Source of the DNA: Nitrospirales bacterium
Lineage (GTDB): Bacteria; Nitrospirota; Nitrospiria; Nitrospirales; UBA8639
DNA length: 64,000 nucleotides
Assembly: GCA_029261355.1 (NCBI GenBank)
Contig: JAJDBM010000002.1
Location: 62,001-126,000 of the forward strand
Direction of reading: 5' to 3'
Below are positions 1 through 64,000 of this stretch, one piece after another. How positions within the stretch are numbered: position 1 is the stretch's first letter; every line of letters begins with the position of its first letter. The position numbers and the translations under genes are program-made. The notes under the pieces are model-generated. The model had not been told where the DNA came from and made no database searches. It was given only the letters and a program-made list of their open reading frames with translations.

Positions 1-64
1 TTCATGTCTTGCTTTTAAACGGACTATTCACGTATGGATTGAATGGAGGTGTTCTATTCAATCT

Positions 65-640
65 ATGAAGCTCAAGAAGTCATCTAAAAAACCTCTCGAT
101 ACACTCGTGAAGCTTGGTTTGGGTCTATTTATCGGAGGGTTTATCATGATTGGTACTGGCATGTTCTTGTCACGACCTGACAGGACCATTCCGGCTTATA
201 GTATTGGTGCGCAAGAAGGATCGACGGTGGCTATTCATACTCCATCCTGGACGAGTGATCCAAAAATTCGCACCCTTCTCCAACGGCTTCGTGATGTTGG
301 ACAGCTTACGCGTAACTTTAGTCATATGAAAATCAGGCCCACAACCCCTGATGACCCACAAGGCCGGTATCAACGAATGACGGTCTATGTGTTTTCGGAT
401 CATGAGTGGGCTGAGCCGGAGAAGCTCCATCGTTACCTCAAGGAGTCAAATGATAGTGAGGATGAACAGTTTAAAAAAGCATTTGAATCAACGGTACGAG
501 GAGGATTGTTACTTAATCTTGAGGGGGTGGCCGGGTGGATCGGTCCTGTAGGCGGACAACGAGTCGGACAAGCCAATAGTGAAATTGATTGGGTTTTTCA
601 AGAGAAATCCCTTGTCACTCGTGAGGTGGTGATGGACTAA
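65..640 (+). CDS. membrane-anchored hypothetical protein
   Basis: A 191-residue protein that I do not recognise. Residues 1-13 are Lys-rich and are followed by one hydrophobic segment (about 14-35, LVKLGLGLFIGGFIMIGTG), so it is probably a signal anchor with a periplasmic remainder. The rest has no cysteine pairs or obvious catalytic motif; the segment around residues 100-112 (YQRMTVYVFSD) looks like a beta strand in a small mixed alpha/beta domain. A GGAGG lies at 45-49, about 15 bases before the ATG, which is rather far. Its stop codon overlaps the stop of the convergent DciA-like gene by 4 bases, so the two share a 3' end with no room for a separate terminator. Confidence 0.7.
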   Translation: MKLKKSSKKPLDTLVKLGLGLFIGGFIMIGTGMFLSRPDRTIPAYSIGAQEGSTVAIHTPSWTSDPKIRTLLQRLRDVGQLTRNFSHMKIRPTTPDDPQGRYQRMTVYVFSDHEWAEPEKLHRYLKESNDSEDEQFKKAFESTVRGGLLLNLEGVAGWIGPVGGQRVGQANSEIDWVFQEKSLVTREVVMD

Positions 641-1125
641 GGTCGATGAGGCCCAGGCATTTGTTTCCCCAGCGTGAGCCCTTTGGCAATAAGGTCAACA
701 AGAGCGGTACGAAGCTCTGGTTTTTTGATATTCGTAGTCCAGCTACTGGCTAATTCAACGGCTGATGCCATTGGAACCACTCTGTAACTTGACCCATGAG
801 GGTCTACCTTTGCGGATGATGATGTTGGTCGAACATCTCCAATGCGTAATACAATATCTGTGATCTGCACTTCTCGGGAGAATGTGTTGACGTTTTCCAA
901 AATTGTGGGTTTCAAGAATACTAATTGCTGAAGCCATCCAGAATTTTCGGCTAAGAGAAATAATTTTCGAAATTTAATGGAATCCGGTCGAGTATGTGAG
1001 GCGAGGCTGCTTCCAACAATATTAGGCCATGCCCGATCAAGGTGTGATTCCAAAAGCCTGACATCAAACCCATAGGACTTCGCCACGTAGTTGATGAGTG
1101 ATTTGGTAGAAGAAAATGAAGTCAT
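637..1125 (-). CDS. DUF721/DciA-like protein
   Basis: A 162-residue protein with the DUF721 (DciA) pattern in its first ~100 residues: a short helix, then LESHLDRAWPNIVG, a SLASHTRP segment and a beta-rich LFLLAENSGWLQQLVFLK block. In bacteria that lack DnaC or DnaI, DciA-type proteins load or assist the replicative helicase DnaB. That role is family knowledge, not visible here. The C-terminal ~60 residues are variable and contain a Ser-rich linker. It faces the preceding gene tail to tail and is divergent from smpB across a 233-bp gap. Confidence 0.7.
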   Translation of the reverse strand: MTSFSSTKSLINYVAKSYGFDVRLLESHLDRAWPNIVGSSLASHTRPDSIKFRKLFLLAENSGWLQQLVFLKPTILENVNTFSREVQITDIVLRIGDVRPTSSSAKVDPHGSSYRVVPMASAVELASSWTTNIKKPELRTALVDLIAKGLTLGKQMPGPHRP

Positions 1126-1145
1126 AGCCCTACTACTATGGGATG

Positions 1146-1177
1146 AAAAGGTATAGAATCGGAGCTGAATACCTTTT
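1146..1177. repeat. inverted repeat in the dciA-like/smpB divergent gap
   Basis: Nine-base arms AAAAGGTAT and ATACCTTTT are separated by 14 bases. They sit 20 bases upstream of the DciA-like start codon in the divergent promoter region. There is no T-run typical of a terminator. It may be an operator or an mRNA leader hairpin, or it may be chance. Nothing else is recognisable in the 1126-1358 gap. Confidence 0.35.
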
Positions 1178-1358
1178 GAAATTTGGGCTACTCATGTTTA
1201 GTGTCGCTTTCATCTTGATTGTTGGTGTTTAGGTTATGGCATTGGCGAGTTGCATGTGTCCAAGAGACTAGATTGTATCAGATCACAGATTGAAAGTGAG
1301 AGAGTGACCGTACATTTTTTCTCCTGTGCGTGAACCCTAGAGGAATGGTAAACGTTGT

Positions 1359-1829
1359 ATGACGAAGGCACCTGCTGAAAGCATTGTTGGGACGAATCGT
1401 AAGGCGTTTCACGATTATGCCATTGAACAAAAGTTTGAAGCCGGCATCGTCCTCGTGGGTACCGAAGTCAAATCACTTCGCGAAGGGAAGGTGAATCTTC
1501 GCGAGAGTTATGCCTCAGTTGATTCAGGGCAGGTGACTCTTCACCAGTGCCATATCGGGGGCTATAGCCATGGCAATCAAATGAATCATGAGCCCATACG
1601 ACCACGGAGGCTCTTGCTTCATCACAAAGAAATACAGAAGTTGCTTGGAAAAGTGCAGCAAGCTGGTTTGACGCTTATCCCGCTTCGTATTTATTTTAAT
1701 CATCGAGGACTCGCTAAAGTAGAAATTGCCCTGGCTCGTGGGAAAAAGAACTATGACCGAAGGGAGACAGTGAAAAAACGAGAAGCAGGTCGAGAAATTG
1801 AACGAGCGATGAAATCCTCGAGGAATTGA
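1359..1829 (+). CDS. smpB: SsrA-binding protein SmpB
   Basis: A 156-residue protein of normal family length. It carries the characteristic N-terminal NRKAFHDYAIEQKFEAGIVL segment, then TEVKSLREGKVNLRESYA, and the basic C-terminal tail ARGKKNYDRRETVKKREAGREIERAMK that folds into a helix in the ribosomal mRNA channel. SmpB binds tmRNA and delivers it to stalled ribosomes for trans-translation. The tmRNA gene itself (ssrA) was not found in this window. A GAGG about 14 bases upstream is the best ribosome-binding site. Identification is secure. Confidence 0.96.
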   Translation: MTKAPAESIVGTNRKAFHDYAIEQKFEAGIVLVGTEVKSLREGKVNLRESYASVDSGQVTLHQCHIGGYSHGNQMNHEPIRPRRLLLHHKEIQKLLGKVQQAGLTLIPLRIYFNHRGLAKVEIALARGKKNYDRRETVKKREAGREIERAMKSSRN

Positions 1830-1949
1830 GTCTATTATTGGCGCTTGGTCACGGCAACGTGAACTGTAATCCGGAGAGGAAAAGACAGAAAGCTGTTTCT
1901 ATCATCAACAGCGGTAGAGCAGACACTTTTATTGTCTTGGCAATTGATT

Positions 1950-2558
1950 ATGAAAATTCAGTCTGCTGAGTTTGTGACAAGTTGCGTGAATGGAGAACAA
2001 TATCCGAAGGGGCAATTGTCTGAAATTGCATTATTAGGACGTTCAAATGTTGGGAAATCTTCTGCATTAAATTCCTTGTTTAACCGAAAAACGTTGGCCA
2101 AGGTTGGGAAGACACCTGGAAAAACGCAGATGATAAATTTTTTCCGTGTTGCGTTATCAGACACAGGGATCGAGCCATTTCATGTGGTAGATCTACCGGG
2201 ATATGGATATGCCAAAGTTCCAGAAGCCGTTCGAAAGCAATGGAGACCCATGGTCGAACATTATTTGACGAAGCGAGACACGTTACGTGGTGTGGTGGTG
2301 TTTATTGACATACGGCGAACAGAGCAGATTGACAAGGACCTCGTCGAGTGGTTGCGGGTCCTTCAACTTCCCAAAGTCATTGTCGTGACAAAAGCGGATA
2401 AGGTGGTTTCTAGCAAACGGAAAGAGGCGCTTCTGAGGACGCGTCAGGAGCTTTCGTTATCTCAAGACACTGAGGTGTTGCTCTATTCCTCCCACACCCA
2501 TGAGGGTCGACCAGAGGTGGCCCGAGCACTTAAAAATTTGCTAACGGAGAAAACTTGA
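1950..2558 (+). CDS. engB: ribosome biogenesis GTPase YsxC/EngB
   Basis: A 202-residue TrmE-Era-EngA-EngB-type GTPase. The G1 P-loop GRSNVGKS is at residues 30-37, followed by a TPGKTQ switch I, the G3 DLPGYG and the G4 TKAD. EngB assists late assembly of the large ribosomal subunit. I chose the ATG at 1950 because it starts the family-typical MKIQSAEF sequence; an in-frame TTG at 1932 would add six residues with no better ribosome-binding site. The last 29 bases overlap the end of the convergent foldase gene. Confidence 0.95.
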   Translation: MKIQSAEFVTSCVNGEQYPKGQLSEIALLGRSNVGKSSALNSLFNRKTLAKVGKTPGKTQMINFFRVALSDTGIEPFHVVDLPGYGYAKVPEAVRKQWRPMVEHYLTKRDTLRGVVVFIDIRRTEQIDKDLVEWLRVLQLPKVIVVTKADKVVSSKRKEALLRTRQELSLSQDTEVLLYSSHTHEGRPEVARALKNLLTEKT

Positions 2559-3483
2559 TTTCAATAAACGCCTTTTTCTTGAGATCAGCAATCCAATGCT
2601 GGAATACCTGTTCGGAACGTTCCTTAAAAAGCTTGGTTTTTATCTGATCTTCTACTTCTTCAAGTGGTTTTGGTGTTTGGGGTGTTCGTTCGTCGAGGGC
2701 AATGATATGAAAGCCTAAGGCCGTTTCAATGGGCTCGCTGATCTCATTGGGCTTCATTGTCAGAAGTGCTTCAGCAATAGGAATGTGCAATTCATCATGT
2801 TGCACGGTTCCTAGTTCTCCTCCATCTGCTGCTTCAGGTCCTGACGAATATTGTAACGCGAGTTCCCGGAAGCTCTCTCCAGATTGAAGCCGTCGAGATA
2901 TCGACCTGGCTTGTGATTGTTTATGAATGCGTTCCTCTTCCGAATCTCCCATTAATAAAATTTGTCGTAATCGATAGGTATGGGAAACCATAAAAAGCTG
3001 TTGGTGCTCTCTATAATACTTGGAAATTTCCATATCTGAAATGGTCACGATTCGACGGACTTCAAATGCACGAATTTTTTGGAGAAGAATTCTTTTTCGC
3101 AGGTGTTCTGTCGTTTTGGCTTCGTCATCAGACGTATCGGCTGCTTTAGTAGAGGATTGTTGACGTGCCGTAACCAATTCTTCGTCGGTCACTGAAAATC
3201 CTTTGGCTTCGGCCTCTTGGAGTTGAAGCCGTTCCTCAATCAGCCTATTTAAGACCTGAAAGTCCTTGGCCGCCATCCGCCGTTTGAGAGATTTGCCAGC
3301 ATATCTGGCTTTCAGCCGAATGTGCTCGTCTCGAACCTCTTCTTGTAATTCAGAAAAGGTGATGACGTCTTTATTGATGATGGCGAGAATTCGGTCTGTA
3401 TAGGCATGAATCTCTGTCGCCGGTGATAAAATCATGAAATATAATATGAATGTCGGAATTAATAGTCGAAAAGCCATGATCAC
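2530..3483 (-). CDS. SurA/PpiC-type peptidylprolyl isomerase, exported
   Basis: A 317-residue protein with an N-terminal signal peptide (hydrophobic residues ~5-22 ending near ATEIHA), an N-terminal SurA-like chaperone segment (DRILAIINKDVITFSELQEEV) and a single parvulin domain at about 170-265 (RLRQILL, FRELALQYSSGPEAADGGELG, GFHIIALDER). SurA helps outer-membrane proteins fold in the periplasm. Having one rather than two parvulin domains is common outside Proteobacteria. The start is GTG at 3483 or ATG at 3477; AAGGA lies just upstream of both. It follows mfd on the same strand with a 14-base gap, so the two are probably cotranscribed. Confidence 0.88.
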   Translation of the reverse strand: MIMAFRLLIPTFILYFMILSPATEIHAYTDRILAIINKDVITFSELQEEVRDEHIRLKARYAGKSLKRRMAAKDFQVLNRLIEERLQLQEAEAKGFSVTDEELVTARQQSSTKAADTSDDEAKTTEHLRKRILLQKIRAFEVRRIVTISDMEISKYYREHQQLFMVSHTYRLRQILLMGDSEEERIHKQSQARSISRRLQSGESFRELALQYSSGPEAADGGELGTVQHDELHIPIAEALLTMKPNEISEPIETALGFHIIALDERTPQTPKPLEEVEDQIKTKLFKERSEQVFQHWIADLKKKAFIEIKFSPLANF

Positions 3484-3497
3484 ATCTGTCCTTTAGG

Positions 3498-6400
3498 TCA
3501 ATCCTGTTTCGCGTCTGGGCTTACTTCTTCGTGTGTCCGAGCATAGCGATTGAGACCTTGCAAGATCGTGTTGAGTTCTGGGTAGAGCACCTCCCATTCT
3601 TCTGAGGGCATTTCTCGTTGAAATGACAGAGGCGAGAGGAACTGAAGCGCATTTTTGCAACGATCCATGAGCCATTGTACGCCTTCTTCTGGGAGTTTCG
3701 CTTGTTCATGAAATGCAATAATGATCGTGTTGCCCTGAATTTCTACGGATTCCAGTTTCAAGGTTTTGGCGAGAAGCTTCACTTGCATCACTTCATAGAG
3801 TCGTTCTACTGGAGCAGGGAGCGGGCCATAGCGATCTTGTGTTTCACCGTGAAGGAGGGCTAGGTCTCCTATCTGCTCGCTGCCAGACAGTCGTTTGTAG
3901 AGACTTAACCGTTGGTGTGTGTCTTCCACGTAGTCTTCTGGGATAAAGGCCGACACATGGAGGTAGAGGGTGGGTTCTGGGATGACCTCGACAACCTGGC
4001 CTCTCAGCTGCTGCACGGCTTGTTCGACCATATGTAAATAGAGATCGAGTCCGATTACGGCGATGTTTCCTGACTGTTGTTTTCCTAACAGATTTCCAGC
4101 GCCGCGAATTTCCATATCGGCTGCAGCAATTCTAAATCCAGAGCCCAGTTCAGTAAATTCTTGAATGGCATTCAGCCGTTTTTGAGCATCTGTACTCAGC
4201 GTCTCTTCGTTGGGGACAAAGAAATAGGCATGAGCTTGCTGGCCTCCCCGTCCTACACGACCGCGGAGTTGATACAGTTGGGCGAGTCCAAATAAATCTG
4301 CTCGATCAATGAGGATCGTATTGGCATTGGGAATATCCAGGCCAGATTGAATGATGGCCGTTGCGATCAAGATGTCAGCTTCATGGTGAAAGAATTTGAG
4401 CATGACACTTTCGAGTAGGCGTTCATTCATTTGTCCATGGGCAATGACCACTCGGGCTTCGGGAAGGAGGCTTTGCAGCCAGGTCCCCGTCCGTTCCATG
4501 GTTTCAATCCGATTATGAAGATAAAATACCTGCCCGCCTCGTCCGAGTTCCCGGTGAATGGCTTCCCGAATGACGGTTCCATCAAAACGAAGAACCTGTG
4601 TTTGAATGGCTAGGCGACCAGCGGGTGGACTTTCAATCACGGAAAGATCTCGAACGCCGGAGAGAGCCATTTGAAGAGTTCGTGGAATAGGCGTGGCAGA
4701 TAACGTTAAGACATCAACTTGGTTGCGAAGTTGCTTGAGTCGTTCTTTGTGGCGAACTCCAAACCATTGTTCCTCATCGGTAATGACAATCCCCAAATTT
4801 TTAAATTCCACGCTTTTGGTTAACAGGCGATGAGTCCCAATAATAATGTCCAATGTGCCTGAGGCGAGGTCTTGAAGCACGGCTTTACATTCACCGGCAC
4901 TTTGAAACCGAGTCAACAAGCCCACGCGTACAGGAAACGCGGCAAAACGTAACGAAAATGTTTCAAAATGTTGTTGCGCTAACAAGGTGGTGGGAACGAG
5001 CACAGCCACTTGTCGACTACTCTGTACCGCTTTAAAGGCGGCACGCATGGCCACTTCTGTCTTGCCATACCCCACATCCCCACAGACGAGCCGGTCCATG
5101 GGTTTAGGTGACTCCATATCCCGATAGATGTCTTCAATGGCTTTTAGCTGTCCCGGGGTTTCTTCATAATCAAAGGCGGCTTCGAATTCATGAGTAAGCA
5201 TCATATCGGGGGAATAGGCTGTTCGACGAGCGACTTCACGATTGGCATACAGCTCAACAAGTTCTTCGGCCATGTCTTCAATGCTCTTTTTGACCTTGGC
5301 TTTTGCCCGTGCCCAACTGGTCCCACCTAGCTTATCTAATTTGGGTGAGCGTTGATCGACTCCGTGGTAGGGTTGAATTTCCGATAGGCGTTCAAGTGGG
5401 ACATAGAGTGTGTCCGTACCTGCAAATTGCAGTAACAGATAGTCACTTTCAAAGTCTTGGACTGAAAGACGCCGTAATCCTTGATAGCGACTAATTCCAT
5501 GGTGGACATGAACGACGAGGTCGCCTTCCTTAAGTTCATCAAGAGATGAGAGGAATTTGGCCGTGTGAGTTTTCGGTTGTGGACGATGGCGTACCCCTTT
5601 TCCGAAGAGTTCCTCTTCGGTAATGAACGCAACCCGTCCTTCATGTGAAATGAGTCCTGACGATAGGTCTCCTTGCACACAATAAAACGGAAATCGTTCA
5701 TCAGGATTATGCGTGTCATTTAGGGATGGATCCCATGAAGCGGCAGGGAATTCCTGTTCTGATAGTAACCCTAACAGTCGTTCAACCTGACCTGCGCTCC
5801 GAGCGATAAGAAAGACGGGTCCTTGGGCACGAAGTTTATCAAGTTTATCCAAATTTTCCTTCACTGGGACTCCACGAAGCCCAAGTCCTAGACTCTGAGC
5901 TGATTGGGCTGGAAGCGGGACCAGATGTTGCCAATCTTCTGATTGAGCGGGAGTCACGGCATCAATTCCGATGGTGGGCCATGCTTTGATTTGAGCGAGA
6001 ATATCCTCATACACATGATAGAGGCGATCAGGTTCTGGATAGGGTAGTTTATCTGAGGCCAGGGATGAAGACGTATCTTGTTGGCCCCAGATCTCTAAAA
6101 TTTCGTTCCAACATGTTGAGGCTGCATTTTGAAGGGATTGCGGATAATGCAGGGCGACATGTGGAGATTCTTGAAAATAATCGGCGACAGATTCCATTTT
6201 TCCGTAGAGGTTGGGGGCATACCATTCGGCATCGGAGGATAGGGGCTTGCCGGCTCCTTGTATGTCATCTTCCGTTCCGAGGTACTCACGGACAGGGAGA
6301 ACCCATGCTTCAGAGAGTGGTTGAATAGATTCCTGAGTTGATGGATCAAATAACCGAAGGGATTCAATCGTATCGCCCAAAAACTCAACACGGAGTGGAT

Positions 6401-7037
6401 TGTCAAAGGCTGTCGAAAAGATATCCATGATGCCCCCTCGAATACTGAACTCTCCAGGGATTTCTACTATGGATACTCGACGATAGCCGAGCCGTAAGAG
6501 CTTCTGTATGAGAGGCTCATGTTCATAGATTTTACCAAGTTGCAAGGGGATTCTCGCATTCGCAAAAATGTCTTGTGGCAGGATTTTTTGTAGCATGGCT
6601 AAGACGGAAGTCACGAGAATCGTTGGCTTGCCCGTGGTGAGTCGATGCAATGCGCGAGCTCGTTCGGCAATGACATCAGTTGGTGGAAGTGAAGATTGAT
6701 AAGGCAGGCTGGCCCATTGTGGGAGATGAACCAAATGTTCAAGTGGCATTCCGAATACCGAATGGTAAAATTGGAGATCTTGAAACAATTGAGTGGCATT
6801 CGCTTCAGATTCGGTGAGGAGCAACCAGGATTGCGCAATGTTCTGTTCCTTGGGCGCTGTTCGGGTAGACCCTGAGGTGCTGTTTCGACCCTGCTGAAAT
6901 AAGACCTGTAACGCAAGAGCATGTGAAGAGGGAACCGAACCGGTCAAGCACGTATGACCTTGCGACTGACTGAGAACTTCCAGAGTGGGGCTAAGAATGT
7001 CTCGAAGCGGGGTGAGAAAAGATGTCGCGAGTTTCAT
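3498..7037 (-). CDS. mfd: transcription-repair coupling factor Mfd
   Basis: A 1179-residue protein of full family length. It has the UvrB-homology N-terminal part (GEFSIRGGIMDIF), the RNA-polymerase-interacting CarD-like domain near residue 500 (LKEGDLVVHVHHGISRYQGL), and a superfamily 2 translocase with Walker A GDVGYGKT, motif II DEEQ, the SATPIPRTL motif and QLRGRVGRG. A C-terminal TRCF domain follows. Mfd pushes stalled RNA polymerase off damaged DNA and recruits UvrA. The residue after DEEQ is Trp (DEEQWFGVRHKE), whereas Arg is usual in the homologues I know. It lies upstream of the foldase gene and 6 bases downstream of rfaE2 on the same strand. Confidence 0.97.
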   Translation of the reverse strand: MKLATSFLTPLRDILSPTLEVLSQSQGHTCLTGSVPSSHALALQVLFQQGRNSTSGSTRTAPKEQNIAQSWLLLTESEANATQLFQDLQFYHSVFGMPLEHLVHLPQWASLPYQSSLPPTDVIAERARALHRLTTGKPTILVTSVLAMLQKILPQDIFANARIPLQLGKIYEHEPLIQKLLRLGYRRVSIVEIPGEFSIRGGIMDIFSTAFDNPLRVEFLGDTIESLRLFDPSTQESIQPLSEAWVLPVREYLGTEDDIQGAGKPLSSDAEWYAPNLYGKMESVADYFQESPHVALHYPQSLQNAASTCWNEILEIWGQQDTSSSLASDKLPYPEPDRLYHVYEDILAQIKAWPTIGIDAVTPAQSEDWQHLVPLPAQSAQSLGLGLRGVPVKENLDKLDKLRAQGPVFLIARSAGQVERLLGLLSEQEFPAASWDPSLNDTHNPDERFPFYCVQGDLSSGLISHEGRVAFITEEELFGKGVRHRPQPKTHTAKFLSSLDELKEGDLVVHVHHGISRYQGLRRLSVQDFESDYLLLQFAGTDTLYVPLERLSEIQPYHGVDQRSPKLDKLGGTSWARAKAKVKKSIEDMAEELVELYANREVARRTAYSPDMMLTHEFEAAFDYEETPGQLKAIEDIYRDMESPKPMDRLVCGDVGYGKTEVAMRAAFKAVQSSRQVAVLVPTTLLAQQHFETFSLRFAAFPVRVGLLTRFQSAGECKAVLQDLASGTLDIIIGTHRLLTKSVEFKNLGIVITDEEQWFGVRHKERLKQLRNQVDVLTLSATPIPRTLQMALSGVRDLSVIESPPAGRLAIQTQVLRFDGTVIREAIHRELGRGGQVFYLHNRIETMERTGTWLQSLLPEARVVIAHGQMNERLLESVMLKFFHHEADILIATAIIQSGLDIPNANTILIDRADLFGLAQLYQLRGRVGRGGQQAHAYFFVPNEETLSTDAQKRLNAIQEFTELGSGFRIAAADMEIRGAGNLLGKQQSGNIAVIGLDLYLHMVEQAVQQLRGQVVEVIPEPTLYLHVSAFIPEDYVEDTHQRLSLYKRLSGSEQIGDLALLHGETQDRYGPLPAPVERLYEVMQVKLLAKTLKLESVEIQGNTIIIAFHEQAKLPEEGVQWLMDRCKNALQFLSPLSFQREMPSEEWEVLYPELNTILQGLNRYARTHEEVSPDAKQD

Positions 7038-7043
7038 GTGCGC

Positions 7044-7577
7044 TCAGGAGTCTCCTGTTGGGAGCTCACCTAAGGTATGCTCAGAAACGAAAGACGAATG
7101 AACGTGTAGGATTCGTTCGACAATTCGGGTTGTTGAAATGTTTGGAACCAATGGGATGGAATGAACCGAACCGCCTTGGGCTTCAACCATGTCCCGACCA
7201 ATGATGTGTTCCGGTGACCAGTCTCCACCTTTTACTAATACTTGGGGCCGGAGAGCCTGAATGACGGTAAGCGGATCTGGCTCATCAAAAATGGTGATGA
7301 AGTCTACGCAGGCCAAAGCGGCAAGTACCTCAGCTCGCTCTTGTTCATTCACAATAGGACGCTCTTTTCCTTTTTCCAGGCTGCGCACCGAACGATCACT
7401 GTTGAGTCCAATAATGAGAAGGTCGCCTAATTGACGGGCTTGTTCAAGGTATCGGATATGTCCCACATGCAGCAGGTCAAAGCATCCATTCGTAAAGACA
7501 CTGTGTTTCCCTGCTTGTCGCTGCGCCTCTACGATTGAGACTAATCTCTCTAATGATTGAATTTTAAGCTGCATCAT
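7044..7577 (-). CDS. rfaE2: D-glycero-beta-D-manno-heptose 1-phosphate adenylyltransferase
   Basis: A 177-residue nucleotidyltransferase equal to the C-terminal half of HldE. It shows the FTNGCFDLLHVGH signature with the catalytic HxGH at residues 37-40, NSDRSVRSLKG-like sugar/phosphate contacts and a final STTRIVERI. It activates heptose-1-phosphate to ADP-heptose for lipopolysaccharide core synthesis in the cytosol, which implies an LPS-bearing outer membrane. The kinase half (RfaE1) is absent from the window, so the two activities are encoded separately. It sits 6 bases upstream of mfd on the same strand, probably in one transcript. Confidence 0.93.
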   Translation of the reverse strand: MMQLKIQSLERLVSIVEAQRQAGKHSVFTNGCFDLLHVGHIRYLEQARQLGDLLIIGLNSDRSVRSLEKGKERPIVNEQERAEVLAALACVDFITIFDEPDPLTVIQALRPQVLVKGGDWSPEHIIGRDMVEAQGGSVHSIPLVPNISTTRIVERILHVHSSFVSEHTLGELPTGDS

Positions 7578-7701
7578 GCTCCAAATTATGCGATAACCCT
7601 ATGATACCTCCTCGATTTCTGAAATCCTAGGAGTAAAAAGGGTTTCCTTGATGAATATTGCGATTGCTTCGTGCGTGAATTCAGGTGAATGCATATCATC
7701 A

Positions 7702-7730
7702 TTGTTACGTGTGTAGTTTGAGGGGATAAT
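7702..7730 (+). promoter_or_regulatory. putative sigma-70-type promoter of the DASS transporter gene
   Basis: TTGTTA at 7702-7707 and GATAAT at 7725-7730 are separated by exactly 17 bases. They lie about 48 bases before the GTG start of the transporter gene, inside the 200-bp gap that separates it from the divergent rfaE2. This is a match by eye to the consensus, four of six and five of six bases. Confidence 0.5.
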
Positions 7731-7777
7731 TTTAATGACGTCTCGGTCCTCCCGATTTCCTATACTGAAGCATACTT

Positions 7778-9256
7778 GTGTCAAATAATCAGATCATGAA
7801 CCTTCAGAAAGCTCGATTAGGCCTGATTGTTGGACCAGTGCTCGCTCTCGCCTTTTACGTTTTATTGCCAGCTTCAATAGATGAGTCTGCTCGCACCTTA
7901 GCAGCGATTTTAATATGGGTCGTGACGTATTGGATTACGGAACCCATTCCGCTTCCTGTGACAGCCTTACTTGGGTCAGGCCTTTGTGTCTTGACTGGTC
8001 TGGGAAGCATGAAGACTGTGTTTTCGGCTTACGCACATCCTATTATTTTCCTATTTATAGGAAGCTTTTTTCTAGCCGAAGCTTTGGTTGTGCATGGACT
8101 TGATAAACGGTTCGGCCTTTGGATTCTTTCTCATCGGTTGGTGGGAGCCCATCCCGTTCGTGTTTTTATCGCCATGGGTGGAACTGCAGCCATTTTGTCT
8201 ATGGGGATTAGTAATACCGCTGCCACGGCCCTGATGCTGCCAATTGCCTTGGGGGTCTTGACGACGATGCGCGGTGCGGGGGGGCAACCAACTGGATATG
8301 AGACAGGTCTTCTCCTATTTCTGGCTTATGGGGCTGGGGTTGGAGGAGTTGCCACGATTATCGGTACTCCTCCAAATTTAATTGGCGTTGGCCTCCTTGC
8401 CGAACAAACCAATATCTCTATTTCTTTTTTCACATGGATGGCCATAGGGATTCCGTTGGCTCTTGTTATGTTGGTTGTGACGAGTGTGGTACTTCTTCGA
8501 CTTCACCCGCCTCCTGCCAGCATACCCAATTTTTCTGCTACATTGAAATTGGAACATACGAGTCTCGGAAAATGGTCGATCGGCGAACGTCATGCATGCT
8601 TGGGGTTTGGTCTTGCGGTGTGTTTATGGGTGGTTCCGGGACTGCTTTCTGCCTGGTTTGGTTCAGATCATGTCCTCGTATCCTGGTTGGCGCTCCATCT
8701 ACCCAAGGAACTTGTTCCAATTTTCATGGCCGGTCTCTTATTTCTTCTTCCTGTTGATTTTTCTCGAGGTATTTTTACCCTTTCGTGGAAGCAAGCTGTG
8801 AACATTAATTGGGGTACGATACTCTTATTTGGTGGGGGAATTGCTTTTGGCCATCTCATGGTGGAAACCAAGTTAGCGCACTTGATTGGCGAAGGACTGG
8901 TTGGATTTTTTGGTGTTCAATCGCTATGGGGAATCACTGCTATGGCTATCGTGACGGCCATCGTGCTGACTGAACTCGCTTCAAATACCGCTGCAGCCAG
9001 TATGTTGGTGCCGGTAGTGATTGCCATTGCACTTGCTGCTGGCATTTCCCCGATTCCGCCAACCCTTGGAGCATGCATGGGAGCCAGTCTGGCTTTTGTG
9101 TTGCCTGTATCCACTCCACCAAATGCTATTGTCTATGGCACGGGGCTGGTACCGGTCACAGAAATGGTAAGAGCCGGGCTTGTCCTGGATGTCTTGGGCG
9201 GCATTACCATATTCATCATGTTAAGAATGTTTTGCCCATTGCTGGGCTTGATATAG
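7778..9256 (+). CDS. DASS/SLC13-family sodium-coupled anion symporter
   Basis: A 492-residue polytopic membrane protein with roughly a dozen hydrophobic segments. It has the family hallmarks: an N-terminal WITEPIPLPVTALL, then SNTAATALMLPIA in the first half and its inverted-repeat counterpart TELASNTAAASMLVPV in the second, plus GGVATIIGTPPNLIGVG and LPVSTPPNAIVYGTG. These SNT/TPPN motifs bind sodium and the carboxylate or sulfate substrate. The exact substrate (dicarboxylate, sulfate or similar) cannot be read from sequence. The start is GTG at 7778, with ATG at 7796 as the alternative. It is probably monocistronic, with a candidate promoter at 7702-7730. Confidence 0.92.
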   Translation: MSNNQIMNLQKARLGLIVGPVLALAFYVLLPASIDESARTLAAILIWVVTYWITEPIPLPVTALLGSGLCVLTGLGSMKTVFSAYAHPIIFLFIGSFFLAEALVVHGLDKRFGLWILSHRLVGAHPVRVFIAMGGTAAILSMGISNTAATALMLPIALGVLTTMRGAGGQPTGYETGLLLFLAYGAGVGGVATIIGTPPNLIGVGLLAEQTNISISFFTWMAIGIPLALVMLVVTSVVLLRLHPPPASIPNFSATLKLEHTSLGKWSIGERHACLGFGLAVCLWVVPGLLSAWFGSDHVLVSWLALHLPKELVPIFMAGLLFLLPVDFSRGIFTLSWKQAVNINWGTILLFGGGIAFGHLMVETKLAHLIGEGLVGFFGVQSLWGITAMAIVTAIVLTELASNTAAASMLVPVVIAIALAAGISPIPPTLGACMGASLAFVLPVSTPPNAIVYGTGLVPVTEMVRAGLVLDVLGGITIFIMLRMFCPLLGLI

Positions 9257-9380
9257 ACTTTGACTCTTTGGAGAGGTCACGTAGTCATGCATGAATGTAA
9301 CTAAAAATTGACATTCCAAAATATCATACGAGATAATCGCATTTCTTTTTACTTTCATCTGCCTTTCATAAATTTCTCAC

Positions 9381-10022
9381 ATGACTAGTCGTCCCAAACA
9401 AGTTCGAGTTGTCGTGTTGACTGAAGACTCTAAGGTCGCCACTCAAGTGAAATTAGCTGGTCACGAGGAAACCATTACCCTCGTGAAAGACTATCAAGCT
9501 CTTGAGAAGGCCATGTCCTCTGAGGACTATAAAGGGGTAGTCCTTGAATGCAATGGGTCAAAAGGACAAAAAATACAAGAAATTGGTGAATCGGTTGATC
9601 TATCCGAGACGTTCGTGCTGGCAGGGCCGTTACCTTCTGTTGATTCTTTAAGTCAATTTGTTCAGTGGATGGGAGCTGGGCAAGAGAAACCCGTCAAGCC
9701 GGACAAGAAGAAATTGAGTTTAGTTGAGTATGTGGAGGCCCAATTCGGGGAATTTGTGCGTGCTATTAAACTAGGCGCGACACAGGACCTGTATCCTACC
9801 TTTATGCGGGCGGTTGAACGTCCCTTAATTGAATTGGCCCTTCAAGAAACGAATGGAAATCAGATGCAAGCCGCTAAGTTGTTGGGGCTCAATCGCAATA
9901 CCTTGCGTAAGAAAATTGGAGAGTTCAAAATATCGGTTGAAGATTGTAAGAGTGAACGAGCCAATAAAAAGACCAAGCAATTGGGTCATGCCAAGGCTAT
10001 CGTCTCAACGCATTCTCGTTAA
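9381..10022 (+). CDS. Fis-type DNA-binding regulator
   Basis: A 213-residue protein. The C-terminal part (about 140-185) is a Fis-family helix-turn-helix: [19 protein letters not shown] followed by [18 protein letters not shown], very close to Fis and to the DNA-binding ends of NtrC-type activators. The N-terminal 110 residues resemble a response-regulator-like alpha/beta fold ([19 protein letters not shown]), but I see no clear phospho-acceptor aspartate, so it may be a degenerate receiver domain. A basic tail follows the HTH. The family bends DNA and acts as a nucleoid or transcription factor; targets are unknown. It lies just upstream of the tRNA-Val gene, which has its own promoter. Confidence 0.75.
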
Positions 10023-10046
10023 CGTCTTACAGAGAAAAACAGATTC

Positions 10047-10075
10047 TTGACAACCTGTGAATGGTCGACTAGCAT
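10047..10075 (+). promoter_or_regulatory. promoter of tRNA-Val
   Basis: A perfect -35 TTGACA at 10047-10052 is followed after 17 bases by TAGCAT at 10070-10075. The expected transcription start falls about 10 bases before the mature tRNA 5' end at 10091. Position and spacing make this convincing. Confidence 0.7.
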
Positions 10076-10090
10076 GAGTCAAGGATATAT

Positions 10091-10165
10091 AGGCGCGTAG
10101 CTCAGGGGGAGAGCGCTACCTTGACACGGTAGAGGTCGGCGGTTCAATACCGCCCGCGCCTACCA
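10091..10165 (+). tRNA. tRNA-Val (anticodon GAC)
   Basis: The 75-base sequence folds into a full cloverleaf. The acceptor AGGCGCG pairs with CGCGCCT, the D stem is GCTC/GAGC, the anticodon stem CTACC/GGTAG encloses the loop TTGACAC, and the T stem GGCGG/CCGCC encloses TTCAATA. The discriminator is A and the 3' CCA is encoded in the DNA. Anticodon GAC reads GUC and GUU valine codons. It is flanked by a strong promoter and an intrinsic terminator, so it is a single-gene transcription unit. Confidence 0.97.
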
Positions 10166-10175
10166 CTTCTGTTTG

Positions 10176-10211
10176 AAGGCACCCACAAGACAAAGCGGTG
10201 GTGCCTTTTTC
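10176..10211 (+). terminator. intrinsic terminator after tRNA-Val
   Basis: AAGGCACC at 10176-10183 pairs with GGTGCCTT at 10200-10207, and the stem runs into five T residues. It lies 10 bases downstream of the tRNA 3' end. Confidence 0.85.
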
Positions 10212-10261
10212 ATTTTAAGCTCTATCGCTTTCAAATTCAGGGATGTCCCATTTAAGGGCTG

Positions 10262-12226
10262 TTGACTCACGTGACTGATACCCAATCTTTAATTCACATT
10301 ACTTTTCCTGATGGATCTCGCCAAGAGCTTCCTGAGGGTACTACTGCTGGCCAAGCCCTTGAGCGGTATCAGAGGGGGGGGACTGAAGGAGCAATCGCCG
10401 TAAGCGTTGATGGTATTCCAAAGGATTGGAGTACTCCCCTTCACCAAGACAGTGCTGTAGAGCCTGTCACATTTTCCTCCGATGAGGGTAAGGAAATTTA
10501 TCGCCATAGTAGCACCCATATTATGGCTCAGGCAGTTAAAGAATGTTTTCCCACTGCTCAATTGACGATTGGCCCTGCGATTGAGCAAGGTTTTTTTTAC
10601 GACTTTGCCTTTGAACGGCCATTTACACCAGAAGACTTGGAAATGATTGAAGCCCGTGCGGTGGAGATTATTCAGCGCGGTCTCACCATTACGAGACAAG
10701 AATTCAGCCGGTATGAGGCGATCGAGTTCTTTAAAGCACGTGGTGAAAATTATAAAGTTGAACTCATAGAGAGCTTCCCAGAGGATGAGCCCGTAACCGC
10801 CTATACACAAGGCGAATTTGTTGATTTGTGCCGGGGTCCGCATATCCCAACAACAGGACATGTGAAAGCCTTCAAGTTGTTGAATAGTGCTGGAGCATAT
10901 TGGCGAGGGGATGAACGAAATCCCATGCTTCAACGAATTTATGGTACTTCGTTCCCCACAGAGGAATTGCTCAAGAAGCATTTAGTAAACCTAGAAGAAA
11001 TAAAGAAACGAGATCATCGGAAGCTTGGCAAAGAGTTAGATCTTTTTAGTATTCAAGACGAAACTGGCCCTGGCCTCATTTTGTGGCATCCCAAAGGATC
11101 CCTTGTTCGCTTACTCATTGAAAATTTCTGGAGAGAACAACATATAAAGAATGGGTATGATCTCGTATATTCTCCCCATGTGGCGCGACTAGATTTATGG
11201 AAAACGAGTGGGCATCTCGATTACTACCGTGAGAATATGTATGCCCCCATGGCAGTTGAGTCGAGTGAATACCAACTAAAGCCCATGAATTGCCCTTTCC
11301 ACATTATGGTGTACAAGTCTCATCTCAGGAGTTACCGTGATCTTCCCCTTCGCTATGGAGAGTTGGGAACGGTGTATCGTTATGAGCGTTCCGGAGTTCT
11401 ACATGGGTTGATGCGGGTTCGAGGGTTCACCCAAGATGATGCGCATTTGTTTTGTCGGCCGGATCAATTAGCAAGTGAAGTCTCGAAGGTACTAGACTTT
11501 ACCATCTTTGTTCTTCAAACATTCGGCTTTACGGAATGTGAGATGTATCTGTCCACACGACCGGAAAAAGCTGTTGGATCAACTGAGCAATGGGACCAAG
11601 CTACAGAGGCACTTGAAACGGCGTTGAAAGATGGTCAGTTTGATTATAAACTTGATCCAGGCGAAGGGGTCTTTTATGGACCAAAGATTGATGTCAAGAT
11701 CAAGGATGCTTTAGGACGGTCATGGCAATGTTCAACCATTCAAGTAGACTTTAATAATCCTAACCGATTTGGACTCAGTTATATTGGAGAAGATGGAAAA
11801 TCACATCAACCAATTATGATTCATCGAGCCCTTATGGGTTCTATCGAACGATTTTTTGGTATATTATTAGAACATTACGGTGGAGCATTTCCTACCTGGC
11901 TTGCACCTGTACAGGTAAAACTGTTGCCAATTTCTGATAAACAGCAAGAATATGGGGTCTCAATCGTTGATAAATTGGTAAAAGCAGGCTGTCGGGCCGA
12001 ATCGGACTTGCGGAATGAGAAAATAGGCCTTAAAATCCGTGAAGCTGAAAAAGCCAAGGTTCCCTATATGCTTGTCGTGGGTGAGCGGGAAAGTGAAAGT
12101 GAAACCGTGTCAGTGAGAAAGCGTAATGGGAAGAGTTTAGGAACAATGTCGGTGGAGGAGGTTCTTACGATTATTCAAAGCGATATTCCTTCTATTCTGT
12201 CACATGAAGCCTCGCGTACAGTATGA
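10262..12226 (+). CDS. thrS: threonine-tRNA ligase ThrRS
   Basis: A 654-residue class II synthetase of normal length. It has an N-terminal TGS domain (~1-65), the second-additional editing domain with HSSTHIMAQAVKECFP, and the catalytic core with the zinc-site segment KPMNCPFHIMVYKS, motif 2 RYERSGVLHGLMRVRGFTQDDAH and motif 3 MIHRALMGSIERFFGILLE. An anticodon-binding domain ends the protein. The start is uncertain: TTG at 10262 gives MTHVTD, while GTG at 10271 lies 12 bases after an AGGG and is equally likely. The 3' end overlaps infC by four bases (ATGA), which suggests translational coupling in a thrS-infC-rpmI-rplT operon. Confidence 0.96.
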   Translation: MTHVTDTQSLIHITFPDGSRQELPEGTTAGQALERYQRGGTEGAIAVSVDGIPKDWSTPLHQDSAVEPVTFSSDEGKEIYRHSSTHIMAQAVKECFPTAQLTIGPAIEQGFFYDFAFERPFTPEDLEMIEARAVEIIQRGLTITRQEFSRYEAIEFFKARGENYKVELIESFPEDEPVTAYTQGEFVDLCRGPHIPTTGHVKAFKLLNSAGAYWRGDERNPMLQRIYGTSFPTEELLKKHLVNLEEIKKRDHRKLGKELDLFSIQDETGPGLILWHPKGSLVRLLIENFWREQHIKNGYDLVYSPHVARLDLWKTSGHLDYYRENMYAPMAVESSEYQLKPMNCPFHIMVYKSHLRSYRDLPLRYGELGTVYRYERSGVLHGLMRVRGFTQDDAHLFCRPDQLASEVSKVLDFTIFVLQTFGFTECEMYLSTRPEKAVGSTEQWDQATEALETALKDGQFDYKLDPGEGVFYGPKIDVKIKDALGRSWQCSTIQVDFNNPNRFGLSYIGEDGKSHQPIMIHRALMGSIERFFGILLEHYGGAFPTWLAPVQVKLLPISDKQQEYGVSIVDKLVKAGCRAESDLRNEKIGLKIREAEKAKVPYMLVVGERESESETVSVRKRNGKSLGTMSVEEVLTIIQSDIPSILSHEASRTV

Positions 12227-12741
12227 GTCGACCTCAAGTCGTCAAACAACGCATTAATCATCTCATACGTGTACCTGAAGTTCGAGTAATTGGAGCTGAA
12301 GGTGAACAACTTGGGGTATTGAAGACGCCTGATGCTGTTCGGCAGGCAAAAGACTCTGGCTATGATTTGGTAGAGGTTGCGCCAACTGCTGATCCTCCAG
12401 TTTGTCGAATCATGGACTTTGGGAAGTTCAAGTATGAACAGAGTAAAAAGCAACACCGAACGAAGCAACATCAGAAGTCAACTCAGGTTAAAGAAATTAA
12501 GCTGAGGCCTCGCACAGATAAGCATGACCTTGAAACAAAGGTTCGTCAGATACGAGGATTCCTTGAAGAGGGAAATAAGACAAAAGTAACAGTCATGTTT
12601 CGTGGTCGTGAAATGGCTAACAAAGAGTTTGGCTTTACGGCAATCCAAAAAGTGATTGAAGGGCTCAATGAATTTGGCATAATAGAAAGTTCTCCTCGCC
12701 TCGAAGGGCGAAATTTATTTATGATTGTGTCACCAAAATAA
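12223..12741 (+). CDS. infC: translation initiation factor IF-3
   Basis: A 172-residue IF-3 with both domains. The N-terminal half contains VRVIGAEGEQLGVLKTPDAVRQAKDSG and the linker region CRIMDFGKFKYEQSKK; the C-terminal half contains IKLRPRTDKHDLETKVRQIRGFLEEGNKTKVTVMFRGREM. IF-3 binds the 30S subunit and ensures start-codon fidelity. Unlike Escherichia coli infC, which starts with AUU and is autoregulated through it, this gene starts with ATG. It overlaps thrS by four bases and precedes rpmI by 46. Confidence 0.97.
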   Translation: MSRPQVVKQRINHLIRVPEVRVIGAEGEQLGVLKTPDAVRQAKDSGYDLVEVAPTADPPVCRIMDFGKFKYEQSKKQHRTKQHQKSTQVKEIKLRPRTDKHDLETKVRQIRGFLEEGNKTKVTVMFRGREMANKEFGFTAIQKVIEGLNEFGIIESSPRLEGRNLFMIVSPK

Positions 12742-12787
12742 TGGACCTTTTGGAATATTGATTGGTGCAGGGTTTTTGGAGGAATGA

Positions 12788-12991
12788 ATGGCACGGCAAA
12801 AGTTAAAAAATCACTCTGGTGCCAGTAAACGGTTTAAGCGCACAGGAAGTGGAAAGTGGATGAGACGACGCGCCAAAATGCGCCATATTCTGACAACCAA
12901 GCCTCCACGGCAAAAAAATAGACTGTCAGGGCCAGCCATTGTGAGGGAAGTTGATTCACGCGCACTTGATCGATTACTCCCTTACTGTTAA
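12788..12991 (+). CDS. rpmI: 50S ribosomal protein L35
   Basis: A 67-residue, strongly basic protein with the L35 pattern: KLKNHSGASKRFKRTGSGKW followed by HILTTKPPRQKNRLSG. A GGAGG lies a few bases before the ATG. It sits in the conserved order infC-rpmI-rplT. Confidence 0.96.
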   Translation: MARQKLKNHSGASKRFKRTGSGKWMRRRAKMRHILTTKPPRQKNRLSGPAIVREVDSRALDRLLPYC

Positions 12992-13033
12992 TAAAGATAT
13001 CTATCCTAGAATTAAATGAAGGAGAATTAAGTC

Positions 13034-13390
13034 ATGCCACGGGTAAAAGGTGGTCCTCAAACACGGCAGAGAAGAAAAAAGCGGCTCAAGCTTGCTAAAG
13101 GGCAATATGGCGGGAAAAGTAAACTCTTTCGTACTGCTACTGAATCAGTCGATAAGGGAGAAGTTTACGCATATATTGGGCGTAAACAAAGAAAAAGAAG
13201 CTTTCGGCGATTGTGGATTACGAGAATCAACGCCGCGATTCGGGCTCATGAATGCACCTATAGTAAATTCATGAATGCACTTAAAAAAGCTGAAATTATG
13301 ATTGATCGAAAAATGTTGTCAGAGATGGCTATCCATGACCCAGATGGATTTACCAAACTTGTCAATACGGTGAAAGCACAAACTGCTTAA
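13034..13390 (+). CDS. rplT: 50S ribosomal protein L20
   Basis: A 118-residue protein of usual length with the L20 signature [23 protein letters not shown] and later [22 protein letters not shown]20 nucleates assembly of the large subunit. A clear AAGGAG precedes the ATG. It is the last gene of its operon and is followed after only 13 bases by the convergent pheT, with no visible hairpin between them. Confidence 0.97.
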
Positions 13391-13403
13391 TCCGCTATGG
13401 TAT

Positions 13404-15095
13404 TTAGTTATTCTTTTGAATCTGAAACTCAAATGTGGCGATTGGCATATTAATCTGCCAGGCTTCAAGAACCTCAGGGTGAAGTTCCCCAATATATCCC
13501 ACCTCGTGTTTTCCACAAATAATTTTACCGACCCGCCCATCTAAATAAGAATGGTGGGTTGTTGGTTCCAATCGATAGTCTCGAACAAGATAGTACATTA
13601 GGAGATCCAGGTAAGAATGGATCTCTGAAAAGCTAGCCCCCGGCTGAGCTATGATGGCTGATATCGTTCCAACCGTGCGAGACCCAAGATCTACTCCCAT
13701 ATCGGGTAGGGCCACTTCTCCAATTTCAAATAATTGATGCGGGTAAAACGATCGAGGAGAGGCTGCCTCAACTCTAAGTAGGAATGGGAGAATTGATGAT
13801 CGGAGGCACGAATAACTTTCTGACATTGCATTCTCAATTTCAACGATATGGCCATGTTCGGTTCCAGCCAATCGCATTCGATCGACTATTTCAGTGCGGG
13901 ACGCCAAAATATTCGAGAACATTTCTTGAAAGCCGAACCCAATCATCAAGTCACGAATTTGATCAGAGAGAGTCTCTACAGGAGAAAGAGCTCCGACTGA
14001 AAAGTTGGCTGGCATGATAGGCGTAAACGAGTCATAGCCACGGCTTATCGCTACGTCTTCTGCCACATCCATTACATGCATCATGTCATGACGATAGGCT
14101 GGGAGTTTGACTGAAAGGGTATGTCTGGTTGCTTTTACCTGGTATCCATATCCAGATAATGCTTGTTGAATGGACTCAGATCCTAAGGGAGTTCCTAATG
14201 CATGCTCTATGGCATTGAGTGAAATACGTTGTGATATAGACATATCGAGAGGTGTCTTTATAGTTTTTCCCATAGCCGTAGCGTATGGGTAGACAATATC
14301 AATTGGGTCAATGACGGCACCTCGATCAGCCAGGTTGACGGCAAAAATATTTAATGTGAGGAGGACCATGGATAAGTCTGTTCCAGTCACCTCAACTAAT
14401 AGATCCGTATCTCCAATCTTCACTTCACCTACTTCTCGGCTATTGATGATGGGTGGAAATGAAAGGACCTGTCCATCTTTATCCCACAGTAGTGGAACAT
14501 GGTCGGCATTCGACAGTTGTGCTCCATATTCCAAGCCCTTCGGGTGAATAGCCAAAATTTCTTTGGGGGTCATCTTTTCAGTGAACCCAAGTGGGGTAAA
14601 GCGAGCCTCTTCAGATTTCACCAAGCCATAGGTGATAGGAAAGGAAATGGCTGGCAACCGATAGACCCCAATTGAAACAGTTTGGCGTTTTCTTCCAAAG
14701 ATATCCGCTAATTTTTCTTGGGTTTGAATGAGCTGGGTTAATCCCAATTCAGTCATGTGATACCCGGTTGTGGCACAAGCTGCCACAAATGGTCGCACAT
14801 CCTCAATTCCAGGGAGAACCATCAAGCGACGCTTGCTTCTTCCTTTGTTCGTTAGAAATGGATAATGGCTTGGCTTGGTATCTAGAGAAACTCGAATCTG
14901 CCGAGCAATGCCTTCGACGCACCATAGGTCAGGCCTGTTACTATCTTGAAGCTCAACACGCAGTTCGCCATTAGTTGGGTTATGATCTTTCAGCTCACCT
15001 TTGACTAAAGAAAGCCAGGTTTCTACTTGATTGATATTAGCGTTTTGTCCAAGTAGTTGTTCGAGGTCGTGATGGAAAATAGAAATAGTTGGCAT
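13404..15095 (-). CDS. pheT: phenylalanine-tRNA ligase beta subunit, archaeal/eukaryotic type
   Basis: A 563-residue PheRS beta subunit. Bacterial PheT is usually near 800 residues, with an N-terminal EMAP/OB domain and a C-terminal anticodon-binding FDX-ACB domain. This protein is the short form of about 550 residues found in archaea, eukaryotes and spirochaetes. It opens directly with MPTISIFHHDLEQLLGQ and has the B3/B4-like region RVELQDSNRPDLWCVEGIAR, then B5-like LNAIEHALGTPLGSESIQQALSGYGYQ and LPAYRHDMMHVMDVAEDVAISRGYD, and ends shortly after YIGELHPEVLEAW. It follows pheS by 8 bases. The type assignment rests on length and domain order read by eye. Confidence 0.9.
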   Translation of the reverse strand: MPTISIFHHDLEQLLGQNANINQVETWLSLVKGELKDHNPTNGELRVELQDSNRPDLWCVEGIARQIRVSLDTKPSHYPFLTNKGRSKRRLMVLPGIEDVRPFVAACATTGYHMTELGLTQLIQTQEKLADIFGRKRQTVSIGVYRLPAISFPITYGLVKSEEARFTPLGFTEKMTPKEILAIHPKGLEYGAQLSNADHVPLLWDKDGQVLSFPPIINSREVGEVKIGDTDLLVEVTGTDLSMVLLTLNIFAVNLADRGAVIDPIDIVYPYATAMGKTIKTPLDMSISQRISLNAIEHALGTPLGSESIQQALSGYGYQVKATRHTLSVKLPAYRHDMMHVMDVAEDVAISRGYDSFTPIMPANFSVGALSPVETLSDQIRDLMIGFGFQEMFSNILASRTEIVDRMRLAGTEHGHIVEIENAMSESYSCLRSSILPFLLRVEAASPRSFYPHQLFEIGEVALPDMGVDLGSRTVGTISAIIAQPGASFSEIHSYLDLLMYYLVRDYRLEPTTHHSYLDGRVGKIICGKHEVGYIGELHPEVLEAWQINMPIATFEFQIQKNN

Positions 15096-15103
15096 GGGTT
15101 GTT

Positions 15104-16660
15104 TTAAAATTTCCGACGCATATTGCGAACGGCTTCAAGGTCAGAGGTGAAAAGATCTCGGATATCATGAATACCAAGAGCAACCATGGCCATCCGATCA
15201 AGTCCTAAGCCCCATGCAATCACGGGTACGTTAACTCCCAAGGGAATGGTCACTTCTGGGCGGAACAGTCCAGCTCCACCCAGCTCCATCCATCCTAAAT
15301 GAGGATGACGAACGTGGAGTTCTACTGACGGTTCAGTAAAAGGGAAGTAGGCAGGCAAAAACTTTATTTCTTTCGCTTGAGCCATTTCTGAGGCAAAAAG
15401 ATTGAGTAACCCAAGCAAGGTCCGAAAGTTAATTTCATGACCGAGGACAATGCCTTCTACCTGAAAAAAGTCCGTGGCGTGGGTCGCATCAACTTGGTCA
15501 TACCGAAAACATCGTGCAATGGAAAAGTATTTTCCTGGTATATCGGGGGTATTCGCTAAGGTTCGAGCCGAAACAGCGGTTCCCTGGCTACGCAAAATGA
15601 GTCGTCTTGCGCGCTCTCGATCATAGGGATATTGCCAGCCTTTTGAGCCAGTGGCTCCTCCATGTTCATGAGCATCAGCTACCTGCGAAATAAAGGGCTC
15701 CTTAATAGATTTGGCGTGAGTTGGATTTTTAACAAAGTAGACATCGTGAATAGCGCGAGCTGGGTGAAATTGTGGCATATAGAGCGCGTCCATACCCCAA
15801 AACTCGGTTTCAACCAGTTCCCCACGCATCTCCTGAAACCCCATGCTCGTAAGCTTATGTTTGACCGAATCAAGAAATTCTCTATAAGGATGTCGTCGGC
15901 CTACGGCAAGTCGTGGGGGACGAAGACTAATGGAGTACTTTCGAAATGAATGGTTCCGCCATGAACCGTCTTTGAGCATTTCTGGAGTCAATTGTGAGAC
16001 TTCCTCCAAGGACTGGGAAGTCGTTAATTGGCTAATAGCTTGCCCTTCTGGTGTTAAGGCATACGTACGCAGAATATCGTCCTCAATACGGAAAGGTTCT
16101 TGAAGGCTTCCACGTTTGACCGCATATTGTCGAATAAGCGATTGATGGGCAGATGAAAAGTCGGCGAGAGCTTGGGCCTCTTTTGCGACGTGTTCAAGTA
16201 CCGTTCGTAGAGCCGTAGTGGTAGGGCTTTCAGTGCCTGTTCTTTCAAGTACACCTCCTGAGACTAGACGAATAGCTTGATCTTTTTTTAATAGACCGAT
16301 GGCACGGCTGAGTTCAGTAGGTTGAAAGTAGTCATGGGCTTGAAGGTCCTTGACGGTGATTGTCTCACTACGCTCATGATGTTCTTGAATGGATTGGAGA
16401 ATCCATTCAGGAGGAGACGTTGAAGCATGGTAGCTCCTACCAGTTTCGCTTAATGAGACGATTGGCGTGATCTGTTCAGAAGCTAAGGCCAAGAGGTTTT
16501 TGGTCAGCAACCATCCAACGGCCATGCTGATTTGCGAAGGCTCAAGGTCAGTCGCCTCGGCCAGCTCGGTATCAGAACGTGGGCAGTCCGCGTCTTTTAA
16601 AATGGTCAGCACCTTCGTTTCAAGTGGATGAAGGCTGTCGAGTAGTGCCGTGGTATCCAT
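15104..16660 (-). CDS. pheS: phenylalanine-tRNA ligase alpha subunit, archaeal/eukaryotic type
   Basis: A 518-residue catalytic subunit, compared with about 340 in most bacteria. The first ~230 residues are helical winged-HTH-like repeats (LEPSQISMAVGWLLTKNLL, FQPTELSRAIGLLKKDQAI) typical of archaeal and cytosolic eukaryotic alpha subunits, where they replace the bacterial N-terminal coiled coil. The catalytic core shows MGFQEMRGELVETEFWGMDAL, GGATGSKGWQYPYDRERARR, FRYDQVDATHATDFFQVEG and motif 3 WGLGLDRMAMVALGIHDIRDLF. AGGA lies 7 bases before the ATG. It is in line with rsmB and rpe upstream and pheT downstream, with 8-base gaps to both rpe and pheT, so these four are likely one operon. Confidence 0.92.
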   Translation of the reverse strand: MDTTALLDSLHPLETKVLTILKDADCPRSDTELAEATDLEPSQISMAVGWLLTKNLLALASEQITPIVSLSETGRSYHASTSPPEWILQSIQEHHERSETITVKDLQAHDYFQPTELSRAIGLLKKDQAIRLVSGGVLERTGTESPTTTALRTVLEHVAKEAQALADFSSAHQSLIRQYAVKRGSLQEPFRIEDDILRTYALTPEGQAISQLTTSQSLEEVSQLTPEMLKDGSWRNHSFRKYSISLRPPRLAVGRRHPYREFLDSVKHKLTSMGFQEMRGELVETEFWGMDALYMPQFHPARAIHDVYFVKNPTHAKSIKEPFISQVADAHEHGGATGSKGWQYPYDRERARRLILRSQGTAVSARTLANTPDIPGKYFSIARCFRYDQVDATHATDFFQVEGIVLGHEINFRTLLGLLNLFASEMAQAKEIKFLPAYFPFTEPSVELHVRHPHLGWMELGGAGLFRPEVTIPLGVNVPVIAWGLGLDRMAMVALGIHDIRDLFTSDLEAVRNMRRKF

Positions 16661-16668
16661 GAATATTC

Positions 16669-17349
16669 CTAGACGGTGGTCGTCTCTCCTGACGTTCGCA
16701 TCTGCTGAATCGTCTGTGAATAATTGTCACTCCCAAAAATAGCGGATCCAGAAACCAAGACATCAGCTCCAGCCTTGATAATCGCACCGGCATTTTGGAG
16801 ATTGACTCCCCCATCAACTTCCAAGAGCCCTGGTCCTTGTGAGCGTTTGAGCAATTGGCGAACCTGAGAAATTTTCTCAAGACAGGAGGGGATAAATTTT
16901 TGTCCACCAAACCCTGGATTGACAGACATCACAAGGATTAAGTCAACCTCACTAGCCACTTGCTCTAATGTGCTGACTGAGGTCGCAGGGTTCAAGGTGA
17001 CACCCGTTTTGACCTTATGTTCTTTGATACATTGGAGCGTTCGGTGAAGGTGGGGGCAGGCTTCCACATGAACGGTAAGGTAATCAGCCCCGGCTTCGGC
17101 GAATTCCCCAATAAAGTCATCGGGGTTTGTCATCATCAAATGCACATCTAGAGGAAGCGTCGTGACTTTGCGAAGTGCTTCAACGATGGGTGGTCCAACC
17201 GTCAAGTTTGGGACAAAATGCCCGTCCATCACATCGATGTGAATCCAATCGGCACCAGCAGATTCCAAGTGATGAACGGCATCAGCAAGCTGACCGAAAT
17301 CAGCAGAAAGAATGGATGGAGCAATGAGTGGCGTTGATGGCATGGTCAC
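16669..17349 (-). CDS. rpe: ribulose-phosphate 3-epimerase
   Basis: A 226-residue TIM-barrel enzyme interconverting ribulose-5-P and xylulose-5-P in the pentose phosphate or Calvin pathway. Key motifs are IAPSILSADFGQL, HIDVMDGHFVPNLTVGP (metal-binding His and Asp), VHLMM, MSVNPGFGGQKFIP and EVDGGVN with the C-terminal phosphate-binding GADVLVSGSAIF. The GTG start at 17349 follows the rsmB stop codon immediately; an in-frame ATG two codons later is the alternative. Translation is therefore likely coupled to rsmB. Confidence 0.96.
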   Translation of the reverse strand: MTMPSTPLIAPSILSADFGQLADAVHHLESAGADWIHIDVMDGHFVPNLTVGPPIVEALRKVTTLPLDVHLMMTNPDDFIGEFAEAGADYLTVHVEACPHLHRTLQCIKEHKVKTGVTLNPATSVSTLEQVASEVDLILVMSVNPGFGGQKFIPSCLEKISQVRQLLKRSQGPGLLEVDGGVNLQNAGAIIKAGADVLVSGSAIFGSDNYSQTIQQMRTSGETTTV

Positions 17350-18780
17350 CTATTCCCTTTTCTTAAATCGAGTTGCAAAAAACCCATCCATCGAAAAGGC
17401 ATTGAAGGAGGTGAGCAAACATCCTGTTTCATCAATGAGAGTCTGTGCGGACTGAGGGACCCATGGTTCGACTGAGTCTTGATGAAAGTCGGGATGTTGT
17501 TCGAGAAATGTCGCCAAAACGTGGCGAGTTTCTTCGATTTCTGTCGAGCAGGCACTATAGACCAACACTCCACCAGGTCTCAAGAGTGGAGAGACGCGAG
17601 CAAGAATTTTCCTTTGTATGTCATAGGCCTGTTGAATCAGGTCAGGTCCCTTCAACCATTTCCCTTCGGGATGACGACGAAGGACCCCAAGCCCAGAACA
17701 GGGAGCATCGACTAAAATTCGATCAAACTGCTGAGTGAAAAGGGAAGCCCTGGAACGAGATTGAGGTGGGGATGTCGTCGTAAGAGGTAATTCAAGAGTA
17801 TTTTGCATAATATCGGCACAGACTGACGATATATTTGTCAGGCCGAGTCGTTGAACGTTTGAGGTCAAAAGATTTAGCCGATGGGCATGTTGATCTATAG
17901 CCGTGATGTGTCCCTGATTATCCATGAGCTGGGCGATATGGGTAGTCTTCCCTCCCGGTGCGGCGCATACATCTAATACATGATGCTCAGGCTTCAGATC
18001 TAATAAGGGCGGAATGAGCTGAGCAGCTTCATCCTCAATATAGCACCATCCATCTTTGAGGGGGGGGAGATCGTTCAGCTTTCCACATTTTTCCAGAACT
18101 AACCCGATTGGACTGACTTCAGTTTTTTTGACTTCAAATCCTTCTGACTGAAGCCGAGTAGCCAGTTGGTCTCGAGAGCAACATAGTGTATTGGTTCGTA
18201 ATGTGAGGGGCGGTATCTGGAGTGTTGCCTCACACAGGGTTTGTGCCTTTTGTATGCCCCATGCTGAAATCCATCGTTCAACGAGCCAGGACGGGCAGGA
18301 ATACCGAATAGATAGGGCTGCAACAGGATCCTCGGATGGGTCAGGCCAATCTGGAACAGATTGACGCATCACATTTCGAAGAACAGCATTCATCATCCCG
18401 CTCCAATTGCGACCACCTATGGTCTTGGCTAATTTCACTGACTCATTCACGGCAGCAGAATGTGGAATTTTATCAAGATATAGGAGCTGGTAGGCCCCTA
18501 ATCGAAAGATCATCGCGACCGTGAGGGGCAAACGTGACATGGGGCGATCAGCCACCTGATTTAGCCGCCAATCTAAGGTTTGTTGGTGTCGTAAGACCCC
18601 ATAGACGAGTTCGACGATCAGTCCTCGATCCAAGGCGGGAATCTTGGACGCTTCCAAAACAGAATCAACGACGTCGTCTGCAAAAGGTTGTTGTTTATAA
18701 ATTTTTAAAAGAATAGTGAGTGCAAGTGAACGAGAGCCTGCGTATGGTTTTGAGTGATGATTTGGCATAGACGGTTTCAT
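17350..18780 (-). CDS. rsmB: 16S rRNA (cytosine-967-C5)-methyltransferase RsmB
   Basis: A 476-residue protein with an N-terminal NusB-like helical domain (~15-150) and a SAM-dependent RNA C5-methyltransferase domain. It shows the SAM-binding VCAAPGGKTTHIAQLM, DAPCSGLGVLRRHPE with one catalytic Cys, and YSACSTEIEETRHVL with the second. RsmB methylates C967 of 16S rRNA. Start is ATG at 18780, with a second Met four codons later. It heads a tight minus-strand group with rpe, pheS and pheT. Confidence 0.94.
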   Translation of the reverse strand: MKPSMPNHHSKPYAGSRSLALTILLKIYKQQPFADDVVDSVLEASKIPALDRGLIVELVYGVLRHQQTLDWRLNQVADRPMSRLPLTVAMIFRLGAYQLLYLDKIPHSAAVNESVKLAKTIGGRNWSGMMNAVLRNVMRQSVPDWPDPSEDPVAALSIRYSCPSWLVERWISAWGIQKAQTLCEATLQIPPLTLRTNTLCCSRDQLATRLQSEGFEVKKTEVSPIGLVLEKCGKLNDLPPLKDGWCYIEDEAAQLIPPLLDLKPEHHVLDVCAAPGGKTTHIAQLMDNQGHITAIDQHAHRLNLLTSNVQRLGLTNISSVCADIMQNTLELPLTTTSPPQSRSRASLFTQQFDRILVDAPCSGLGVLRRHPEGKWLKGPDLIQQAYDIQRKILARVSPLLRPGGVLVYSACSTEIEETRHVLATFLEQHPDFHQDSVEPWVPQSAQTLIDETGCLLTSFNAFSMDGFFATRFKKRE

Positions 18781-18867
18781 GGTCTAGGGAATCTCTTGCA
18801 ATACATGGAAGGGGTTAAGCGGTCACGAAGCCTGTAAAAGAAGTTCAATGATGTTGCCTGTTATCGA

Positions 18868-19893
18868 CTACTTCTGGCTGGCAAGTCGAGCGGCTAAGGT
18901 GATGGCTTCGATGAGACTTGTTGGGTCGGCTTTCCCTTTTCCAACGATATCATAGGCCGTTCCGTGATCAACAGAGGTGCGAATGATGGGAAGTCCCACC
19001 GTGACATTGACACAATGTCCAAACGCAACAGTTTTCAATGCCACCAGTCCTTGATCATGATACATGGCGACGACTCCATCAAATTCGCCCAGTACGGCTT
19101 TGCCAAAGAGAGTATCAGCTGGATGGGGTCCGCTACAGTGAATTTTTTCGGCTCGTGCGCGTTTCACCGCTGGAGAAATAGCCAGTTGTTCTTCTTGTCC
19201 AAATAAACCTTCTTCCCCAGCATGGGGATTCAGCCCGGCGACACCTATGCGAGGTCGTTTGAACTGAAAAAGCTGACGAAGCCCAGTATCTGCTAAGCGA
19301 ATTGCGCGGAGAACATTATTGGTGGTGATAGCGGCGGACAGTTCTCGAATCGCGATATGGGTCGTCACAAACATGATTCGCAGTGGGCCGCCGAGAATCA
19401 TCATGCCAGATTTTTTTGTTTGCGTGAGAGCGGCGAGCATTTCAGTATGACCTGGATAGGTATGTCCTGCAAGGTGTATGGCTTTCTTATTGATCGGCGC
19501 GGTTACGATCCCATCAAGGCAGCCGACTTGTGTTAAATGGACGGCTTTCTGAATGCATACTACCGATGCGTCCCCTGAGACCGCACTAGCGTGACCTTTC
19601 CGAAAGCGCTTCAAGGGCTTTCCAAAGGGGTCGATAATTGGGGAAAATCCTCGACGAAAGAGCTTTTGTTCTTCATGATGAGTGTGTGCCTCAATAAGGC
19701 AAATTTTGGTGGGAATCTCAAGAGAGTCGGCCGTGTGTTCCATGATATGGGGAGACCCAATCACGAGAGGACGACAGACTTTCCAGATTTTTGGATGTGC
19801 TAAGGCTTTGAGGATGACCTCAGGCCCAATGCCGGCTGGATCTCCCATGGTAATCCCTAAATACGGAAGGGAGGGTTTTGCTTTGGTCTTCAT
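18868..19893 (-). CDS. pdxA: 4-hydroxythreonine-4-phosphate dehydrogenase PdxA
   Basis: A 341-residue protein with the family signatures GITMGDPAGIGPEV, PGHTEMLA, VTTHIAIRELSAAI, GLNPHAGEEGLFGQEE and MYHDQGLVALK; the histidines in these motifs hold the divalent metal. PdxA oxidises 4-phosphohydroxy-threonine in the DXP-dependent pyridoxal phosphate pathway. PdxJ was not seen in this window. It lies between larC and rsmB, all on the minus strand. Confidence 0.95.
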   Translation of the reverse strand: MKTKAKPSLPYLGITMGDPAGIGPEVILKALAHPKIWKVCRPLVIGSPHIMEHTADSLEIPTKICLIEAHTHHEEQKLFRRGFSPIIDPFGKPLKRFRKGHASAVSGDASVVCIQKAVHLTQVGCLDGIVTAPINKKAIHLAGHTYPGHTEMLAALTQTKKSGMMILGGPLRIMFVTTHIAIRELSAAITTNNVLRAIRLADTGLRQLFQFKRPRIGVAGLNPHAGEEGLFGQEEQLAISPAVKRARAEKIHCSGPHPADTLFGKAVLGEFDGVVAMYHDQGLVALKTVAFGHCVNVTVGLPIIRTSVDHGTAYDIVGKGKADPTSLIEAITLAARLASQK

Positions 19894-19968
19894 CAGGATG
19901 ACAATGATACGTCGATTAGGAGGTCACAGTTATGAACGGAGTATGTCTGTCTAAAAGAAAGATGCAAT

Positions 19969-21174
19969 TTATGACTTCCGTGATCTTTTGGGGGCGCGTG
20001 GTTTACTTTGAAAGGTTTGAAGAGCATGTTGGATAACTTCACGAACAGGTTTTCCCGTTTTCTTGGCTATTGCGTAACAATCTCGATACTCGGGCATCAT
20101 TTTCTGCTTGCCATTTCCAAGGTCGGCAATTTTGATCTGTACGGGGCCTTCGGGTAATTGTACTTTGTCCATTCTTCGAGGAAGAACGTGCCGGCAAACA
20201 TCGTAAACCCTTACGCCAAGAGTTGTCGTATCATGAAATAAGGTATGGATGATCGTGTCACGAGCCGAAATTTTCGTGAGAACTGTGAGAATAATTCCTG
20301 GACGGCTACGTTTCATGATCACTGGGGTTAATGTGACATCGAGAGCGCCTGCCTCAAAGAGTCGTTCCATGACGGACTCGTAGGCTTGAGGGTTGAGATC
20401 ATCCAACGTGGTGCAAATTTCAATGATTGGCTCTGGATCTTGCGAAGTAGTTGAAGAGGTCTCGGATAACAATATTCGAAGAGCATTCGCCCAGCCAGTT
20501 GGGTTGGCTGTTCCCGCCCCGTAACCGATATGAGTAGGATTTATGGGCGGTAGTGGATGAAAATTTTTCGTGAGAGACGTGAGAAGTCCCATGCCAGTAG
20601 GAGTGGTCATTTCCAGTGCCGGACCGGCTGCAAAAATAGGGATCCCCAACGCTAGTTGAGCAACGGCTGGTCCCGGAACCGGTAAGAGGCCATGCTCTGT
20701 CTGAATGGTGCCGGAGCCAACATTAACGTGTGAGGCCGAGACCGAGGTCACTCCCAAGTGGTGAATTCCTAGCAATGTTCCAACAATATCCACTAATGAG
20801 TCGACAACACCAACTTCATGGAAGTGAACTTTATTGTGTGGGAGACCGTGAACGGTTCCTTCCGCTTCCGCTAACCGTTTGAATACATCCAAGGAACGTG
20901 TTTTCACATGAGGCGGAAGCATGCTGTGCTGAATTATTCGACGAATGGTTGGTAGGGAAAGTGGTTTTTCAAATCCACGTCGAATAATCACATCGACCTT
21001 CGTGGCATGCACTGTTCCGCGATGCACTTTTTGGGCTTTGAGCTGATAGCCGTCCGTATTGAGTTGCTTGAGTCCTTTTTTCAGCACCGATAACGGGACT
21101 CCTGCGTCAACCAATGCCCCGAGGCACATATCGCCACTGATACCTGAAAAGCAATCAAAATGTATATGAGACAC
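19969..21174 (-). CDS. larC: nickel-pincer cofactor nickel insertase LarC
   Basis: A 401-residue DUF111-family protein starting SHIHFDCFSGISGDMCLGALVDAG, with HFHEVGVVDSLVDIVG and EMTTPTGMGLL downstream. LarC inserts nickel into the pyridinium-dithiodicarboxylate pincer cofactor used by lactate racemase (LarA) and related enzymes. Here it is one continuous frame, unlike the frameshift-requiring larC1/larC2 of Lactobacillus plantarum. The start is GTG at 21174, preceded by AAAGG 6 bases upstream. The related larB lies about 0.9 kb away on the same strand, but larE and larA are not in the window. Confidence 0.9.
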   Translation of the reverse strand: MSHIHFDCFSGISGDMCLGALVDAGVPLSVLKKGLKQLNTDGYQLKAQKVHRGTVHATKVDVIIRRGFEKPLSLPTIRRIIQHSMLPPHVKTRSLDVFKRLAEAEGTVHGLPHNKVHFHEVGVVDSLVDIVGTLLGIHHLGVTSVSASHVNVGSGTIQTEHGLLPVPGPAVAQLALGIPIFAAGPALEMTTPTGMGLLTSLTKNFHPLPPINPTHIGYGAGTANPTGWANALRILLSETSSTTSQDPEPIIEICTTLDDLNPQAYESVMERLFEAGALDVTLTPVIMKRSRPGIILTVLTKISARDTIIHTLFHDTTTLGVRVYDVCRHVLPRRMDKVQLPEGPVQIKIADLGNGKQKMMPEYRDCYAIAKKTGKPVREVIQHALQTFQSKPRAPKRSRKS

Positions 21175-21351
21175 ACGTGACCTTTCGAAGAAAAAAACAG
21201 CGTGACTGGCATCTTACCAGATACGAATCCATTCATACATTCAGGAGAGAGGAAATGCTATCATTTGACTGAGTGGGAAGGCTGTGGTATTCGACCAATA
21301 GACAGTAGTTTTCAAGCTTTTTCTATAGGAAAGAGGGATTTGTATTTGACT

Positions 21352-22119
21352 ATGGCATGGTATCAAAGACAGCGTGTTATTCGAATGAGCCTCTGTGTTC
21401 TTGGAGTTCTATTTCTCCTGGGTTCAACAATTGGATCTACTGCAGAGGCCAAAAGAAAGCGGACCACATCATCAACGGGCTTTAAAATTCTTGAAGTCAC
21501 CACAGCTCCGACTCCGTTTGAAGTTGGAAACGGAGATTTAACGTTTTCAACTGTGGTCAATGTCCCTAAACGAATTAAAGGGATGAACTTTCTAGAGGTC
21601 ACGATTCTGTTGACGTCTCAGACCCAACGGTCTATGCGGTTTCTCATTCAGCGGATACCTTTACAATCGAGAGTGCCAGGCCAGAAGGGTTCGCATATTC
21701 CCTCAGTGCTTGCCTGGGATGGAAAGGACCAAACACAGCGTCTGGTGGAACCAGGAGTGTATCAGTATGAGATGCGTGCGAAACTGATGGCCGAAAAGGG
21801 GTCAGATGTTCTGTCAAGAATGGTGTCACGTCGTTCTAGAGGAACGGTCGAAGTCACCAAATATCATGCCCCTGAACCGCCTCCCGTAGTGGAAGAGCTT
21901 CATCCAGGTTTAGACGAGAGTCGCAACGATTCCCTCCTTGGCGACGAGGAAGAAATCATACCCGAAGCCATATTGCCAGAGGGTACGATCGATACGGCAA
22001 CGGATGAAATCGAAATGTTACTAGATGAGTCAACGAGTCATCCTGTGCCTGAACCAGATGAGCAAGAAAAGGGAACTAGTGAGGAGGGGGAGGTTTTGGA
22101 GATTCCCCAAGAAGGTTAA
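21352..22119 (+). CDS. exported FlgD-like Ig-domain protein, function unknown
   Basis: A 255-residue protein when started at the ATG at 21352; upstream TTG codons at 21340 and 21346 are closer to an AGGG. Residues ~8-33 are a signal peptide (LCVLGVLFLLGSTIGSTAEA). The middle part (~45-175) matches the FlgD Ig-like / T9SS-sorting-type fold: FEVGNGDLTFSTVV, then LAWDGKDQTQRLVEPGVYQYEMRA. The C-terminal ~80 residues are acidic and Pro/Glu-rich and are probably unstructured. It lies between larC and larB on the opposite strand, and its 3' end overlaps larB by 44 bases. No link to nickel cofactor synthesis can be inferred. Confidence 0.75.
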   Translation: MAWYQRQRVIRMSLCVLGVLFLLGSTIGSTAEAKRKRTTSSTGFKILEVTTAPTPFEVGNGDLTFSTVVNVPKRIKGMNFLEVTILLTSQTQRSMRFLIQRIPLQSRVPGQKGSHIPSVLAWDGKDQTQRLVEPGVYQYEMRAKLMAEKGSDVLSRMVSRRSRGTVEVTKYHAPEPPPVVEELHPGLDESRNDSLLGDEEEIIPEAILPEGTIDTATDEIEMLLDESTSHPVPEPDEQEKGTSEEGEVLEIPQEG

Positions 22120-22849
22120 TACGATGTGCCAAGCAGCCTGCACCAAACCCATTATCAATGTTCATCACACCTACACCGCTTGAACAGGCATTGAGCATTG
22201 TCAGTAAAGCGGCAAGTCCCCCAAAACTAGCCCCATATCCTTGACTGGTTGGTATCGCAATTATTGGTTTGTCGACCAATCCGCCAACGACACTTGGAAG
22301 CACACCGTCCATGCCTGCCACCACAATCAGCACACGTGCTTGATGTAAGGTTTCCTGTCGGTCTAAGAGGCGATGTAGGCCTGCCACGCCAACATCAAAA
22401 ATCGTTTGAACCTGGCTCCCCATGACCTCTGCGGTAATGCGGGCTTCTTCAGCCACTGGAATATCTGAGGTGCCTGCTGTCAGGATCACAATGTTGCCAA
22501 GAAGCGTCTGTTTAGATTTCTGTACGGACAATAGGCGAGCTTCTTTGTGGTAGACGGCTTTCGGAATCGCACGAATCAGGGCTCGCGCCACATCTGGTTG
22601 GACACGAGTTGCGAGGAGAGAATTTCCATTTTTGAGCAACTTACGCGCGATGCTGGTGACTTGAGTCTTTGTTTTTCCTTCACAAAAAATAACTTCTGGA
22701 AATCCTTGGCGTAGAGAACGATGATGGTCGATAGAGGCGAATCCAAGATCTTCATACGGTAAGGTGCGCAGTTCTTGCAGCGCATGTTGAACAGATACGG
22801 ACCCAGATTGAACCTGTTGAAGTAATTTTTTGAGATGAAGAGAATCCAT
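22076..22849 (-). CDS. larB: LarB, nickel-pincer cofactor biosynthesis carboxylase
   Basis: A 257-residue member of the AIR carboxylase/PurE-like family, with an N-terminal helical part and a PurE-like C-terminal Rossmann domain: ILTAGTSDIPVAEEARITAEVMG, FDVGVAGLHRLL, VAGMDGVLPSVVGGLVDKPIIAIPTSQGYGASFGG. This is the pattern of LarB, which carboxylates and hydrolyses nicotinic acid adenine dinucleotide in the first step to the nickel-pincer cofactor. It precedes gpsA's 3' end by 15 bases on the same strand. PurE itself is about 100 residues shorter. Confidence 0.88.
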   Translation of the reverse strand: MDSLHLKKLLQQVQSGSVSVQHALQELRTLPYEDLGFASIDHHRSLRQGFPEVIFCEGKTKTQVTSIARKLLKNGNSLLATRVQPDVARALIRAIPKAVYHKEARLLSVQKSKQTLLGNIVILTAGTSDIPVAEEARITAEVMGSQVQTIFDVGVAGLHRLLDRQETLHQARVLIVVAGMDGVLPSVVGGLVDKPIIAIPTSQGYGASFGGLAALLTMLNACSSGVGVMNIDNGFGAGCLAHRINLLGESPKPPPPH

Positions 22850-22864
22850 AGTATGTTTGAAGGC

Positions 22865-23914
22865 CTACTGATTGAGCCTAGAAGTAGGAGACGCGTGATC
22901 AGTTTCTATTTTGGCTTCTCGACTCATCAGATTGATGACCGCTTGGCGAGGATCCATTCCAGCGAATAATACCTGATGGACGCCGTTAACAATCGGCATT
23001 TCAATGTTGTGTTTTTGTGCCAACCCCATTGCAGCGCTGGTGGTTCGAATGCCTTCTGCGACGGTGGTCATGTGAGAGAGAATTTCATCAAGGCTCGACC
23101 CTCGCCCGAGCTTTAATCCAACTGTGTAGTTTCGGCTTAACGAGCCGGTACAGGTCAAGACCAGATCTCCTAATCCAGAAAGTCCATACAACGTTGAGAC
23201 TTCGGCGCCCATGGCGACACCGAGACGGATCATTTCAGCGAGACCTCGCGTAATTAACGCGGCCCTGGTATTGAATCCTAAGTCCAAGCCATCCACAATG
23301 CCGGAAGCAATCGCCATCACATTTTTCAGGGCACCACCAATCTGTGCGCCAATGATGTCCTGACCCGCGTAGACACGAAACTGCGATGATAAAAAGACCT
23401 GTTGCAATTGTGTCACTAAATCGGTGGTCTTTCCTGCGAGCAATATCGTGGTAGGTTTTCCCTGGCAGACTTCATTGGCAAAGCTAGGACCTGAAAGAAC
23501 CGTCAGGTACGGATGCCAAGAGGAAGGCAGTACAGATTCAACAACAGTAGACATGAGGTGAAACGAGTCTTCTTCAATTCCCTTTGTCGCAATGGTCACG
23601 GGCAAAGGATCAGATAAATGCAGGCCTAATTGTTTAAGAATCGGGTGCATCGCATGTGAAGGCACGGCGAGTAGAAGTAAATCTGTGGAATCTATGGCCT
23701 CTGCGAGGGAGTGAGTTGCAGAAAGGGTGTCAGGTAAGAGAATATTGGGCAAATATACAGAATTGCAACGGGTTGTCTGAATGGACTGCACTACTTCCTG
23801 TTCATAGGCCCAAAGGCGAATCGTAAATCCTTTGAGGGCCAAGAGACGAGCAAGTGCAGTTCCCCACGATCCAGCCCCAATCACGGAGATGGTCTTGATA
23901 GGTCGAGCAATCAT
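22865..23914 (-). CDS. gpsA: glycerol-3-phosphate dehydrogenase [NAD(P)+]
   Basis: A 349-residue enzyme. It has the N-terminal Rossmann motif VIGAGSWGTALARLLALKG, then LLLAVPSHAM, TIATKGIEEDS, LSGPSFANEV, the catalytic Lys region GGALKNVMAIASGIVDGL, and RGLAEMIRLG with LSGLGDLVLTCTG. It reduces dihydroxyacetone phosphate to sn-glycerol-3-phosphate for phospholipid synthesis. It is likely cotranscribed with larB. A few extra C-terminal residues are unconserved. Confidence 0.96.
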   Translation of the reverse strand: MIARPIKTISVIGAGSWGTALARLLALKGFTIRLWAYEQEVVQSIQTTRCNSVYLPNILLPDTLSATHSLAEAIDSTDLLLLAVPSHAMHPILKQLGLHLSDPLPVTIATKGIEEDSFHLMSTVVESVLPSSWHPYLTVLSGPSFANEVCQGKPTTILLAGKTTDLVTQLQQVFLSSQFRVYAGQDIIGAQIGGALKNVMAIASGIVDGLDLGFNTRAALITRGLAEMIRLGVAMGAEVSTLYGLSGLGDLVLTCTGSLSRNYTVGLKLGRGSSLDEILSHMTTVAEGIRTTSAAMGLAQKHNIEMPIVNGVHQVLFAGMDPRQAVINLMSREAKIETDHASPTSRLNQ

Positions 23915-24353
23915 GCCAATGTTAAAAGGGAAATGAACGTGATAAGGAAAGAAAGCCTACAGTAGCAGACTTGCGCGAGATTATAGAAACGAGGGGAAAA
24001 ACTGTCAACTTGGCGACCTGCTATTGACATGGCAGAAGCGGTAGGACGTCGAAGTAAGCTGCCCAGAGAATTGCTTCACACATGCTCAACAATCGTCGCC
24101 AAGTTCACCTGTAATCGAATGACAAAAGCAGCCAGATCTCAGCGTAGACTGCCTGTGGGATGATTTCCAGACATTCAACTATCGTGTCCAAGCCCACCTG
24201 TTCTTGTTTTATCTAAACACATGACTGTGTCGTGTGGAAGCCCGAAGCAAGGGATAGGTTTCAGACAATAATGCTACTAACCTGTACCGTGTTCAGGGTA
24301 TTTTCCCCTTTTGTTTTCGTACTTAAAGGCGGAAATTTTTATGAGGAATTTAT
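23915..24353. other. 439-bp intergenic region
   Basis: Divergent region between gpsA and the zinc-ribbon gene. I see no open frame with a ribosome-binding site, no tRNA and no convincing terminator. It may hold promoters for both flanks. The motif CCAAG(T/C)(T/C)CACCTGT occurs twice (near 24097 and 24188), which is probably chance. Confidence 0.4.
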
Positions 24354-24701
24354 ATGAATGACCGACAAACATGTTCTTCCTGTGGGTTTGGAGTTACCCG
24401 AGGCGCTCGTCATTGTCTGAAATGTGGCACACGGGTAAATCTTCAACTACAGACAGAGCGAGCCGGAGAATCTTTGAATCTCCGAATTCTCTACATCATG
24501 GTTGGCGTATTAATCCTGGCAGTGATTTTCCCACCCTGGGAAGCTGCTCCAGGTGAGCCGCCTCAATTTCTGGGATTAGGCTTTATCCTTTCTCCTCCAC
24601 GTGAGGGTGCAGTTGTTAGCCGCATGTTACAAACGATTCAACTTGTGACGATCGCCGTTGCTGGGATGTATGGAGCCTGGTTCTTTCGGGATCAATCATA
24701 A
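24354..24701 (+). CDS. small zinc-ribbon membrane protein
   Basis: A 115-residue protein. The first 25 residues form a zinc ribbon, CSSCGFGVTRGARHCLKCG, with two CxxC knuckles. Two hydrophobic segments follow (about 46-62 LYIMVGVLILAVIFPPW and 95-112 LVTIAVAGMYGAWFF). It resembles widespread double-zinc-ribbon/TM proteins of unknown role. AGGAA is located about 9 bases before the ATG. Confidence 0.7.
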   Translation: MNDRQTCSSCGFGVTRGARHCLKCGTRVNLQLQTERAGESLNLRILYIMVGVLILAVIFPPWEAAPGEPPQFLGLGFILSPPREGAVVSRMLQTIQLVTIAVAGMYGAWFFRDQS

Positions 24702-24842
24702 GATCACTACCTCACAGAGTCATTTCATCTACGTTTGATCTCAGTTTCATTCTTACCGATTTTGGGGGCGGTTCACCTGTTCGATTCTTTGCGACTTCAT
24801 GGCAGGGATGGGTCCCGAGGTGCGTGGAAGGTGAGGTAACGT

Positions 24843-24869
24843 GGAAAGGGACGGGTTTTAGAGGGGCCC
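24843..24869 (-). repeat. possible partial copy of the MITE-like terminal repeat
   Basis: GGGACGGGTTTTAGAGGGGCCC and the preceding GGAAA match, in inverted orientation, the left end of the elements at 45061 and 57121 (which begin GGGCACATCTAGAAACC and continue CGTCCTTTCCC). About 21 of 27 positions agree by eye. The other end of an element is not convincing here, so this would be a solo or decayed end. Confidence 0.35.
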
Positions 24870-24876
24870 TTAATCG

Positions 24877-24904
24877 CCATGTGCCTTACATGCAAGGCAC
24901 ATGG
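24877..24904. terminator. perfect 11-bp-stem hairpin between convergent genes
   Basis: CCATGTGCCTT at 24877-24887 pairs perfectly with AAGGCACATGG at 24894-24904 around a 6-base loop. It lies between the convergent zinc-ribbon and peptidoglycan-binding genes, so a bidirectional terminator is plausible, although neither strand has a good T-run after the stem. Confidence 0.45.
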
Positions 24905-24951
24905 CACATGGTGGGCTCGATCAAGGAAATCCTTTTGCCTTTGTAGGTCGT

Positions 24952-25818
24952 CTATTCTATCACTTGAAAAATCTGTTGTGTTTCCTGTGCTTTGCGTTGT
25001 TGAAGGCTGACGAAGACGCCTGGCCCCTTTGTGAGGCGGAACTGTACGTCTTCGGTATTCACCTTGGCGCAAATCCCTTCGCCCTGTTGGTACGCCGTAA
25101 ATCTCGTGACCACATGGTTCTGTCGATTGATACGTAAGATGCTGATGGTGCAGGACTCTCCGTCATAGGGTTCACTGACTAATTGTTCGTCGTTCCATTC
25201 CTTGATGGTATACATGTGGGTCATCACCTCTAAGATGGGTGCCTTCTCGACGAGCAACACCGCTGTTGATTCAATGCATTGCTTCTGCTCTCGAAAGCAG
25301 TAGATCTTCGATGTTTGAATCGCATCAGAAGTTGGTCCTGAATCTCTTGCCCATGTGCCTTGTACTTGAATGGCCTTATCCCATTGTTCGCCGTGGAAAG
25401 CATATTGTGGGAGATAGGGTAAAGGGCGATCAAGGATTATATTGTCATCAGTCAGATTCATGAGTGTGCGATAGTCGAGGTCTCCAGTAACGGGGAGGCT
25501 GTTATGACGTTGGTATTTTTTGAGAGCCGACTTGGTTTGTGCGTCAAATGTTCCAGTGTATGGGCCTACGCCATAGCCAAATCGGCCAAGAAAAATCTGA
25601 ATGCCCATGATAAGGACGCGATAGTCTTTAGGGCGCTGCTTAATGGCTTTAAGGTCTTCACGTGCTTTTTGTTCTTGGGGAGTGAGTTGAGGCGATTGTT
25701 GAGTGGTCGTTGGAGTGTTCGGTTGAGAAGGCGCGTTGCTAGGTTGAGCATCGGCTCCCAAAGCGTTGGTTGTGAATAGGGTGAAAAGAATCAATGTCAA
25801 CATACACGTGCGTACCAT
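24952..25818 (-). CDS. exported peptidoglycan-binding (PG_binding_1) protein
   Basis: A 288-residue protein from the ATG at 25818, which has an excellent GAGGAGG upstream; longer in-frame starts up to 25908 have none. Residues 1-20 are a signal peptide ending ALGADA, followed by a Pro/Gln/Thr linker. A PG_binding_1 domain lies around 75-125 (VLIMGIQIFLGRFGYGVGPYTGTFDAQTKSALKKYQRHNSLPVTG). The remaining ~150 residues are unrecognised and contain cysteines (YCFREQKQC) that may form a disulfide. It probably binds the cell wall; no catalytic module is visible. Confidence 0.8.
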   Translation of the reverse strand: MVRTCMLTLILFTLFTTNALGADAQPSNAPSQPNTPTTTQQSPQLTPQEQKAREDLKAIKQRPKDYRVLIMGIQIFLGRFGYGVGPYTGTFDAQTKSALKKYQRHNSLPVTGDLDYRTLMNLTDDNIILDRPLPYLPQYAFHGEQWDKAIQVQGTWARDSGPTSDAIQTSKIYCFREQKQCIESTAVLLVEKAPILEVMTHMYTIKEWNDEQLVSEPYDGESCTISILRINRQNHVVTRFTAYQQGEGICAKVNTEDVQFRLTKGPGVFVSLQQRKAQETQQIFQVIE

Positions 25819-25991
25819 GGTAAGAATTGCCTCCTCTAAATCGGAAATATGAATAGACGAATGTCTTGTTAGTGTGTGCATATTCACAAGCGAAGCCAAG
25901 GGAGTCAAGAGACATCAGTAATCGGTGATTATGAGTAGGGTGAAATAGTGAATTCAGCAGATTGTGTCTAATAATGGGGCGTTATGCCACA

Positions 25992-26032
25992 AAAAAACGT
26001 CGGGTAGAGGTTGCCCTCCACCCGACGTTTTT
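25992..26032. terminator. strong bidirectional intrinsic terminator
   Basis: AAAACGTCGGGT and ACCCGACGTTTT form a 12-bp stem with extra GAGG/CCTC pairing inside and T/A runs on both flanks. It lies 20 bases beyond the stop of the minus-strand histone-like gene. Confidence 0.85.
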
Positions 26033-26052
26033 CTACTTCCACAACTAAAAAC

Positions 26053-26349
26053 CTACTTCTTGGCCTTTTTCTTGGCTGCTGGTTTTTTAGCTGCCGGCTT
26101 TTTAGCTGCCGGTTTTTTGGCTGCCGGCTTCTTCTTAGCCGCCGGTTTTTTAGCCGCCGGTTTTTTAGCTGCCGGTTTTTTAGCTGCCGGTTTTTTGGCT
26201 GCCGGCTTCTTCTTAGCCGCCGGTTTTTTAGCTGCCGGTTTTTTGGCTGCCGGCTTCTTCTTAGCCGCCGGTTTTTTAGCTGCCGGTTTTTTGGCTGCCG
26301 GCTTTTTCTTAGCTGGTGCTTTTTTCTTTGCTGTTGCCAACGCTCTCAC
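26053..26349 (-). CDS. histone H1-like Lys/Ala/Pro repeat protein
   Basis: A 98-residue protein made almost wholly of repeated KKPAA units ([14 protein letters not shown], with occasional KKK), ending in KKKAKK. Such tails bind DNA electrostatically and are known from Chlamydia Hc2, AlgP and other bacterial H1-like proteins that compact the nucleoid. There is no globular domain. The start is GTG at 26349 or TTG at 26340; the AAAGGGGG upstream overlaps the GTG, so the TTG (giving MATAKKKAP) may be better placed. The DNA itself is a 15-30-bp tandem repeat, so copy number can vary between strains. A strong terminator follows. Confidence 0.8.
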
Positions 26350-26741
26350 CCCCTTTCAAGTCTGGAACAACCAGGTGGTCGCTCCCACCGTTCACATTTT
26401 TCAGTGAACGGGTTAGATCTCTATTTAATTCAGCGATTGTGTTCTCGCTCTATCGTTGCTGTTTTTTCGGTTGTCTTTTTCAAAAGATGAAGAACTCATC
26501 AATTATTTTTTAGAAAGGTTTTGTTCGAGAAGTGTGTGTTGGAAGATGTAAAAAATATTATTCATGACATCGTTAAAGATATACTACAACGTTCTTGTGG
26601 ATTTAGCCAGAAAAAAAAACATTTTTTTTCTTGACGTCTACTTTTTTAAAATCGAAAAACGTCAGAACAAAAATCATGACACTGAATTTTTTTAAAATAT
26701 AAATGTTCAACGCAAGTATGTGAGGTGTGAAATATTTTTAA
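26350..26741. other. 392-bp AT-rich intergenic region
   Basis: This region lies upstream of the histone-like gene and at the 3' end of the DUF2914 gene. It is markedly AT-rich with long A and T tracts (26610-26630, 26640-26660), suggesting bent DNA and a promoter region for the histone-like gene. No individual promoter match was good enough to call, and no coding frame or RNA gene was recognised. Confidence 0.5.
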
Positions 26742-27872
26742 TCAATACAAAATAGTTTGTGTTTCGTGCGTCTCATGCGTCGGTGAAATCGCACGAAAGT
26801 GTATGCGTCCCAGGATACGTCCATCTTCAGTTTCCACATCAACTCGCCATTCTCCTGAATCAAGATGTTGTTTAGTTGTGTAACTGCGATAGCCTCGTTC
26901 TCGCCCTCCAGAAATTGAAATAGGAATACGGTCGGTGGTTGAAAATGTTTTAACTGGGTTGGGTGAACGATGCTGCCAATGGTGATAGATCGTGGTTTGA
27001 AGGGCCACGGGTGCAAAGACACTCGTAAAGCAGTAGACGGGATCGTCTGTAGACACGAGATCATTCGATTGTTTGAAAAATTGGTACCAGGAACCTTTGG
27101 CAAACGATAAGGTATACCCATTCTGATGTTTTTCAACGTGATGATAGATGCCTCCGAATTTAAGTGAGAGAGGGACGGGAGGAATCCAGTTAAGAAAATA
27201 GAGGCCACTCAGACTGATGATGAGACAAACGGCTGGGAGAAATATCCGTATTGGGTCCCATGGTGACTCATGTTCAATACCTTCAAAGATTAATCTGACA
27301 ACTTTCCAAACAACATATGTACTAATGATGGCTCCGAGCAGGAAAACCCATGAGGTCATTAAGCCAGTGAGTATGGGGAGAAAGAAGGTGAAAAAACTAA
27401 ACACGACCATGGCATAGAGGCACACGAGCAATTTGAGGCTCGAGAGTCGATGACGAAAGGCTTCATTGGCGATTAGCAATAGAATAATGAGGCCCAAAAA
27501 TATCGAAGAGGTTGTTAGCGACGAACTTTGAAAGTAAAAGATGGTATAGGCGCTAAATAAACCGCCTAATAAAAATTGGAGTGCGTTGTCGAAATAGGGG
27601 CGAGCCCACTGAACACAATGGAGCATACTCCAGCCAGATTCTTGAGGTGAAGATGGAATTACTCCGAATTGCATTCGACCTGTTAGGACAATAAGGGCCC
27701 CGAGGACAGTTAGGTATAACAATAAGACGAGATTGTCGAATAGGCGATCAATGCGACTCAGTGTCAACGTGTCATAGGTCACGCCTGCCAAGAAAAACGC
27801 GACTGGCAAGAACGGTTTGGCGAGATGCATGTACGATCGAAGGATCGTCGGCTGGACGAGAAGTGCTGGCAT
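26742..27872 (-). CDS. integral membrane protein with C-terminal DUF2914-like domain
   Basis: A 376-residue protein. The first ~230 residues hold about seven hydrophobic segments in paired helices (FLPVAFFLAGVTYD, LVLLLYLTVLGALIVL, IFLGLIILLLIA and others). The C-terminal ~110 residues resemble DUF2914: YCFTSVFAP, HHWQHRSP, then GGRERGYRSYTTKQHLDSGEWRVDVETEDGRILGRIHF. The function of this domain is not known. It starts 52 bases beyond the minus-strand peptidase gene and may be cotranscribed with it. Confidence 0.72.
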   Translation of the reverse strand: MPALLVQPTILRSYMHLAKPFLPVAFFLAGVTYDTLTLSRIDRLFDNLVLLLYLTVLGALIVLTGRMQFGVIPSSPQESGWSMLHCVQWARPYFDNALQFLLGGLFSAYTIFYFQSSSLTTSSIFLGLIILLLIANEAFRHRLSSLKLLVCLYAMVVFSFFTFFLPILTGLMTSWVFLLGAIISTYVVWKVVRLIFEGIEHESPWDPIRIFLPAVCLIISLSGLYFLNWIPPVPLSLKFGGIYHHVEKHQNGYTLSFAKGSWYQFFKQSNDLVSTDDPVYCFTSVFAPVALQTTIYHHWQHRSPNPVKTFSTTDRIPISISGGRERGYRSYTTKQHLDSGEWRVDVETEDGRILGRIHFRAISPTHETHETQTILY

Positions 27873-27924
27873 TGAAGGGACTTAGGGTTTTAGGAACGTT
27901 TCGAGTTGTGCCAAGAGAATGGGG

Positions 27925-28803
27925 TCAGAAATCCCAATCATCTTCTTTCCACTGTTTCTTTACTGCCTCGGCACGCTGACGTTGTTTCTTGAAAACATAC
28001 AACGCCAACCCTAGGATTCCTACCCAAAGAGTGAGGGAACTGGTGACCACGGGTACCCATCGTGTCCAGAGACTTTGACTGTCCCAAAAATCAGCTTGCA
28101 CCTGTTCAAGCGAGAGAGAAGTGGTGAGTACGACGGATTGTTCAAACGAATAACCCTGAGCTAATGATGCAAGGACCCGTTTAGGCCAGTTGTCTCCAAA
28201 GTGCTGAAGGCCATAGCGGATCAGTGCATGGGCGAGCACGTAGGCTTGATGGGCAGATGCCTCATCTTGATGAAACCGTTGTGCTAGCTCAGGTAAGGAG
28301 ATGGGTTGTTCCATGACCATGGCCCAGACAAGCCTCGCGCGATCTTCAACATTCCATGAATGGGCCGCTACCATGGCCAACCCCTCATCGAACCATCGAG
28401 GGACAGATTGACCTCCTGCCGCTCGCCCGATCAAAATATGGGCAAGTTCATGCTCGAACAAGCTATCGAATGAGTCATTGGGGTAGCCCATGACGCGTTC
28501 AGGGAGGAGAACAATGAGATCCTGCTCAGAAATCGCATATCCCGAAACCCATGGAGGGGTTTGTCGCGCCCAATCGGATTGTTCGGGGGCAATAATTACG
28601 CGAATAGGGTTTCCGGGCTGTTCGACCCCGATAAGGTTCATGATGGCTTCCTCACGAGCTTTGTCCATGTTTTGGACGCGTGCCGTCAGAGGAGAAAGGG
28701 TTTCTGGAGCCTCAATGAGCAGTTGTGGTGGTTCTGCAGCATGCCCAGGAAAGGACAGCGTACAAGACAGAATGATGGCAGAGAAAAGGCGAGAATATGT
28801 CAT
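27925..28803 (-). CDS. membrane-bound gluzincin-type zinc metallopeptidase
   Basis: A 292-residue protein with a signal peptide (1-22, ending GHAAEP), a zinc-peptidase domain with FEHELAHIL (HExxH) and the downstream glutamate in VPRWFDEGLAM, and a C-terminal membrane helix (about 250-275, SSLTLWVGILGLALYVF) followed by a basic cytoplasmic tail. This is the peptidase MA-like layout; the active site would face the periplasm. The substrate is unknown. It overlaps the start of the divergent ICMT-like gene by seven bases. Confidence 0.8.
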   Translation of the reverse strand: MTYSRLFSAIILSCTLSFPGHAAEPPQLLIEAPETLSPLTARVQNMDKAREEAIMNLIGVEQPGNPIRVIIAPEQSDWARQTPPWVSGYAISEQDLIVLLPERVMGYPNDSFDSLFEHELAHILIGRAAGGQSVPRWFDEGLAMVAAHSWNVEDRARLVWAMVMEQPISLPELAQRFHQDEASAHQAYVLAHALIRYGLQHFGDNWPKRVLASLAQGYSFEQSVVLTTSLSLEQVQADFWDSQSLWTRWVPVVTSSLTLWVGILGLALYVFKKQRQRAEAVKKQWKEDDWDF

Positions 28804-29231
28804 TGAAATCTAGTCTACTCGTGAGCGTTCAGTTTATCTGTCTTGGCATCATTGTACTGACAGGACCGATCATTGTCTCATCTCTATGGCTCCTGAGCAT
28901 TGAATTTATTGGAGTGTTCATTGGTCTGTGGGCGTTCCAGGCCATGACCATGAAGAACCTGCATGTCTTTCCGGAAGTTCACGAAAGAAGTGTCTTGGTT
29001 ACGCGTGGCCCTTATTGTCTCATCCGCCATCCCATGTATATCGCGTTGCTCCTCTGCACCTTCGCGATGGTTATAGATGAGTTCTCGTACATGAGGCTCA
29101 TGGTTTGGGTGTTGTTAGGAATCGATCTGGTGGCCAAACTGACCTATGAGGAACGTCTGTTGACCCAACATTTTCAGGAATATTCCGAATATCAACATCG
29201 GACAGCTCGTCTTGTCCCGTTTGTCTTCTAA
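28797..29231 (+). CDS. ICMT/PEMT-like membrane methyltransferase
   Basis: A 144-residue membrane protein with three to four hydrophobic segments and the C-terminal signature RGPYCLIRHPMYIALLLC followed by YEERLLTQHFQEYSEYQHRTARLVPF, which binds S-adenosylmethionine in isoprenylcysteine and phospholipid methyltransferases. Bacterial members often have unknown substrates. Its ATG lies inside the 5' end of the divergent peptidase gene. Confidence 0.8.
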   Translation: MSLKSSLLVSVQFICLGIIVLTGPIIVSSLWLLSIEFIGVFIGLWAFQAMTMKNLHVFPEVHERSVLVTRGPYCLIRHPMYIALLLCTFAMVIDEFSYMRLMVWVLLGIDLVAKLTYEERLLTQHFQEYSEYQHRTARLVPFVF

Positions 29232-29276
29232 TTTTTTCGTCTGAGACACATGTGAAGTGGGAAACGTTCTCGATCG

Positions 29277-30869
29277 TCAGGTTGGGGTATTCAGTATATG
29301 GTGAATACGGGTCAACACATTGTCCAGATATTTAGGATGCTCAGTTTCCACTTTAACCACAAATGGTTGTTCGATTGGAGAGAAAGGTTCATCCTGTGAC
29401 AATTGTTGTTCGAGGACGGAAATATCTGCTTCCGAGGCATCGTGCCCTTGACGGTGTCTCGATTCAACGCGACTGCGGAGTGTGGCCTCCGAGGCATGGA
29501 TATCAAGAATGAGAAATGGAATGCCGAGTTCTTGTGCCAATGTGACAAAGGGTGCCCGATAGGACTGTTTTAAGAATGTGGCATCGACGATGACTGAAAA
29601 TCCAGATTGAAGGATGTGGCGAGCTAGCGCATTGAGATGCGCGTAGGTTGTTTCGGTCGCATCGTTGGAATAGACAAGAGAGATCTTCTTGGTCGCGGTC
29701 CTTTCCATTTGAGAGAGACCTAATAGCCGTTTTCGCTCGATATCGGAACGAATGCGGATGGCGCCAAGGGATTCCAGTAGAGCTTGAGACACGGTGGTCT
29801 TCCCCGAACCCGACAGGCCGTGGGTGATGATAAGCACCGGGTGAGGAAGTTTGGTAAACGATGTGGCCAGGGCCAGGTATTTTGTGAGTTCGTTGGCAAG
29901 GTTGGCATGTTCTGAGTCTTCTGGTCCTGCTTGTAGCAGACGAATGTCTGTCACTTTCGCGCGGACCATTGCTCGATAGGTCATATAATACGGTAAGAGG
30001 TGTAGGCCCTCATAATCCCCTGTCTGTTCGACATACCCATTCAATAGGCGCCATCCAAGTGAGGGGGCGCCGCGATCAATCAGGTCCATGACTACAAACG
30101 CTATTTCGCTCATCACATCAATCCACCGAAACCGTTCGCTAAACTCAATACAATCGAAAATGACGATTTTCTCATTGACGAGTGCGATATTCCCAAGATG
30201 GAGATCGCCATGACATTCCCGAATGAAACCTCCGGCCTTTCGCTTCTCGAAATGTTGCACACATCGTGTGTGTTCGGCTCTACTCCATTGCTTTAATCGT
30301 TCAATCTGAGGTTTCGAGACGAATTCACTGGTTTCAGTAGGCAGATGCTGAAAATTGTCTAGGACAATATGACGGACAAGTTCTGGTGTGCCAAATTCTG
30401 ATGAAGATTCTGCGATGGCACTCTGTGTATGAAACGTGGCCAAGGATCCGGCTAAATTATCAATATGCGAAGAAGCAAGGAGGTTATTCTGAATTCGTTG
30501 AGAAAGGAGGGCTTCCTGAGAAAACTGTTTCATTTTGACGGCATATTCAAGCGGTTCCCCAGAACCATTCAGGCTTGGGGTTTCGGCAGATCCGGTGATA
30601 GTGATCAGTGCAAGGTAGAATGTTGGGGCCAGGCGTCGATTGAGGCGCAATTCTTCTTCACAATAAATCCGACGTTGTTCGAGTGTGGAGAAATCCAAGA
30701 ACCCTAAATTGACAGGTTTCTTGATTTTGTAGGCATAGGGGCCAGTGAGGAGCACCCACGAAATATGAGTTTCGATGAGTTCGAATTGTTGAACGTCATG
30801 GTCATACAACGCTGGATTTTGGAGGGCTTGGAGGAAAATATCTGAATGAGGAGGCGTTGGAGCATCCAT
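29277..30869 (-). CDS. fused APH-like kinase and P-loop kinase domain protein
   Basis: A 530-residue two-domain protein. The N-terminal ~340 residues are an aminoglycoside-phosphotransferase-like kinase with the catalytic loop ECHGDLHLGNIALVNEKIVIFDCIEF. The C-terminal ~180 residues are a P-loop kinase (AAA_33/zeta-toxin-like) with Walker A GLSGSGKTTVS, SDIERKRLLGL and a VDATFLKQSYR segment. This fusion is a recognised but uncharacterised family (COG2187 + COG0645). It may phosphorylate a small molecule and is not, by itself, evidence of antibiotic resistance. The neighbour downstream of it on the opposite strand is unrelated. Confidence 0.85.
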   Translation of the reverse strand: MDAPTPPHSDIFLQALQNPALYDHDVQQFELIETHISWVLLTGPYAYKIKKPVNLGFLDFSTLEQRRIYCEEELRLNRRLAPTFYLALITITGSAETPSLNGSGEPLEYAVKMKQFSQEALLSQRIQNNLLASSHIDNLAGSLATFHTQSAIAESSSEFGTPELVRHIVLDNFQHLPTETSEFVSKPQIERLKQWSRAEHTRCVQHFEKRKAGGFIRECHGDLHLGNIALVNEKIVIFDCIEFSERFRWIDVMSEIAFVVMDLIDRGAPSLGWRLLNGYVEQTGDYEGLHLLPYYMTYRAMVRAKVTDIRLLQAGPEDSEHANLANELTKYLALATSFTKLPHPVLIITHGLSGSGKTTVSQALLESLGAIRIRSDIERKRLLGLSQMERTATKKISLVYSNDATETTYAHLNALARHILQSGFSVIVDATFLKQSYRAPFVTLAQELGIPFLILDIHASEATLRSRVESRHRQGHDASEADISVLEQQLSQDEPFSPIEQPFVVKVETEHPKYLDNVLTRIHHILNTPT

Positions 30870-30904
30870 AGCGGAGAAAATGCTTAACAGAATAAGAAGG
30901 AATC

Positions 30905-31756
30905 TTAGGCCCCACGCTTCCTATCTAATATGTCGTGCACCTGTTTACTCATTTCCTTTACGAAAATACCCATTTTGGCGCGGGTTGGTTCAAAATCAAC
31001 GGAGAATTGATACTGTCGTAGGCGTTCACTGGTGATTTGTCCGATGGACGCCACGACCACTTGCTTTAATGCCTTTCGAAAGACATCGACCTCTTGGGTT
31101 TCTTCTAATATTTTGACCACATGTTCAATTTGCACCGCGTTGGTCACAAGTATGGCGTCGACCTGCCCATCAATGATTGTTCTGAGTAATTCTCGAAGTG
31201 GGGCAATGTCATCTGGCAAGGCCCAGCGATAGACTGGGACTGGCGTGACCGTTGCCCCTAATCCTCGTAAGGCATCGAGAAGTTCAACATTGCTGCTCCC
31301 ATATTCCTGCACGGCGATACGACAGCCTTTGATGCCTTCCGGACGGAATGCCCTGATGGATTCCAGCACATCTCGCCACGTATTAGGCTCAGGTACCACC
31401 ACGTTTGCGGCAAGGTTCATCTCTTTCAACGCAGTCACAGATTTTGGTCCTCTGGCAACCAACACTGTTTGGCCAAGAGCCTGTTGGATGGCATCCAATG
31501 CAAACTGTGTTTGAAGCACTTGGGCAAGGCTTCTGGTGCCAACCCCGGTGAGCAAAATCATCATGTCGAACTTCCCATCCAGAAGTTGTTTCCCAAACGC
31601 CAATGCCGTTGGATTATCTTCCAATGGCAGTTCTTGCATGGATGGCGCGACTAATGGTTTCCCGCCATGACGTTCAATCAACCGAGTCATCTCGGTGGCC
31701 ATGCGACTTTCAAATGCCGCGACGGTGAGTTCGTTGAATCCTGATTGATTAGCCAT
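30905..31756 (-). CDS. hemD: uroporphyrinogen-III synthase HemD
   Basis: A 283-residue two-lobed alpha/beta protein of the poorly conserved HemD family. Supporting features are LTVAAFESRMATEMTRLIERHGGKPLVAPSMQE at the start, MMILLTGVGTRSL, VARGPKSVTALKEMNL, QEYGSSNVELLDAL and DAILVTNAVQIEHV. HemD cyclises hydroxymethylbilane to uroporphyrinogen III in tetrapyrrole synthesis. The gene ends 35 bases before the kinase fusion's start on the same strand. Other hem genes are not nearby, so context does not help. Confidence 0.8.
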   Translation of the reverse strand: MANQSGFNELTVAAFESRMATEMTRLIERHGGKPLVAPSMQELPLEDNPTALAFGKQLLDGKFDMMILLTGVGTRSLAQVLQTQFALDAIQQALGQTVLVARGPKSVTALKEMNLAANVVVPEPNTWRDVLESIRAFRPEGIKGCRIAVQEYGSSNVELLDALRGLGATVTPVPVYRWALPDDIAPLRELLRTIIDGQVDAILVTNAVQIEHVVKILEETQEVDVFRKALKQVVVASIGQITSERLRQYQFSVDFEPTRAKMGIFVKEMSKQVHDILDRKRGA

Positions 31757-31934
31757 CTGTAATCCTAAATCTTAGAATATAGTTTCAATGCCAGATGTAG
31801 AAAAAAATGGGTCGCATCGCATAATTGCAGGCAAATGATAAAGATTGCTGAGCCATATGACAATGTGGTTCTGATAAAACCAAATTACTTCACGATCATT
31901 CAATAATTGTCTTTTTGAAGCCATTCCTTCCAAA

Positions 31935-31963
31935 TTGCCACATATAACGTTATGCGTTATAGT
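31935..31963 (+). promoter_or_regulatory. promoter and palindromic operator of higBA-rtcB
   Basis: TTGCCA at 31935-31940 and TATAGT at 31958-31963 are spaced by 17 bases, a strong sigma-70-type promoter 35 bases before the higB GTG. A perfect palindrome TATAACG-TTATG-CGTTATA (31943-31961) fills the spacer and runs into the -10 box. This is the expected geometry for autorepression by a HigA-type antitoxin; binding itself is inferred. Confidence 0.7.
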
Positions 31964-31997
31964 AGGGTCAGAAGCTTATTAATCTTAGGTAAATCAT

Positions 31998-32291
31998 GTG
32001 ATTAAGTCATTTCTCGACAAAGGTTCAGAGGATATTTTTAATCGAGTGAATTCTAAAGAAGCCAGGCGGACATGTCTCGAACAAATTTGGCGTGTGGCTC
32101 GACGAAAACTTGATCAACTCAATGCTGTCATCACGTTACGTTCCTTAGCCATTCCTCCTGGCAACGAACTTGAGCCATTGAAAGGCAAGAGAGTTGGGCA
32201 ACACAGTATCAGAATTAACGATCAATTTCGTGCTTGTTTTACTTGGACCCATGATGGGCCAGCTCATGTTGAGATTACTGACTATCATTAG
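31998..32291 (+). CDS. higB: HigB-type RNase toxin
   Basis: A 97-residue RelE-superfamily toxin. The sequence IKSFLDKGSEDIFN, then IWRVARRKLDQLNAV, LRSLAIPPGNELEPLKGKRVGQHSIRINDQFRACFTW and the final HVEITDYH is the classic HigB/plasmid-killer pattern. HigB cleaves mRNA on the ribosome. The order toxin first, antitoxin second is typical of hig modules. The start is GTG at 31998 (an overlapping ATG leads to an immediate stop). The promoter just upstream contains a palindromic operator. Confidence 0.92.
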   Translation: MIKSFLDKGSEDIFNRVNSKEARRTCLEQIWRVARRKLDQLNAVITLRSLAIPPGNELEPLKGKRVGQHSIRINDQFRACFTWTHDGPAHVEITDYH

Positions 32292-32341
32292 AGTAGTGCT
32301 CGAACGTCTAAACATCTATCTGTCAGAAAAGGACAAACGAT

Positions 32342-32659
32342 ATGGTTCGTATTCCAACGCATGGACCGCCAACGCATCCAGGTGAAATCTTACTTGAGGA
32401 CTTTCTTAAACCTTTAGCGATATCGCAGATGGAGCTAGCCAAGAAAATTTGGGTCTCCTATCCGCGTGTCAATGAGCTCATTCACGGTAAGCGGGGGATG
32501 ACGCCTGATACGGCGCTCCGACTTGAACGGCTTCTTGGAATGGAAGCACAATTTTGGCTCAATCTACAATTGGCTTGGGATCTCTATCATGCAACTCATT
32601 CACCGGCGGCAAAAGATATTCGGAAGATAAAACGAGTCCAGGCTCTCACTGCTGGTTAA
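32342..32659 (+). CDS. higA: HigA-type antitoxin
   Basis: A 105-residue XRE-family helix-turn-helix protein: HPGEILLEDFLKPLAISQMELAKKIWVSYPRVNELIHGKRGMTPDTALRLERLLGMEAQFWLNLQLAWDLY. This is the HigA/VapI pattern. It neutralises HigB and represses its own promoter in the family. AAGGA is 7-8 bases before the ATG. It begins 50 bases after higB and ends 70 bases before rtcB. Confidence 0.93.
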   Translation: MVRIPTHGPPTHPGEILLEDFLKPLAISQMELAKKIWVSYPRVNELIHGKRGMTPDTALRLERLLGMEAQFWLNLQLAWDLYHATHSPAAKDIRKIKRVQALTAG

Positions 32660-32729
32660 TGCAGGGAACCTGTTATACCTGAAAAGAGGAAATAAGCACG
32701 TGCTACAAATACTACCAAGAATTTGATAT

Positions 32730-33959
32730 ATGACGATTCAAGCTTACAACATCATTGAAACGAGCATTGGTGTTCCCATTAAGGCGTGGACCAAAGGTGT
32801 GCCGCTTGAGGCTGAGGCAGAACAACAACTACGGAATGTCGCGTCCTTGCCGTTTATTCATAAATGGGTGGCAGTGATGCCCGATGTGCATTGGGGAATG
32901 GGGGCAACGATTGGCAGTGTGATTCCGACAAAAAAAGCGATTATTCCAGCAGCCGTGGGTGTTGATATTGGTTGTGGGATGATGGCGGTCCAGACGACGT
33001 TGAACGCCCGGCAACTCCCAGACAATCTCCGATCGCTTCGGATCACGATTGAAAAGGCTGTACCACATGGCCGTACGAATCACGGGCAAAGAGGGGATCG
33101 TGGTGCGTGGCACGATATTCCCACGCATCATTTGAAAGAATGGGAGCGGCTTCGGCCTGCGTACGATCAGTTACGTGGCAAGCATCGATCACTCGATCGT
33201 GGAAATGACCTCAATCACTTGGGCACGCTTGGAACGGGGAACCACTTTATCGAAGTCTGTTTAGATACGGATGATGCCGTCTGGTTCATGCTCCATAGTG
33301 GTTCGCGTGGTGTAGGAAATAGGATTGGCAGTTATTTTATTGAATTGGCGAAAAAGGATATGCGAAAGCATCTCGCAAATCTTCCGGATAAAAACCTCTC
33401 GTACTTTTCTGAAGGCTCCGACCATTTTGATGATTATGTGCAAGCCGTTCAGTGGGCACAGGACTTTGCCCTGACGAATCGCCGATTGATGATGGAGAAT
33501 CTTATTTGTGCCATCAAAAAGACGGGGGAGCTTCCTGAGTTTCACGAAACACAAGAAGTGGTGAATTGCCATCATAACTATGTGGCCACCGAATACCATT
33601 ATGGGGAGAATGTATTTGTGACACGAAAAGGTGCGGTTCGAGCCCGGAAGGGGGATATGGGCATTATCCCGGGAAGTATGGGAGCACAATCGTTTATCGT
33701 GCGAGGGCTCGGGAATGAAGAAAGCTTCCATAGTTGTAGCCATGGGGCTGGCCGTGCCATGTCTCGAACGGAAGCCAAGCGACGATTCACCATTGCCGAT
33801 CATGAAAAGGCCACAGCAGGAGTGGAATGTCGGAAAGATAAAGATGTCATCGACGAAACCCCGCAAGCCTATAAATCTATCAACGATGTCATGAATGCTC
33901 AGCGCGACCTTGTCGACATTGCCTATACCCTTCGACAAGTCGTGTGTGTGAAGGGGTAG
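32730..33959 (+). CDS. rtcB: RNA-splicing ligase RtcB
   Basis: A 409-residue protein, close to the Escherichia coli length. It shows AVMPDVHWGMGATIGSVIPT, AAVGVDIGCGMMAVQT with the metal-binding Asp and Cys, GTLGTGNHFIEVC, VNCHHNYVATE and HSCSHGAGRAMSR, a histidine-rich active-site set for Mn2+ and GMP. RtcB joins 2',3'-cyclic-phosphate or 3'-phosphate RNA ends to 5'-OH ends and repairs RNA cut by endonuclease toxins or splices tRNA. No archease or RtcA gene is adjacent. It lies 70 bases behind higBA on the same strand without an obvious terminator between, so cotranscription is plausible. Confidence 0.95.
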   Translation: MTIQAYNIIETSIGVPIKAWTKGVPLEAEAEQQLRNVASLPFIHKWVAVMPDVHWGMGATIGSVIPTKKAIIPAAVGVDIGCGMMAVQTTLNARQLPDNLRSLRITIEKAVPHGRTNHGQRGDRGAWHDIPTHHLKEWERLRPAYDQLRGKHRSLDRGNDLNHLGTLGTGNHFIEVCLDTDDAVWFMLHSGSRGVGNRIGSYFIELAKKDMRKHLANLPDKNLSYFSEGSDHFDDYVQAVQWAQDFALTNRRLMMENLICAIKKTGELPEFHETQEVVNCHHNYVATEYHYGENVFVTRKGAVRARKGDMGIIPGSMGAQSFIVRGLGNEESFHSCSHGAGRAMSRTEAKRRFTIADHEKATAGVECRKDKDVIDETPQAYKSINDVMNAQRDLVDIAYTLRQVVCVKG

Positions 33960-34028
33960 ATGATTTTTTTCTTCACATGTGTGGCATATGACGATAGATG
34001 GATGAGGTAGGGATTTTCAGGGCGTAGG

Positions 34029-34134
34029 CTCTCAAATAGGGTATGCCTTATTTGAGAGTACGTCATCAACCTGAAAAAGCCGCTAAACATGCGGGTTTTG
34101 AACGTAAATTTTCGAGGGGACCCTATTTGAGGGT
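34029..34134. repeat. structured dispersed repeat, copy A
   Basis: Starts with a near-perfect hairpin (CTCTCAAATAGGG at 34029-34041, CCTTATTTGAGAG at 34046-34058), followed by a GC-rich hairpin CCGC-TAAACAT-GCGGG and TTTTCGAGGGGACC, and ends with a second CCCTATTTGAGGG. About 80% of it recurs at 35330-35424. One frame can be read through (MPYLRVRHQPEKAAKHAGF...), but I treat this as incidental. Confidence 0.8.
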
Positions 34135-34140
34135 GAAAAT

Positions 34141-34290
34141 GTTACAGATCGCTTAGGCGAAGTGTTACATTTTTGGCCGGATCAGGCAAGCAAAAGGAGT
34201 GGATTGCAGGGCAATCGGTCTCGAATATGTAACAGAATACCCCATTCTGTAACATCGACGGGAACTGTGGCCGACTCACTGTGTTACATG
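34141..34290. promoter_or_regulatory. cluster of TGTTACA/TGTAACA boxes
   Basis: Within 150 bases the heptamer TGTTACA or its complement TGTAACA occurs five times (near 34141, 34160, 34228, 34250, 34280). The same box recurs near 35296-35322 and in the palindrome at 36813-36840 next to the second higBA pair. This points to a shared DNA-binding protein or shared ancestry. No gene was found in 33960-34350. Confidence 0.45.
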
Positions 34291-34350
34291 AGCCTTTCAA
34301 AATGGTGTTAGATGATGGATAAACGCATTATTGAGACAGGATTATAGATC

Positions 34351-34629
34351 ATGAACCCATCCGCGGTTTTAATCGGATTATCATCCATTTGTTTGATATC
34401 TATTATCTTGGGTATTGTTGTAGGGCAAAGAGGGTGGGAAAAAACATTTATCGATATAAACCCATCTGCTCGTATTATTCTTTTCGTATTTAGTTCTCTC
34501 CCAATTTACATCATGTGGTGGATGCAGGAATATAAAAATTTCAGTGCTACTGAAACCCACATAACTTGGGCTTTTCTTTCATTTGCGGCGGGATGGGGTT
34601 TAGGAAGAGCGTTTCGGGAAAAAGGGTAA
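34351..34629 (+). CDS. small two-helix membrane protein, orphan
   Basis: A 92-residue protein that I do not recognise. It has an N-terminal membrane helix (about 4-24, AVLIGLSSICLISIILGIVV), a second one at about 42-58 (IILFVFSSLPIYIMWWM) and a possible third near the end (WAFLSFAAGWGLGRAF). ACAGGA lies 9-14 bases upstream. It sits among other very small genes between the two repeat copies. Confidence 0.55.
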   Translation: MNPSAVLIGLSSICLISIILGIVVGQRGWEKTFIDINPSARIILFVFSSLPIYIMWWMQEYKNFSATETHITWAFLSFAAGWGLGRAFREKG

Positions 34630-34702
34630 CAGACAAATTAGTACAATTTTATTCTCTAGAGGCATTCCTGAAAGAATGTCTCGTTCACCAAGGAGGCTAT
34701 TA

Positions 34703-34807
34703 ATGGAATCGTTTATACAATTTGTTATTGGATTAGCAATCTTGCTCATGGTAGCTGAGTTCCTCTTCGGTTTCATTTCCGGAGAACCCGGGCTACTTAG
34801 CCAATAA
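34703..34807 (+). CDS. 34-residue single-helix membrane peptide
   Basis: A short frame starting MESFIQFVIGLAILLMVAEF and ending GLLSQ. An excellent AAGGAGG sits six bases before the ATG, which is the main evidence that it is translated. The sequence is one membrane helix with few charges. It could be a small inner-membrane peptide or a type I-toxin-like peptide; no antisense RNA is recognisable by eye. Confidence 0.5.
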   Translation: MESFIQFVIGLAILLMVAEFLFGFISGEPGLLSQ

Positions 34808-34884
34808 TTGGCCCGCAAGTTATCTAGACTTCGATTGGGAGCCCAGTCATAATATTTTTGCAGTTCGCCTAAATATCATCAACC

Positions 34885-35082
34885 TTATTCCCATTTTTTA
34901 CTTTCAGCTCTTGCACGTTCAAACTTACGATGCATTTTGAGCACATCCTCTGGCATTCCAGCATTTCGAAGAGTTTCATCATCAGGACCACGCGAAAAAG
35001 CATCGGTAAGAAATTCCATAGCCTCACGGTCCTTTTGCGCTTCTGATTTCAGTCCAAAAATTCTTTTGAAAAAATTTAACAT
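34885..35082 (-). CDS. small charged orphan protein
   Basis: A 65-residue protein with the start MLNFFKRIFGLKSEAQKDRE and a strongly charged helical end (HRKFERARAESKKWE). The first eight residues could be a membrane-associating amphipathic tip. A run of G (GGGGGG) lies about 8-13 bases before the ATG and serves as ribosome-binding site. I do not recognise the family. Confidence 0.5.
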   Translation of the reverse strand: MLNFFKRIFGLKSEAQKDREAMEFLTDAFSRGPDDETLRNAGMPEDVLKMHRKFERARAESKKWE

Positions 35083-35293
35083 GTGTTTTCCCCCCTGTTT
35101 AAGAAACAGTTTTCATATTTTACCTATTTTCGTTACGGCAGAAAAGCATTCACAAAAAATAAAAATTGATACTGGATTAAGACATAGAAATTCGACGGGA
35201 AGACCACAATATGTAAGGTGGTCGAAGAGTGGGAGGAGTGACCGCTAATATTTAGAAATCCATAGGGAGAGGTTAGCTGTACCTTTAGTAAAA

Positions 35294-35325
35294 ATGTTAC
35301 CGAATATCCAATTCTGTAACATCGA
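35294..35325. repeat. GTTAC-box direct repeat preceding repeat copy B
   Basis: ATGTTACCGAATATCC followed by ATTCTGTAACATCGA matches 34226-34259 (TGTAACAGAATACCCC then ATTCTGTAACATCGA) except for a few bases. The duplicated segment thus extends beyond the hairpin element, although its order relative to the hairpin element differs between the two sites. Confidence 0.6.
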
Positions 35326-35329
35326 TATG

Positions 35330-35424
35330 GGTATACCCTATTTGAGAGTAAGTCATCACCATAAAAAACCCGCTAAACATGCGGGTTTTAAAAGTCGATT
35401 TTCGAGGGGACCCTATTTGAGAGG
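35330..35424. repeat. structured dispersed repeat, copy B
   Basis: CCCTATTTGAGAG at both ends encloses a perfect hairpin AAAACCCGC-TAAACAT-GCGGGTTTT (35365-35389) and TTTTCGAGGGGACC. It matches copy A at 34042-34134 base for base over most of its length. The central hairpin with its T-run looks like an intrinsic terminator. Confidence 0.8.
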
Positions 35425-35686
35425 GTTATTTAGTCCCTTTGGGTTTTGGTGTGCGTCTCTTAACACGGATTTGTTGGTCAACAGGCGTAGACTTATTAAA
35501 TTCAAATTTCAGATTGCGAAATTTAAACCCGCGACGCCGAGACTGGATTTTTGCAAATTTGAAAATGCCCCCTCTGAGGGCAAAAGTCGTTCTAATAATA
35601 GACGCAGTGGGATTCATGCTGAAAGTATGGAGCTAATGCAGGGAAACGCCAAGGCGTTGCTTTGTTTTTTCCACAAGGGGGCAATT

Positions 35687-36220
35687 ATGAAATGGTTGGT
35701 CGTGCTGGTAGTGATCTTATTTACAGCGGTTCCGGTTTTGGCGGAGCCTCCATTCGTCGCCCTCATCATCCCAAGTTGGGGGGTAACAACCCAATTCACA
35801 GAAGAGAGGGCAGACGGGTCCGTGTTTGCCATTGCGGCACACGAGCAGGATTTGCATGCTGTGCGAGGTAGGGCGCGGCTCTATCTCAATCTAAACGTAG
35901 CCATTGAAGACATCCGCAAAGTCCGGTGTGGGGTCATCATCGGCAATTACCAAGTTTCAGATATTTCCAAACACCTCATTGAGGGCTACTACGGGCCGGA
36001 ACTCTGGTTTTCACACATTCCAAAAGGAAAGGTGGCGAAACTCGCCTTCTATGGCGAGAAGTTTCCAGTAGAAATTTATGCGGCCACGTTCGAAGTGACA
36101 AGCAATGAGGGCAACCAAGAGAATACATGGATACGCGCTTCCTCTGAGCCACAAGAGGGGGGTATTCCCTTTTATGCCTATCAGGAAATCACGCTGAATG
36201 ATGTGTGTGAAAGCTTTTAG
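35687..36220 (+). CDS. exported protein of unknown function
   Basis: A 177-residue protein from the ATG at 35687, preceded by AAGGGGG about 7 bases upstream. A much longer in-frame reading runs back into repeat copy B and is not credible. Residues 1-19 are a signal peptide (MKWLVVLVVILFTAVPVLA). The mature part is beta-rich (LIIPSWGVTTQFT, GRARLYLNLNVAIEDIRKVRCGVIIGNYQVS) with two cysteines. I do not recognise the family. Its stop overlaps the stop of the convergent higA by four bases. Confidence 0.65.
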   Translation: MKWLVVLVVILFTAVPVLAEPPFVALIIPSWGVTTQFTEERADGSVFAIAAHEQDLHAVRGRARLYLNLNVAIEDIRKVRCGVIIGNYQVSDISKHLIEGYYGPELWFSHIPKGKVAKLAFYGEKFPVEIYAATFEVTSNEGNQENTWIRASSEPQEGGIPFYAYQEITLNDVCESF

Positions 36221-36516
36221 ACCGGAAGGGGTGCGGCTTCAGGAAACCGCTTGACCTTGATCGTCTTGGCCGTTTTCTCGACATGGGCGAGATCATAGGC
36301 CATTTGCATCCGCATCCAATGTTCAACGGTCGAGCCAAAAGCTTTCGACACCCTGACGGCCATTTCTGGCGAAAGTGATGTTTTCTCATTGGTTACACGA
36401 GACAAGGTTTGTCGCGTCACCCCAAGCCGCTCGGCAGCATCGGTGATGCTGATGCCTGATGCCTCAACGGAATGTTTAATTATCTTGCCCGGATGAACGG
36501 GGTTCCTCATAGCCAT
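36217..36516 (-). CDS. higA: HigA-type antitoxin, second copy
   Basis: A 99-residue XRE-family protein, MAMRNPVHPGKIIKHSVEASGISITDAAERLGVTRQTLSRVTNEKTSLSPEMAVRVSKAFGSTVEHWMRMQMAYDL, the usual HigA/VapI pattern. The ATG at 36516 has GAGGAG 7 bases upstream; a TTG at 36531 overlapping the higB stop is the other possible start. It follows higB by 11 bases and is not closely similar to the antitoxin at 32342. Confidence 0.92.
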   Translation of the reverse strand: MAMRNPVHPGKIIKHSVEASGISITDAAERLGVTRQTLSRVTNEKTSLSPEMAVRVSKAFGSTVEHWMRMQMAYDLAHVEKTAKTIKVKRFPEAAPLPV

Positions 36517-36527
36517 AGTTTTTCTCC

Positions 36528-36806
36528 TCAATGATAGTCCACTAAATCCACATCAAAGGCGTTGCCATCTTCAAAGCGGAAGATGATCCGATGATTGCGC
36601 GACACAAACACACTGAAAAACCCGCGAAGGTTTCCCGTGAGCCGATGAAAGCCAAAGCCTGTAATGTCGAGTTCGTGTACAGTCTGAGCGGTATCTAAGA
36701 TGGAAAGATACAACTCGGCTTTGTCGGCAATATCCGTGCGCAAGCCGCTCCGGTCGCCTTTCTCGTAAAGCTTTTTTAAGCCTCGATGCTTAAAATTCTC
36801 GATCAT
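36528..36806 (-). CDS. higB: HigB-type RNase toxin, second copy
   Basis: A 92-residue RelE-superfamily toxin: MIENFKHRGLKKLYEKGDRSGLRTD, then LYLSILDTAQTVHELDITGFGFHRLTGNLRGFFSVFVSRNHRIIFRFEDGNAFDVDLVDYH. This is a textbook HigB. Its ATG lies only five bases after a good -10 hexamer, so the mRNA may be leaderless. The promoter is embedded in a TGTTACAA palindrome (36813-36840). Confidence 0.93.
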   Translation of the reverse strand: MIENFKHRGLKKLYEKGDRSGLRTDIADKAELYLSILDTAQTVHELDITGFGFHRLTGNLRGFFSVFVSRNHRIIFRFEDGNAFDVDLVDYH

Positions 36807-36811
36807 GAATT

Positions 36812-36840
36812 ATTGTAACACGTAACACGACATGTTACAA
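36812..36840 (-). promoter_or_regulatory. promoter and palindromic operator of the second higBA
   Basis: On the minus strand TTGTAA (36840-36835), a 17-base spacer and TACAAT (36817-36812) form a strong promoter. The outer arms TTGTAACA and TGTTACAA are perfect complements 12 bases apart and cover both hexamers; a third copy, GTAACA, sits between. HigA repression here is inferred from family behaviour. Confidence 0.7.
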
Positions 36841-36954
36841 TAACATTTTATAGTGGGGTTAAGCCATTGAAAGACTAGGAAAAAAATGGGATGATTTGTC
36901 GTAATCTATATTATCACTCAATTTAAATAACCAAGAATATCTGGGAATTTACCT

Positions 36955-37176
36955 ATGGATGTCTCTCGTTTGTTGTCGGTCATCAACGATATTGAATTTG
37001 AGTATAAAGAAGGCCTTTCAAAACTTTTGGCAACACTAATTCAACAGTACACAGCCGCAAGAGATGCTCCTACTCAAGACAACACCTCTTCAATTCAAAC
37101 GGCCTACCAGAACCTAATAAATTATGTTGACGAAGACGCCTTTTATAATTACACACCGAGCAAGGCTGCATTCTAA
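36955..37176 (+). CDS. N-terminal fragment of a probable frameshifted orphan gene
   Basis: A 73-residue frame, MDVSRLLSVINDIEFEYKEG and onward, ending YTPSKAAF and a TAA. Just past the stop, the +2 frame continues LSAIGGENLVGLGFREQL without a break into the 315-residue frame at 37200. Removing two bases at about 37171-37172 would join them as SKAALSAIGGENLVGLGF, a natural-looking sequence. The pair is therefore probably one gene of about 395 residues with a natural or sequencing frameshift. I do not recognise the family. Confidence 0.6.
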   Translation: MDVSRLLSVINDIEFEYKEGLSKLLATLIQQYTAARDAPTQDNTSSIQTAYQNLINYVDEDAFYNYTPSKAAF

Positions 37177-37199
37177 GTGCTATCGGTGGAGAAAACCTG

Positions 37200-38147
37200 G
37201 TGGGCCTCGGCTTCCGAGAACAGCTAGACAATATCTTGTCTGTATCTGGGCAAACGACAGCAGGGATTGTAACAGGACTCACCACCTTACAAAACGAAAT
37301 TGAAGCTTTTAAAAAGGCCTGCATCCAAGCAAAAAATGGTCTTGAGGCTTTGGGGCTAAATTCCCATACTATCCCGGATGGTCAGTTCGAAGTCGGTGTC
37401 CTTATCCCATGCCAACTGGTGGACCAAAAACTAGCGACTCTCGTTAAGGAACTTGAAGGATGGAATAAGATTGTTCGTGGATTTCAGGAAGTCGCCGGTG
37501 ATGAAGAACGTGAAGTCACTGTATCTGGATTAGCTTCTGGTAGTTATGAAATTTATTTACCTCTAGGGTATGTTGCAGCCAAGCTCATCAGTCGTACTAT
37601 CGACAAAATACTGGCATGGTATCTCCAGATTCTTGAAATTCGAAAACGGCGATTGGAGATCCAAGAGCTTGGGGCCCCGGTGGCAGAGGTAGCGAATGTT
37701 AAAAGACACGAAAAGAATCTTCTTGATACCGAAATAACGAAACTCGCAAAGGATCTAGTAAAAGAAGTTCATCCTAAGGTGGATGCGAATCGTCGCAATG
37801 AACTTGAAACGCATCTAAAAATTTCCATTCGCCAAATTTCACGCTTTGTGGATAAGGGAGGATTGGTAGAAGTTGATTCAAATACACCAGAAGAACCGGA
37901 GGAACCAACAGCTCCAGAAGGGGAGGAGGAAAACACAGAACAAACAAAAGAATATGAAAACTTAAAAAAGAATTTTGATCGTCTTAATTCAGAATTTGAA
38001 CGCGTTTCTCAAGTTCTGAAACTGGGAAGTTCACTCCGTGCGTTGCCAGAAAGACCTGAGCCCATCCTCCAGCTCGAAGATGCGAATGATGAGGATTCAA
38101 CAGACACTAAAAAAACATCAAGGAAAAAACCGTCAGAGAAAAAATAA
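37200..38147 (+). CDS. orphan coiled-coil-like protein (C-terminal part of the frameshifted gene)
   Basis: A 315-residue frame with a nominal GTG start and no convincing ribosome-binding site; it stays open upstream to 37149. It is mostly helical: residues ~20-50 and ~110-190 look like coiled coil (KILAWYLQILEIRKRRLEIQELG, RHEKNLLDTEITKLAKDLVKEV). An acidic Pro/Glu stretch (about 228-248) and a second coiled coil with a Lys-rich tail follow. No enzymatic motif or membrane helix is evident. It converges with the OLD-family nuclease gene, 110 bases away. Function unknown. Confidence 0.6.
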   Translation: MGLGFREQLDNILSVSGQTTAGIVTGLTTLQNEIEAFKKACIQAKNGLEALGLNSHTIPDGQFEVGVLIPCQLVDQKLATLVKELEGWNKIVRGFQEVAGDEEREVTVSGLASGSYEIYLPLGYVAAKLISRTIDKILAWYLQILEIRKRRLEIQELGAPVAEVANVKRHEKNLLDTEITKLAKDLVKEVHPKVDANRRNELETHLKISIRQISRFVDKGGLVEVDSNTPEEPEEPTAPEGEEENTEQTKEYENLKKNFDRLNSEFERVSQVLKLGSSLRALPERPEPILQLEDANDEDSTDTKKTSRKKPSEKK

Positions 38148-38257
38148 GGATATTTCACATATTGACGATTATCACTCTAGATAGCGGTCATTCGTTACAC
38201 GCAGAGGTTTGGCCGTAAACGACCAAAAGCGGATATTACCAAATATTTAAGTCGTTA

Positions 38258-40030
38258 CTAGCTGAAGTGTACGGTTAGGTAATCGCCCAACTCTCGCACA
38301 AAACACCATATATCGTCGTCCCTAGTTGGGTTGTCCCGTATAAAGTTTGCTGCTTCATTTGCCCACGCCCACTTCTTTCCTTTTGAAGCATCTATACCGC
38401 AGCCAACAAGCCACTCTTCAAGCTCTCCCACATCAACAATAAAAATACCAATGACACGTAACTTTTCAACCAACTCCCTTAGCTGTGCGCCGACTTCTTG
38501 GGGTAGTTTACTTATTCCCCCGCTCTTCAACTTTTTCATTCCATATAACGATGAGCTAAGCGTAGAAAGCTCATGTCTGAGACTTTCATCATCGTTTTTG
38601 GCCCAACTATACTCTTTAGATGCTAAATCCTTGAGTTGACTGCGTGCTTGCTCTTCACTAATCGTAGGAGGCAGCTTTCGCACTTCTTCAGCGACATTTT
38701 CTACTTCTGTCATCAATTCTAAAGCAATTTCTTGATCACAGACATTAGTGAGAATTTGCCTCATTTTTACTGTGTCCGTAATTATGTCCAAATCCGCTAT
38801 GATCGCCACAGGGATTCCAAGAATTTTATACATATTGCAGGTGTCGGCGATCCCGCCTGTCCCACCTACAGTAGTAAAGTGGATATCAAAATTTCGTTCT
38901 GCGCCTACCCGTTCCCATGCCGCTTGGTAAACTATGCGATCTCCATCACCCTCAACAATGGTTACGGCTTGAGCAAATATTCCGTCTAGAACTGTTTCGG
39001 CACGAACAGTCGGTTTTTTCAGTGCCTCCGCTAATGCTACAGAATCCACATGCCTTGCAGAAAAGCCATTGGATTTTTTAGTTAGGCGAATAATTTGAAG
39101 ACTCGTGGCGGTTTGAATTACACCGCGAAGAATTTGGCTACTATGGGTAGCCACAAATGTCGCGGTTTGATCTGATGTAGCATTTGTACCTATAAATTGC
39201 CCAAGATTATAAGCCTGAGGTGGATGAAGACACATTTCGGGTTCATCTATTACGCTAACAGGTCTTCGACCTAACAAAATGGATATGACTGTTGCTATGT
39301 AGGATTTCATCCCATCGCCTTCTGATTCTATGGTCCGATAGTTCTTCATTTCATTTACTGACAAACGAGATTCCGCGCTAGGGACTAGTCCATTTTCGGC
39401 AATTCTCAGACACAATTTATTCCCTCTCGAAATATCAGACCAAACAGCTTTAGAAAAGGCTCTTTGTGATTCCCCTGTAAGCTCTTTACGAGCACTGTCA
39501 TTTAGGTGTAGAGCATGAAGATCATTGGTGGGTGGCTGAGTTACGAAATCAATCGTACCCGTTGAAGCCAAGCTAGTTAATCGATTTTCAAGAAATAACG
39601 CCGTAACTAAATATCTACTCATCCAGACGAAATATTCATTTTTACGGTTTCTAGAGGTAGCTGAAGCTGATTGATTCTTCCATTGCTCAACTTGAGGAAA
39701 ACTTACATTCGGAGCACCTTGCCCAGTACCTAGATAAGCCGTTCTAGAGATAAATTGCTCCTGATCATTATCATCCCAAATGCTATAGATGTAACCTTCA
39801 TCTTTTAAACATTTCATAAAGGACTGATGGTCTGGAGTATCAATTTCTAAATTAATAGCGACAGTAAGCTTTCTCGCTTCACCAGAAATTGTTTCCTTAA
39901 TATCACGTAAAAGCTGACTTTTTCCCGATGAATTAGGTCCGACGATTACGGTCAGTCCGGTGCAAATAATCTCTCCTAAACCCGGTAATTCAAGACGTTT
40001 TATTGGCTTAAAATCAGTAAGTTTTTCCAT
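38258..40030 (-). CDS. OLD-family ATPase with TOPRIM nuclease domain
   Basis: A 590-residue protein. The N-terminal ABC-type ATPase has Walker A VGPNSSGKSQLL at about 30-41, a long insertion, and Walker B SVIDEPEMCLHPPQA with the D-loop/H-motif ATFVATHSSQILRG. The C-terminal TOPRIM domain starts at AVTIVEGDGDRIVYQAAW and contains IADLD, the acidic residues that bind metal. This is the overcoming-lysogenization-defect nuclease layout, shared by GajA of Gabija and by retron and stand-alone defence nucleases. No UvrD-like partner (GajB) is adjacent, so Gabija is not supported. AGGA precedes the ATG by 6 bases. A defence role is inferred from family and setting. Confidence 0.85.
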   Translation of the reverse strand: MEKLTDFKPIKRLELPGLGEIICTGLTVIVGPNSSGKSQLLRDIKETISGEARKLTVAINLEIDTPDHQSFMKCLKDEGYIYSIWDDNDQEQFISRTAYLGTGQGAPNVSFPQVEQWKNQSASATSRNRKNEYFVWMSRYLVTALFLENRLTSLASTGTIDFVTQPPTNDLHALHLNDSARKELTGESQRAFSKAVWSDISRGNKLCLRIAENGLVPSAESRLSVNEMKNYRTIESEGDGMKSYIATVISILLGRRPVSVIDEPEMCLHPPQAYNLGQFIGTNATSDQTATFVATHSSQILRGVIQTATSLQIIRLTKKSNGFSARHVDSVALAEALKKPTVRAETVLDGIFAQAVTIVEGDGDRIVYQAAWERVGAERNFDIHFTTVGGTGGIADTCNMYKILGIPVAIIADLDIITDTVKMRQILTNVCDQEIALELMTEVENVAEEVRKLPPTISEEQARSQLKDLASKEYSWAKNDDESLRHELSTLSSSLYGMKKLKSGGISKLPQEVGAQLRELVEKLRVIGIFIVDVGELEEWLVGCGIDASKGKKWAWANEAANFIRDNPTRDDDIWCFVRELGDYLTVHFS

Positions 40031-40566
40031 AATGTTCCTGCTTTTTAAAGGTATTTTCGCTGTGGTAGGTGTAATAACATCCGCTTTTCCACAATAACCC
40101 TTATCCGACTAATAATGTGCGAGGATGAGGCGCGGGCACGATATTGTCTATGTCAGGTACATTTGATCTTTCGGCCATCTCTGCTAAAGAGGATGAGTAA
40201 TGCACTGCGTACAAGAGAAAGGCTCCTTCATGAGTAATATTATCACCCTCCCCTTTAAAGCACGGCGGGATAGCTGTGGTGGTGTCGGGGTCCGGGGCAG
40301 CGCCCCGCATTCGGCAACGCCGAAAGGGAAAGAAGAAAATACCTGCCACACAGTCCGATATTGATCATCGAGTACGTGTGATCCAAAAAAAAATGTCCTA
40401 ATTCTCTGTTTGAAAATTCGAGCCTTCCCTGAAGGCAGTACGGTATTTGCTTCGGTTGAACCTTGGGGACTTTCCTAACCTAAAAGCGCATTTTCTTTCT
40501 TTTTTTGCCTGCTCAGGATGCCACTCAGAAATAAGTACTCTTTAATCACTTATGATTGAACTGGCT
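40031..40566. other. 536-bp intergenic region with paired hairpins
   Basis: Two adjacent perfect stem-loops occur at 40293-40307 (CGGGGC-AGC-GCCCCG) and 40310-40324 (TTCGGC-AAC-GCCGAA), and a smaller one at about 40424-40439 (GCCTTC-CCT-GAAGGC). An 82-codon open frame across the first two has no ribosome-binding site and looks spurious. The remainder shows nothing recognisable. This may be a decayed mobile-element edge. Confidence 0.5.
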
Positions 40567-41424
40567 TTACTCTTTAGCATCCTTTGCGCATCGGAAGCCT
40601 GTTGAGTGATTTCGGTCTAGTGGTTTGCTCATGATTCTCGTAAAGATGCGGGCTTGTGGGGTTTCGCCTTGCCAGCCTGAGCTTCTGAGGACTTTGAACC
40701 CCCCGGATTGTGGGCCTTTGGGATTTCGCTCAGGACTTTTGGAATAATATTGAGAGTCATACCAGTCGGCGACCCATTCCCAGACATTCCCCGCCATATC
40801 ATATGCACCGTACGGACTTTTCCCGGCTTCATAAATACCAACGGGGACGAGTGTCGTCTCCCCGTTCCAGGTCACTTGGTTATAGTTCAAATGTTTGTCT
40901 GTTGGTTCCACGTCACCCCAAGGAAAGCGCCAATCGTTTGGACCTTTAGCTGCTTTTTCCCATTCCGCTTCGGTTGGTAGTCGTTTTTCGGCCCATTTGC
41001 AGTAGGCTTCGGCGTCGAACCAATCCACATTAATGACGGGAAGGTCCACTACTGACTCTGGCATGGTATTGCCTTGCCACAGTCCTTTGGTCGGGTCAGT
41101 TGGGTGTTGAGGCGTGCGATGTCCCGTTTTGGTGATAAAGGTCAAATATCGCCCATTTGTCACTTCATATTTATCAATGTAGAACGTATCCAAAAAGACA
41201 TCATGATTGGGGCGCTCATCAACCCCTCCATCACGTGCCGCTTTGGGCACACCCATAGGGAATACGCCTTCAGGGACGAGGACCATAGGAGCGGTATCTT
41301 TTCCCTGTATTTCCTGCGGTTGATCGGCCTTCACAATTTCGCTATTCCCGATGACAAGACTCAGAGCCATTATTCCTAAGGCAATGCGAACATGTGTAGT
41401 GAGCTGGATAGAATGCTGTGTCAT
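40567..41424 (-). CDS. exported formylglycine-generating-enzyme-like (SUMF1) protein
   Basis: A 285-residue protein with a signal peptide (~1-33, LGIMALSLVIGNSEIVKA) and one FGE-sulfatase domain: MVLVPEGVFPMG, FYIDKYEVTNGRYLTF, PVINVDWFDAEAYCKWAEKRLPTEAEWEKAAKG, WGD, AYDMAGNVWEWVADWY and STGFRCAKD. True FGE oxidises a sulfatase cysteine, but many bacterial members lack the catalytic cysteine pair. Here only the cysteines in AEAYCKWA and GFRCAKD are seen, so enzyme activity is doubtful and a binding role is possible. It is alone on this strand. Confidence 0.88.
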   Translation of the reverse strand: MTQHSIQLTTHVRIALGIMALSLVIGNSEIVKADQPQEIQGKDTAPMVLVPEGVFPMGVPKAARDGGVDERPNHDVFLDTFYIDKYEVTNGRYLTFITKTGHRTPQHPTDPTKGLWQGNTMPESVVDLPVINVDWFDAEAYCKWAEKRLPTEAEWEKAAKGPNDWRFPWGDVEPTDKHLNYNQVTWNGETTLVPVGIYEAGKSPYGAYDMAGNVWEWVADWYDSQYYSKSPERNPKGPQSGGFKVLRSSGWQGETPQARIFTRIMSKPLDRNHSTGFRCAKDAKE

Positions 41425-41637
41425 GACCGTCTCCCTTTTTCTGTCTGTATTGGGTTTTTCAGTATAATCTTCAAGGGGGTGTTGACCCTCGTGGTATCAA
41501 CATACCATAAAGGCCTCGGGTCAGATGAAGGGGTTGCCTCCAATCTGGAGGCCTCGTTATGATGCCCTCGATTAGGAGTTCAACCGTTGTTCTCCTTTCA
41601 ATTATTCGAGACGTTCAATATTTAGGGTGATTACATC

Positions 41638-42048
41638 ATGAGTCAATCAGGCATGTTGGGTCTTCGACATCTCGCGTTAAACGTGAAGGACATTCAGGTC
41701 TCTCAACCATTTTATGAGCAGATTTTTGGTATGAAGGTCGTTTGGCAACCTGATCCTGATAATGTCTATCTGAGCTCTGGTTCTGATAATTTAGCTCTAC
41801 ATCAAATTCCGGCTGAGAAACTGACCTCATATTCACAACAAGAAGGCCAATTTTTGGACCATTTGGGGTTTTTGTTTGATTCTCCCGCCAATGTGGATGT
41901 GATGTTCAAACAGGTTCAAGCTCGTGAGGTCACCATTGTGAAGCCTCTCAAGGAGCATCGAGATGGGAGTTATTCGTTTTACCTTGCTGATCCTGATGGT
42001 AACGTCGTTCAAATTCTCTATGAGCCAACTGTGAGTCGCACTCTATGA
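41638..42048 (+). CDS. VOC/glyoxalase-fold protein
   Basis: A 136-residue vicinal-oxygen-chelate protein: LRHLALNVKDIQVSQPFYEQIFGMKVVWQPD, then LDHLGFLFDSP and SYSFYLADPDGNVVQILYEP. The metal-ligand pattern (H near the start, H in the middle, E near the end) is kept. VOC members include glyoxalase I, extradiol dioxygenases and resistance proteins; the substrate is unknown. Its stop overlaps the next gene's start (ATGA), so the two are translationally coupled. Confidence 0.88.
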   Translation: MSQSGMLGLRHLALNVKDIQVSQPFYEQIFGMKVVWQPDPDNVYLSSGSDNLALHQIPAEKLTSYSQQEGQFLDHLGFLFDSPANVDVMFKQVQAREVTIVKPLKEHRDGSYSFYLADPDGNVVQILYEPTVSRTL

Positions 42049-43664
42049 GTACGTGGGATATTTACCAAGCTGATCAGTATATTGGTCTTCACCCGTGGGT
42101 ATGGGCTCAGTTGGAAAGTTCTGAGCCACCTGGCCCCCTGCCATTTCTAGGAGGTGTCGATCCACAAATAGTGGAGAGCTTGCATCAGGTCCATAGCATT
42201 TTATTGAGCTCGGTAGAGACGGCGATGAGCGATATCATGGCTCATCGCGCACCATTGGATGATCCGGCCACTCCCCGACGACTTGAAGATGCCTATGCGG
42301 AAGTCGTGGCTTCTCGCCCACAGTTGAAGGCTCACATCAAATGCGGACGGAAGCCAGACGGTACTTTCCAGTGGGACTACCGTTCTGATTCTCGACTGTC
42401 AGCCACGATGACCTATGCTGGCTTGCGCATTTTTAATGCGGCGACACAAAATGCCATTCCGTTTATGTTTGAGCGGCCCCTTGCTCCTATGGTTGGTAAG
42501 TTTTTAGGGTTTTTAGATGGCACGCGAACTGTGGCGGAGATTCGAACGGCTGCGACTGCTTCAGGACCGGATATGGAACGACACTTGACTCAGTTATTTG
42601 AACTCTTGCGTGATAGTGAATGTCTGGCGGTGACATCTACAGCAACGGTTCAAGAACAATGGTTACGTCATACGCAGGATCAAGATCTCATTCATCTTGG
42701 GCATGCAGCTTTAATGTATCGTCAACGTGATCAGTTTTTCTGGGTAGATCCTTGGTTGATGCCCTGGTTTGCGGAATCCCCTACCCCCTCGTTATGGATG
42801 AATCTATTACCACGTCCAGCCGCCATCTTTTTGACTCATGATCATGATGACCACGTCGATCCTCGTTCCCTGTATCATTTGCCTAAAGATATCCCGATTT
42901 TTGTTCCAAGTCGCAAGAATCGGCAGAGGTTGTATTTCGATTATTTGTCTTTGCTTCGTGAGCTAGGGTTTACGCATGTTACGGAAATGGCTCATGGAGA
43001 TACCTGGAAATTTGATGGTGGCGAAGTGGTCTCCGTCCCATTTTTTGGCGAAGATCCCTGTGATTTAGAATTGCCACGAAATTGCTATTTGATTGCTGAC
43101 CGTGGGCATAATTCCTTGGTCCATGCGGATAGTGGTCCGACGAATAATGGTAAGTCACCCCTACAAGATGGCGTGATCACGGACTTAGTTTCGCGTTATG
43201 GTCCTGTTGCTACCGTGTTGTCTTCACAACAGCAACTCAAAGAAGTACGGAGCTATACGGCCCATGCCTGCTTGTCACATCCAGGGACGTGGCTTGACGT
43301 AGGTGAGAATGGCTATCTCACCAATGAATATTTGACTGAGTTATGTACGACTGCCAAAGCGAAGCTGTTCGTCTCCTATGCGACAGGAGGAGCGGATTGG
43401 TATCCCGATCACCTCTCATTTATGTTTAGCCACCGAAATCCTGCGAGAACGGCTTTGATCACAGCCCATTGGGATCAGCCTGACTCCTTGCGACAACTTC
43501 TTCATCCTGTAGGATGTGCCTATCATTATGCTCAGGCGCTGGATCTGTTTCGTGCCGGGGAACATGGCACGGTTGAAACTCTAACTGCTTCGCCGGCATT
43601 GTCCCCCATTCAACTATTTCAACTTGACCACCAACTTCCTTCATTCTTGGGCCGACCCGCCTAA
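42045..43664 (+). CDS. metallo-beta-lactamase-fold protein with PqqD-like segment
   Basis: A 539-residue protein in three parts. Residues 1-140 are unrecognised. Residues ~145-195 (MVGKFLGFLDGTRTVAEIRTA and on) resemble the winged-helix PqqD/RRE-like domain that binds peptide substrates. Residues ~215-480 are a metallo-beta-lactamase fold with HDHDDHVD (H265, H267, D269, H270) and later HNSLVHADSG. The layout suggests a UlaG/PqqB-type hydrolase or oxygenase acting on a bound partner. It starts inside the stop of the VOC gene. Activity and substrate are not known. Confidence 0.72.
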   Translation: MSTWDIYQADQYIGLHPWVWAQLESSEPPGPLPFLGGVDPQIVESLHQVHSILLSSVETAMSDIMAHRAPLDDPATPRRLEDAYAEVVASRPQLKAHIKCGRKPDGTFQWDYRSDSRLSATMTYAGLRIFNAATQNAIPFMFERPLAPMVGKFLGFLDGTRTVAEIRTAATASGPDMERHLTQLFELLRDSECLAVTSTATVQEQWLRHTQDQDLIHLGHAALMYRQRDQFFWVDPWLMPWFAESPTPSLWMNLLPRPAAIFLTHDHDDHVDPRSLYHLPKDIPIFVPSRKNRQRLYFDYLSLLRELGFTHVTEMAHGDTWKFDGGEVVSVPFFGEDPCDLELPRNCYLIADRGHNSLVHADSGPTNNGKSPLQDGVITDLVSRYGPVATVLSSQQQLKEVRSYTAHACLSHPGTWLDVGENGYLTNEYLTELCTTAKAKLFVSYATGGADWYPDHLSFMFSHRNPARTALITAHWDQPDSLRQLLHPVGCAYHYAQALDLFRAGEHGTVETLTASPALSPIQLFQLDHQLPSFLGRPA

Positions 43665-43833
43665 CACTTGTTTGTGTCCTTTGCCGTTTTTCTTGATAAC
43701 ATGCCTCTATACTTCCGTAGAAAACCATTGACTTCAAAGGATATTTTGTCGCTTGGACTCCTTCTGAAACTTAGGTATGATAGGGCTAGGCTAGAAGTGC
43801 AGACTTCGTATTTTGAAAAGGAAACATAGCACG

Positions 43834-44559
43834 ATGGATCATAACCAAGACGTAGATGGCCCTTTCCCAGAAACCATTGCAGTCATTGGGGTTAAGGTAC
43901 GAGATTCGGGTGAAGTCAAAAAGACTCGCACGGATGATGATTCGCTCCGGATTGGCGATTTTGTCATATTGGCTTTGGATAACGATCAAACGTTTGGCAA
44001 GGTATATAGTAATCCTCAGTTCCTTCCTTTTACTCCACCGATGCGGGCCATGCGCACCACATTGCGAAAAGCGACAGAAGACGATAAACGTACCATCAAT
44101 CGGCATCAACAGCTTGTTGAGGAAGGCCGGGCTTTTTGTCTTGACCGGGTGATGACTCTCAACTTAGAACTGAAGCTTGTAGAAGTCTTCAGCTCATTTC
44201 AACGACGCACCTTAACCTTTACGTATACGGCTGAGGGACGGGTAGATTTTCGGCTATTGGTGAAAGACTTAGCCCGGCGATTTGGATGTCGGATTGAAAT
44301 GCGGCAAATTTCTAGTCGTGAAGAAGCCGGTCAATTGAGTGGAGTGGATACTTGTGGCTTGGTTCTCTGCTGCGCAAGTTTTTTGACAGACTTTAAGCCC
44401 TTGCATCCCAAAGGTGATCGTGGGAATACCCAATGGGGCGGAGACAGTCACCGTATTGGAGTCTGTGGGCGGCTTAAGTGTTGTCTCATGTTTGAAGAAG
44501 AAGGATGGACCTTGACGAGACGGCAACCTCAACCACTAATTCAACTCTCCCGACGGTAA
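43834..44559 (+). CDS. PSP1/RicT-family protein
   Basis: A 241-residue protein from the ATG at 43834, after an AAGGA; a TTG at 43813 is an alternative. The C-terminal half has the PSP1 pattern RFGCRIEMRQISSREEAGQL, CGLVLCCASFL and RIGVCGRLKCCLMFEEE with six cysteines in the expected spacing. In Bacillus subtilis RicT, these cysteines hold an iron-sulfur cluster in a complex with RicA and RicF that directs mRNA maturation by RNase Y. No RicA or RicF homologue is near. Confidence 0.88.
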   Translation: MDHNQDVDGPFPETIAVIGVKVRDSGEVKKTRTDDDSLRIGDFVILALDNDQTFGKVYSNPQFLPFTPPMRAMRTTLRKATEDDKRTINRHQQLVEEGRAFCLDRVMTLNLELKLVEVFSSFQRRTLTFTYTAEGRVDFRLLVKDLARRFGCRIEMRQISSREEAGQLSGVDTCGLVLCCASFLTDFKPLHPKGDRGNTQWGGDSHRIGVCGRLKCCLMFEEEGWTLTRRQPQPLIQLSRR

Positions 44560-44641
44560 ATTATCATCCGTAGTATGCTCTCAACTTTCCTGATCCCGTG
44601 TCACGGTTTGTTGTCTTTAGATTTATCGATATGATGTGACT

Positions 44642-45061
44642 ATGTCCGCCAAGCCTCGGTTTATTATTTTTGCTCATAACGCGACGTACGACAAGCTCCA
44701 TCAGGTGGCTACGCTCGGATTAACTGCAGCAGCCATGAATAAAGATGTGACGGTCGTATTGCTCTTTTGGACGATTAAAAAGTTATCAGAAGGTCGTTTG
44801 AATGAGTTGGACTTTCCTCCTGAGTATGAATCACAAGCCATAGAAGTGGCGAAATTGATTAAGGAACGCAATGTGCCACTCATCACCGAAATGTTGGAAG
44901 AAGCTCGCAGCGTTGGGCAATTTCGAATTGTCGCCTGTAGTGCGGGCTTAGAATACATGGGTGTCGATGCAGATGTGGTGGCGAGTCATGTTGATGAGGT
45001 GATGGGGCTTCCGGCGATTCTCTTGCTTTCCGCAGGAGCTGAAACGACCCTCTTTATTTAG
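44642..45061 (+). CDS. DsrE/DsrF-like small protein
   Basis: A 139-residue protein of the DsrE fold: KPRFIIFAHNATYDKLHQVATLGLTAAAMNKDVTVVLLFWTIKKL, then VPLITEMLEEARSVGQFRIVACSAGLEYMGV. The cysteine in VACSAG is at the position of the sulfur-carrying Cys in TusD/DsrE. The start at 44642 (ATG) is preferred over a GTG six bases earlier. The stop codon TAG shares its last base with the left end of the MITE-like element at 45061. Confidence 0.78.
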   Translation: MSAKPRFIIFAHNATYDKLHQVATLGLTAAAMNKDVTVVLLFWTIKKLSEGRLNELDFPPEYESQAIEVAKLIKERNVPLITEMLEEARSVGQFRIVACSAGLEYMGVDADVVASHVDEVMGLPAILLLSAGAETTLFI

Positions 45062-45203
45062 GGCACATCTAGAAACCGTCCTTTCCCGCGATTGCGGTTT
45101 TCTCCCCCTCGTGCTCACATCTTTAGGTATGTACCTATACATTGCGTATTTTCGCGCATGGAGTCTTTGTTCTCACGAAAAGGTCATGGATTTAGAGATG
45201 CCC
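45061..45203. mobile_element. 143-bp MITE-like element, copy 1
   Basis: Begins GGGCACATCTAGAAACC and ends GGATTTAGAGATGCCC, which are imperfect terminal inverted repeats (complement of the end is GGGCATCTCTAAATCC). The sequence after the left end (CGTCCTTTCCCGCGATTG) recurs at 57138-57155, and the interior aligns along its whole length with that copy (CTCGTGCTCA, TTGCG, CACGAAAA). No open frame is inside. It starts exactly at the stop codon of the DsrE-like gene. Confidence 0.7.
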
Positions 45204-45236
45204 TATCGATGAAGGTTGTGAGTCTATAGAGAGAGG

Positions 45237-45563
45237 CTAGGCAGAGGTGGATATTTCATGTTGCTGGTCAAGTTTTTTGACTAACGAGTCAACTTGCAAG
45301 ATAAATTCCTGAAAGTCTTTTGGATCCAAGGCTGCAATGTAATCGCTATTCGCGATGCATTCTTTAGAATCCCCAGATTTTTTTCCATCATACAAGTCTT
45401 CGTGACGGACTGACGCGACGGGCTGAGCTTCCCGAGGTTCTGACCAAATCAATCCACGGTATTCAAACCAGGGTCCTGGCGTAACTCGACGCAGCAGTCG
45501 TTGATATGTGGTAATTTTCTCTTTTAGAAATTGAAGGTCAGCAGGCCTTTTTTTGAGTGCCAT
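45237..45563 (-). CDS. small orphan protein
   Basis: A 108-residue protein beginning MALKKRPADLQFLKEKITTYQRLL, with a central LIWSEPREAQPVASVRHEDLYDG and a helical C-terminus. No known motif. A GGTGGGGAG lies about 9 bases before the ATG. Its gene ends just past the MITE-like element. Confidence 0.6.
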   Translation of the reverse strand: MALKKRPADLQFLKEKITTYQRLLRRVTPGPWFEYRGLIWSEPREAQPVASVRHEDLYDGKKSGDSKECIANSDYIAALDPKDFQEFILQVDSLVKKLDQQHEISTSA

Positions 45564-45739
45564 TCCATACTCCCCACCTTAGTAAACGAGATAAATACAA
45601 GACGATTGTCTACATTGTGAGGCTACTAGTTTTAGCCAAATTAGTCTGTGCTGTACCTCACAAATGTTGAAAATGAGTGATTGAGTGACTGCTCAGTCTG
45701 TTACAAAAACTCAAATAGACGAGAATTGATTGGTAGGTT

Positions 45740-46882
45740 TTATTCTTCGGCAGAGATGGTGAGAGGCAATCGTGTCCACGATTCACCACCATCAAGAGAG
45801 CGGTAGAGGCCGCCTCCATTCGTTCCGGCATAGATAATGTTCGGGGAGTTGGCAGTGAGTTGAATGCTGCGAATGCTTGCGGCTTCAAGTCCTGAATTTT
45901 TTAGTGTCCAGGTTTTTCCACCATCGGGACTTTTTTTCACTCCTTCACTTGTTGCCAGAAAAATTGTGGAGGTATTGGATGGATCTAGTTGGATGGCACT
46001 TACAAAGCTGTCACCAAGGGCATCTCCAATTTTTGTCCAATTGTTTCCTTGGTTGGTGCTTTTGAAGAGTCCCTGCGTGGTGCCTGCATACACCGTATTG
46101 GTCTCGTTCGGATCAATGGCAAGACTATTCACACCCATAGCCATTGATGCCATCTTGGCATCGAAGGCGACCATCCCTTCTGTTACTTTGACCCAATTCT
46201 CTGCTCCAGTCTTTGTGCGATAGACGCCTCCAGTCGTTCCGGCGTAGATGACCTTTGGTTTTATCGGATCGATAGCGAGGGAGACGACGAAATTGACTTC
46301 AATCATCCCAGACATGCTTTCCCGCCATGTCCGTCCACCATCAGTACTCTGGAATACCCCCACAGTTGTAGCCGCATAGAGAGTTTGACTGTCCTGAGGA
46401 TGAAACACGACTTGATTGACGATGGCAGAAATCGTGCCTCTTTGTAGCCCTTTATTGAATTGATGCCAACTTCGCCCACCATCCGGACTTTTATATGTTC
46501 CATCTCCATTCGTTCCGGCAAAGATATTTGCCGGAAGATCAGGGTCAATGGCTAAGCTAATGACGCGAGTTCGTGTCAGCACTCCTTGAAAGCGTTGCCA
46601 ACTTTTTCCAGTGTCACGAGATTTGTACACTGCTTCATCGGTTGCGAGATAGACAATGTTGGGCTTTGTTGGATGCAAGGCGATTGAGACAATCGTATCA
46701 CTGTGGTTTCCACATGAGGGAAGTGACAGGAAGAACAATAATGTTAGCCACCAGCCTAGCGTGCCAGAGGGCCCTTGGGCTTTCTGGTTGATCAGAGGAA
46801 TCCTATAAGCCTGTCGTAAGTAATTCAGTGCGAGTGTTTCCTTTGGTCTGGCATTAATAGCTTGGGTTATACGGTTCGGCAT
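45740..46882 (-). CDS. Ycf48/sortilin-type beta-propeller lipoprotein
   Basis: A 380-residue protein. A lipobox-like LFFLSLPSCG at about 51-60 follows a hydrophobic helix, so it is probably a lipoprotein; the first ~40 residues before it are unusually long and basic. The mature part has six to seven BNR/Asp-box repeats such as SRDTGKSWQ, SPDGGRSWH, STDGGRTWR, STNQGNNW, SPDGGKTW, SLDGGESW, each next to NIVYAGTNG-like strands. This is a seven-bladed propeller of the Vps10/Ycf48 type. The role is unknown. The start overlaps the end of the AttH-like gene by 29 bases, so they probably share a transcript. Confidence 0.85.
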   Translation of the reverse strand: MPNRITQAINARPKETLALNYLRQAYRIPLINQKAQGPSGTLGWWLTLLFFLSLPSCGNHSDTIVSIALHPTKPNIVYLATDEAVYKSRDTGKSWQRFQGVLTRTRVISLAIDPDLPANIFAGTNGDGTYKSPDGGRSWHQFNKGLQRGTISAIVNQVVFHPQDSQTLYAATTVGVFQSTDGGRTWRESMSGMIEVNFVVSLAIDPIKPKVIYAGTTGGVYRTKTGAENWVKVTEGMVAFDAKMASMAMGVNSLAIDPNETNTVYAGTTQGLFKSTNQGNNWTKIGDALGDSFVSAIQLDPSNTSTIFLATSEGVKKSPDGGKTWTLKNSGLEAASIRSIQLTANSPNIIYAGTNGGGLYRSLDGGESWTRLPLTISAEE

Positions 46883-48020
46883 ATCCCGTTAACTCCACGT
46901 ACCCCATTCCCGTTATTGGTTTTTGTTTCATCGTTCCAGAGACCTCGACGTCCCCTTCCCAATAGGTCACTTGTGTGCTTTGGCCTGTACGTAATTCCTG
47001 ATCAGCCATTCGGGGAATAATGTGTGCCTGAATCTGGTGGGCAGGAATATGTATGGTCCATTGACTTGGGTAGTTCGCGCCACTTTTCGGACTTTTCCAA
47101 TAATCTAGAATAGTGATCTTCACATCATTGTAGGTAAGGTGTTGTGAGGTTCTGTCTGGGAAGATCAACGTTCCACTTGAGGCCGGCGCTACGCTTCCGT
47201 CTTCACGACGTAACCAGTAAATCATGAGGTCATGTCCTGATTTGAGCTGAAGGCTAAACCAGTCCCATCCAACGAGGCCGTCTTCCAGATCCGATGATGA
47301 AAATTCATGATCCATCCAACTGAGACCTGTCACCTGATTCGTTTGGCCCTGTATGTGAAGTGAGCCTGTTGTGTGAAGTCGTGTAAGGGAATAGTAATGT
47401 GAGGAATGATGAGGCTGAGTCCCTTTCCGGCTGATCCCTTCGCGGCCATGCACAATAGGAGGGCTGGAGGTAGTCGTGATGAGATCAATTGAAATATTCT
47501 CCATTTCAGCCTGTAGTCGAAATTGACGGTGGGAAGGATCAATCGCCTTCACTGACCATTGGTCAATCCATGTTTCAAGCCTGCTTTCTGTTGCTCCAGC
47601 TTTTCTAAGACCGGCACGACTGATTTTCTCAGCATATTGAAACTGTGTCTGTTCTTCATCGGTGATCGCAAAATGGGCAAGGTAGAGTTGCCGAATAGCC
47701 CACTTTGAAGGATTAGACTTTACACGTTCGTCATCGATGGTTCTTCGGAAAAACGTCAATTCATACCCAAAACGACGTTGATCAGGTGTGAACAGATGTC
47801 CGGTGAAATACCACCATTCTGTTAAGAAATTATTATGAGCCCCATGGTCTAAGGGGAAAGAGTATTCATATCCCGGTTCGGCTTGTTGAGGGGCAAGGGT
47901 TGCTTCTTGGGCCAGAATTGCGAAGGGGGTTAGCAATATCCAAGTCCCGGCAATCATAAGACTTTGAATAGTTGAGCTCGATATTGGGATGTGCAATGGA
48001 CTCTTTCGGTGAGAAGCCAT
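46854..48020 (-). CDS. exported AttH/carotenoid-hydratase-like lipocalin-type protein
   Basis: A 388-residue protein from the ATG at 48020; an ATG at 48119 would add 33 unconvincing residues. Residues ~20-37 (MIAGTWILLTPFAILA) are a signal peptide. The body follows the AttH/CrtC family: DHGAHNNFLTEWWYFTGHL, GYELTFFRRTI, LTGLSWMDHEFSSS, GWDWFSLQLKSGHDLMIYWLRRED, GYVELTGYA. Family proteins include carotenoid 1,2-hydratase (CrtC) and AttH-type lipocalin-like proteins; carotenoid action is not implied, since no crt gene is near. It lies upstream of the propeller lipoprotein. Confidence 0.85.
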   Translation of the reverse strand: MASHRKSPLHIPISSSTIQSLMIAGTWILLTPFAILAQEATLAPQQAEPGYEYSFPLDHGAHNNFLTEWWYFTGHLFTPDQRRFGYELTFFRRTIDDERVKSNPSKWAIRQLYLAHFAITDEEQTQFQYAEKISRAGLRKAGATESRLETWIDQWSVKAIDPSHRQFRLQAEMENISIDLITTTSSPPIVHGREGISRKGTQPHHSSHYYSLTRLHTTGSLHIQGQTNQVTGLSWMDHEFSSSDLEDGLVGWDWFSLQLKSGHDLMIYWLRREDGSVAPASSGTLIFPDRTSQHLTYNDVKITILDYWKSPKSGANYPSQWTIHIPAHQIQAHIIPRMADQELRTGQSTQVTYWEGDVEVSGTMKQKPITGMGYVELTGYAEPYNPSY

Positions 48021-48166
48021 TTCTCTACGGGAGCTGGCGAGGCTTATAGCATGAGCAGTCAGGGAGCGCAATTCGCTCGTCGTACGCGGACATTTGAAGA
48101 TTAGTCTGACGAGGAACATGAACGAATAGCGTTGACTTTAACAAAAACCCTCCGCTATCGTAGTCC

Positions 48167-48835
48167 ATGTCTTTTGACTCCCATTCTATCAAAACTCAGT
48201 CTTTTTCAGTGCCTGAAATCATTCCCTTTTTCCCGCTACCCAGCGTGGTACTTTTCCCTCATATTTTTCTACCGCTTCATATTTTTGAGCCGCGATACCG
48301 GGATATGGTGAAAGATATTGCTTCAAAAGGAGATTGTATCGGGATGGCATTGCTCAAAGATGGGTGGGAGAGCCAATATTATGAGAGGCCGCCCATTCAT
48401 GATTTAGGATGTGTAGGGCAACTGGTGAATGTTGAAGAGCTGACGGATGGTCGGTATAACATTGTCCTCAAAGGCTTACAACGTTGTCACTATGATGAGT
48501 TGTCAGTGGCCACCCCCTACAGACAGGCCACAGTCACCTTATTGCCTGAATCTCTTGATTCTCTTAGTCTGTCTGAAAGCGCCAGAACTAAACTTGTTGA
48601 CGTTGCCGAGTCCTATTTAGATATGAAAAAGGCTCACGATCTTAGCCAACTTATCGCATCGGAAGAATTTGATGATGCCGTGTTAGTCAATAGTTTGTCG
48701 TCTGGATTAGTAGATCTGACTCCGTTGGAGAAGCAATTCTTGCTCGAGGCTGAGCATCTCACGCAACGGGCTTCCCGCTTGACTGAACTTCTCAAATTTA
48801 AGCTTTCCGACCTTCTTTCCTCAGCGCAAGGATAA
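48167..48835 (+). CDS. Lon N-terminal-domain protein
   Basis: A 222-residue protein consisting only of the substrate-binding LON domain: IIPFFPLPSVVLFPHIFLPLHIFEPRYRDMV, then IGMALLKDGWESQYYERPPIHDLGCVGQLVNVEELTDGRYNIVLKGLQRCH. There is no AAA or protease part. Stand-alone LON-domain proteins are widespread and of unknown role. It is followed after 5 bases by the ABC ATPase gene, so cotranscription is likely. Confidence 0.9.
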   Translation: MSFDSHSIKTQSFSVPEIIPFFPLPSVVLFPHIFLPLHIFEPRYRDMVKDIASKGDCIGMALLKDGWESQYYERPPIHDLGCVGQLVNVEELTDGRYNIVLKGLQRCHYDELSVATPYRQATVTLLPESLDSLSLSESARTKLVDVAESYLDMKKAHDLSQLIASEEFDDAVLVNSLSSGLVDLTPLEKQFLLEAEHLTQRASRLTELLKFKLSDLLSSAQG

Positions 48836-48840
48836 TTTCT

Positions 48841-49830
48841 ATGGCCTCTTCATCTGTTGCCATTGAAGTGATCGGATTGTGCAAGACCTACGATAACTTC
48901 ACTGCCGTCAAAGATTTATCCCTTAACGTTCAATCCGGTGAAATATTTGGTCTTCTTGGCCCAAACGGTGCTGGGAAAAGCACGACACTGCGGATATTGA
49001 TCACTACCTTAAAGCCAACAAGTGGGCGAGCCACTATTTTAGGGCATGATGTGGTGACTGAAGCCGATACGGTACGCCAGCTTATTGGATATGTTCCTCA
49101 GGAACGAGCCATTGATCGATTTTTGACAGGACGAGAACATTTATTACTGCTTGGTGACCTTTATCATTTACCGAAGGAAGAAGCGGTTAAGAGAATTCAA
49201 GAACTCTTGAAACTCGTCGATCTGGAAGATCATGCCGATCGAGTTGCCAAAACCTACTCTGGTGGGATGAAGCGAAAGCTCGACATTGCCTGTGGCCTCT
49301 TACCTAATCCCAAAATTCTTTTTTTAGATGAGCCAACCTTAGGGTTGGATGTGCAAAGTCGGTTGAATGTATGGGATTACGTGCGTCGGCTTCGCGACCA
49401 GGGCATGACCATTGTTATGACCACCAACTACTTGGATGAAGCGGACCAACTGTGTGACCGAATTGCCATTATTGATGAAGGCCAAATTCGAATCACTGGT
49501 TCGCCTAAAGAGCTAAAGGCCGGCTTAGGTGGAGATGGGATCTCACTCACTTTGGGTGATGCTGACCCTGCCGTATGTGCGAGACTTGTGGAAGAAATAG
49601 AGAAGTTACCTTTTATTCGCTCCATTCGAACTCATGGACAGGGACTCGATATTCGAGTTGATGCGCCAGAGAAGGCATTGCCGGCTCTGTTTGAAGCGAC
49701 GAGTCAGGTTGGCTGTCGATTGGACGGAATTGAATATCATCGACCGCGTCTCGATGATGTGTTTGTTACCTATACAGGCCATTCCATTGATGACCAATCT
49801 ACCTCTTTAACGTCGGACACCGCTGGCTAA
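48841..49830 (+). CDS. ABC transporter ATP-binding protein (DrrA/CcmA-like)
   Basis: A 329-residue ATPase with Walker A GPNGAGKST, Q-loop YVPQERAIDRFLTGREHL, signature YSGGMKRKLD, Walker B ILFLDEPTLGLD and the switch His replaced by Asn (MTTNYLDEADQ). The C-terminal ~90 residues are the extra domain of DrrA-type exporters. It works with the ABC-2 permease 128 bases downstream. The substrate is not readable from sequence. Confidence 0.93.
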   Translation: MASSSVAIEVIGLCKTYDNFTAVKDLSLNVQSGEIFGLLGPNGAGKSTTLRILITTLKPTSGRATILGHDVVTEADTVRQLIGYVPQERAIDRFLTGREHLLLLGDLYHLPKEEAVKRIQELLKLVDLEDHADRVAKTYSGGMKRKLDIACGLLPNPKILFLDEPTLGLDVQSRLNVWDYVRRLRDQGMTIVMTTNYLDEADQLCDRIAIIDEGQIRITGSPKELKAGLGGDGISLTLGDADPAVCARLVEEIEKLPFIRSIRTHGQGLDIRVDAPEKALPALFEATSQVGCRLDGIEYHRPRLDDVFVTYTGHSIDDQSTSLTSDTAG

Positions 49831-49958
49831 TCCCCGTTTCCCGTCCCTTCCATGATGGCCTGTTGAATCTGGTGATGAAGGCGTAGGATGAGTTGTGTAA
49901 TATGGTCCGAGATCGTGGCCCTGGTGACTCCTGAACGATATAACAGCAAGGATTGATC

Positions 49959-50738
49959 ATGCAGAATCAAATACAAGAAGTTCTGGCTCTCACCAACAGG
50001 TGGGTCAAGCGATTAAGTCGAGAGAAGTTCAGTATGCTCTTTACCTTGGTCCAGCCTATGCTGTTTTGGCTCATATTCTTTGGAAGCCTTTTTCAACGGG
50101 CTGCTGATGTCCAGCTAGTACAAGCACCTAATTATATTAGCTTTTTAGCCGCCGGCGTTGTGGTAATGACCGTATTGAACAATGGTCTGGCAGGCGGAGT
50201 TGATTTATTATTCGATAAAGAAAATGGGTTTTTAGAGCGATTAATGGCTACGCCAATTCGTCGCTCATCCGTTATTCTTAGTCGATTTCTTTTCGTCATG
50301 GCCATTACGGCTATGCAAATTTTGGTAATTCTTGGGGTAGCCTTCCTTTTTGATGTGCGGCCAGAAACTGGATTCTTGGGTATCGCAGTGATTCTCTTTA
50401 TTGGCATGTTGTTCGGGGTAGGATTGACGTCTATTTCCATGGCCATGGCATTTTCTGTCAAAAGCCACGGTGACTTTTTTTCTGTTTTGGGTTTTCTTTC
50501 CTTACCCATGATCTTTTTAAGCTCTGCTCTTGTTCCTCTTTCCGCCATGCCGGGATGGATGCAGACATTGGCGTGGCTGAATCCCATGACCTGGGTCATT
50601 GACGCAGTTCGCCCACTTATTTTAACAGGGTGGGAAGCCGCTATTCCTCAAATACTTATTGCCGTCGTTGTTCTACTGGTCTTTGATGCCCTGTGTCTCT
50701 ATGGCGGGGCTAAGGCGTTCAAGAAAACTGTTGGGTGA
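49959..50738 (+). CDS. ABC-2-type transporter permease
   Basis: A 259-residue membrane protein with six hydrophobic segments (e.g. LFTLVQPMLFWLIFFGSLF, AAGVVVMTVLNNGLAGG, ILVILGVAFLF, FLSLPMIFLSSALVPLSAMP, QILIAVVVLLVFDALC). The signature LSSALVPLSAMPGWMQTLAWLNPMTWVID is typical of the ABC-2 family. The ATG at 49959 has AAGG 7 bases upstream. It pairs with the ATPase just before it. Confidence 0.92.
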   Translation: MQNQIQEVLALTNRWVKRLSREKFSMLFTLVQPMLFWLIFFGSLFQRAADVQLVQAPNYISFLAAGVVVMTVLNNGLAGGVDLLFDKENGFLERLMATPIRRSSVILSRFLFVMAITAMQILVILGVAFLFDVRPETGFLGIAVILFIGMLFGVGLTSISMAMAFSVKSHGDFFSVLGFLSLPMIFLSSALVPLSAMPGWMQTLAWLNPMTWVIDAVRPLILTGWEAAIPQILIAVVVLLVFDALCLYGGAKAFKKTVG

Positions 50739-50832
50739 CCTCAAGAATCATTAGCTATTAATCGTGAAGAGTGAGTTGTGGGGGACATGCAAACTTGCAG
50801 AAATACCATGAATTTTTATAGGGAAAACACAT

Positions 50833-51702
50833 ATGAACGTTGAGTCATCAACGGAGCGAAAAATACAATCACTTCTACGGTTATTATCTGACCCGAATCA
50901 GCAGGTTGCGGCCACGATTCACAAAGAACTCGTAAATATGGGGGCCGTGATTTTACCGTTTCTTGATCATGCGGACCAAGGTGATCATGATATGTGCGTC
51001 CGTCTCACTGAAATTCGTGAAGACCTCAGATTTGAAAAGTTACGACAAGACCTTAGGCAGCTTCTCCTCTCTAGCAGTCGTGAACGTGCCTTTGACTTAG
51101 AAGCTGGTACATTTCTCCTCGCACAATCCGCCTATCCAGAAATCAATGTTCAACAGTATATTCAGCAGCTTGATGACCTGGCTGAAGAAGTACGGCCTCG
51201 CTTATCCCCATCTCAATCGCTGGAAGATGCGAGTCAAATTCTTGCAAAATATCTCTTCGTCGAGAAGGGTTTTCGCGGCAATCGAGATCATTACGATGAT
51301 CCAGAAAATAGCTTTTTCAATCGTGTGCTCGAACGGCGAACTGGTATTCCGATTACGCTATCAGTGTTGTATCTCTTCCTTGCCAAGCGTCTGGGTCTCT
51401 CAAGTACTGGTGTTGGGATGCCGGGACATTTTATTGTTAAGCTTGAAGAGACTGATCCCACCATATTTATTGATTGTTTTAATGGAGGAGTATTTCTCGA
51501 AGCCAAGAACTGCGAGCAGTTTCTCATTGAGGCGGGAGTGGGATTTAATGAAACCTACTTGCATACGACCCCCAATGATTTAATCTTAGCTCGAATGATT
51601 AGGAATCTAATTGGGGGTTATGAAAAGCTGCAGGAGACGGAACGAGTCGATCGCTTGAATTCCTTGATGGAGACATTGGATTCTGTGCCAGAGAGGGACT
51701 AA
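50833..51702 (+). CDS. SirB1-like transglutaminase-fold protein
   Basis: A 289-residue protein. The N-terminal ~100 residues are helical, HEAT-like (LLRLLSDPNQQVAATIHKELVNMG). The core ~120-245 is the SirB1/Transglut_core2 domain, FVEKGFRGNRDHYDDPENSFFNRVLERRTGIPITLSVLYLFLAKRLGLSSTGVGMPGHFIVKL. The usual transglutaminase Cys-His-Asp triad is not all visible: the His is in MPGHFIV and a Cys in IFIDCFNGG. The function is unknown. Transcription is likely independent of the ABC genes, 94 bases upstream. Confidence 0.85.
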   Translation: MNVESSTERKIQSLLRLLSDPNQQVAATIHKELVNMGAVILPFLDHADQGDHDMCVRLTEIREDLRFEKLRQDLRQLLLSSSRERAFDLEAGTFLLAQSAYPEINVQQYIQQLDDLAEEVRPRLSPSQSLEDASQILAKYLFVEKGFRGNRDHYDDPENSFFNRVLERRTGIPITLSVLYLFLAKRLGLSSTGVGMPGHFIVKLEETDPTIFIDCFNGGVFLEAKNCEQFLIEAGVGFNETYLHTTPNDLILARMIRNLIGGYEKLQETERVDRLNSLMETLDSVPERD

Positions 51703-51715
51703 GATTCAGGTCAAA

Positions 51716-52468
51716 TCACCATTGTACGGTCATCAAATCTCTGGCTAGGTTAATCTGGCCTGAAAAATTTCGGGCGGCCTGCTTTTTCACATTGAATTGA
51801 TCAGCCACGGGATAAAAATGTGACAATATCAAGCGTTTAATCTCTGCCTCCTTCGCCACCCTCCCACAGTCTTCAGCATGCATATGCGCCGCCCCTGGAC
51901 GATTACTTGGAAAAGAGCAATCCAATACCGCAAGATCGACATCTTGGCATAATCGCACAAGATTTGATGAATAACAGGCATCACCAGAATAGACAAAGGA
52001 CCGACCTTGATACTCCACTCGGTACCCTAAGCACGTTTGTTGGCTTGTGTGGGTCATCGTGCGTGGGATGATACGTGTATTTCCAAGTGAAAATGTTCTG
52101 GCTGCAATTTCTTTGAGCGTGACGCGAAAGGGAGGTTTATCAAAGGCCGGGAATGTCTTCATGATGCTACCAAATAGTTTTTTCGTTCCCTTAGGCCCGA
52201 TGATGGTCATATCTGGGCGATTGGCTACATACCGAGCATGGCACACGGCATCAAAATAGAAGGTGATGAAGTCAGAAAAGTGGTCGGCATGATAATGCGT
52301 GAAGAGGAAATGCTGAAGCTGATGGCGATTGAGCCCAGTTTTGAGGAGATTAGTGAGAGTGCGGGGGCCAAAGTCAATCAAAAAGGGGAAGTCTGTTTGG
52401 ATGAGATACCCTGCTGCTGCCCGCCGAGGGTGGAGATTGGTTCCTGATCCTAATATGGTAATCTTCAT
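51716..52468 (-). CDS. RNase Z-like metallo-beta-lactamase-fold hydrolase
   Basis: A 250-residue protein with ITILGSGTNLHPRRAAAGYLI, the zinc motif FTHYHADHFSDF (HxHxDH), YSGDACYSSNLVRL with the bridging Asp, and HMHAEDCGRVAKEA and LSHFYPV with the later histidines. It resembles the RNase Z / phosphodiesterase branch. Whether it matures tRNA 3' ends is unclear, because the tRNA gene here encodes CCA. It converges with the SirB1-like gene, 13 bases apart. Confidence 0.85.
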   Translation of the reverse strand: MKITILGSGTNLHPRRAAAGYLIQTDFPFLIDFGPRTLTNLLKTGLNRHQLQHFLFTHYHADHFSDFITFYFDAVCHARYVANRPDMTIIGPKGTKKLFGSIMKTFPAFDKPPFRVTLKEIAARTFSLGNTRIIPRTMTHTSQQTCLGYRVEYQGRSFVYSGDACYSSNLVRLCQDVDLAVLDCSFPSNRPGAAHMHAEDCGRVAKEAEIKRLILSHFYPVADQFNVKKQAARNFSGQINLARDLMTVQW

Positions 52469-52533
52469 AGACTCTCCTATTCAGTTCACACTAGAATTGA
52501 TGAGAATGTGTGTCAAGAGAGACCGAAATCAAT

Positions 52534-53253
52534 ATGAGTGAAGAATCTCGTACAACAGGACAAGTCAATCTATTTGCAGGGCTTGGCGGTATCGGCTGTG
52601 TGGTTGGTGCTATTTGGGTCTGGCATCATTTGTCGTTCGACACACAGGATTGGATTATTGATGACATTATCCCTGTGCTCTTGGTCGTGATCATCGTTGG
52701 GCTAGGATTGGGCACAATTATACGAAAAGTCCAAGCACGTCGTCGATTACAGGCAAAACGTGACCGTCTGATCACACGTTTTGAACAAGAACAGTCTTCA
52801 CAAAAGAGACGAGATATTGCCTTTGTCCTTGTTGAACTCAATGAATTTCAACTGGCAGGATTAGAAGCTATTGCTACACCGATGGCTGAACTTTTTATTT
52901 CTACCCTTAAAACAGCGTTGGGAGATAAACAGCATCGAATTCGCGGAATGGCGGCGAGTTATTTAGGGGTCTTGGAGCATCGCGCAGCTATTCCGCTCTT
53001 GATCAAAGCTCTCGAAGATGACCATGCGCATGTGCGTGCATCTTCAGCATTAGCACTCGGTCGAATGAAAGCTCTTGAAGCCAGAGAAAAGCTTGAGGAA
53101 ACCATGACGGAAGATTGGGATCAAACTGTGAGAAGCCGTTCTAAAGAAGCATTTGAACGGATTAAACGTGTGGAAGAACAATTAATACGAGAGAATACGG
53201 GGAACTTGCCACAGTTAAGCGATCATGGTGAGGGTAAGTCTAGAACAGGATAG
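52534..53253 (+). CDS. HEAT-repeat membrane protein
   Basis: A 239-residue protein from the ATG at 52534. It has two membrane helices (about 10-30 VNLFAGLGGIGCVVGAIWVW and 44-62 IIPVLLVVIIVGLGLGTII), then a basic linker and a C-terminal run of PBS-lyase-type HEAT repeats (HRIRGMAASYLGVLEHRAAIPLLIKALEDDHAHVRASSALALGRMKALEA). These repeats are scaffolds for protein binding. Partner unknown. It is divergent from the RNase Z-like gene. Confidence 0.72.
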   Translation: MSEESRTTGQVNLFAGLGGIGCVVGAIWVWHHLSFDTQDWIIDDIIPVLLVVIIVGLGLGTIIRKVQARRRLQAKRDRLITRFEQEQSSQKRRDIAFVLVELNEFQLAGLEAIATPMAELFISTLKTALGDKQHRIRGMAASYLGVLEHRAAIPLLIKALEDDHAHVRASSALALGRMKALEAREKLEETMTEDWDQTVRSRSKEAFERIKRVEEQLIRENTGNLPQLSDHGEGKSRTG

Positions 53254-53286
53254 GCATGGATCATTCATTTATCAGAAGGTGTAGTT

Positions 53287-53471
53287 GCCTAGGCCACGAT
53301 GGTTGAATAGGCCATTGGCTCACGGTTGTTCCTCTATGATTGGAAGTTTATGGACAGTTTAAAGGTGGGACTAGAGGTAGCCTAGGCCACGATAGTTGAA
53401 TGGGCCGCTGGCTCAAGGCTGTCCATCTATGGTTTGCAATACAATGGCTGCTGAGTTTGGTATTACAGGTG
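53287..53471. repeat. two tandem 92-93-bp repeats between convergent genes
   Basis: Unit 1 (53287-53379) and unit 2 (53380-53471) share their first ~55 bases at close to 80% identity (GCCTAGGCCACGAT, TTGAAT, GGCC, TGGCTCA, CTATG), and a third GGCCTAG starts at 53472 at the very end of the next gene. The rest of each unit is less alike. No protein or tRNA-like fold was seen. Confidence 0.75.
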
Positions 53472-53473
53472 GC

Positions 53474-54109
53474 CTAGTTCAGTACTTTGTTTAAGGCGTC
53501 TTGATCGACAGGTGTGAAACGGTAGCCTTTGTTCAGCAATTCACTCATGCTGTTGGTGAGTGTTTCAATTTCCCTTTTATTCATGACGGAGTCGAAAAAG
53601 TTATTGAGATGCATGACATATTGGGCCGATGGCAGATGGTCTTCAAATGAAACACCAAATGATTCCATCACGTCGCGTAATTCTACTCCCGCGTAATGAT
53701 TATCATCATTTTTATCCCCGACAAGGGCAAACTCAAAAAATGTAAGGCTGATAGACAACGTCTGTTGAGTATGTGAAAACGCTTCTCGTGCTTCATCAAG
53801 CCCTTTGGGATAGAGTGTTGCACAATCAAAGTCCATTAAGGATTCGGACGTTGAGTGATAGGAGATTCTCTCAACTTGGGGTTGCTGAGGTTTTTTGAAA
53901 TTTTTGTAAAAATAGGTGGTACAGGTTTGGGCGATATAGAACGCTTGTTTATGTTGTAGAATTTGTTGACTGATATGACTTGTGAAGCCGCGAAAGACCT
54001 CTGATCCAGTTGAGCTAGAGGCGGTCCCAATTCCAATGGTCATGATAGACAGACCGAGAAGAAGTATCGACAACAGGAGATGTGATGTATTCTGAGATCG
54101 AGTCGGCAT
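53474..54109 (-). CDS. exported hypothetical protein
   Basis: A 211-residue protein from the ATG at 54109, preceded by AAAGGA 8-10 bases upstream; longer starts to 54244 have no support. Residues ~9-32 (LLLSILLLGLSIMTIGIGTASS) are a signal peptide. The mature part is helical with one Cys near SHISQQILQHKQAFYIAQTCTTYF and a second in DFDCATLYP. I do not recognise the family. Confidence 0.65.
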   Translation of the reverse strand: MPTRSQNTSHLLLSILLLGLSIMTIGIGTASSSTGSEVFRGFTSHISQQILQHKQAFYIAQTCTTYFYKNFKKPQQPQVERISYHSTSESLMDFDCATLYPKGLDEAREAFSHTQQTLSISLTFFEFALVGDKNDDNHYAGVELRDVMESFGVSFEDHLPSAQYVMHLNNFFDSVMNKREIETLTNSMSELLNKGYRFTPVDQDALNKVLN

Positions 54110-54237
54110 CAATGGAATCCTTTCACAACTACTCAGTATATCAGCCGATTCATTCCCATGCCAGTTCTGCATTCGTGCATCTTGAAAAAGGTGATACGTA
54201 TTCCTCATAGCGAGTAATCTGAAACAGACATCAAGTA

Positions 54238-54555
54238 ATGCCAAGTCAAGAATCTTTCTTTGAACTCGATTCAGATCCAGCCTTGCAGCGCCATATAAAG
54301 GGTGAGCGCGAACGTGCGCGGAAACTACGCAAAACGCAATGGTGGCTGGCTCTCATTCACAAAGGAATCTGTCATTATTGTCAGGAGACTGTCGCGCCGT
54401 CAGAACTCACCATGGACCATGTCGTTCCGCTTGCTCGAAAGGGAAAAAGTACGAAAGGCAATGTTGTCCCCTCATGTCGAAATTGCAATGGAACGAAACA
54501 GCTTGGAACTCCCGTTGAGACACTTCTCGACAATTTAGGTCGTCAAGAGCGATAG
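54238..54555 (+). CDS. HNH endonuclease-fold protein
   Basis: A 105-residue protein with an HNH motif: CHYCQETVAPSELTMDHVVPLARKGKSTKGNVVPSCRNCNGTK. The CxxC pairs bind the structural zinc, DH and N provide the active site. Such short proteins act in DNA repair, mobile elements or remain uncharacterised. It starts just upstream of its divergent neighbour's unused start. Confidence 0.85.
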   Translation: MPSQESFFELDSDPALQRHIKGERERARKLRKTQWWLALIHKGICHYCQETVAPSELTMDHVVPLARKGKSTKGNVVPSCRNCNGTKQLGTPVETLLDNLGRQER

Positions 54556-54605
54556 TTTTCTATCAATATGAGCTGGAGTATGGCTATGTAAGCGACGAAG
54601 CCACT

Positions 54606-55292
54606 CTATCGCCTCATCATCGCAATCCAGCGCCAGAGATTGAGTAAACTTGCCATGGAGCCTGCGACATATGTCAATGCGGCGGCTTTGAGGATTCGCC
54701 TGGCTCCAGAAAGATCTTCGCGAGATAAATACCCACCTTGTTCTAGAATAGGTAAGGCCCGACGGAAGCTGGCGTCCCATTCAACTGGTAGCGTGAGCAA
54801 ATGAATCACCGTGCCAATTCCCATAGTTGCGATGCCAGCAAGCATCACCAATATGCCTGCGGCAGGTGTTCGGGTGACGGCTGCGACAATAGGAATGCCT
54901 AACATCAGAAATGATCCGACTCTTTCGGCACTTTGCGCGACACGAACCAGTCTTGTTCGTTTTTTTAATGGTGGATACTCCGCTTGATCTTGGAGGGCAT
55001 GACCCACTTCATGAGCCGCGACGGTCGCGGCTGTTAATGATTTGTTGTGGTAGTTCTCGTGAGTGAGTCTGACGACTTTTGCGCTGGGATCATAGTGATC
55101 ACCTATCTCAGTGGTTTCTACTTGCACTTGTTCAAGATGGAAGCGATCAAGTAGATGTCTCGCTAGTTCACCACCAGTTCCTGGAAAGTCTTCTCTCGGC
55201 GTTCGATGTTGCGCAAAGACACGCTTGATCCATAATTGTGGGCCAATGAAGACGGCCGCCAAGAGGAGAAGGGTCAAGAGCAGGCGAATCAT
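54606..55292 (-). CDS. YugP-like neutral zinc metallopeptidase
   Basis: A 228-residue membrane protein from the ATG at 55292, without a good ribosome-binding site; a longer in-frame reading begins at 55394. It starts with a membrane helix (MIRLLLTLLLLAAVFIG), has TVAAHEVGHALQDQAEYPPL (HExxH) and two or three further helices. This is the Zn_peptidase_2 (YugP) pattern. The protease would be membrane-embedded. Substrate unknown. Confidence 0.85.
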   Translation of the reverse strand: MIRLLLTLLLLAAVFIGPQLWIKRVFAQHRTPREDFPGTGGELARHLLDRFHLEQVQVETTEIGDHYDPSAKVVRLTHENYHNKSLTAATVAAHEVGHALQDQAEYPPLKKRTRLVRVAQSAERVGSFLMLGIPIVAAVTRTPAAGILVMLAGIATMGIGTVIHLLTLPVEWDASFRRALPILEQGGYLSREDLSGARRILKAAALTYVAGSMASLLNLWRWIAMMRR

Positions 55293-55462
55293 GAGAAATC
55301 TTGAGAACCTAAAAATTGAAACATAATAGGATAAATGTTGATTGCTTCTTTCTGGAAGAAAGAGGGCTGTTGTGAGCATGGCAGAGGTGGACATTCATAC
55401 ATGAGTATTTGGAGGAAGTAGGTATCTTTCTCATTCGCAAGGTTTCGCTAAGGAGTCGACAA

Positions 55463-56932
55463 TTAAGACGAACAACTGACAACGATTGGCTCACTCCCTG
55501 ATGCTGGCGGCAGCGCATACGATTCCATGTCAGGTTGTTCTGTAAAGGGGTCGGTGAACAGATGTAAGAGGCGGTCGATTTCTGCAAAATCATTCTGTCG
55601 TGTGGCTTGTTCAATCGCTTCTTGGACGAGATGATTCCGAAGTATGTATTTAGGATTTGACCGATTCATCCGAAGTTGACGCTCCGCATCTTGGTTGTTT
55701 TCTGCTTGTAGGCGCTTGCAATAGCGTGCCGACCAATCATCAAACGCCTCACGATGGATGAATTGATCTTTGATCTTAGCATTGCTATTTGGGGAGTCTT
55801 GCTGAAATTGATTGAGTGAGCGGAAGAAGTTGGTATAGTCGGTCCGGCTGGAGTCCATGATATTCAACAAGTCAGTCACCAATTTGTCGTCTCCGGCGTG
55901 AATGTCGATAAGGCCTAACTTTTTTCTCATGAGTCCTGCATACGTGTTGACCATGGTCTTTTCATAGAGATCTGGTGCCGCTAATATTTCTGTTTCTTCA
56001 ATGAGAGGTGACATGGCCTTTGCCAAAGCCCGGATATTCCAATAGCCGATATCTGGTTGGTTTTGAAAAGAATAGCGTCCATGGTGATCGGAATGATTAC
56101 ACACGAAATTTGGATTGAATTGTTCCATGAATCCATACGGACCATAATCCAAGGTCAATCCGAGAATCGACATGTTGTCAGTGTTCATGACGCCATGCGA
56201 CCAGCCGACGGCTTGCCATTGAGCTATCAATTCTCCGGTACGGACGGCGACTTCATGGAGGAGTTGGGCATATGGGTTATCAACAGTTGCTAAATGCGGG
56301 TAGTCATGCTGGATGACGTAGTCCGCAAGTATCTTCAGATTGTTAAATTGTCCACGGTAAAAAAAGACTTCAAATGACCCGAATCTCACATGGCTAGGGG
56401 TCATGCGAAGCAGCATGGCTCCTGGTTCAGGTCTTTCTCGCCAGACGATTTCTTCACCACTCACCATGCATAAACTACGGGTTGTCGGTATACCTAGCCC
56501 ATACATGGCTTCCCCGCATAAGTATTCGCGTATGGTTGACCGTAAGACAGCTCGGCCATCACCATCGCGAGAGAATCGTGTGAGGCCTGCTCCCTTGAGC
56601 TGCAAATCCCATGTTTCGCCTTTGGCATTTCGAATCTCCCCCAACAAAATGGCCCGACCATCTCCTAACTGCGGAACATAGTGGCCAAATTGATGACCTG
56701 CATATAGCATGGCAAGGGGGTCACTTCCCTGAAGCAGTTTGGCCCCACAAAAATATTCCGCAAACTCTGGTCGCTTCGCTTCTTCTGGATCAAGACCAAT
56801 GAGTTCTGCGGCAGCTGAATTGAAACTCACAACCTGAGGGTTTGGAAATGGAGTCGGCTGAACCCGATGAAAAAATCCATCAGGTAACCGTGCATAAGTA
56901 TTGTCGAATGATAACTTTTCAAGTGTGTTCAT
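55463..56932 (-). CDS. selO: protein adenylyltransferase SelO
   Basis: A 489-residue pseudokinase. Family marks are ARLPDGFFHRVQPTPFPNPQ, AMLYAGHQFGHYVPQLGDGRAILLGE, LQLKGAGLTRFSRDGDGRAVLRSTIREYLCGEAMYGLGIPTTRSLCMV, WSHGVMNTDNMSILGLTLDYGPYGF and the C-terminal Cys-Ser-Ser. SelO transfers AMP to Ser, Thr or Tyr of target proteins; the C-terminal cysteine takes the place of selenocysteine found in eukaryotic forms and may regulate it by a disulfide. The gene is monocistronic. Confidence 0.95.
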   Translation of the reverse strand: MNTLEKLSFDNTYARLPDGFFHRVQPTPFPNPQVVSFNSAAAELIGLDPEEAKRPEFAEYFCGAKLLQGSDPLAMLYAGHQFGHYVPQLGDGRAILLGEIRNAKGETWDLQLKGAGLTRFSRDGDGRAVLRSTIREYLCGEAMYGLGIPTTRSLCMVSGEEIVWRERPEPGAMLLRMTPSHVRFGSFEVFFYRGQFNNLKILADYVIQHDYPHLATVDNPYAQLLHEVAVRTGELIAQWQAVGWSHGVMNTDNMSILGLTLDYGPYGFMEQFNPNFVCNHSDHHGRYSFQNQPDIGYWNIRALAKAMSPLIEETEILAAPDLYEKTMVNTYAGLMRKKLGLIDIHAGDDKLVTDLLNIMDSSRTDYTNFFRSLNQFQQDSPNSNAKIKDQFIHREAFDDWSARYCKRLQAENNQDAERQLRMNRSNPKYILRNHLVQEAIEQATRQNDFAEIDRLLHLFTDPFTEQPDMESYALPPASGSEPIVVSCSS

Positions 56933-57310
56933 AGGGCTATTATCTCTAGAAACTGTATGGTCAGCAAGTTGTGACGGTGCTGTGGATTGTTCTCACGAAG
57001 AGGATCGACTCATTATAGCCAGATCTGTGACAATCTGTGAGACTGAGAGGATTCTGCTCTATGAGAGAATGGTTGTTGTAAGCCGGTCTATCCTGTCAAT
57101 GGTTTATGCCAGTGACTTGAGGTCACCTATGAAAACCGTCCTTTCCCGCAATTGGGGAGTCATTCTCATGCTCAAATCCTCATGTATTCATCTATCCCTT
57201 GCGGTTTTGCGTGCGTGGCTTCCTTACCCTTACGAAAAAACAGGTTTTTAGAGGTGCCCTTGACAGATTTGTTGGGATAGTGCAGCCTCCTTCTGGGAGA
57301 ATGAGGCCGG
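56933..57310. other. 378-bp intergenic region
   Basis: This region lies upstream of selO and of the 120-residue gene. It contains the second MITE-like element at 57121-57259. Outside it I see no gene or obvious promoter. Confidence 0.5.
57121..57259. mobile_element. 139-bp MITE-like element, copy 2
   Basis: Starts GGTCACCTATGAAAACC and ends GGTTTTTAGAGGTGCCC; the complement of the end (GGGCACCTCTAAAAACC) matches the start at 14 of 17 positions. CGTCCTTTCCCGCAATTG follows the left end as in the copy at 45061, and the interior is alignable throughout. No coding capacity, so it would need a transposase in trans. Confidence 0.7.
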
Positions 57311-57673
57311 GTGGACGAAAGGTTGAGAAACGCACTTCCCAATGCATCGATCCACCAACTATCAGGTTGTATTTCTGACAGGACAATATTTGTGAATGAT
57401 CTCAAAGAACTTTGGCAGATTCACCAGGACGCACGTTGGCCAGACTCGTTAGATGGAGCTGAAGGTCAATTGATGATGTTGGATACGGTGATTGTCGGAT
57501 GTATCACCTATTATGAAGAAGAGCAAGAATTGGACAGCCAAAGAATCGTTATTCTTCAGGACAGTCTGTCGGAGTTAGATGAGCTGTTGGTTGATTTGTC
57601 AGATGAGGGGATGGAGTATTTTTCACGATTACGGCAACTGGGTCATCTTATTCTCAATGGGACTTCACAATAG
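57311..57673 (+). CDS. small acidic orphan protein
   Basis: A 120-residue protein with a GTG start. The last ~60 residues are acidic and helical (LDSQRIVILQDSLSELDELLVDLSDEGMEYFSRLRQLGHLIL), and the first part has two cysteines. GAGG lies about 6 bases upstream of the start. It ends 3 bases before the CHAT gene, so they are almost certainly cotranscribed. Function unknown; an inhibitor or adaptor of the CHAT protein is a guess from context only. Confidence 0.6.
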   Translation: MDERLRNALPNASIHQLSGCISDRTIFVNDLKELWQIHQDARWPDSLDGAEGQLMMLDTVIVGCITYYEEEQELDSQRIVILQDSLSELDELLVDLSDEGMEYFSRLRQLGHLILNGTSQ

Positions 57674-57676
57674 CTG

Positions 57677-60064
57677 ATGCTGTCATATAAGACAGATCTA
57701 TTGATGGGGCACTGCTATCGGGCTTTATCCTTTTTTCGTAAACGGTTATGGTCTTCTATTCCGATTTGTGTGCTGATATTCTCGACTTCGATACTCGTGA
57801 ATGTTTGTGCCGAAGCAGCTGAATCGACGGATCAGGATGATGTGATGGAGTTGGGGCAATGGCATTTTGCTCAAGGTCATTTTCCTCAAGCTGCTCAGGC
57901 TTGGGAACAAGCGGCCCGAAGGTTTGAGGCAGAGAAGCGTTTCGATGAACAGGCACAGGCCCTGTTGTATTTTTCTGAGGCTTTGTACCATCTTGGGCAT
58001 TATCGACGAGCTACCGTATCGCTTCAATTGGCTCACCAGATAGCCAGTGAAGTCCCCAATTTTTTACTAATTTCCCAGATTCTTGGTCGATTGGGCAATG
58101 TCGCTTTCGCCTTGGGCCTCGAAACAGATGCTGAAGAGTATTTGACGACGGCGCTATCCAGAGCCAGAGCATTGGAAAACTCAGCTTTGATTGCCACCAT
58201 TTTAAATGATCGAGGTAATGTTTTAGCTTCGCAAAAACGATATAGCGAGGCTCTTGGCGCATTTACTGAATCAACAGTCTTAGGCGATGCCATTGGTCAT
58301 CATTCGCTAGCGGTGACGGCATTGATTAATGCTGCCTGGAGTTCGCTGTTAGAGGGCCAGTTGACAGCTAGCAAAGACCGACTTGATTTAGCCGTTGTGC
58401 AAGTAACCGTACTTGAGGAGTCGCATGAAAAGTCCCAAAAACTCCTCAGTATTGGATTGGCGTATGACCGGCTTCGTCAATTGCTTCAACCCACAAATTT
58501 CAAAATAATGAGACAATCAGCAGCAGCGTTTCAATCGTCTGCTGAAATGGCCCATCGAATCAAAGACCATCGAACCGCTTCCTACGGATGGGGGCATTTA
58601 GGGCATTTATACGAAGAGGAAGGACGAATTCCTGAAGCTCTTGAACTCACGCGTCGTGCTATTCATGCTGCCCAACAAAGCGTAACGCCTCAATCGCTCT
58701 ATCAATGGGAATGGCAAGCTGGTCGGCTCTTGCGTGGACAAGGAAAAAGAGACGAAGCCATATTAGCCTATCGTCGGGCTACCTATACGCTTCAGCCGCT
58801 TCGCAATGAAGTGAGTCAAGGTTTTCCGCATCATTCCAAAACCTTCCGCGAGGGAGTGAGTCCACTTTTCTATGAATTAGTGGATCTCCTGCTGACCCAG
58901 GCAGATGGCGAGACAGACGAACTCGTGACTCAAGATATTCTAGGGAATGCACGGCGGACGATGGAACAATTTAAAACGGCTGAATTGCAAGACTATTTTC
59001 GTGACAACTGTGTAGAAGCGTCACTCGCAAAGAAAACGAATGTTGATGAGATCGTGAAAGGTCTGAAGCACACGGCAGTCGTGTATCCCATTCTTTTACC
59101 TGACCGTATGGAGTTACTCATTAGTGTTCATGATGGAGACAAGGCAGAATTGAAGAGGGAACGTGTTCAGGTCACGTCAGAGATGTTATCAAAAGAAGTG
59201 CGAATCTTGAGAAGACTGCTGGAGAAACGTACATCGCGTGAGTATTTGCCTCACGCCCAGCAAGTTTACACGTGGTTGATTCAACCTATTCGTCATTATT
59301 TACAAGAGTATGAGATTCACACTCTCGTCTTCGTGCCAGATGGGCCATTGCGGACTATTCCATTAGGTGCATTGCATGATGGCAAAGAGTTTCTTATTAG
59401 CCAGTACGCCCTGGCGATCACTCCAGGGATTGACCTCACGGATCCGCAACCTATCAATCGAGAAAAAATTAAACTCCTTTCTGTGGGATTAACCGATTCA
59501 GTGCAAGGCTTTCCATCTTTGCCGAATGTGGCATCTGAGATTCAGGCACTCAATGATCTGTATGGAGGGAGAGTGATGTTGAATCAACAGTTTCTCCTGG
59601 ATGATCTTGAGGATGAGATGAAAGATGATCGTCCGAGCATCGTCCATATTGCTTCCCATGCGAAATTTGATGGGGAGGCCAAGAACACTTTTCTTCTGGC
59701 ATTCGATGAGAAATTGACGATGGATCGATTAGATGAATTGATAGGTCTCTACCAATTTCGAGAAACTCCTCTGGACTTATTAACTCTCAGCGCATGTGAA
59801 ACGGCAGCGGGTGACGATCGTGCGGCTCTTGGGTTGGCGGGCGTCGCTGTCAAGGCAGGAGCACGAAGTGCCCTGGCATCATTATGGTTCATTAATGATA
59901 AGGCGACCTCGGAACTGATCACGGAGTTTTATCGTCAATTGCAAGATGAAAACCTGTCCAAGGCCGTGGCTCTACAAAATGCCAAATTGAAAATCATGCA
60001 GCACCCCACCTATCAACATCCTGGATATTGGTCCCCATTTCTCCTTATCAATAATTGGCTCTGA
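57677..60064 (+). CDS. exported TPR-CHAT caspase-like protein
   Basis: A 795-residue protein. Residues ~20-48 (LWSSIPICVLIFSTSILVNVCAEA) are a signal peptide, so it should be periplasmic. About 50-430 is a series of tetratricopeptide-like repeats (QWHFAQGHFPQAAQAWEQAA, DEQAQALLYFSEALYHLGHYRRA, AILAYRRATYTLQP). About 470-795 is a CHAT domain with the His-Cys dyad IASH661 and SAC707ET, followed by AGVAVKAGARSALASLW and the typical GYWSPFLLINNW ending. CHAT domains are caspase/separase-type cysteine proteases. Its neighbours suggest a role in signalling. Confidence 0.9.
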   Translation: MLSYKTDLLMGHCYRALSFFRKRLWSSIPICVLIFSTSILVNVCAEAAESTDQDDVMELGQWHFAQGHFPQAAQAWEQAARRFEAEKRFDEQAQALLYFSEALYHLGHYRRATVSLQLAHQIASEVPNFLLISQILGRLGNVAFALGLETDAEEYLTTALSRARALENSALIATILNDRGNVLASQKRYSEALGAFTESTVLGDAIGHHSLAVTALINAAWSSLLEGQLTASKDRLDLAVVQVTVLEESHEKSQKLLSIGLAYDRLRQLLQPTNFKIMRQSAAAFQSSAEMAHRIKDHRTASYGWGHLGHLYEEEGRIPEALELTRRAIHAAQQSVTPQSLYQWEWQAGRLLRGQGKRDEAILAYRRATYTLQPLRNEVSQGFPHHSKTFREGVSPLFYELVDLLLTQADGETDELVTQDILGNARRTMEQFKTAELQDYFRDNCVEASLAKKTNVDEIVKGLKHTAVVYPILLPDRMELLISVHDGDKAELKRERVQVTSEMLSKEVRILRRLLEKRTSREYLPHAQQVYTWLIQPIRHYLQEYEIHTLVFVPDGPLRTIPLGALHDGKEFLISQYALAITPGIDLTDPQPINREKIKLLSVGLTDSVQGFPSLPNVASEIQALNDLYGGRVMLNQQFLLDDLEDEMKDDRPSIVHIASHAKFDGEAKNTFLLAFDEKLTMDRLDELIGLYQFRETPLDLLTLSACETAAGDDRAALGLAGVAVKAGARSALASLWFINDKATSELITEFYRQLQDENLSKAVALQNAKLKIMQHPTYQHPGYWSPFLLINNWL

Positions 60065-60243
60065 TCCTACAGCTTTTTGGAGGTGACCGTTGGAGCGTAC
60101 CCTCAGTGATTATTTTCTGGAGGGCCGGTCGGCAAGCTCCCTTCCGTATATAAGGATGGGGGTTTTCAGGGAAATCAACAAGCGTTGGGGAATCATTGTG
60201 TTTGTATGCGATTCATAGCCAACTCATTTTCGATAAAATAGGT

Positions 60244-62172
60244 ATGACTTCCCTGCGTTCCGTCCTTTGGTCTACTCCAGTTCGTGTGCTTGTCATAGGT
60301 CTGCTCGTGAGCCTGGCGGTGATTTTTAGTCGTCAGTTTGGACTGCTTGAGCCATTAGAGTTAGCCGCCTACGACTGGACAGTGAGGCTTGCCCCATCTC
60401 CTGTTGGTCCAGACCCTCGTATCGTCTTGATTACCATCACAGAAGAAGACCTTCAGTCTCTTGGGCAGTGGCCCCTCTCAGATGAGCTTATTGCCAGGGC
60501 CTTGGAAATTCTAACGGGATATGGTGCCCGAACGATTGGTCTTGACCTGTATCGTGACAGAGAAGTTTTGCCTGGAAGAGAGGAATTAAACGCGGTCTTG
60601 AGCCAACATTCAGAAATTGTGACGGTGATGAAATTTCCTGATCAGGAGGGAAAGGGAGTGCCTGGTCCACTGGTTTTACAAGGCACCGATCAAATTGGAT
60701 TCAATGACATTCTTGTCGATCGTGGAGGCATTGTTCGAAGAGGGTTCCTTTTTTTGGAGAATCAGGAAGGCACAGCCACATCATTTTCCTTGTTATTAGC
60801 CATGAAATATTTGGAACACGAGGGGATCGTGCCTGTCCCAGACCCATCGCATCCTGAATTGATGAGAATAGGGACAACAACGATTCCTCGATTTTACCCG
60901 AACGACGGCAGTTATGTGGGAAGTGATGCCAAAGGCTATCAACTGTTGGTGAAGTTTTCAGGGAAGCAGGAAGCATTTCCGCAATTTACACTGACAGAAT
61001 TATTGAATGGAACAATGAATCAAGCCGTGGTGAAGGATAAGGTGGTGGTGATTGGATCATCTGCGGAAAGTGTGAGAGATGATTTTTACACTCCGTATAG
61101 TCGGAGCCGAGGCAAGCGACAACAAATGTCGGGGATGGAACTCCATGCCCATTTCATCAATCAGTTGCTGCGAATGGCGTTGATGCATGATCGTCCGATT
61201 CGTTCTCTCCCTGAAGGATTAGAAGTTTGCTGGGTGCTCATATGGGGTGGTCTGGGAGGGCTCTTGGCATTAGGACTATTTTCTCCTTGGCGACTGATCT
61301 TTTTTCTGAGTGCAGGGGTTGGAGGTCTTCTCGTTTTCGTGTATTGGCTATTTCTTGCGAGTTGGTGGATTCCTTTGATTTCTCCGGCACTGGCCTGGGT
61401 GTTGGCTGGCAGTGTCGCCACCGCATGGATATCTAAGCAATATAGACAGGAGCGGATGTTGCTGATGCAATTATTTTCGCAGCATGTGTCTACTGAGGTG
61501 GCTGAGACGATATGGGCTGCACGAGAACAATTGGTTCAGGATGGACGCATTCGACCAAGAAAGATCACTGCCACGGTGCTGTTTGTAGATCTTGAAGGGT
61601 TTACCGCTATGGCGGAACATGTCGACCCCGAAGCCCTGATGGAGTGGCTCAACACCTATCTCATGTCCATGACAAATGTGATTGTGGCGCATAAGGGTGT
61701 GGTTGATGATTTTTTTGGAGATGGAGTGAAGGCAAACTTTGGTGTGCCATTGGAACAGAGGCAAGGCAGTGATATACGCCAAGATGCCATGAATGCTGTG
61801 CAATGCGGATTGGCCTTATTCAAGGAGATCCAATGTTTGAATCAACGTCTCCCTCAACAAGCCATTCCTATCGGGAGAGTGAGAATCGGCATTGCCACTG
61901 GATCGGTGGTGGTCGGGACGGTGGGGAATGCGCAACGATTAAAATATACATCAGTCGGAGATATTGTGAATATTGCTGCACGCTTAGAGCAATTAGGGAA
62001 GGACCCGTCTATCGCATCTAGGACTCAAGGTATTGGAAGTCTATTCGTGAATGAGGATACCCATGCCTATTTAGATGCTCGCTGGGTAACAGAGGAAATT
62101 GGACCAGTGAATCTTTCTGGTAGGCAGGAGCCTGTTACGGTCTATCGAGTGGTGAGAGGACCATCCGAATAA
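60244..62172 (+). CDS. CHASE2 transmembrane adenylate/guanylate cyclase
   Basis: A 642-residue protein from the ATG at 60244. An N-terminal helix (VRVLVIGLLVSLAVIFS) leads into a periplasmic CHASE2 sensor (~35-320, LAAYDWTVRLAP, IVLITITEEDLQSLGQWPLSDE, MSGMELHAHFINQLLRM), then three membrane helices (~335-400) and a class III nucleotide cyclase domain: TVLFVDLEGFTAMAEHV with the metal-binding Asp, DDFFGDGVKANFG with the second Asp, and RIGIATGSVVVGTVGNAQRLKYTSVGDIVNIAARLEQ. ATP or GTP preference is not certain. It lies 179 bases after the CHAT gene on the same strand. Confidence 0.9.
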   Translation: MTSLRSVLWSTPVRVLVIGLLVSLAVIFSRQFGLLEPLELAAYDWTVRLAPSPVGPDPRIVLITITEEDLQSLGQWPLSDELIARALEILTGYGARTIGLDLYRDREVLPGREELNAVLSQHSEIVTVMKFPDQEGKGVPGPLVLQGTDQIGFNDILVDRGGIVRRGFLFLENQEGTATSFSLLLAMKYLEHEGIVPVPDPSHPELMRIGTTTIPRFYPNDGSYVGSDAKGYQLLVKFSGKQEAFPQFTLTELLNGTMNQAVVKDKVVVIGSSAESVRDDFYTPYSRSRGKRQQMSGMELHAHFINQLLRMALMHDRPIRSLPEGLEVCWVLIWGGLGGLLALGLFSPWRLIFFLSAGVGGLLVFVYWLFLASWWIPLISPALAWVLAGSVATAWISKQYRQERMLLMQLFSQHVSTEVAETIWAAREQLVQDGRIRPRKITATVLFVDLEGFTAMAEHVDPEALMEWLNTYLMSMTNVIVAHKGVVDDFFGDGVKANFGVPLEQRQGSDIRQDAMNAVQCGLALFKEIQCLNQRLPQQAIPIGRVRIGIATGSVVVGTVGNAQRLKYTSVGDIVNIAARLEQLGKDPSIASRTQGIGSLFVNEDTHAYLDARWVTEEIGPVNLSGRQEPVTVYRVVRGPSE

Positions 62173-62271
62173 ACTAGGGTAGGGGTGCTCGCTATAGCCG
62201 ATTTAGTGAAATTCCGTATTTTGAAGTGTTTGATACCGCGGGGAAAGTCTGCATCGTTCAACTGGAACTTA

Positions 62272-63891
62272 TTAGGATTCGCTATAGTATTTGAGGCGAG
62301 ACGATTCACGAGCGCCGGGTATTTTTCCGAGGGAACGGCTTGATGCAGAGTCAATGCCTAATCGTTTCATTTTCTTAATCAGGCCCTGCCGGCTGAGCCC
62401 TAGAAGTTTGGCTGTTTGAACTTGATTGGAGTGGCAGGTTTCCAAGGCTTCTCGAATCATCTGTTCTTCTAATTGAGCAACTGCTTGCGGAAGTGTAAGG
62501 GAGCCCTGCGTGAGTCTTCTCGAGGCCGAGTGTTTTTGAGATCGAATATGGTTTTCTAAATCCTGCTCGGTGATCATCACTTTTCTGATGACTGCAACCA
62601 TCCGTTTCATTTCATTTTCGAGTTCTCGCACATTGCCTGGCCAATGATAGGTCTGTAAGGTCCGCAGCGCCTTAGGACTCAAGTATTTTTCCTCTTTCTG
62701 CATCTGCCGACAATTCAACGACAAAAAATGAGCAGCAAGAAGAGGGATATCTTCGGGGACATCTCGTAGAGATGGTGTATGGATGTGAACAACTTTGAGG
62801 CGATAATAGAGGTCATGCCGAAATGTACCCTGATGAATCTGGTCCTCAAGGTTTTTATTCGTGGCGGCAATGATTCTGACGTCTACAGAATGATCCGTTT
62901 GTCCTCCGACGGGTTGGAACGAACGTTCTTGCAAGACTCGCAAAATCTTTGCTTGAGCATTGCTTTCAAGATCCCCAATCTCGTCAAGAAATAATGTCCC
63001 CCCATTGGCTTGTTCAAACTTCCCGATCCGAGCTTCAACTCCTGTTGCGACACCGCGTTTAATCCCGAGTAGTTCACTCTCTAATAGATGTTGGGGAATG
63101 GCGGCACAGTTTAAGGCGACGAACGGTTTCTTTGCTCGTGCACTCGTATAGTGAAGCGCTTTAGCAACTAACTCTTTTCCAGTGCCGCTTTCCCCGGTTA
63201 TCAGAACATCAACCAAGCTATCGCGTATTTGGTCAATGAGTCGAATTATTCCTTGTACGTGTAAGCTGGTGCCAATCAGGTGTTGCGTAGAAAACCGTCC
63301 TTCAATTTCCTTCAATAGCTGGGTGTTTTCATCGACTAATTGCTGCTGTTGTGTTTTGAGTTCTTGGACCGTTTGAACGGATTCAATGCTCAGTGCTGCT
63401 TGTTCGGCCAGGGCAGAACCTATGGCTTCATCCTGCTGTGAGAATGTACCCTGAATTTTATTCATGACTTCCAATACGCCCAGGACTTCTTGGTTTTGTG
63501 TTTTGAGTGGAATAGCCAGAAGGGTGCGCGTGCGCTTTTTGGAGCGGGTGTCGATATCGCTGTAAAATCTAGAGTCCTGTTGAACGTCTGGAATGTTGAG
63601 TAATGTACCGCTGAGAGCGACGGCGCCGGCAATGCCAAGGCGTGCGTCAAAACGAATCATGGCTCCATCAAGGGAAATATATGACCAGAGTTCGCAGCGA
63701 TCGCGGTCAAAGAGGAGCAGACTCGCATCTTTAGCTGAAAGATGATGTTTTGCTTCCTTTGCAATAAGGAGAAGGAGGGATGGAAGGTCTTGCTGAGCCC
63801 CCATTTTTTGGCACAGTGAGAGGAATGATTGTAGTGAGTCCAAGGATGGCTTTGTTTTTTGTTGTTTTTGATTATTTCGCGGCGCCATCAA
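62272..63891 (-). CDS. GAF-AAA-Fis regulator of the sigma-54 activator family
   Basis: A 539-residue protein with an N-terminal GAF domain (~35-185), a coiled-coil linker, an AAA+ domain (~205-435) with Walker A GESGTGKELVAKALH, Walker B GGTLFLDEIGDL and the sensor segment DVRIIAATNKNL, and a C-terminal Fis helix-turn-helix (TAKLLGLSRQGLIKKMKRLGI). The loop that normally reads GAFTGA and contacts sigma-54 reads GVATGV at 280-285, preceded by LGIKRG in place of FGHEKG. It may still act with sigma-54 or by another route. The GAF domain implies control by a bound small molecule. Confidence 0.92.
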   Translation of the reverse strand: MMAPRNNQKQQKTKPSLDSLQSFLSLCQKMGAQQDLPSLLLLIAKEAKHHLSAKDASLLLFDRDRCELWSYISLDGAMIRFDARLGIAGAVALSGTLLNIPDVQQDSRFYSDIDTRSKKRTRTLLAIPLKTQNQEVLGVLEVMNKIQGTFSQQDEAIGSALAEQAALSIESVQTVQELKTQQQQLVDENTQLLKEIEGRFSTQHLIGTSLHVQGIIRLIDQIRDSLVDVLITGESGTGKELVAKALHYTSARAKKPFVALNCAAIPQHLLESELLGIKRGVATGVEARIGKFEQANGGTLFLDEIGDLESNAQAKILRVLQERSFQPVGGQTDHSVDVRIIAATNKNLEDQIHQGTFRHDLYYRLKVVHIHTPSLRDVPEDIPLLAAHFLSLNCRQMQKEEKYLSPKALRTLQTYHWPGNVRELENEMKRMVAVIRKVMITEQDLENHIRSQKHSASRRLTQGSLTLPQAVAQLEEQMIREALETCHSNQVQTAKLLGLSRQGLIKKMKRLGIDSASSRSLGKIPGARESSRLKYYSES

Positions 63892-63921
63892 TATATATCC
63901 TGAATAGAAGCCTATTTCTCA

Positions 63922-63953
63922 AAGGCGCAATTGGGCATGCCCAATTGCGCCTT
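63922..63953. repeat. 32-bp perfect palindrome
   Basis: The 16-base arm AAGGCGCAATTGGGCA is followed directly by its exact complement, and the repeat ends 31 bases upstream of the regulator's start codon. Neither strand has a long T-run after it. It could be a terminator for genes beyond the window, an operator for the regulator, or a REP-like element. The remaining 47 bases of the window show nothing else. Confidence 0.7.
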
Positions 63954-64000
63954 CTTATGAATTATAAAATAAATATTCCTATATGTCTACTTTGTTGACA

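Follow-up and report, generated by a model that had tools for sequence, protein, structure and literature searches.

A predicted exported TPR-CHAT peptidase and a CHASE2 nucleotide cyclase linked to two-partner-secretion genes in a Nitrospirales genome

Gene content of the region

The window of this study is a stretch of 64,000 nucleotides (C2:62001-126000) from a source genome of 4.63 Mb, whose closest relatives are Nitrospirales MAGs. The three open reading frames named in the original prediction, for a small protein, a CHAT protein and a CHASE2 cyclase, were all found at the positions given there, and the CHAT and cyclase genes are real and linked. The end of the cluster at 62172 proved to be wrong, since a GAF-sigma54 gene, a DUF928 gene and two TpsA genes come after it, mostly outside the window. 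Two starts were also revised: the small-protein orthologues begin MNDL..., which corresponds to GTG 57392 and a product of 93 aa, making the earlier start at 57311 too early, and the cyclase start called at 60196 lies too far upstream, as orthologues favour ATG 60244. A regional scan for sigma70 promoters and terminators gave counts no higher than shuffled sequence. The features recognized are as follows.

57392..57673, + strand: small acidic four-helix protein, 93 aa (start from orthologues); a neighbour, probably outside the system
57677..60064, + strand: predicted exported TPR-CHAT cysteine peptidase, 795 aa (Pfam TPR and CHAT; orthologues; fold like Craspase TPR-CHAT and separase)
57677..57817, + strand: predicted signal peptide, residues 1-47, AEA-A (hydrophobic segment 27-45; signal-like N-terminus in relatives)
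57839..58999, + strand: TPR superhelix, about residues 55-441 (Pfam, predicted helices)
59657..59659, + strand: codon of catalytic His661 (invariant 79/79)
59795..59797, + strand: codon of catalytic Cys707, in LSACET (invariant 79/79)
60244..62172, + strand: CHASE2-class III nucleotide cyclase, 642 aa from ATG 60244 (Pfam CHASE2 and Guanylate_cyc; orthologue starts; the ORF opens at 60196)
61708..61710, + strand: codon of Asp505 (ORF numbering), the base-recognition position, Lys in adenylate cyclases (alignments to CyaB and Cya2)
62272..63891, - strand: GAF-sigma54 AAA+-Fis activator gene, convergent with the cyclase gene (Pfam)
63427..63462, - strand: NKFDE-type motif in the GAF domain, NKIQGTFSQQDE (family comparison)

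The CHAT protein and its neighbours

The CHAT domain was matched by Pfam at 194.8 bits against a cut-off of 24, together with TPR repeats, and with its His/Cys dyad the protein belongs to the CHAT clan CD peptidases. It displays a single hydrophobic segment (residues 27-45) followed by the AEA-A site, and a signal-like hydrophobic N-terminus was noticed in 72 of 76 CHAT relatives, in agreement with the signal peptide claimed at the outset. The claimed numbering of the dyad was likewise correct; none of the 79 aligned CHAT sequences departs from His661, Cys707 or the preceding Ser705. This invariance argues against the protein being a TPR chaperone or scaffold for TpsA/TpsB, with a caspase-like domain that is structural rather than proteolytic. 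We regard that alternative as improbable, even though position 662, directly after the catalytic His, is occupied by Gly in 72 and Ala in 5 sequences of the alignment, with Ala in the window's own genus and Gly in most others, and even though the active-site region of the model (residues 660-736) has a pLDDT below 50, too poor for measuring the dyad distance.

The overall predicted fold resembles the Craspase TPR-CHAT protein (Csx29) and separase in structure comparison, and the cyclase domain matches PADLOC PycC models, both of which would fit a defence or cell-suicide system of Craspase or Pycsar type. Such a system is very improbable here, because the CHAT protein has a predicted signal peptide and conserved secretion neighbours instead, PADLOC names no defence system for it, and the PycC matches are probably due to class III homology in general. 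Identity of the CHAT protein with Craspase Csx29 itself was rejected, as the Csx29 model gave 11.8 bits against a cut-off of 300 and no Cas7-11 gene occurred among the neighbours examined. The TPS secretion domain PF05860 was absent from the window CHAT protein by Pfam; one Acaryochloris relative harbors it, fused to TPR-CHAT. Separately, several family genomes were seen to encode proteins of about 2,600 residues in which PD40 repeats and many TPRs are combined with a CHAT domain at the C-terminus (L049:1326-9116).

With regard to the small protein, the original prediction had a 120-residue acidic product ending 3 bases before the CHAT gene; the gap is as described, but the length is not, and in relatives the gap ranges from 22 to 96 bp by ORF coordinates. 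Its AlphaFold model is a four-helix fold (pLDDT 93) with no significant PDB fold match, and the protein had no match in Pfam, NCBIfam or PADLOC and none among the plasmids searched. The gene is near-universal and single-copy in the family, occurring in 46 of 48 genomes, of which 26 are without a CHAT orthologue (association p 0.81), and its usual neighbours are gpmA, small membrane-protein genes and the Mrp ATPase gene (mrp). For this reason we place it outside the unit. A role as dedicated regulator of CHAT or the cyclase, proposed earlier from its position and consistent with its place directly upstream of CHAT in three genera, was not borne out and is hardly credible given this distribution and the lack of a hydrophobic export segment in the protein. 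In the window genome, mrp lies approximately 27 kb downstream of the small-protein gene, beyond the CHAT-TPS island, and the adjacency of the small gene to CHAT therefore fits island insertion; in genome G016, the small gene retains its upstream gpmA neighbourhood and is then followed by CHAT-CHASE2. The simplest reading is that the CHAT-TPS island was inserted beside a resident small-protein gene, which is a bystander at the island edge. No tRNA was found at the island in locus L123. Past DUF928, the island also contains genes (L123:8547-14605) whose products carry MPAB/Lcp (rubber oxygenase-like), cytochrome c/RoxA-like and GMC oxidoreductase domains.

The predicted co-occurrence of three genes held for two of them: the CHASE2 cyclase was detected in 18 of 21 CHAT-bearing family genomes (Fisher p 3e-9, kinship ignored), the small protein showing no such association. 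DUF928 was found in 19 of the 21 (p 3e-10, kinship ignored). Taking the three genes as the unit missed the main partner, namely the two-partner-secretion genes, together with DUF928 and the GAF-sigma54 activator. By Pfam, the typical order around CHAT orthologues is TpsA-TpsB-CHAT-(CHASE2)-DUF928. Genes within 6 kb of CHAT were counted at the 38 loci, mainly from Nitrospira, whose flanks extend 6 kb or more to both sides: TpsB was present at 35, TpsA at 34, DUF928 at 32 and at least one of these at 37; MAGs labelled Verrucomicrobia, Rokubacteria and Acidobacteria are possibly mis-binned and were given no weight. Two-partner secretion, recognized by nearby TpsA (TPS domain) and TpsB (ShlB/FhaC) genes, is thus encoded beside CHAT in the relatives. 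In the window genome, the island with CHAT continues downstream with DUF928 and the genome's two TPS-domain (TpsA) genes, and TpsB lies on a different contig beside an OmpA-like gene. The order TpsB-CHAT-CHASE2 cyclase-DUF928 recurs in Nitrospira lenta, Desulfobacterales bin36 and others; among the loci with this order is a Desulfobacterales chromosome (L212), whose cyclase was checked by Pfam. In Nitrospira proper, most CHAT-TPS operons are without the CHASE2 cyclase, so it is not obligatory; these cyclase-less operons have a HAMP-GAF histidine kinase and a REC-sigma54 protein as their regulators.

Related clusters were also noticed in Cyanobacteria, where plasmids of Pseudanabaena, Gloeothece, Planktothrix and Anabaena cylindrica harbor CHAT relatives with DUF928 and CHASE2 genes, accompanied by TpsA in three and TpsB in two of these four clusters. 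Of three more plasmid regions, that of Acaryochloris had DUF928 only, and those of Nostoc and Pseudanabaena PCC 7367 had none of the set. The CHASE2 proteins of the cyanobacterial clusters carry a C-terminal histidine kinase (two), an AAA_35 domain or, as a CHAT-CHASE2 fusion in Anabaena cylindrica, a CHAT domain. Since the outputs differ, CHASE2 appears as a recurrent sensor with a changing output. A 2012 paper noted a fusion of CHASE2 with a metacaspase in Trichodesmium (PMC3501461).

How closely protease and sensor are tied is a separate matter. CHAT may process exoproteins and CHASE2 may sense an unrelated cue, for example through an NsrA-like outer-membrane protein, both serving the TPS surface system with no direct link between them. 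This arrangement is consistent with the cyclase lying 10-20 kb from CHAT in several genomes, there usually beside the GAF-sigma54 gene, with the many CHAT-TPS operons that have no CHASE2, and with the CHASE2 cyclases of S. meliloti, which receive an outer-membrane signal via NsrA and function without a known CHAT protein (PMC13001267). The adjacency of CHAT and CHASE2 cyclase genes in several genera and one Desulfobacterales genome, the Anabaena cylindrica fusion and the strong co-occurrence of CHAT and cyclase speak against it, and we judge such parallel roles unlikely, while taking them seriously.

The CHASE2 cyclase and the sigma54 activator

The cyclase gene gave Pfam scores far over the cut-off for both CHASE2 (203 bits) and Guanylate_cyc (65.8 bits). 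The CHASE2 domain follows one TM helix and precedes a C-terminal TM bundle, as in CHASE2 receptors, and the transmembrane pattern is predicted to place CHASE2 outside and the cyclase inside, which agrees with the periplasm-facing sensor first suggested. The two metal-binding residues, Asp465 and Asp509, and the pair Asn592/Arg596 show no variation across the alignment, which identifies a class III cyclase. The adenine-recognition Lys of class III adenylate cyclases (cAMP) is absent; Asp505 stands in its place, the reference residues being Lys in CyaB and Glu in Synechocystis Cya2. Among the CHAT-linked cyclases, this position is Asp in 21 of 23, Gln and Arg in the remaining two and never Lys, the count leaving out the L083 and L130 rows (one truncated or misaligned protein) and L101 being a separate degenerate paralogue group. 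By comparison, nine CHASE2 cyclases outside the cluster, one of them in the window genome, retain the Lys, and the CHAT-linked cyclases form a distinct clade. Guanylyl cyclases have Glu in place of Lys, with C, S, T, H, A or G as partner (PMC4215837); the second base-recognition residue of the window cyclase is Thr. Because the adenine-recognition Lys is replaced by Asp, the product of the window clade is probably not cAMP alone, and from its sequence the cyclase probably makes cGMP or another non-cAMP nucleotide; Asp is shorter than Glu, and cGMP is therefore a prediction only. The absent lysine, which speaks against a simple cAMP output, was missed in the original prediction.

Other cyclase-related genes were also disclosed. 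In related genomes, a class II cyclic-nucleotide phosphodiesterase-like gene lies near the CHASE2 cyclase gene (L103:2823-3638 and L135:5361-6152), which suggests a synthesis/degradation pair, and a second CHASE2-cyclase paralogue with a degenerate-looking cyclase motif (VDLKEDSI) lies beside GAF-kinase genes (L103:7161-9479). The second CHASE2 cyclase of the window genome, with the canonical Lys, is found near a sigma54 paralogue (L125:537-11111), and a sigma54-like site lies at L125:5984.

Next to the cyclase gene, here and in most relatives, lies a gene whose product is by Pfam a GAF-AAA-Fis sigma54 activator. The NKFDE pattern was recognized in seven of the nine sigma54-activator GAFs of the family, the window's own included; NKFDE-like motifs also occur widely in GAFs that are not cyclic-nucleotide binders. 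In each of the four clusters examined, a sigma54-type site, TGGCA-Y-N5-TTGC, was detected ahead of the divergent DUF928 gene, with six matches in 372 kb of strand-counted DNA against approximately 0.5 expected, an expectation that is arithmetic from equal base frequencies and not a shuffle. The window genome also encodes an 879 aa fusion of a CHASE2 sensor with a sigma54 AAA+ domain (L126:7572-10211), in which no DNA-binding domain was matched, and CHASE2-matching open frames of about this length occur in many relatives. In view of this fusion, direct wiring from CHASE2 to sigma54 is possible.

Proposed mechanism and comparison with known systems

TpsB proteins are established, for their families, as exporters of large filamentous TpsA proteins to the cell surface. 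With this background, the reading we favour, at somewhat short of even confidence, is an envelope module: CHAT would mature or trim TPS exoproteins, and the CHASE2 cyclase would report the state of the envelope to a sigma54 switch. TpsA would be carried to the surface by TpsB. The signal peptide would export the TPR-CHAT protein, whose TPR superhelix would bind a substrate in the envelope, the likeliest being a TpsA exoprotein still in transit, and the His/Cys dyad would cut it, resulting in maturation, release or clearance. The CHASE2 sensor, in the same compartment, may read this process directly or via DUF928 or an OmpA-like protein, and the cytoplasmic cyclase would then make a cyclic nucleotide, probably cGMP or another non-cAMP nucleotide judging from the Lys-to-Asp change. 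This nucleotide could be read by the GAF-sigma54 activator, which would switch on the DUF928 operon from its sigma54 promoter. Elsewhere, the CHASE2 output is a histidine kinase or AAA domain, or the HAMP-GAF-kinase and REC-sigma54 pair stands in for the cyclase and GAF-sigma54 activator.

In a wider sense, we tentatively propose, as a possibility rather than an expectation, a previously undescribed modular envelope surveillance system in Nitrospirota, Cyanobacteria and at least one Desulfobacterales genome, where an exported CHAT protease acts on TPS exoproteins and a CHASE2 sensor has interchangeable outputs, here a guanylate-type cyclase read by GAF-sigma54. Among the caspase-like CHAT proteases that are widespread in complex bacteria, few have a known job; a tie to TPS and a periplasm-facing sensor would give them a concrete role beyond cell death and CRISPR. 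If true, Nitrospira-like bacteria and cyanobacteria would connect the quality control of their surface proteins with regulation by cyclic nucleotides and sigma54, and the Lys-to-Asp clade would be a candidate for a cGMP (or other non-cAMP) pathway in bacteria. In the open-access literature, with subscription journals mostly outside the search, we found no paper pairing any two of CHAT domain, CHASE2 and two-partner secretion, nor the CHAT domain with hemagglutinin.

Comparatively, LapG/LapD adhesin control combines a periplasmic cysteine protease, a surface adhesin and an inner-membrane nucleotide-linked protein; it is a works-like parallel only, with unrelated proteins and not a family member, and here the signal would run outside-in. 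Craspase TPR-CHAT (Csx29) and separase also place a CHAT/clan CD His-Cys peptidase domain after a TPR or helical superhelix, but are cytoplasmic and tied to CRISPR RNA or cohesin, whereas the window CHAT protein is predicted to be exported and is tied to TPS secretion. HetF of Anabaena is also a TPR/CHAT putative protease in the envelope, but it is a membrane divisome protein with an N-terminal CHAT domain, and no TPS or CHASE2 link was seen in the parts of the source consulted (PMC8406250). S. meliloti CyaD1/CyaD2/CyaK with NsrA are likewise CHASE2-class III cyclases fed by an outer-membrane signal (PMC13001267); the window cyclase shares approximately 25% identity with CyaK, its clade is without the adenylate-cyclase Lys, and its reader is probably GAF-sigma54 where that of S. 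meliloti is the CRP-type Clr. The cyanobacterial TPS-CHAT-DUF928-CHASE2 clusters have the identical gene set, with CHASE2 bearing HK, AAA_35 or CHAT and not a cyclase. The CHAT-TPS-CHASE2 system is therefore best filed as one built from known parts, in which the fold is known and the setting differs.
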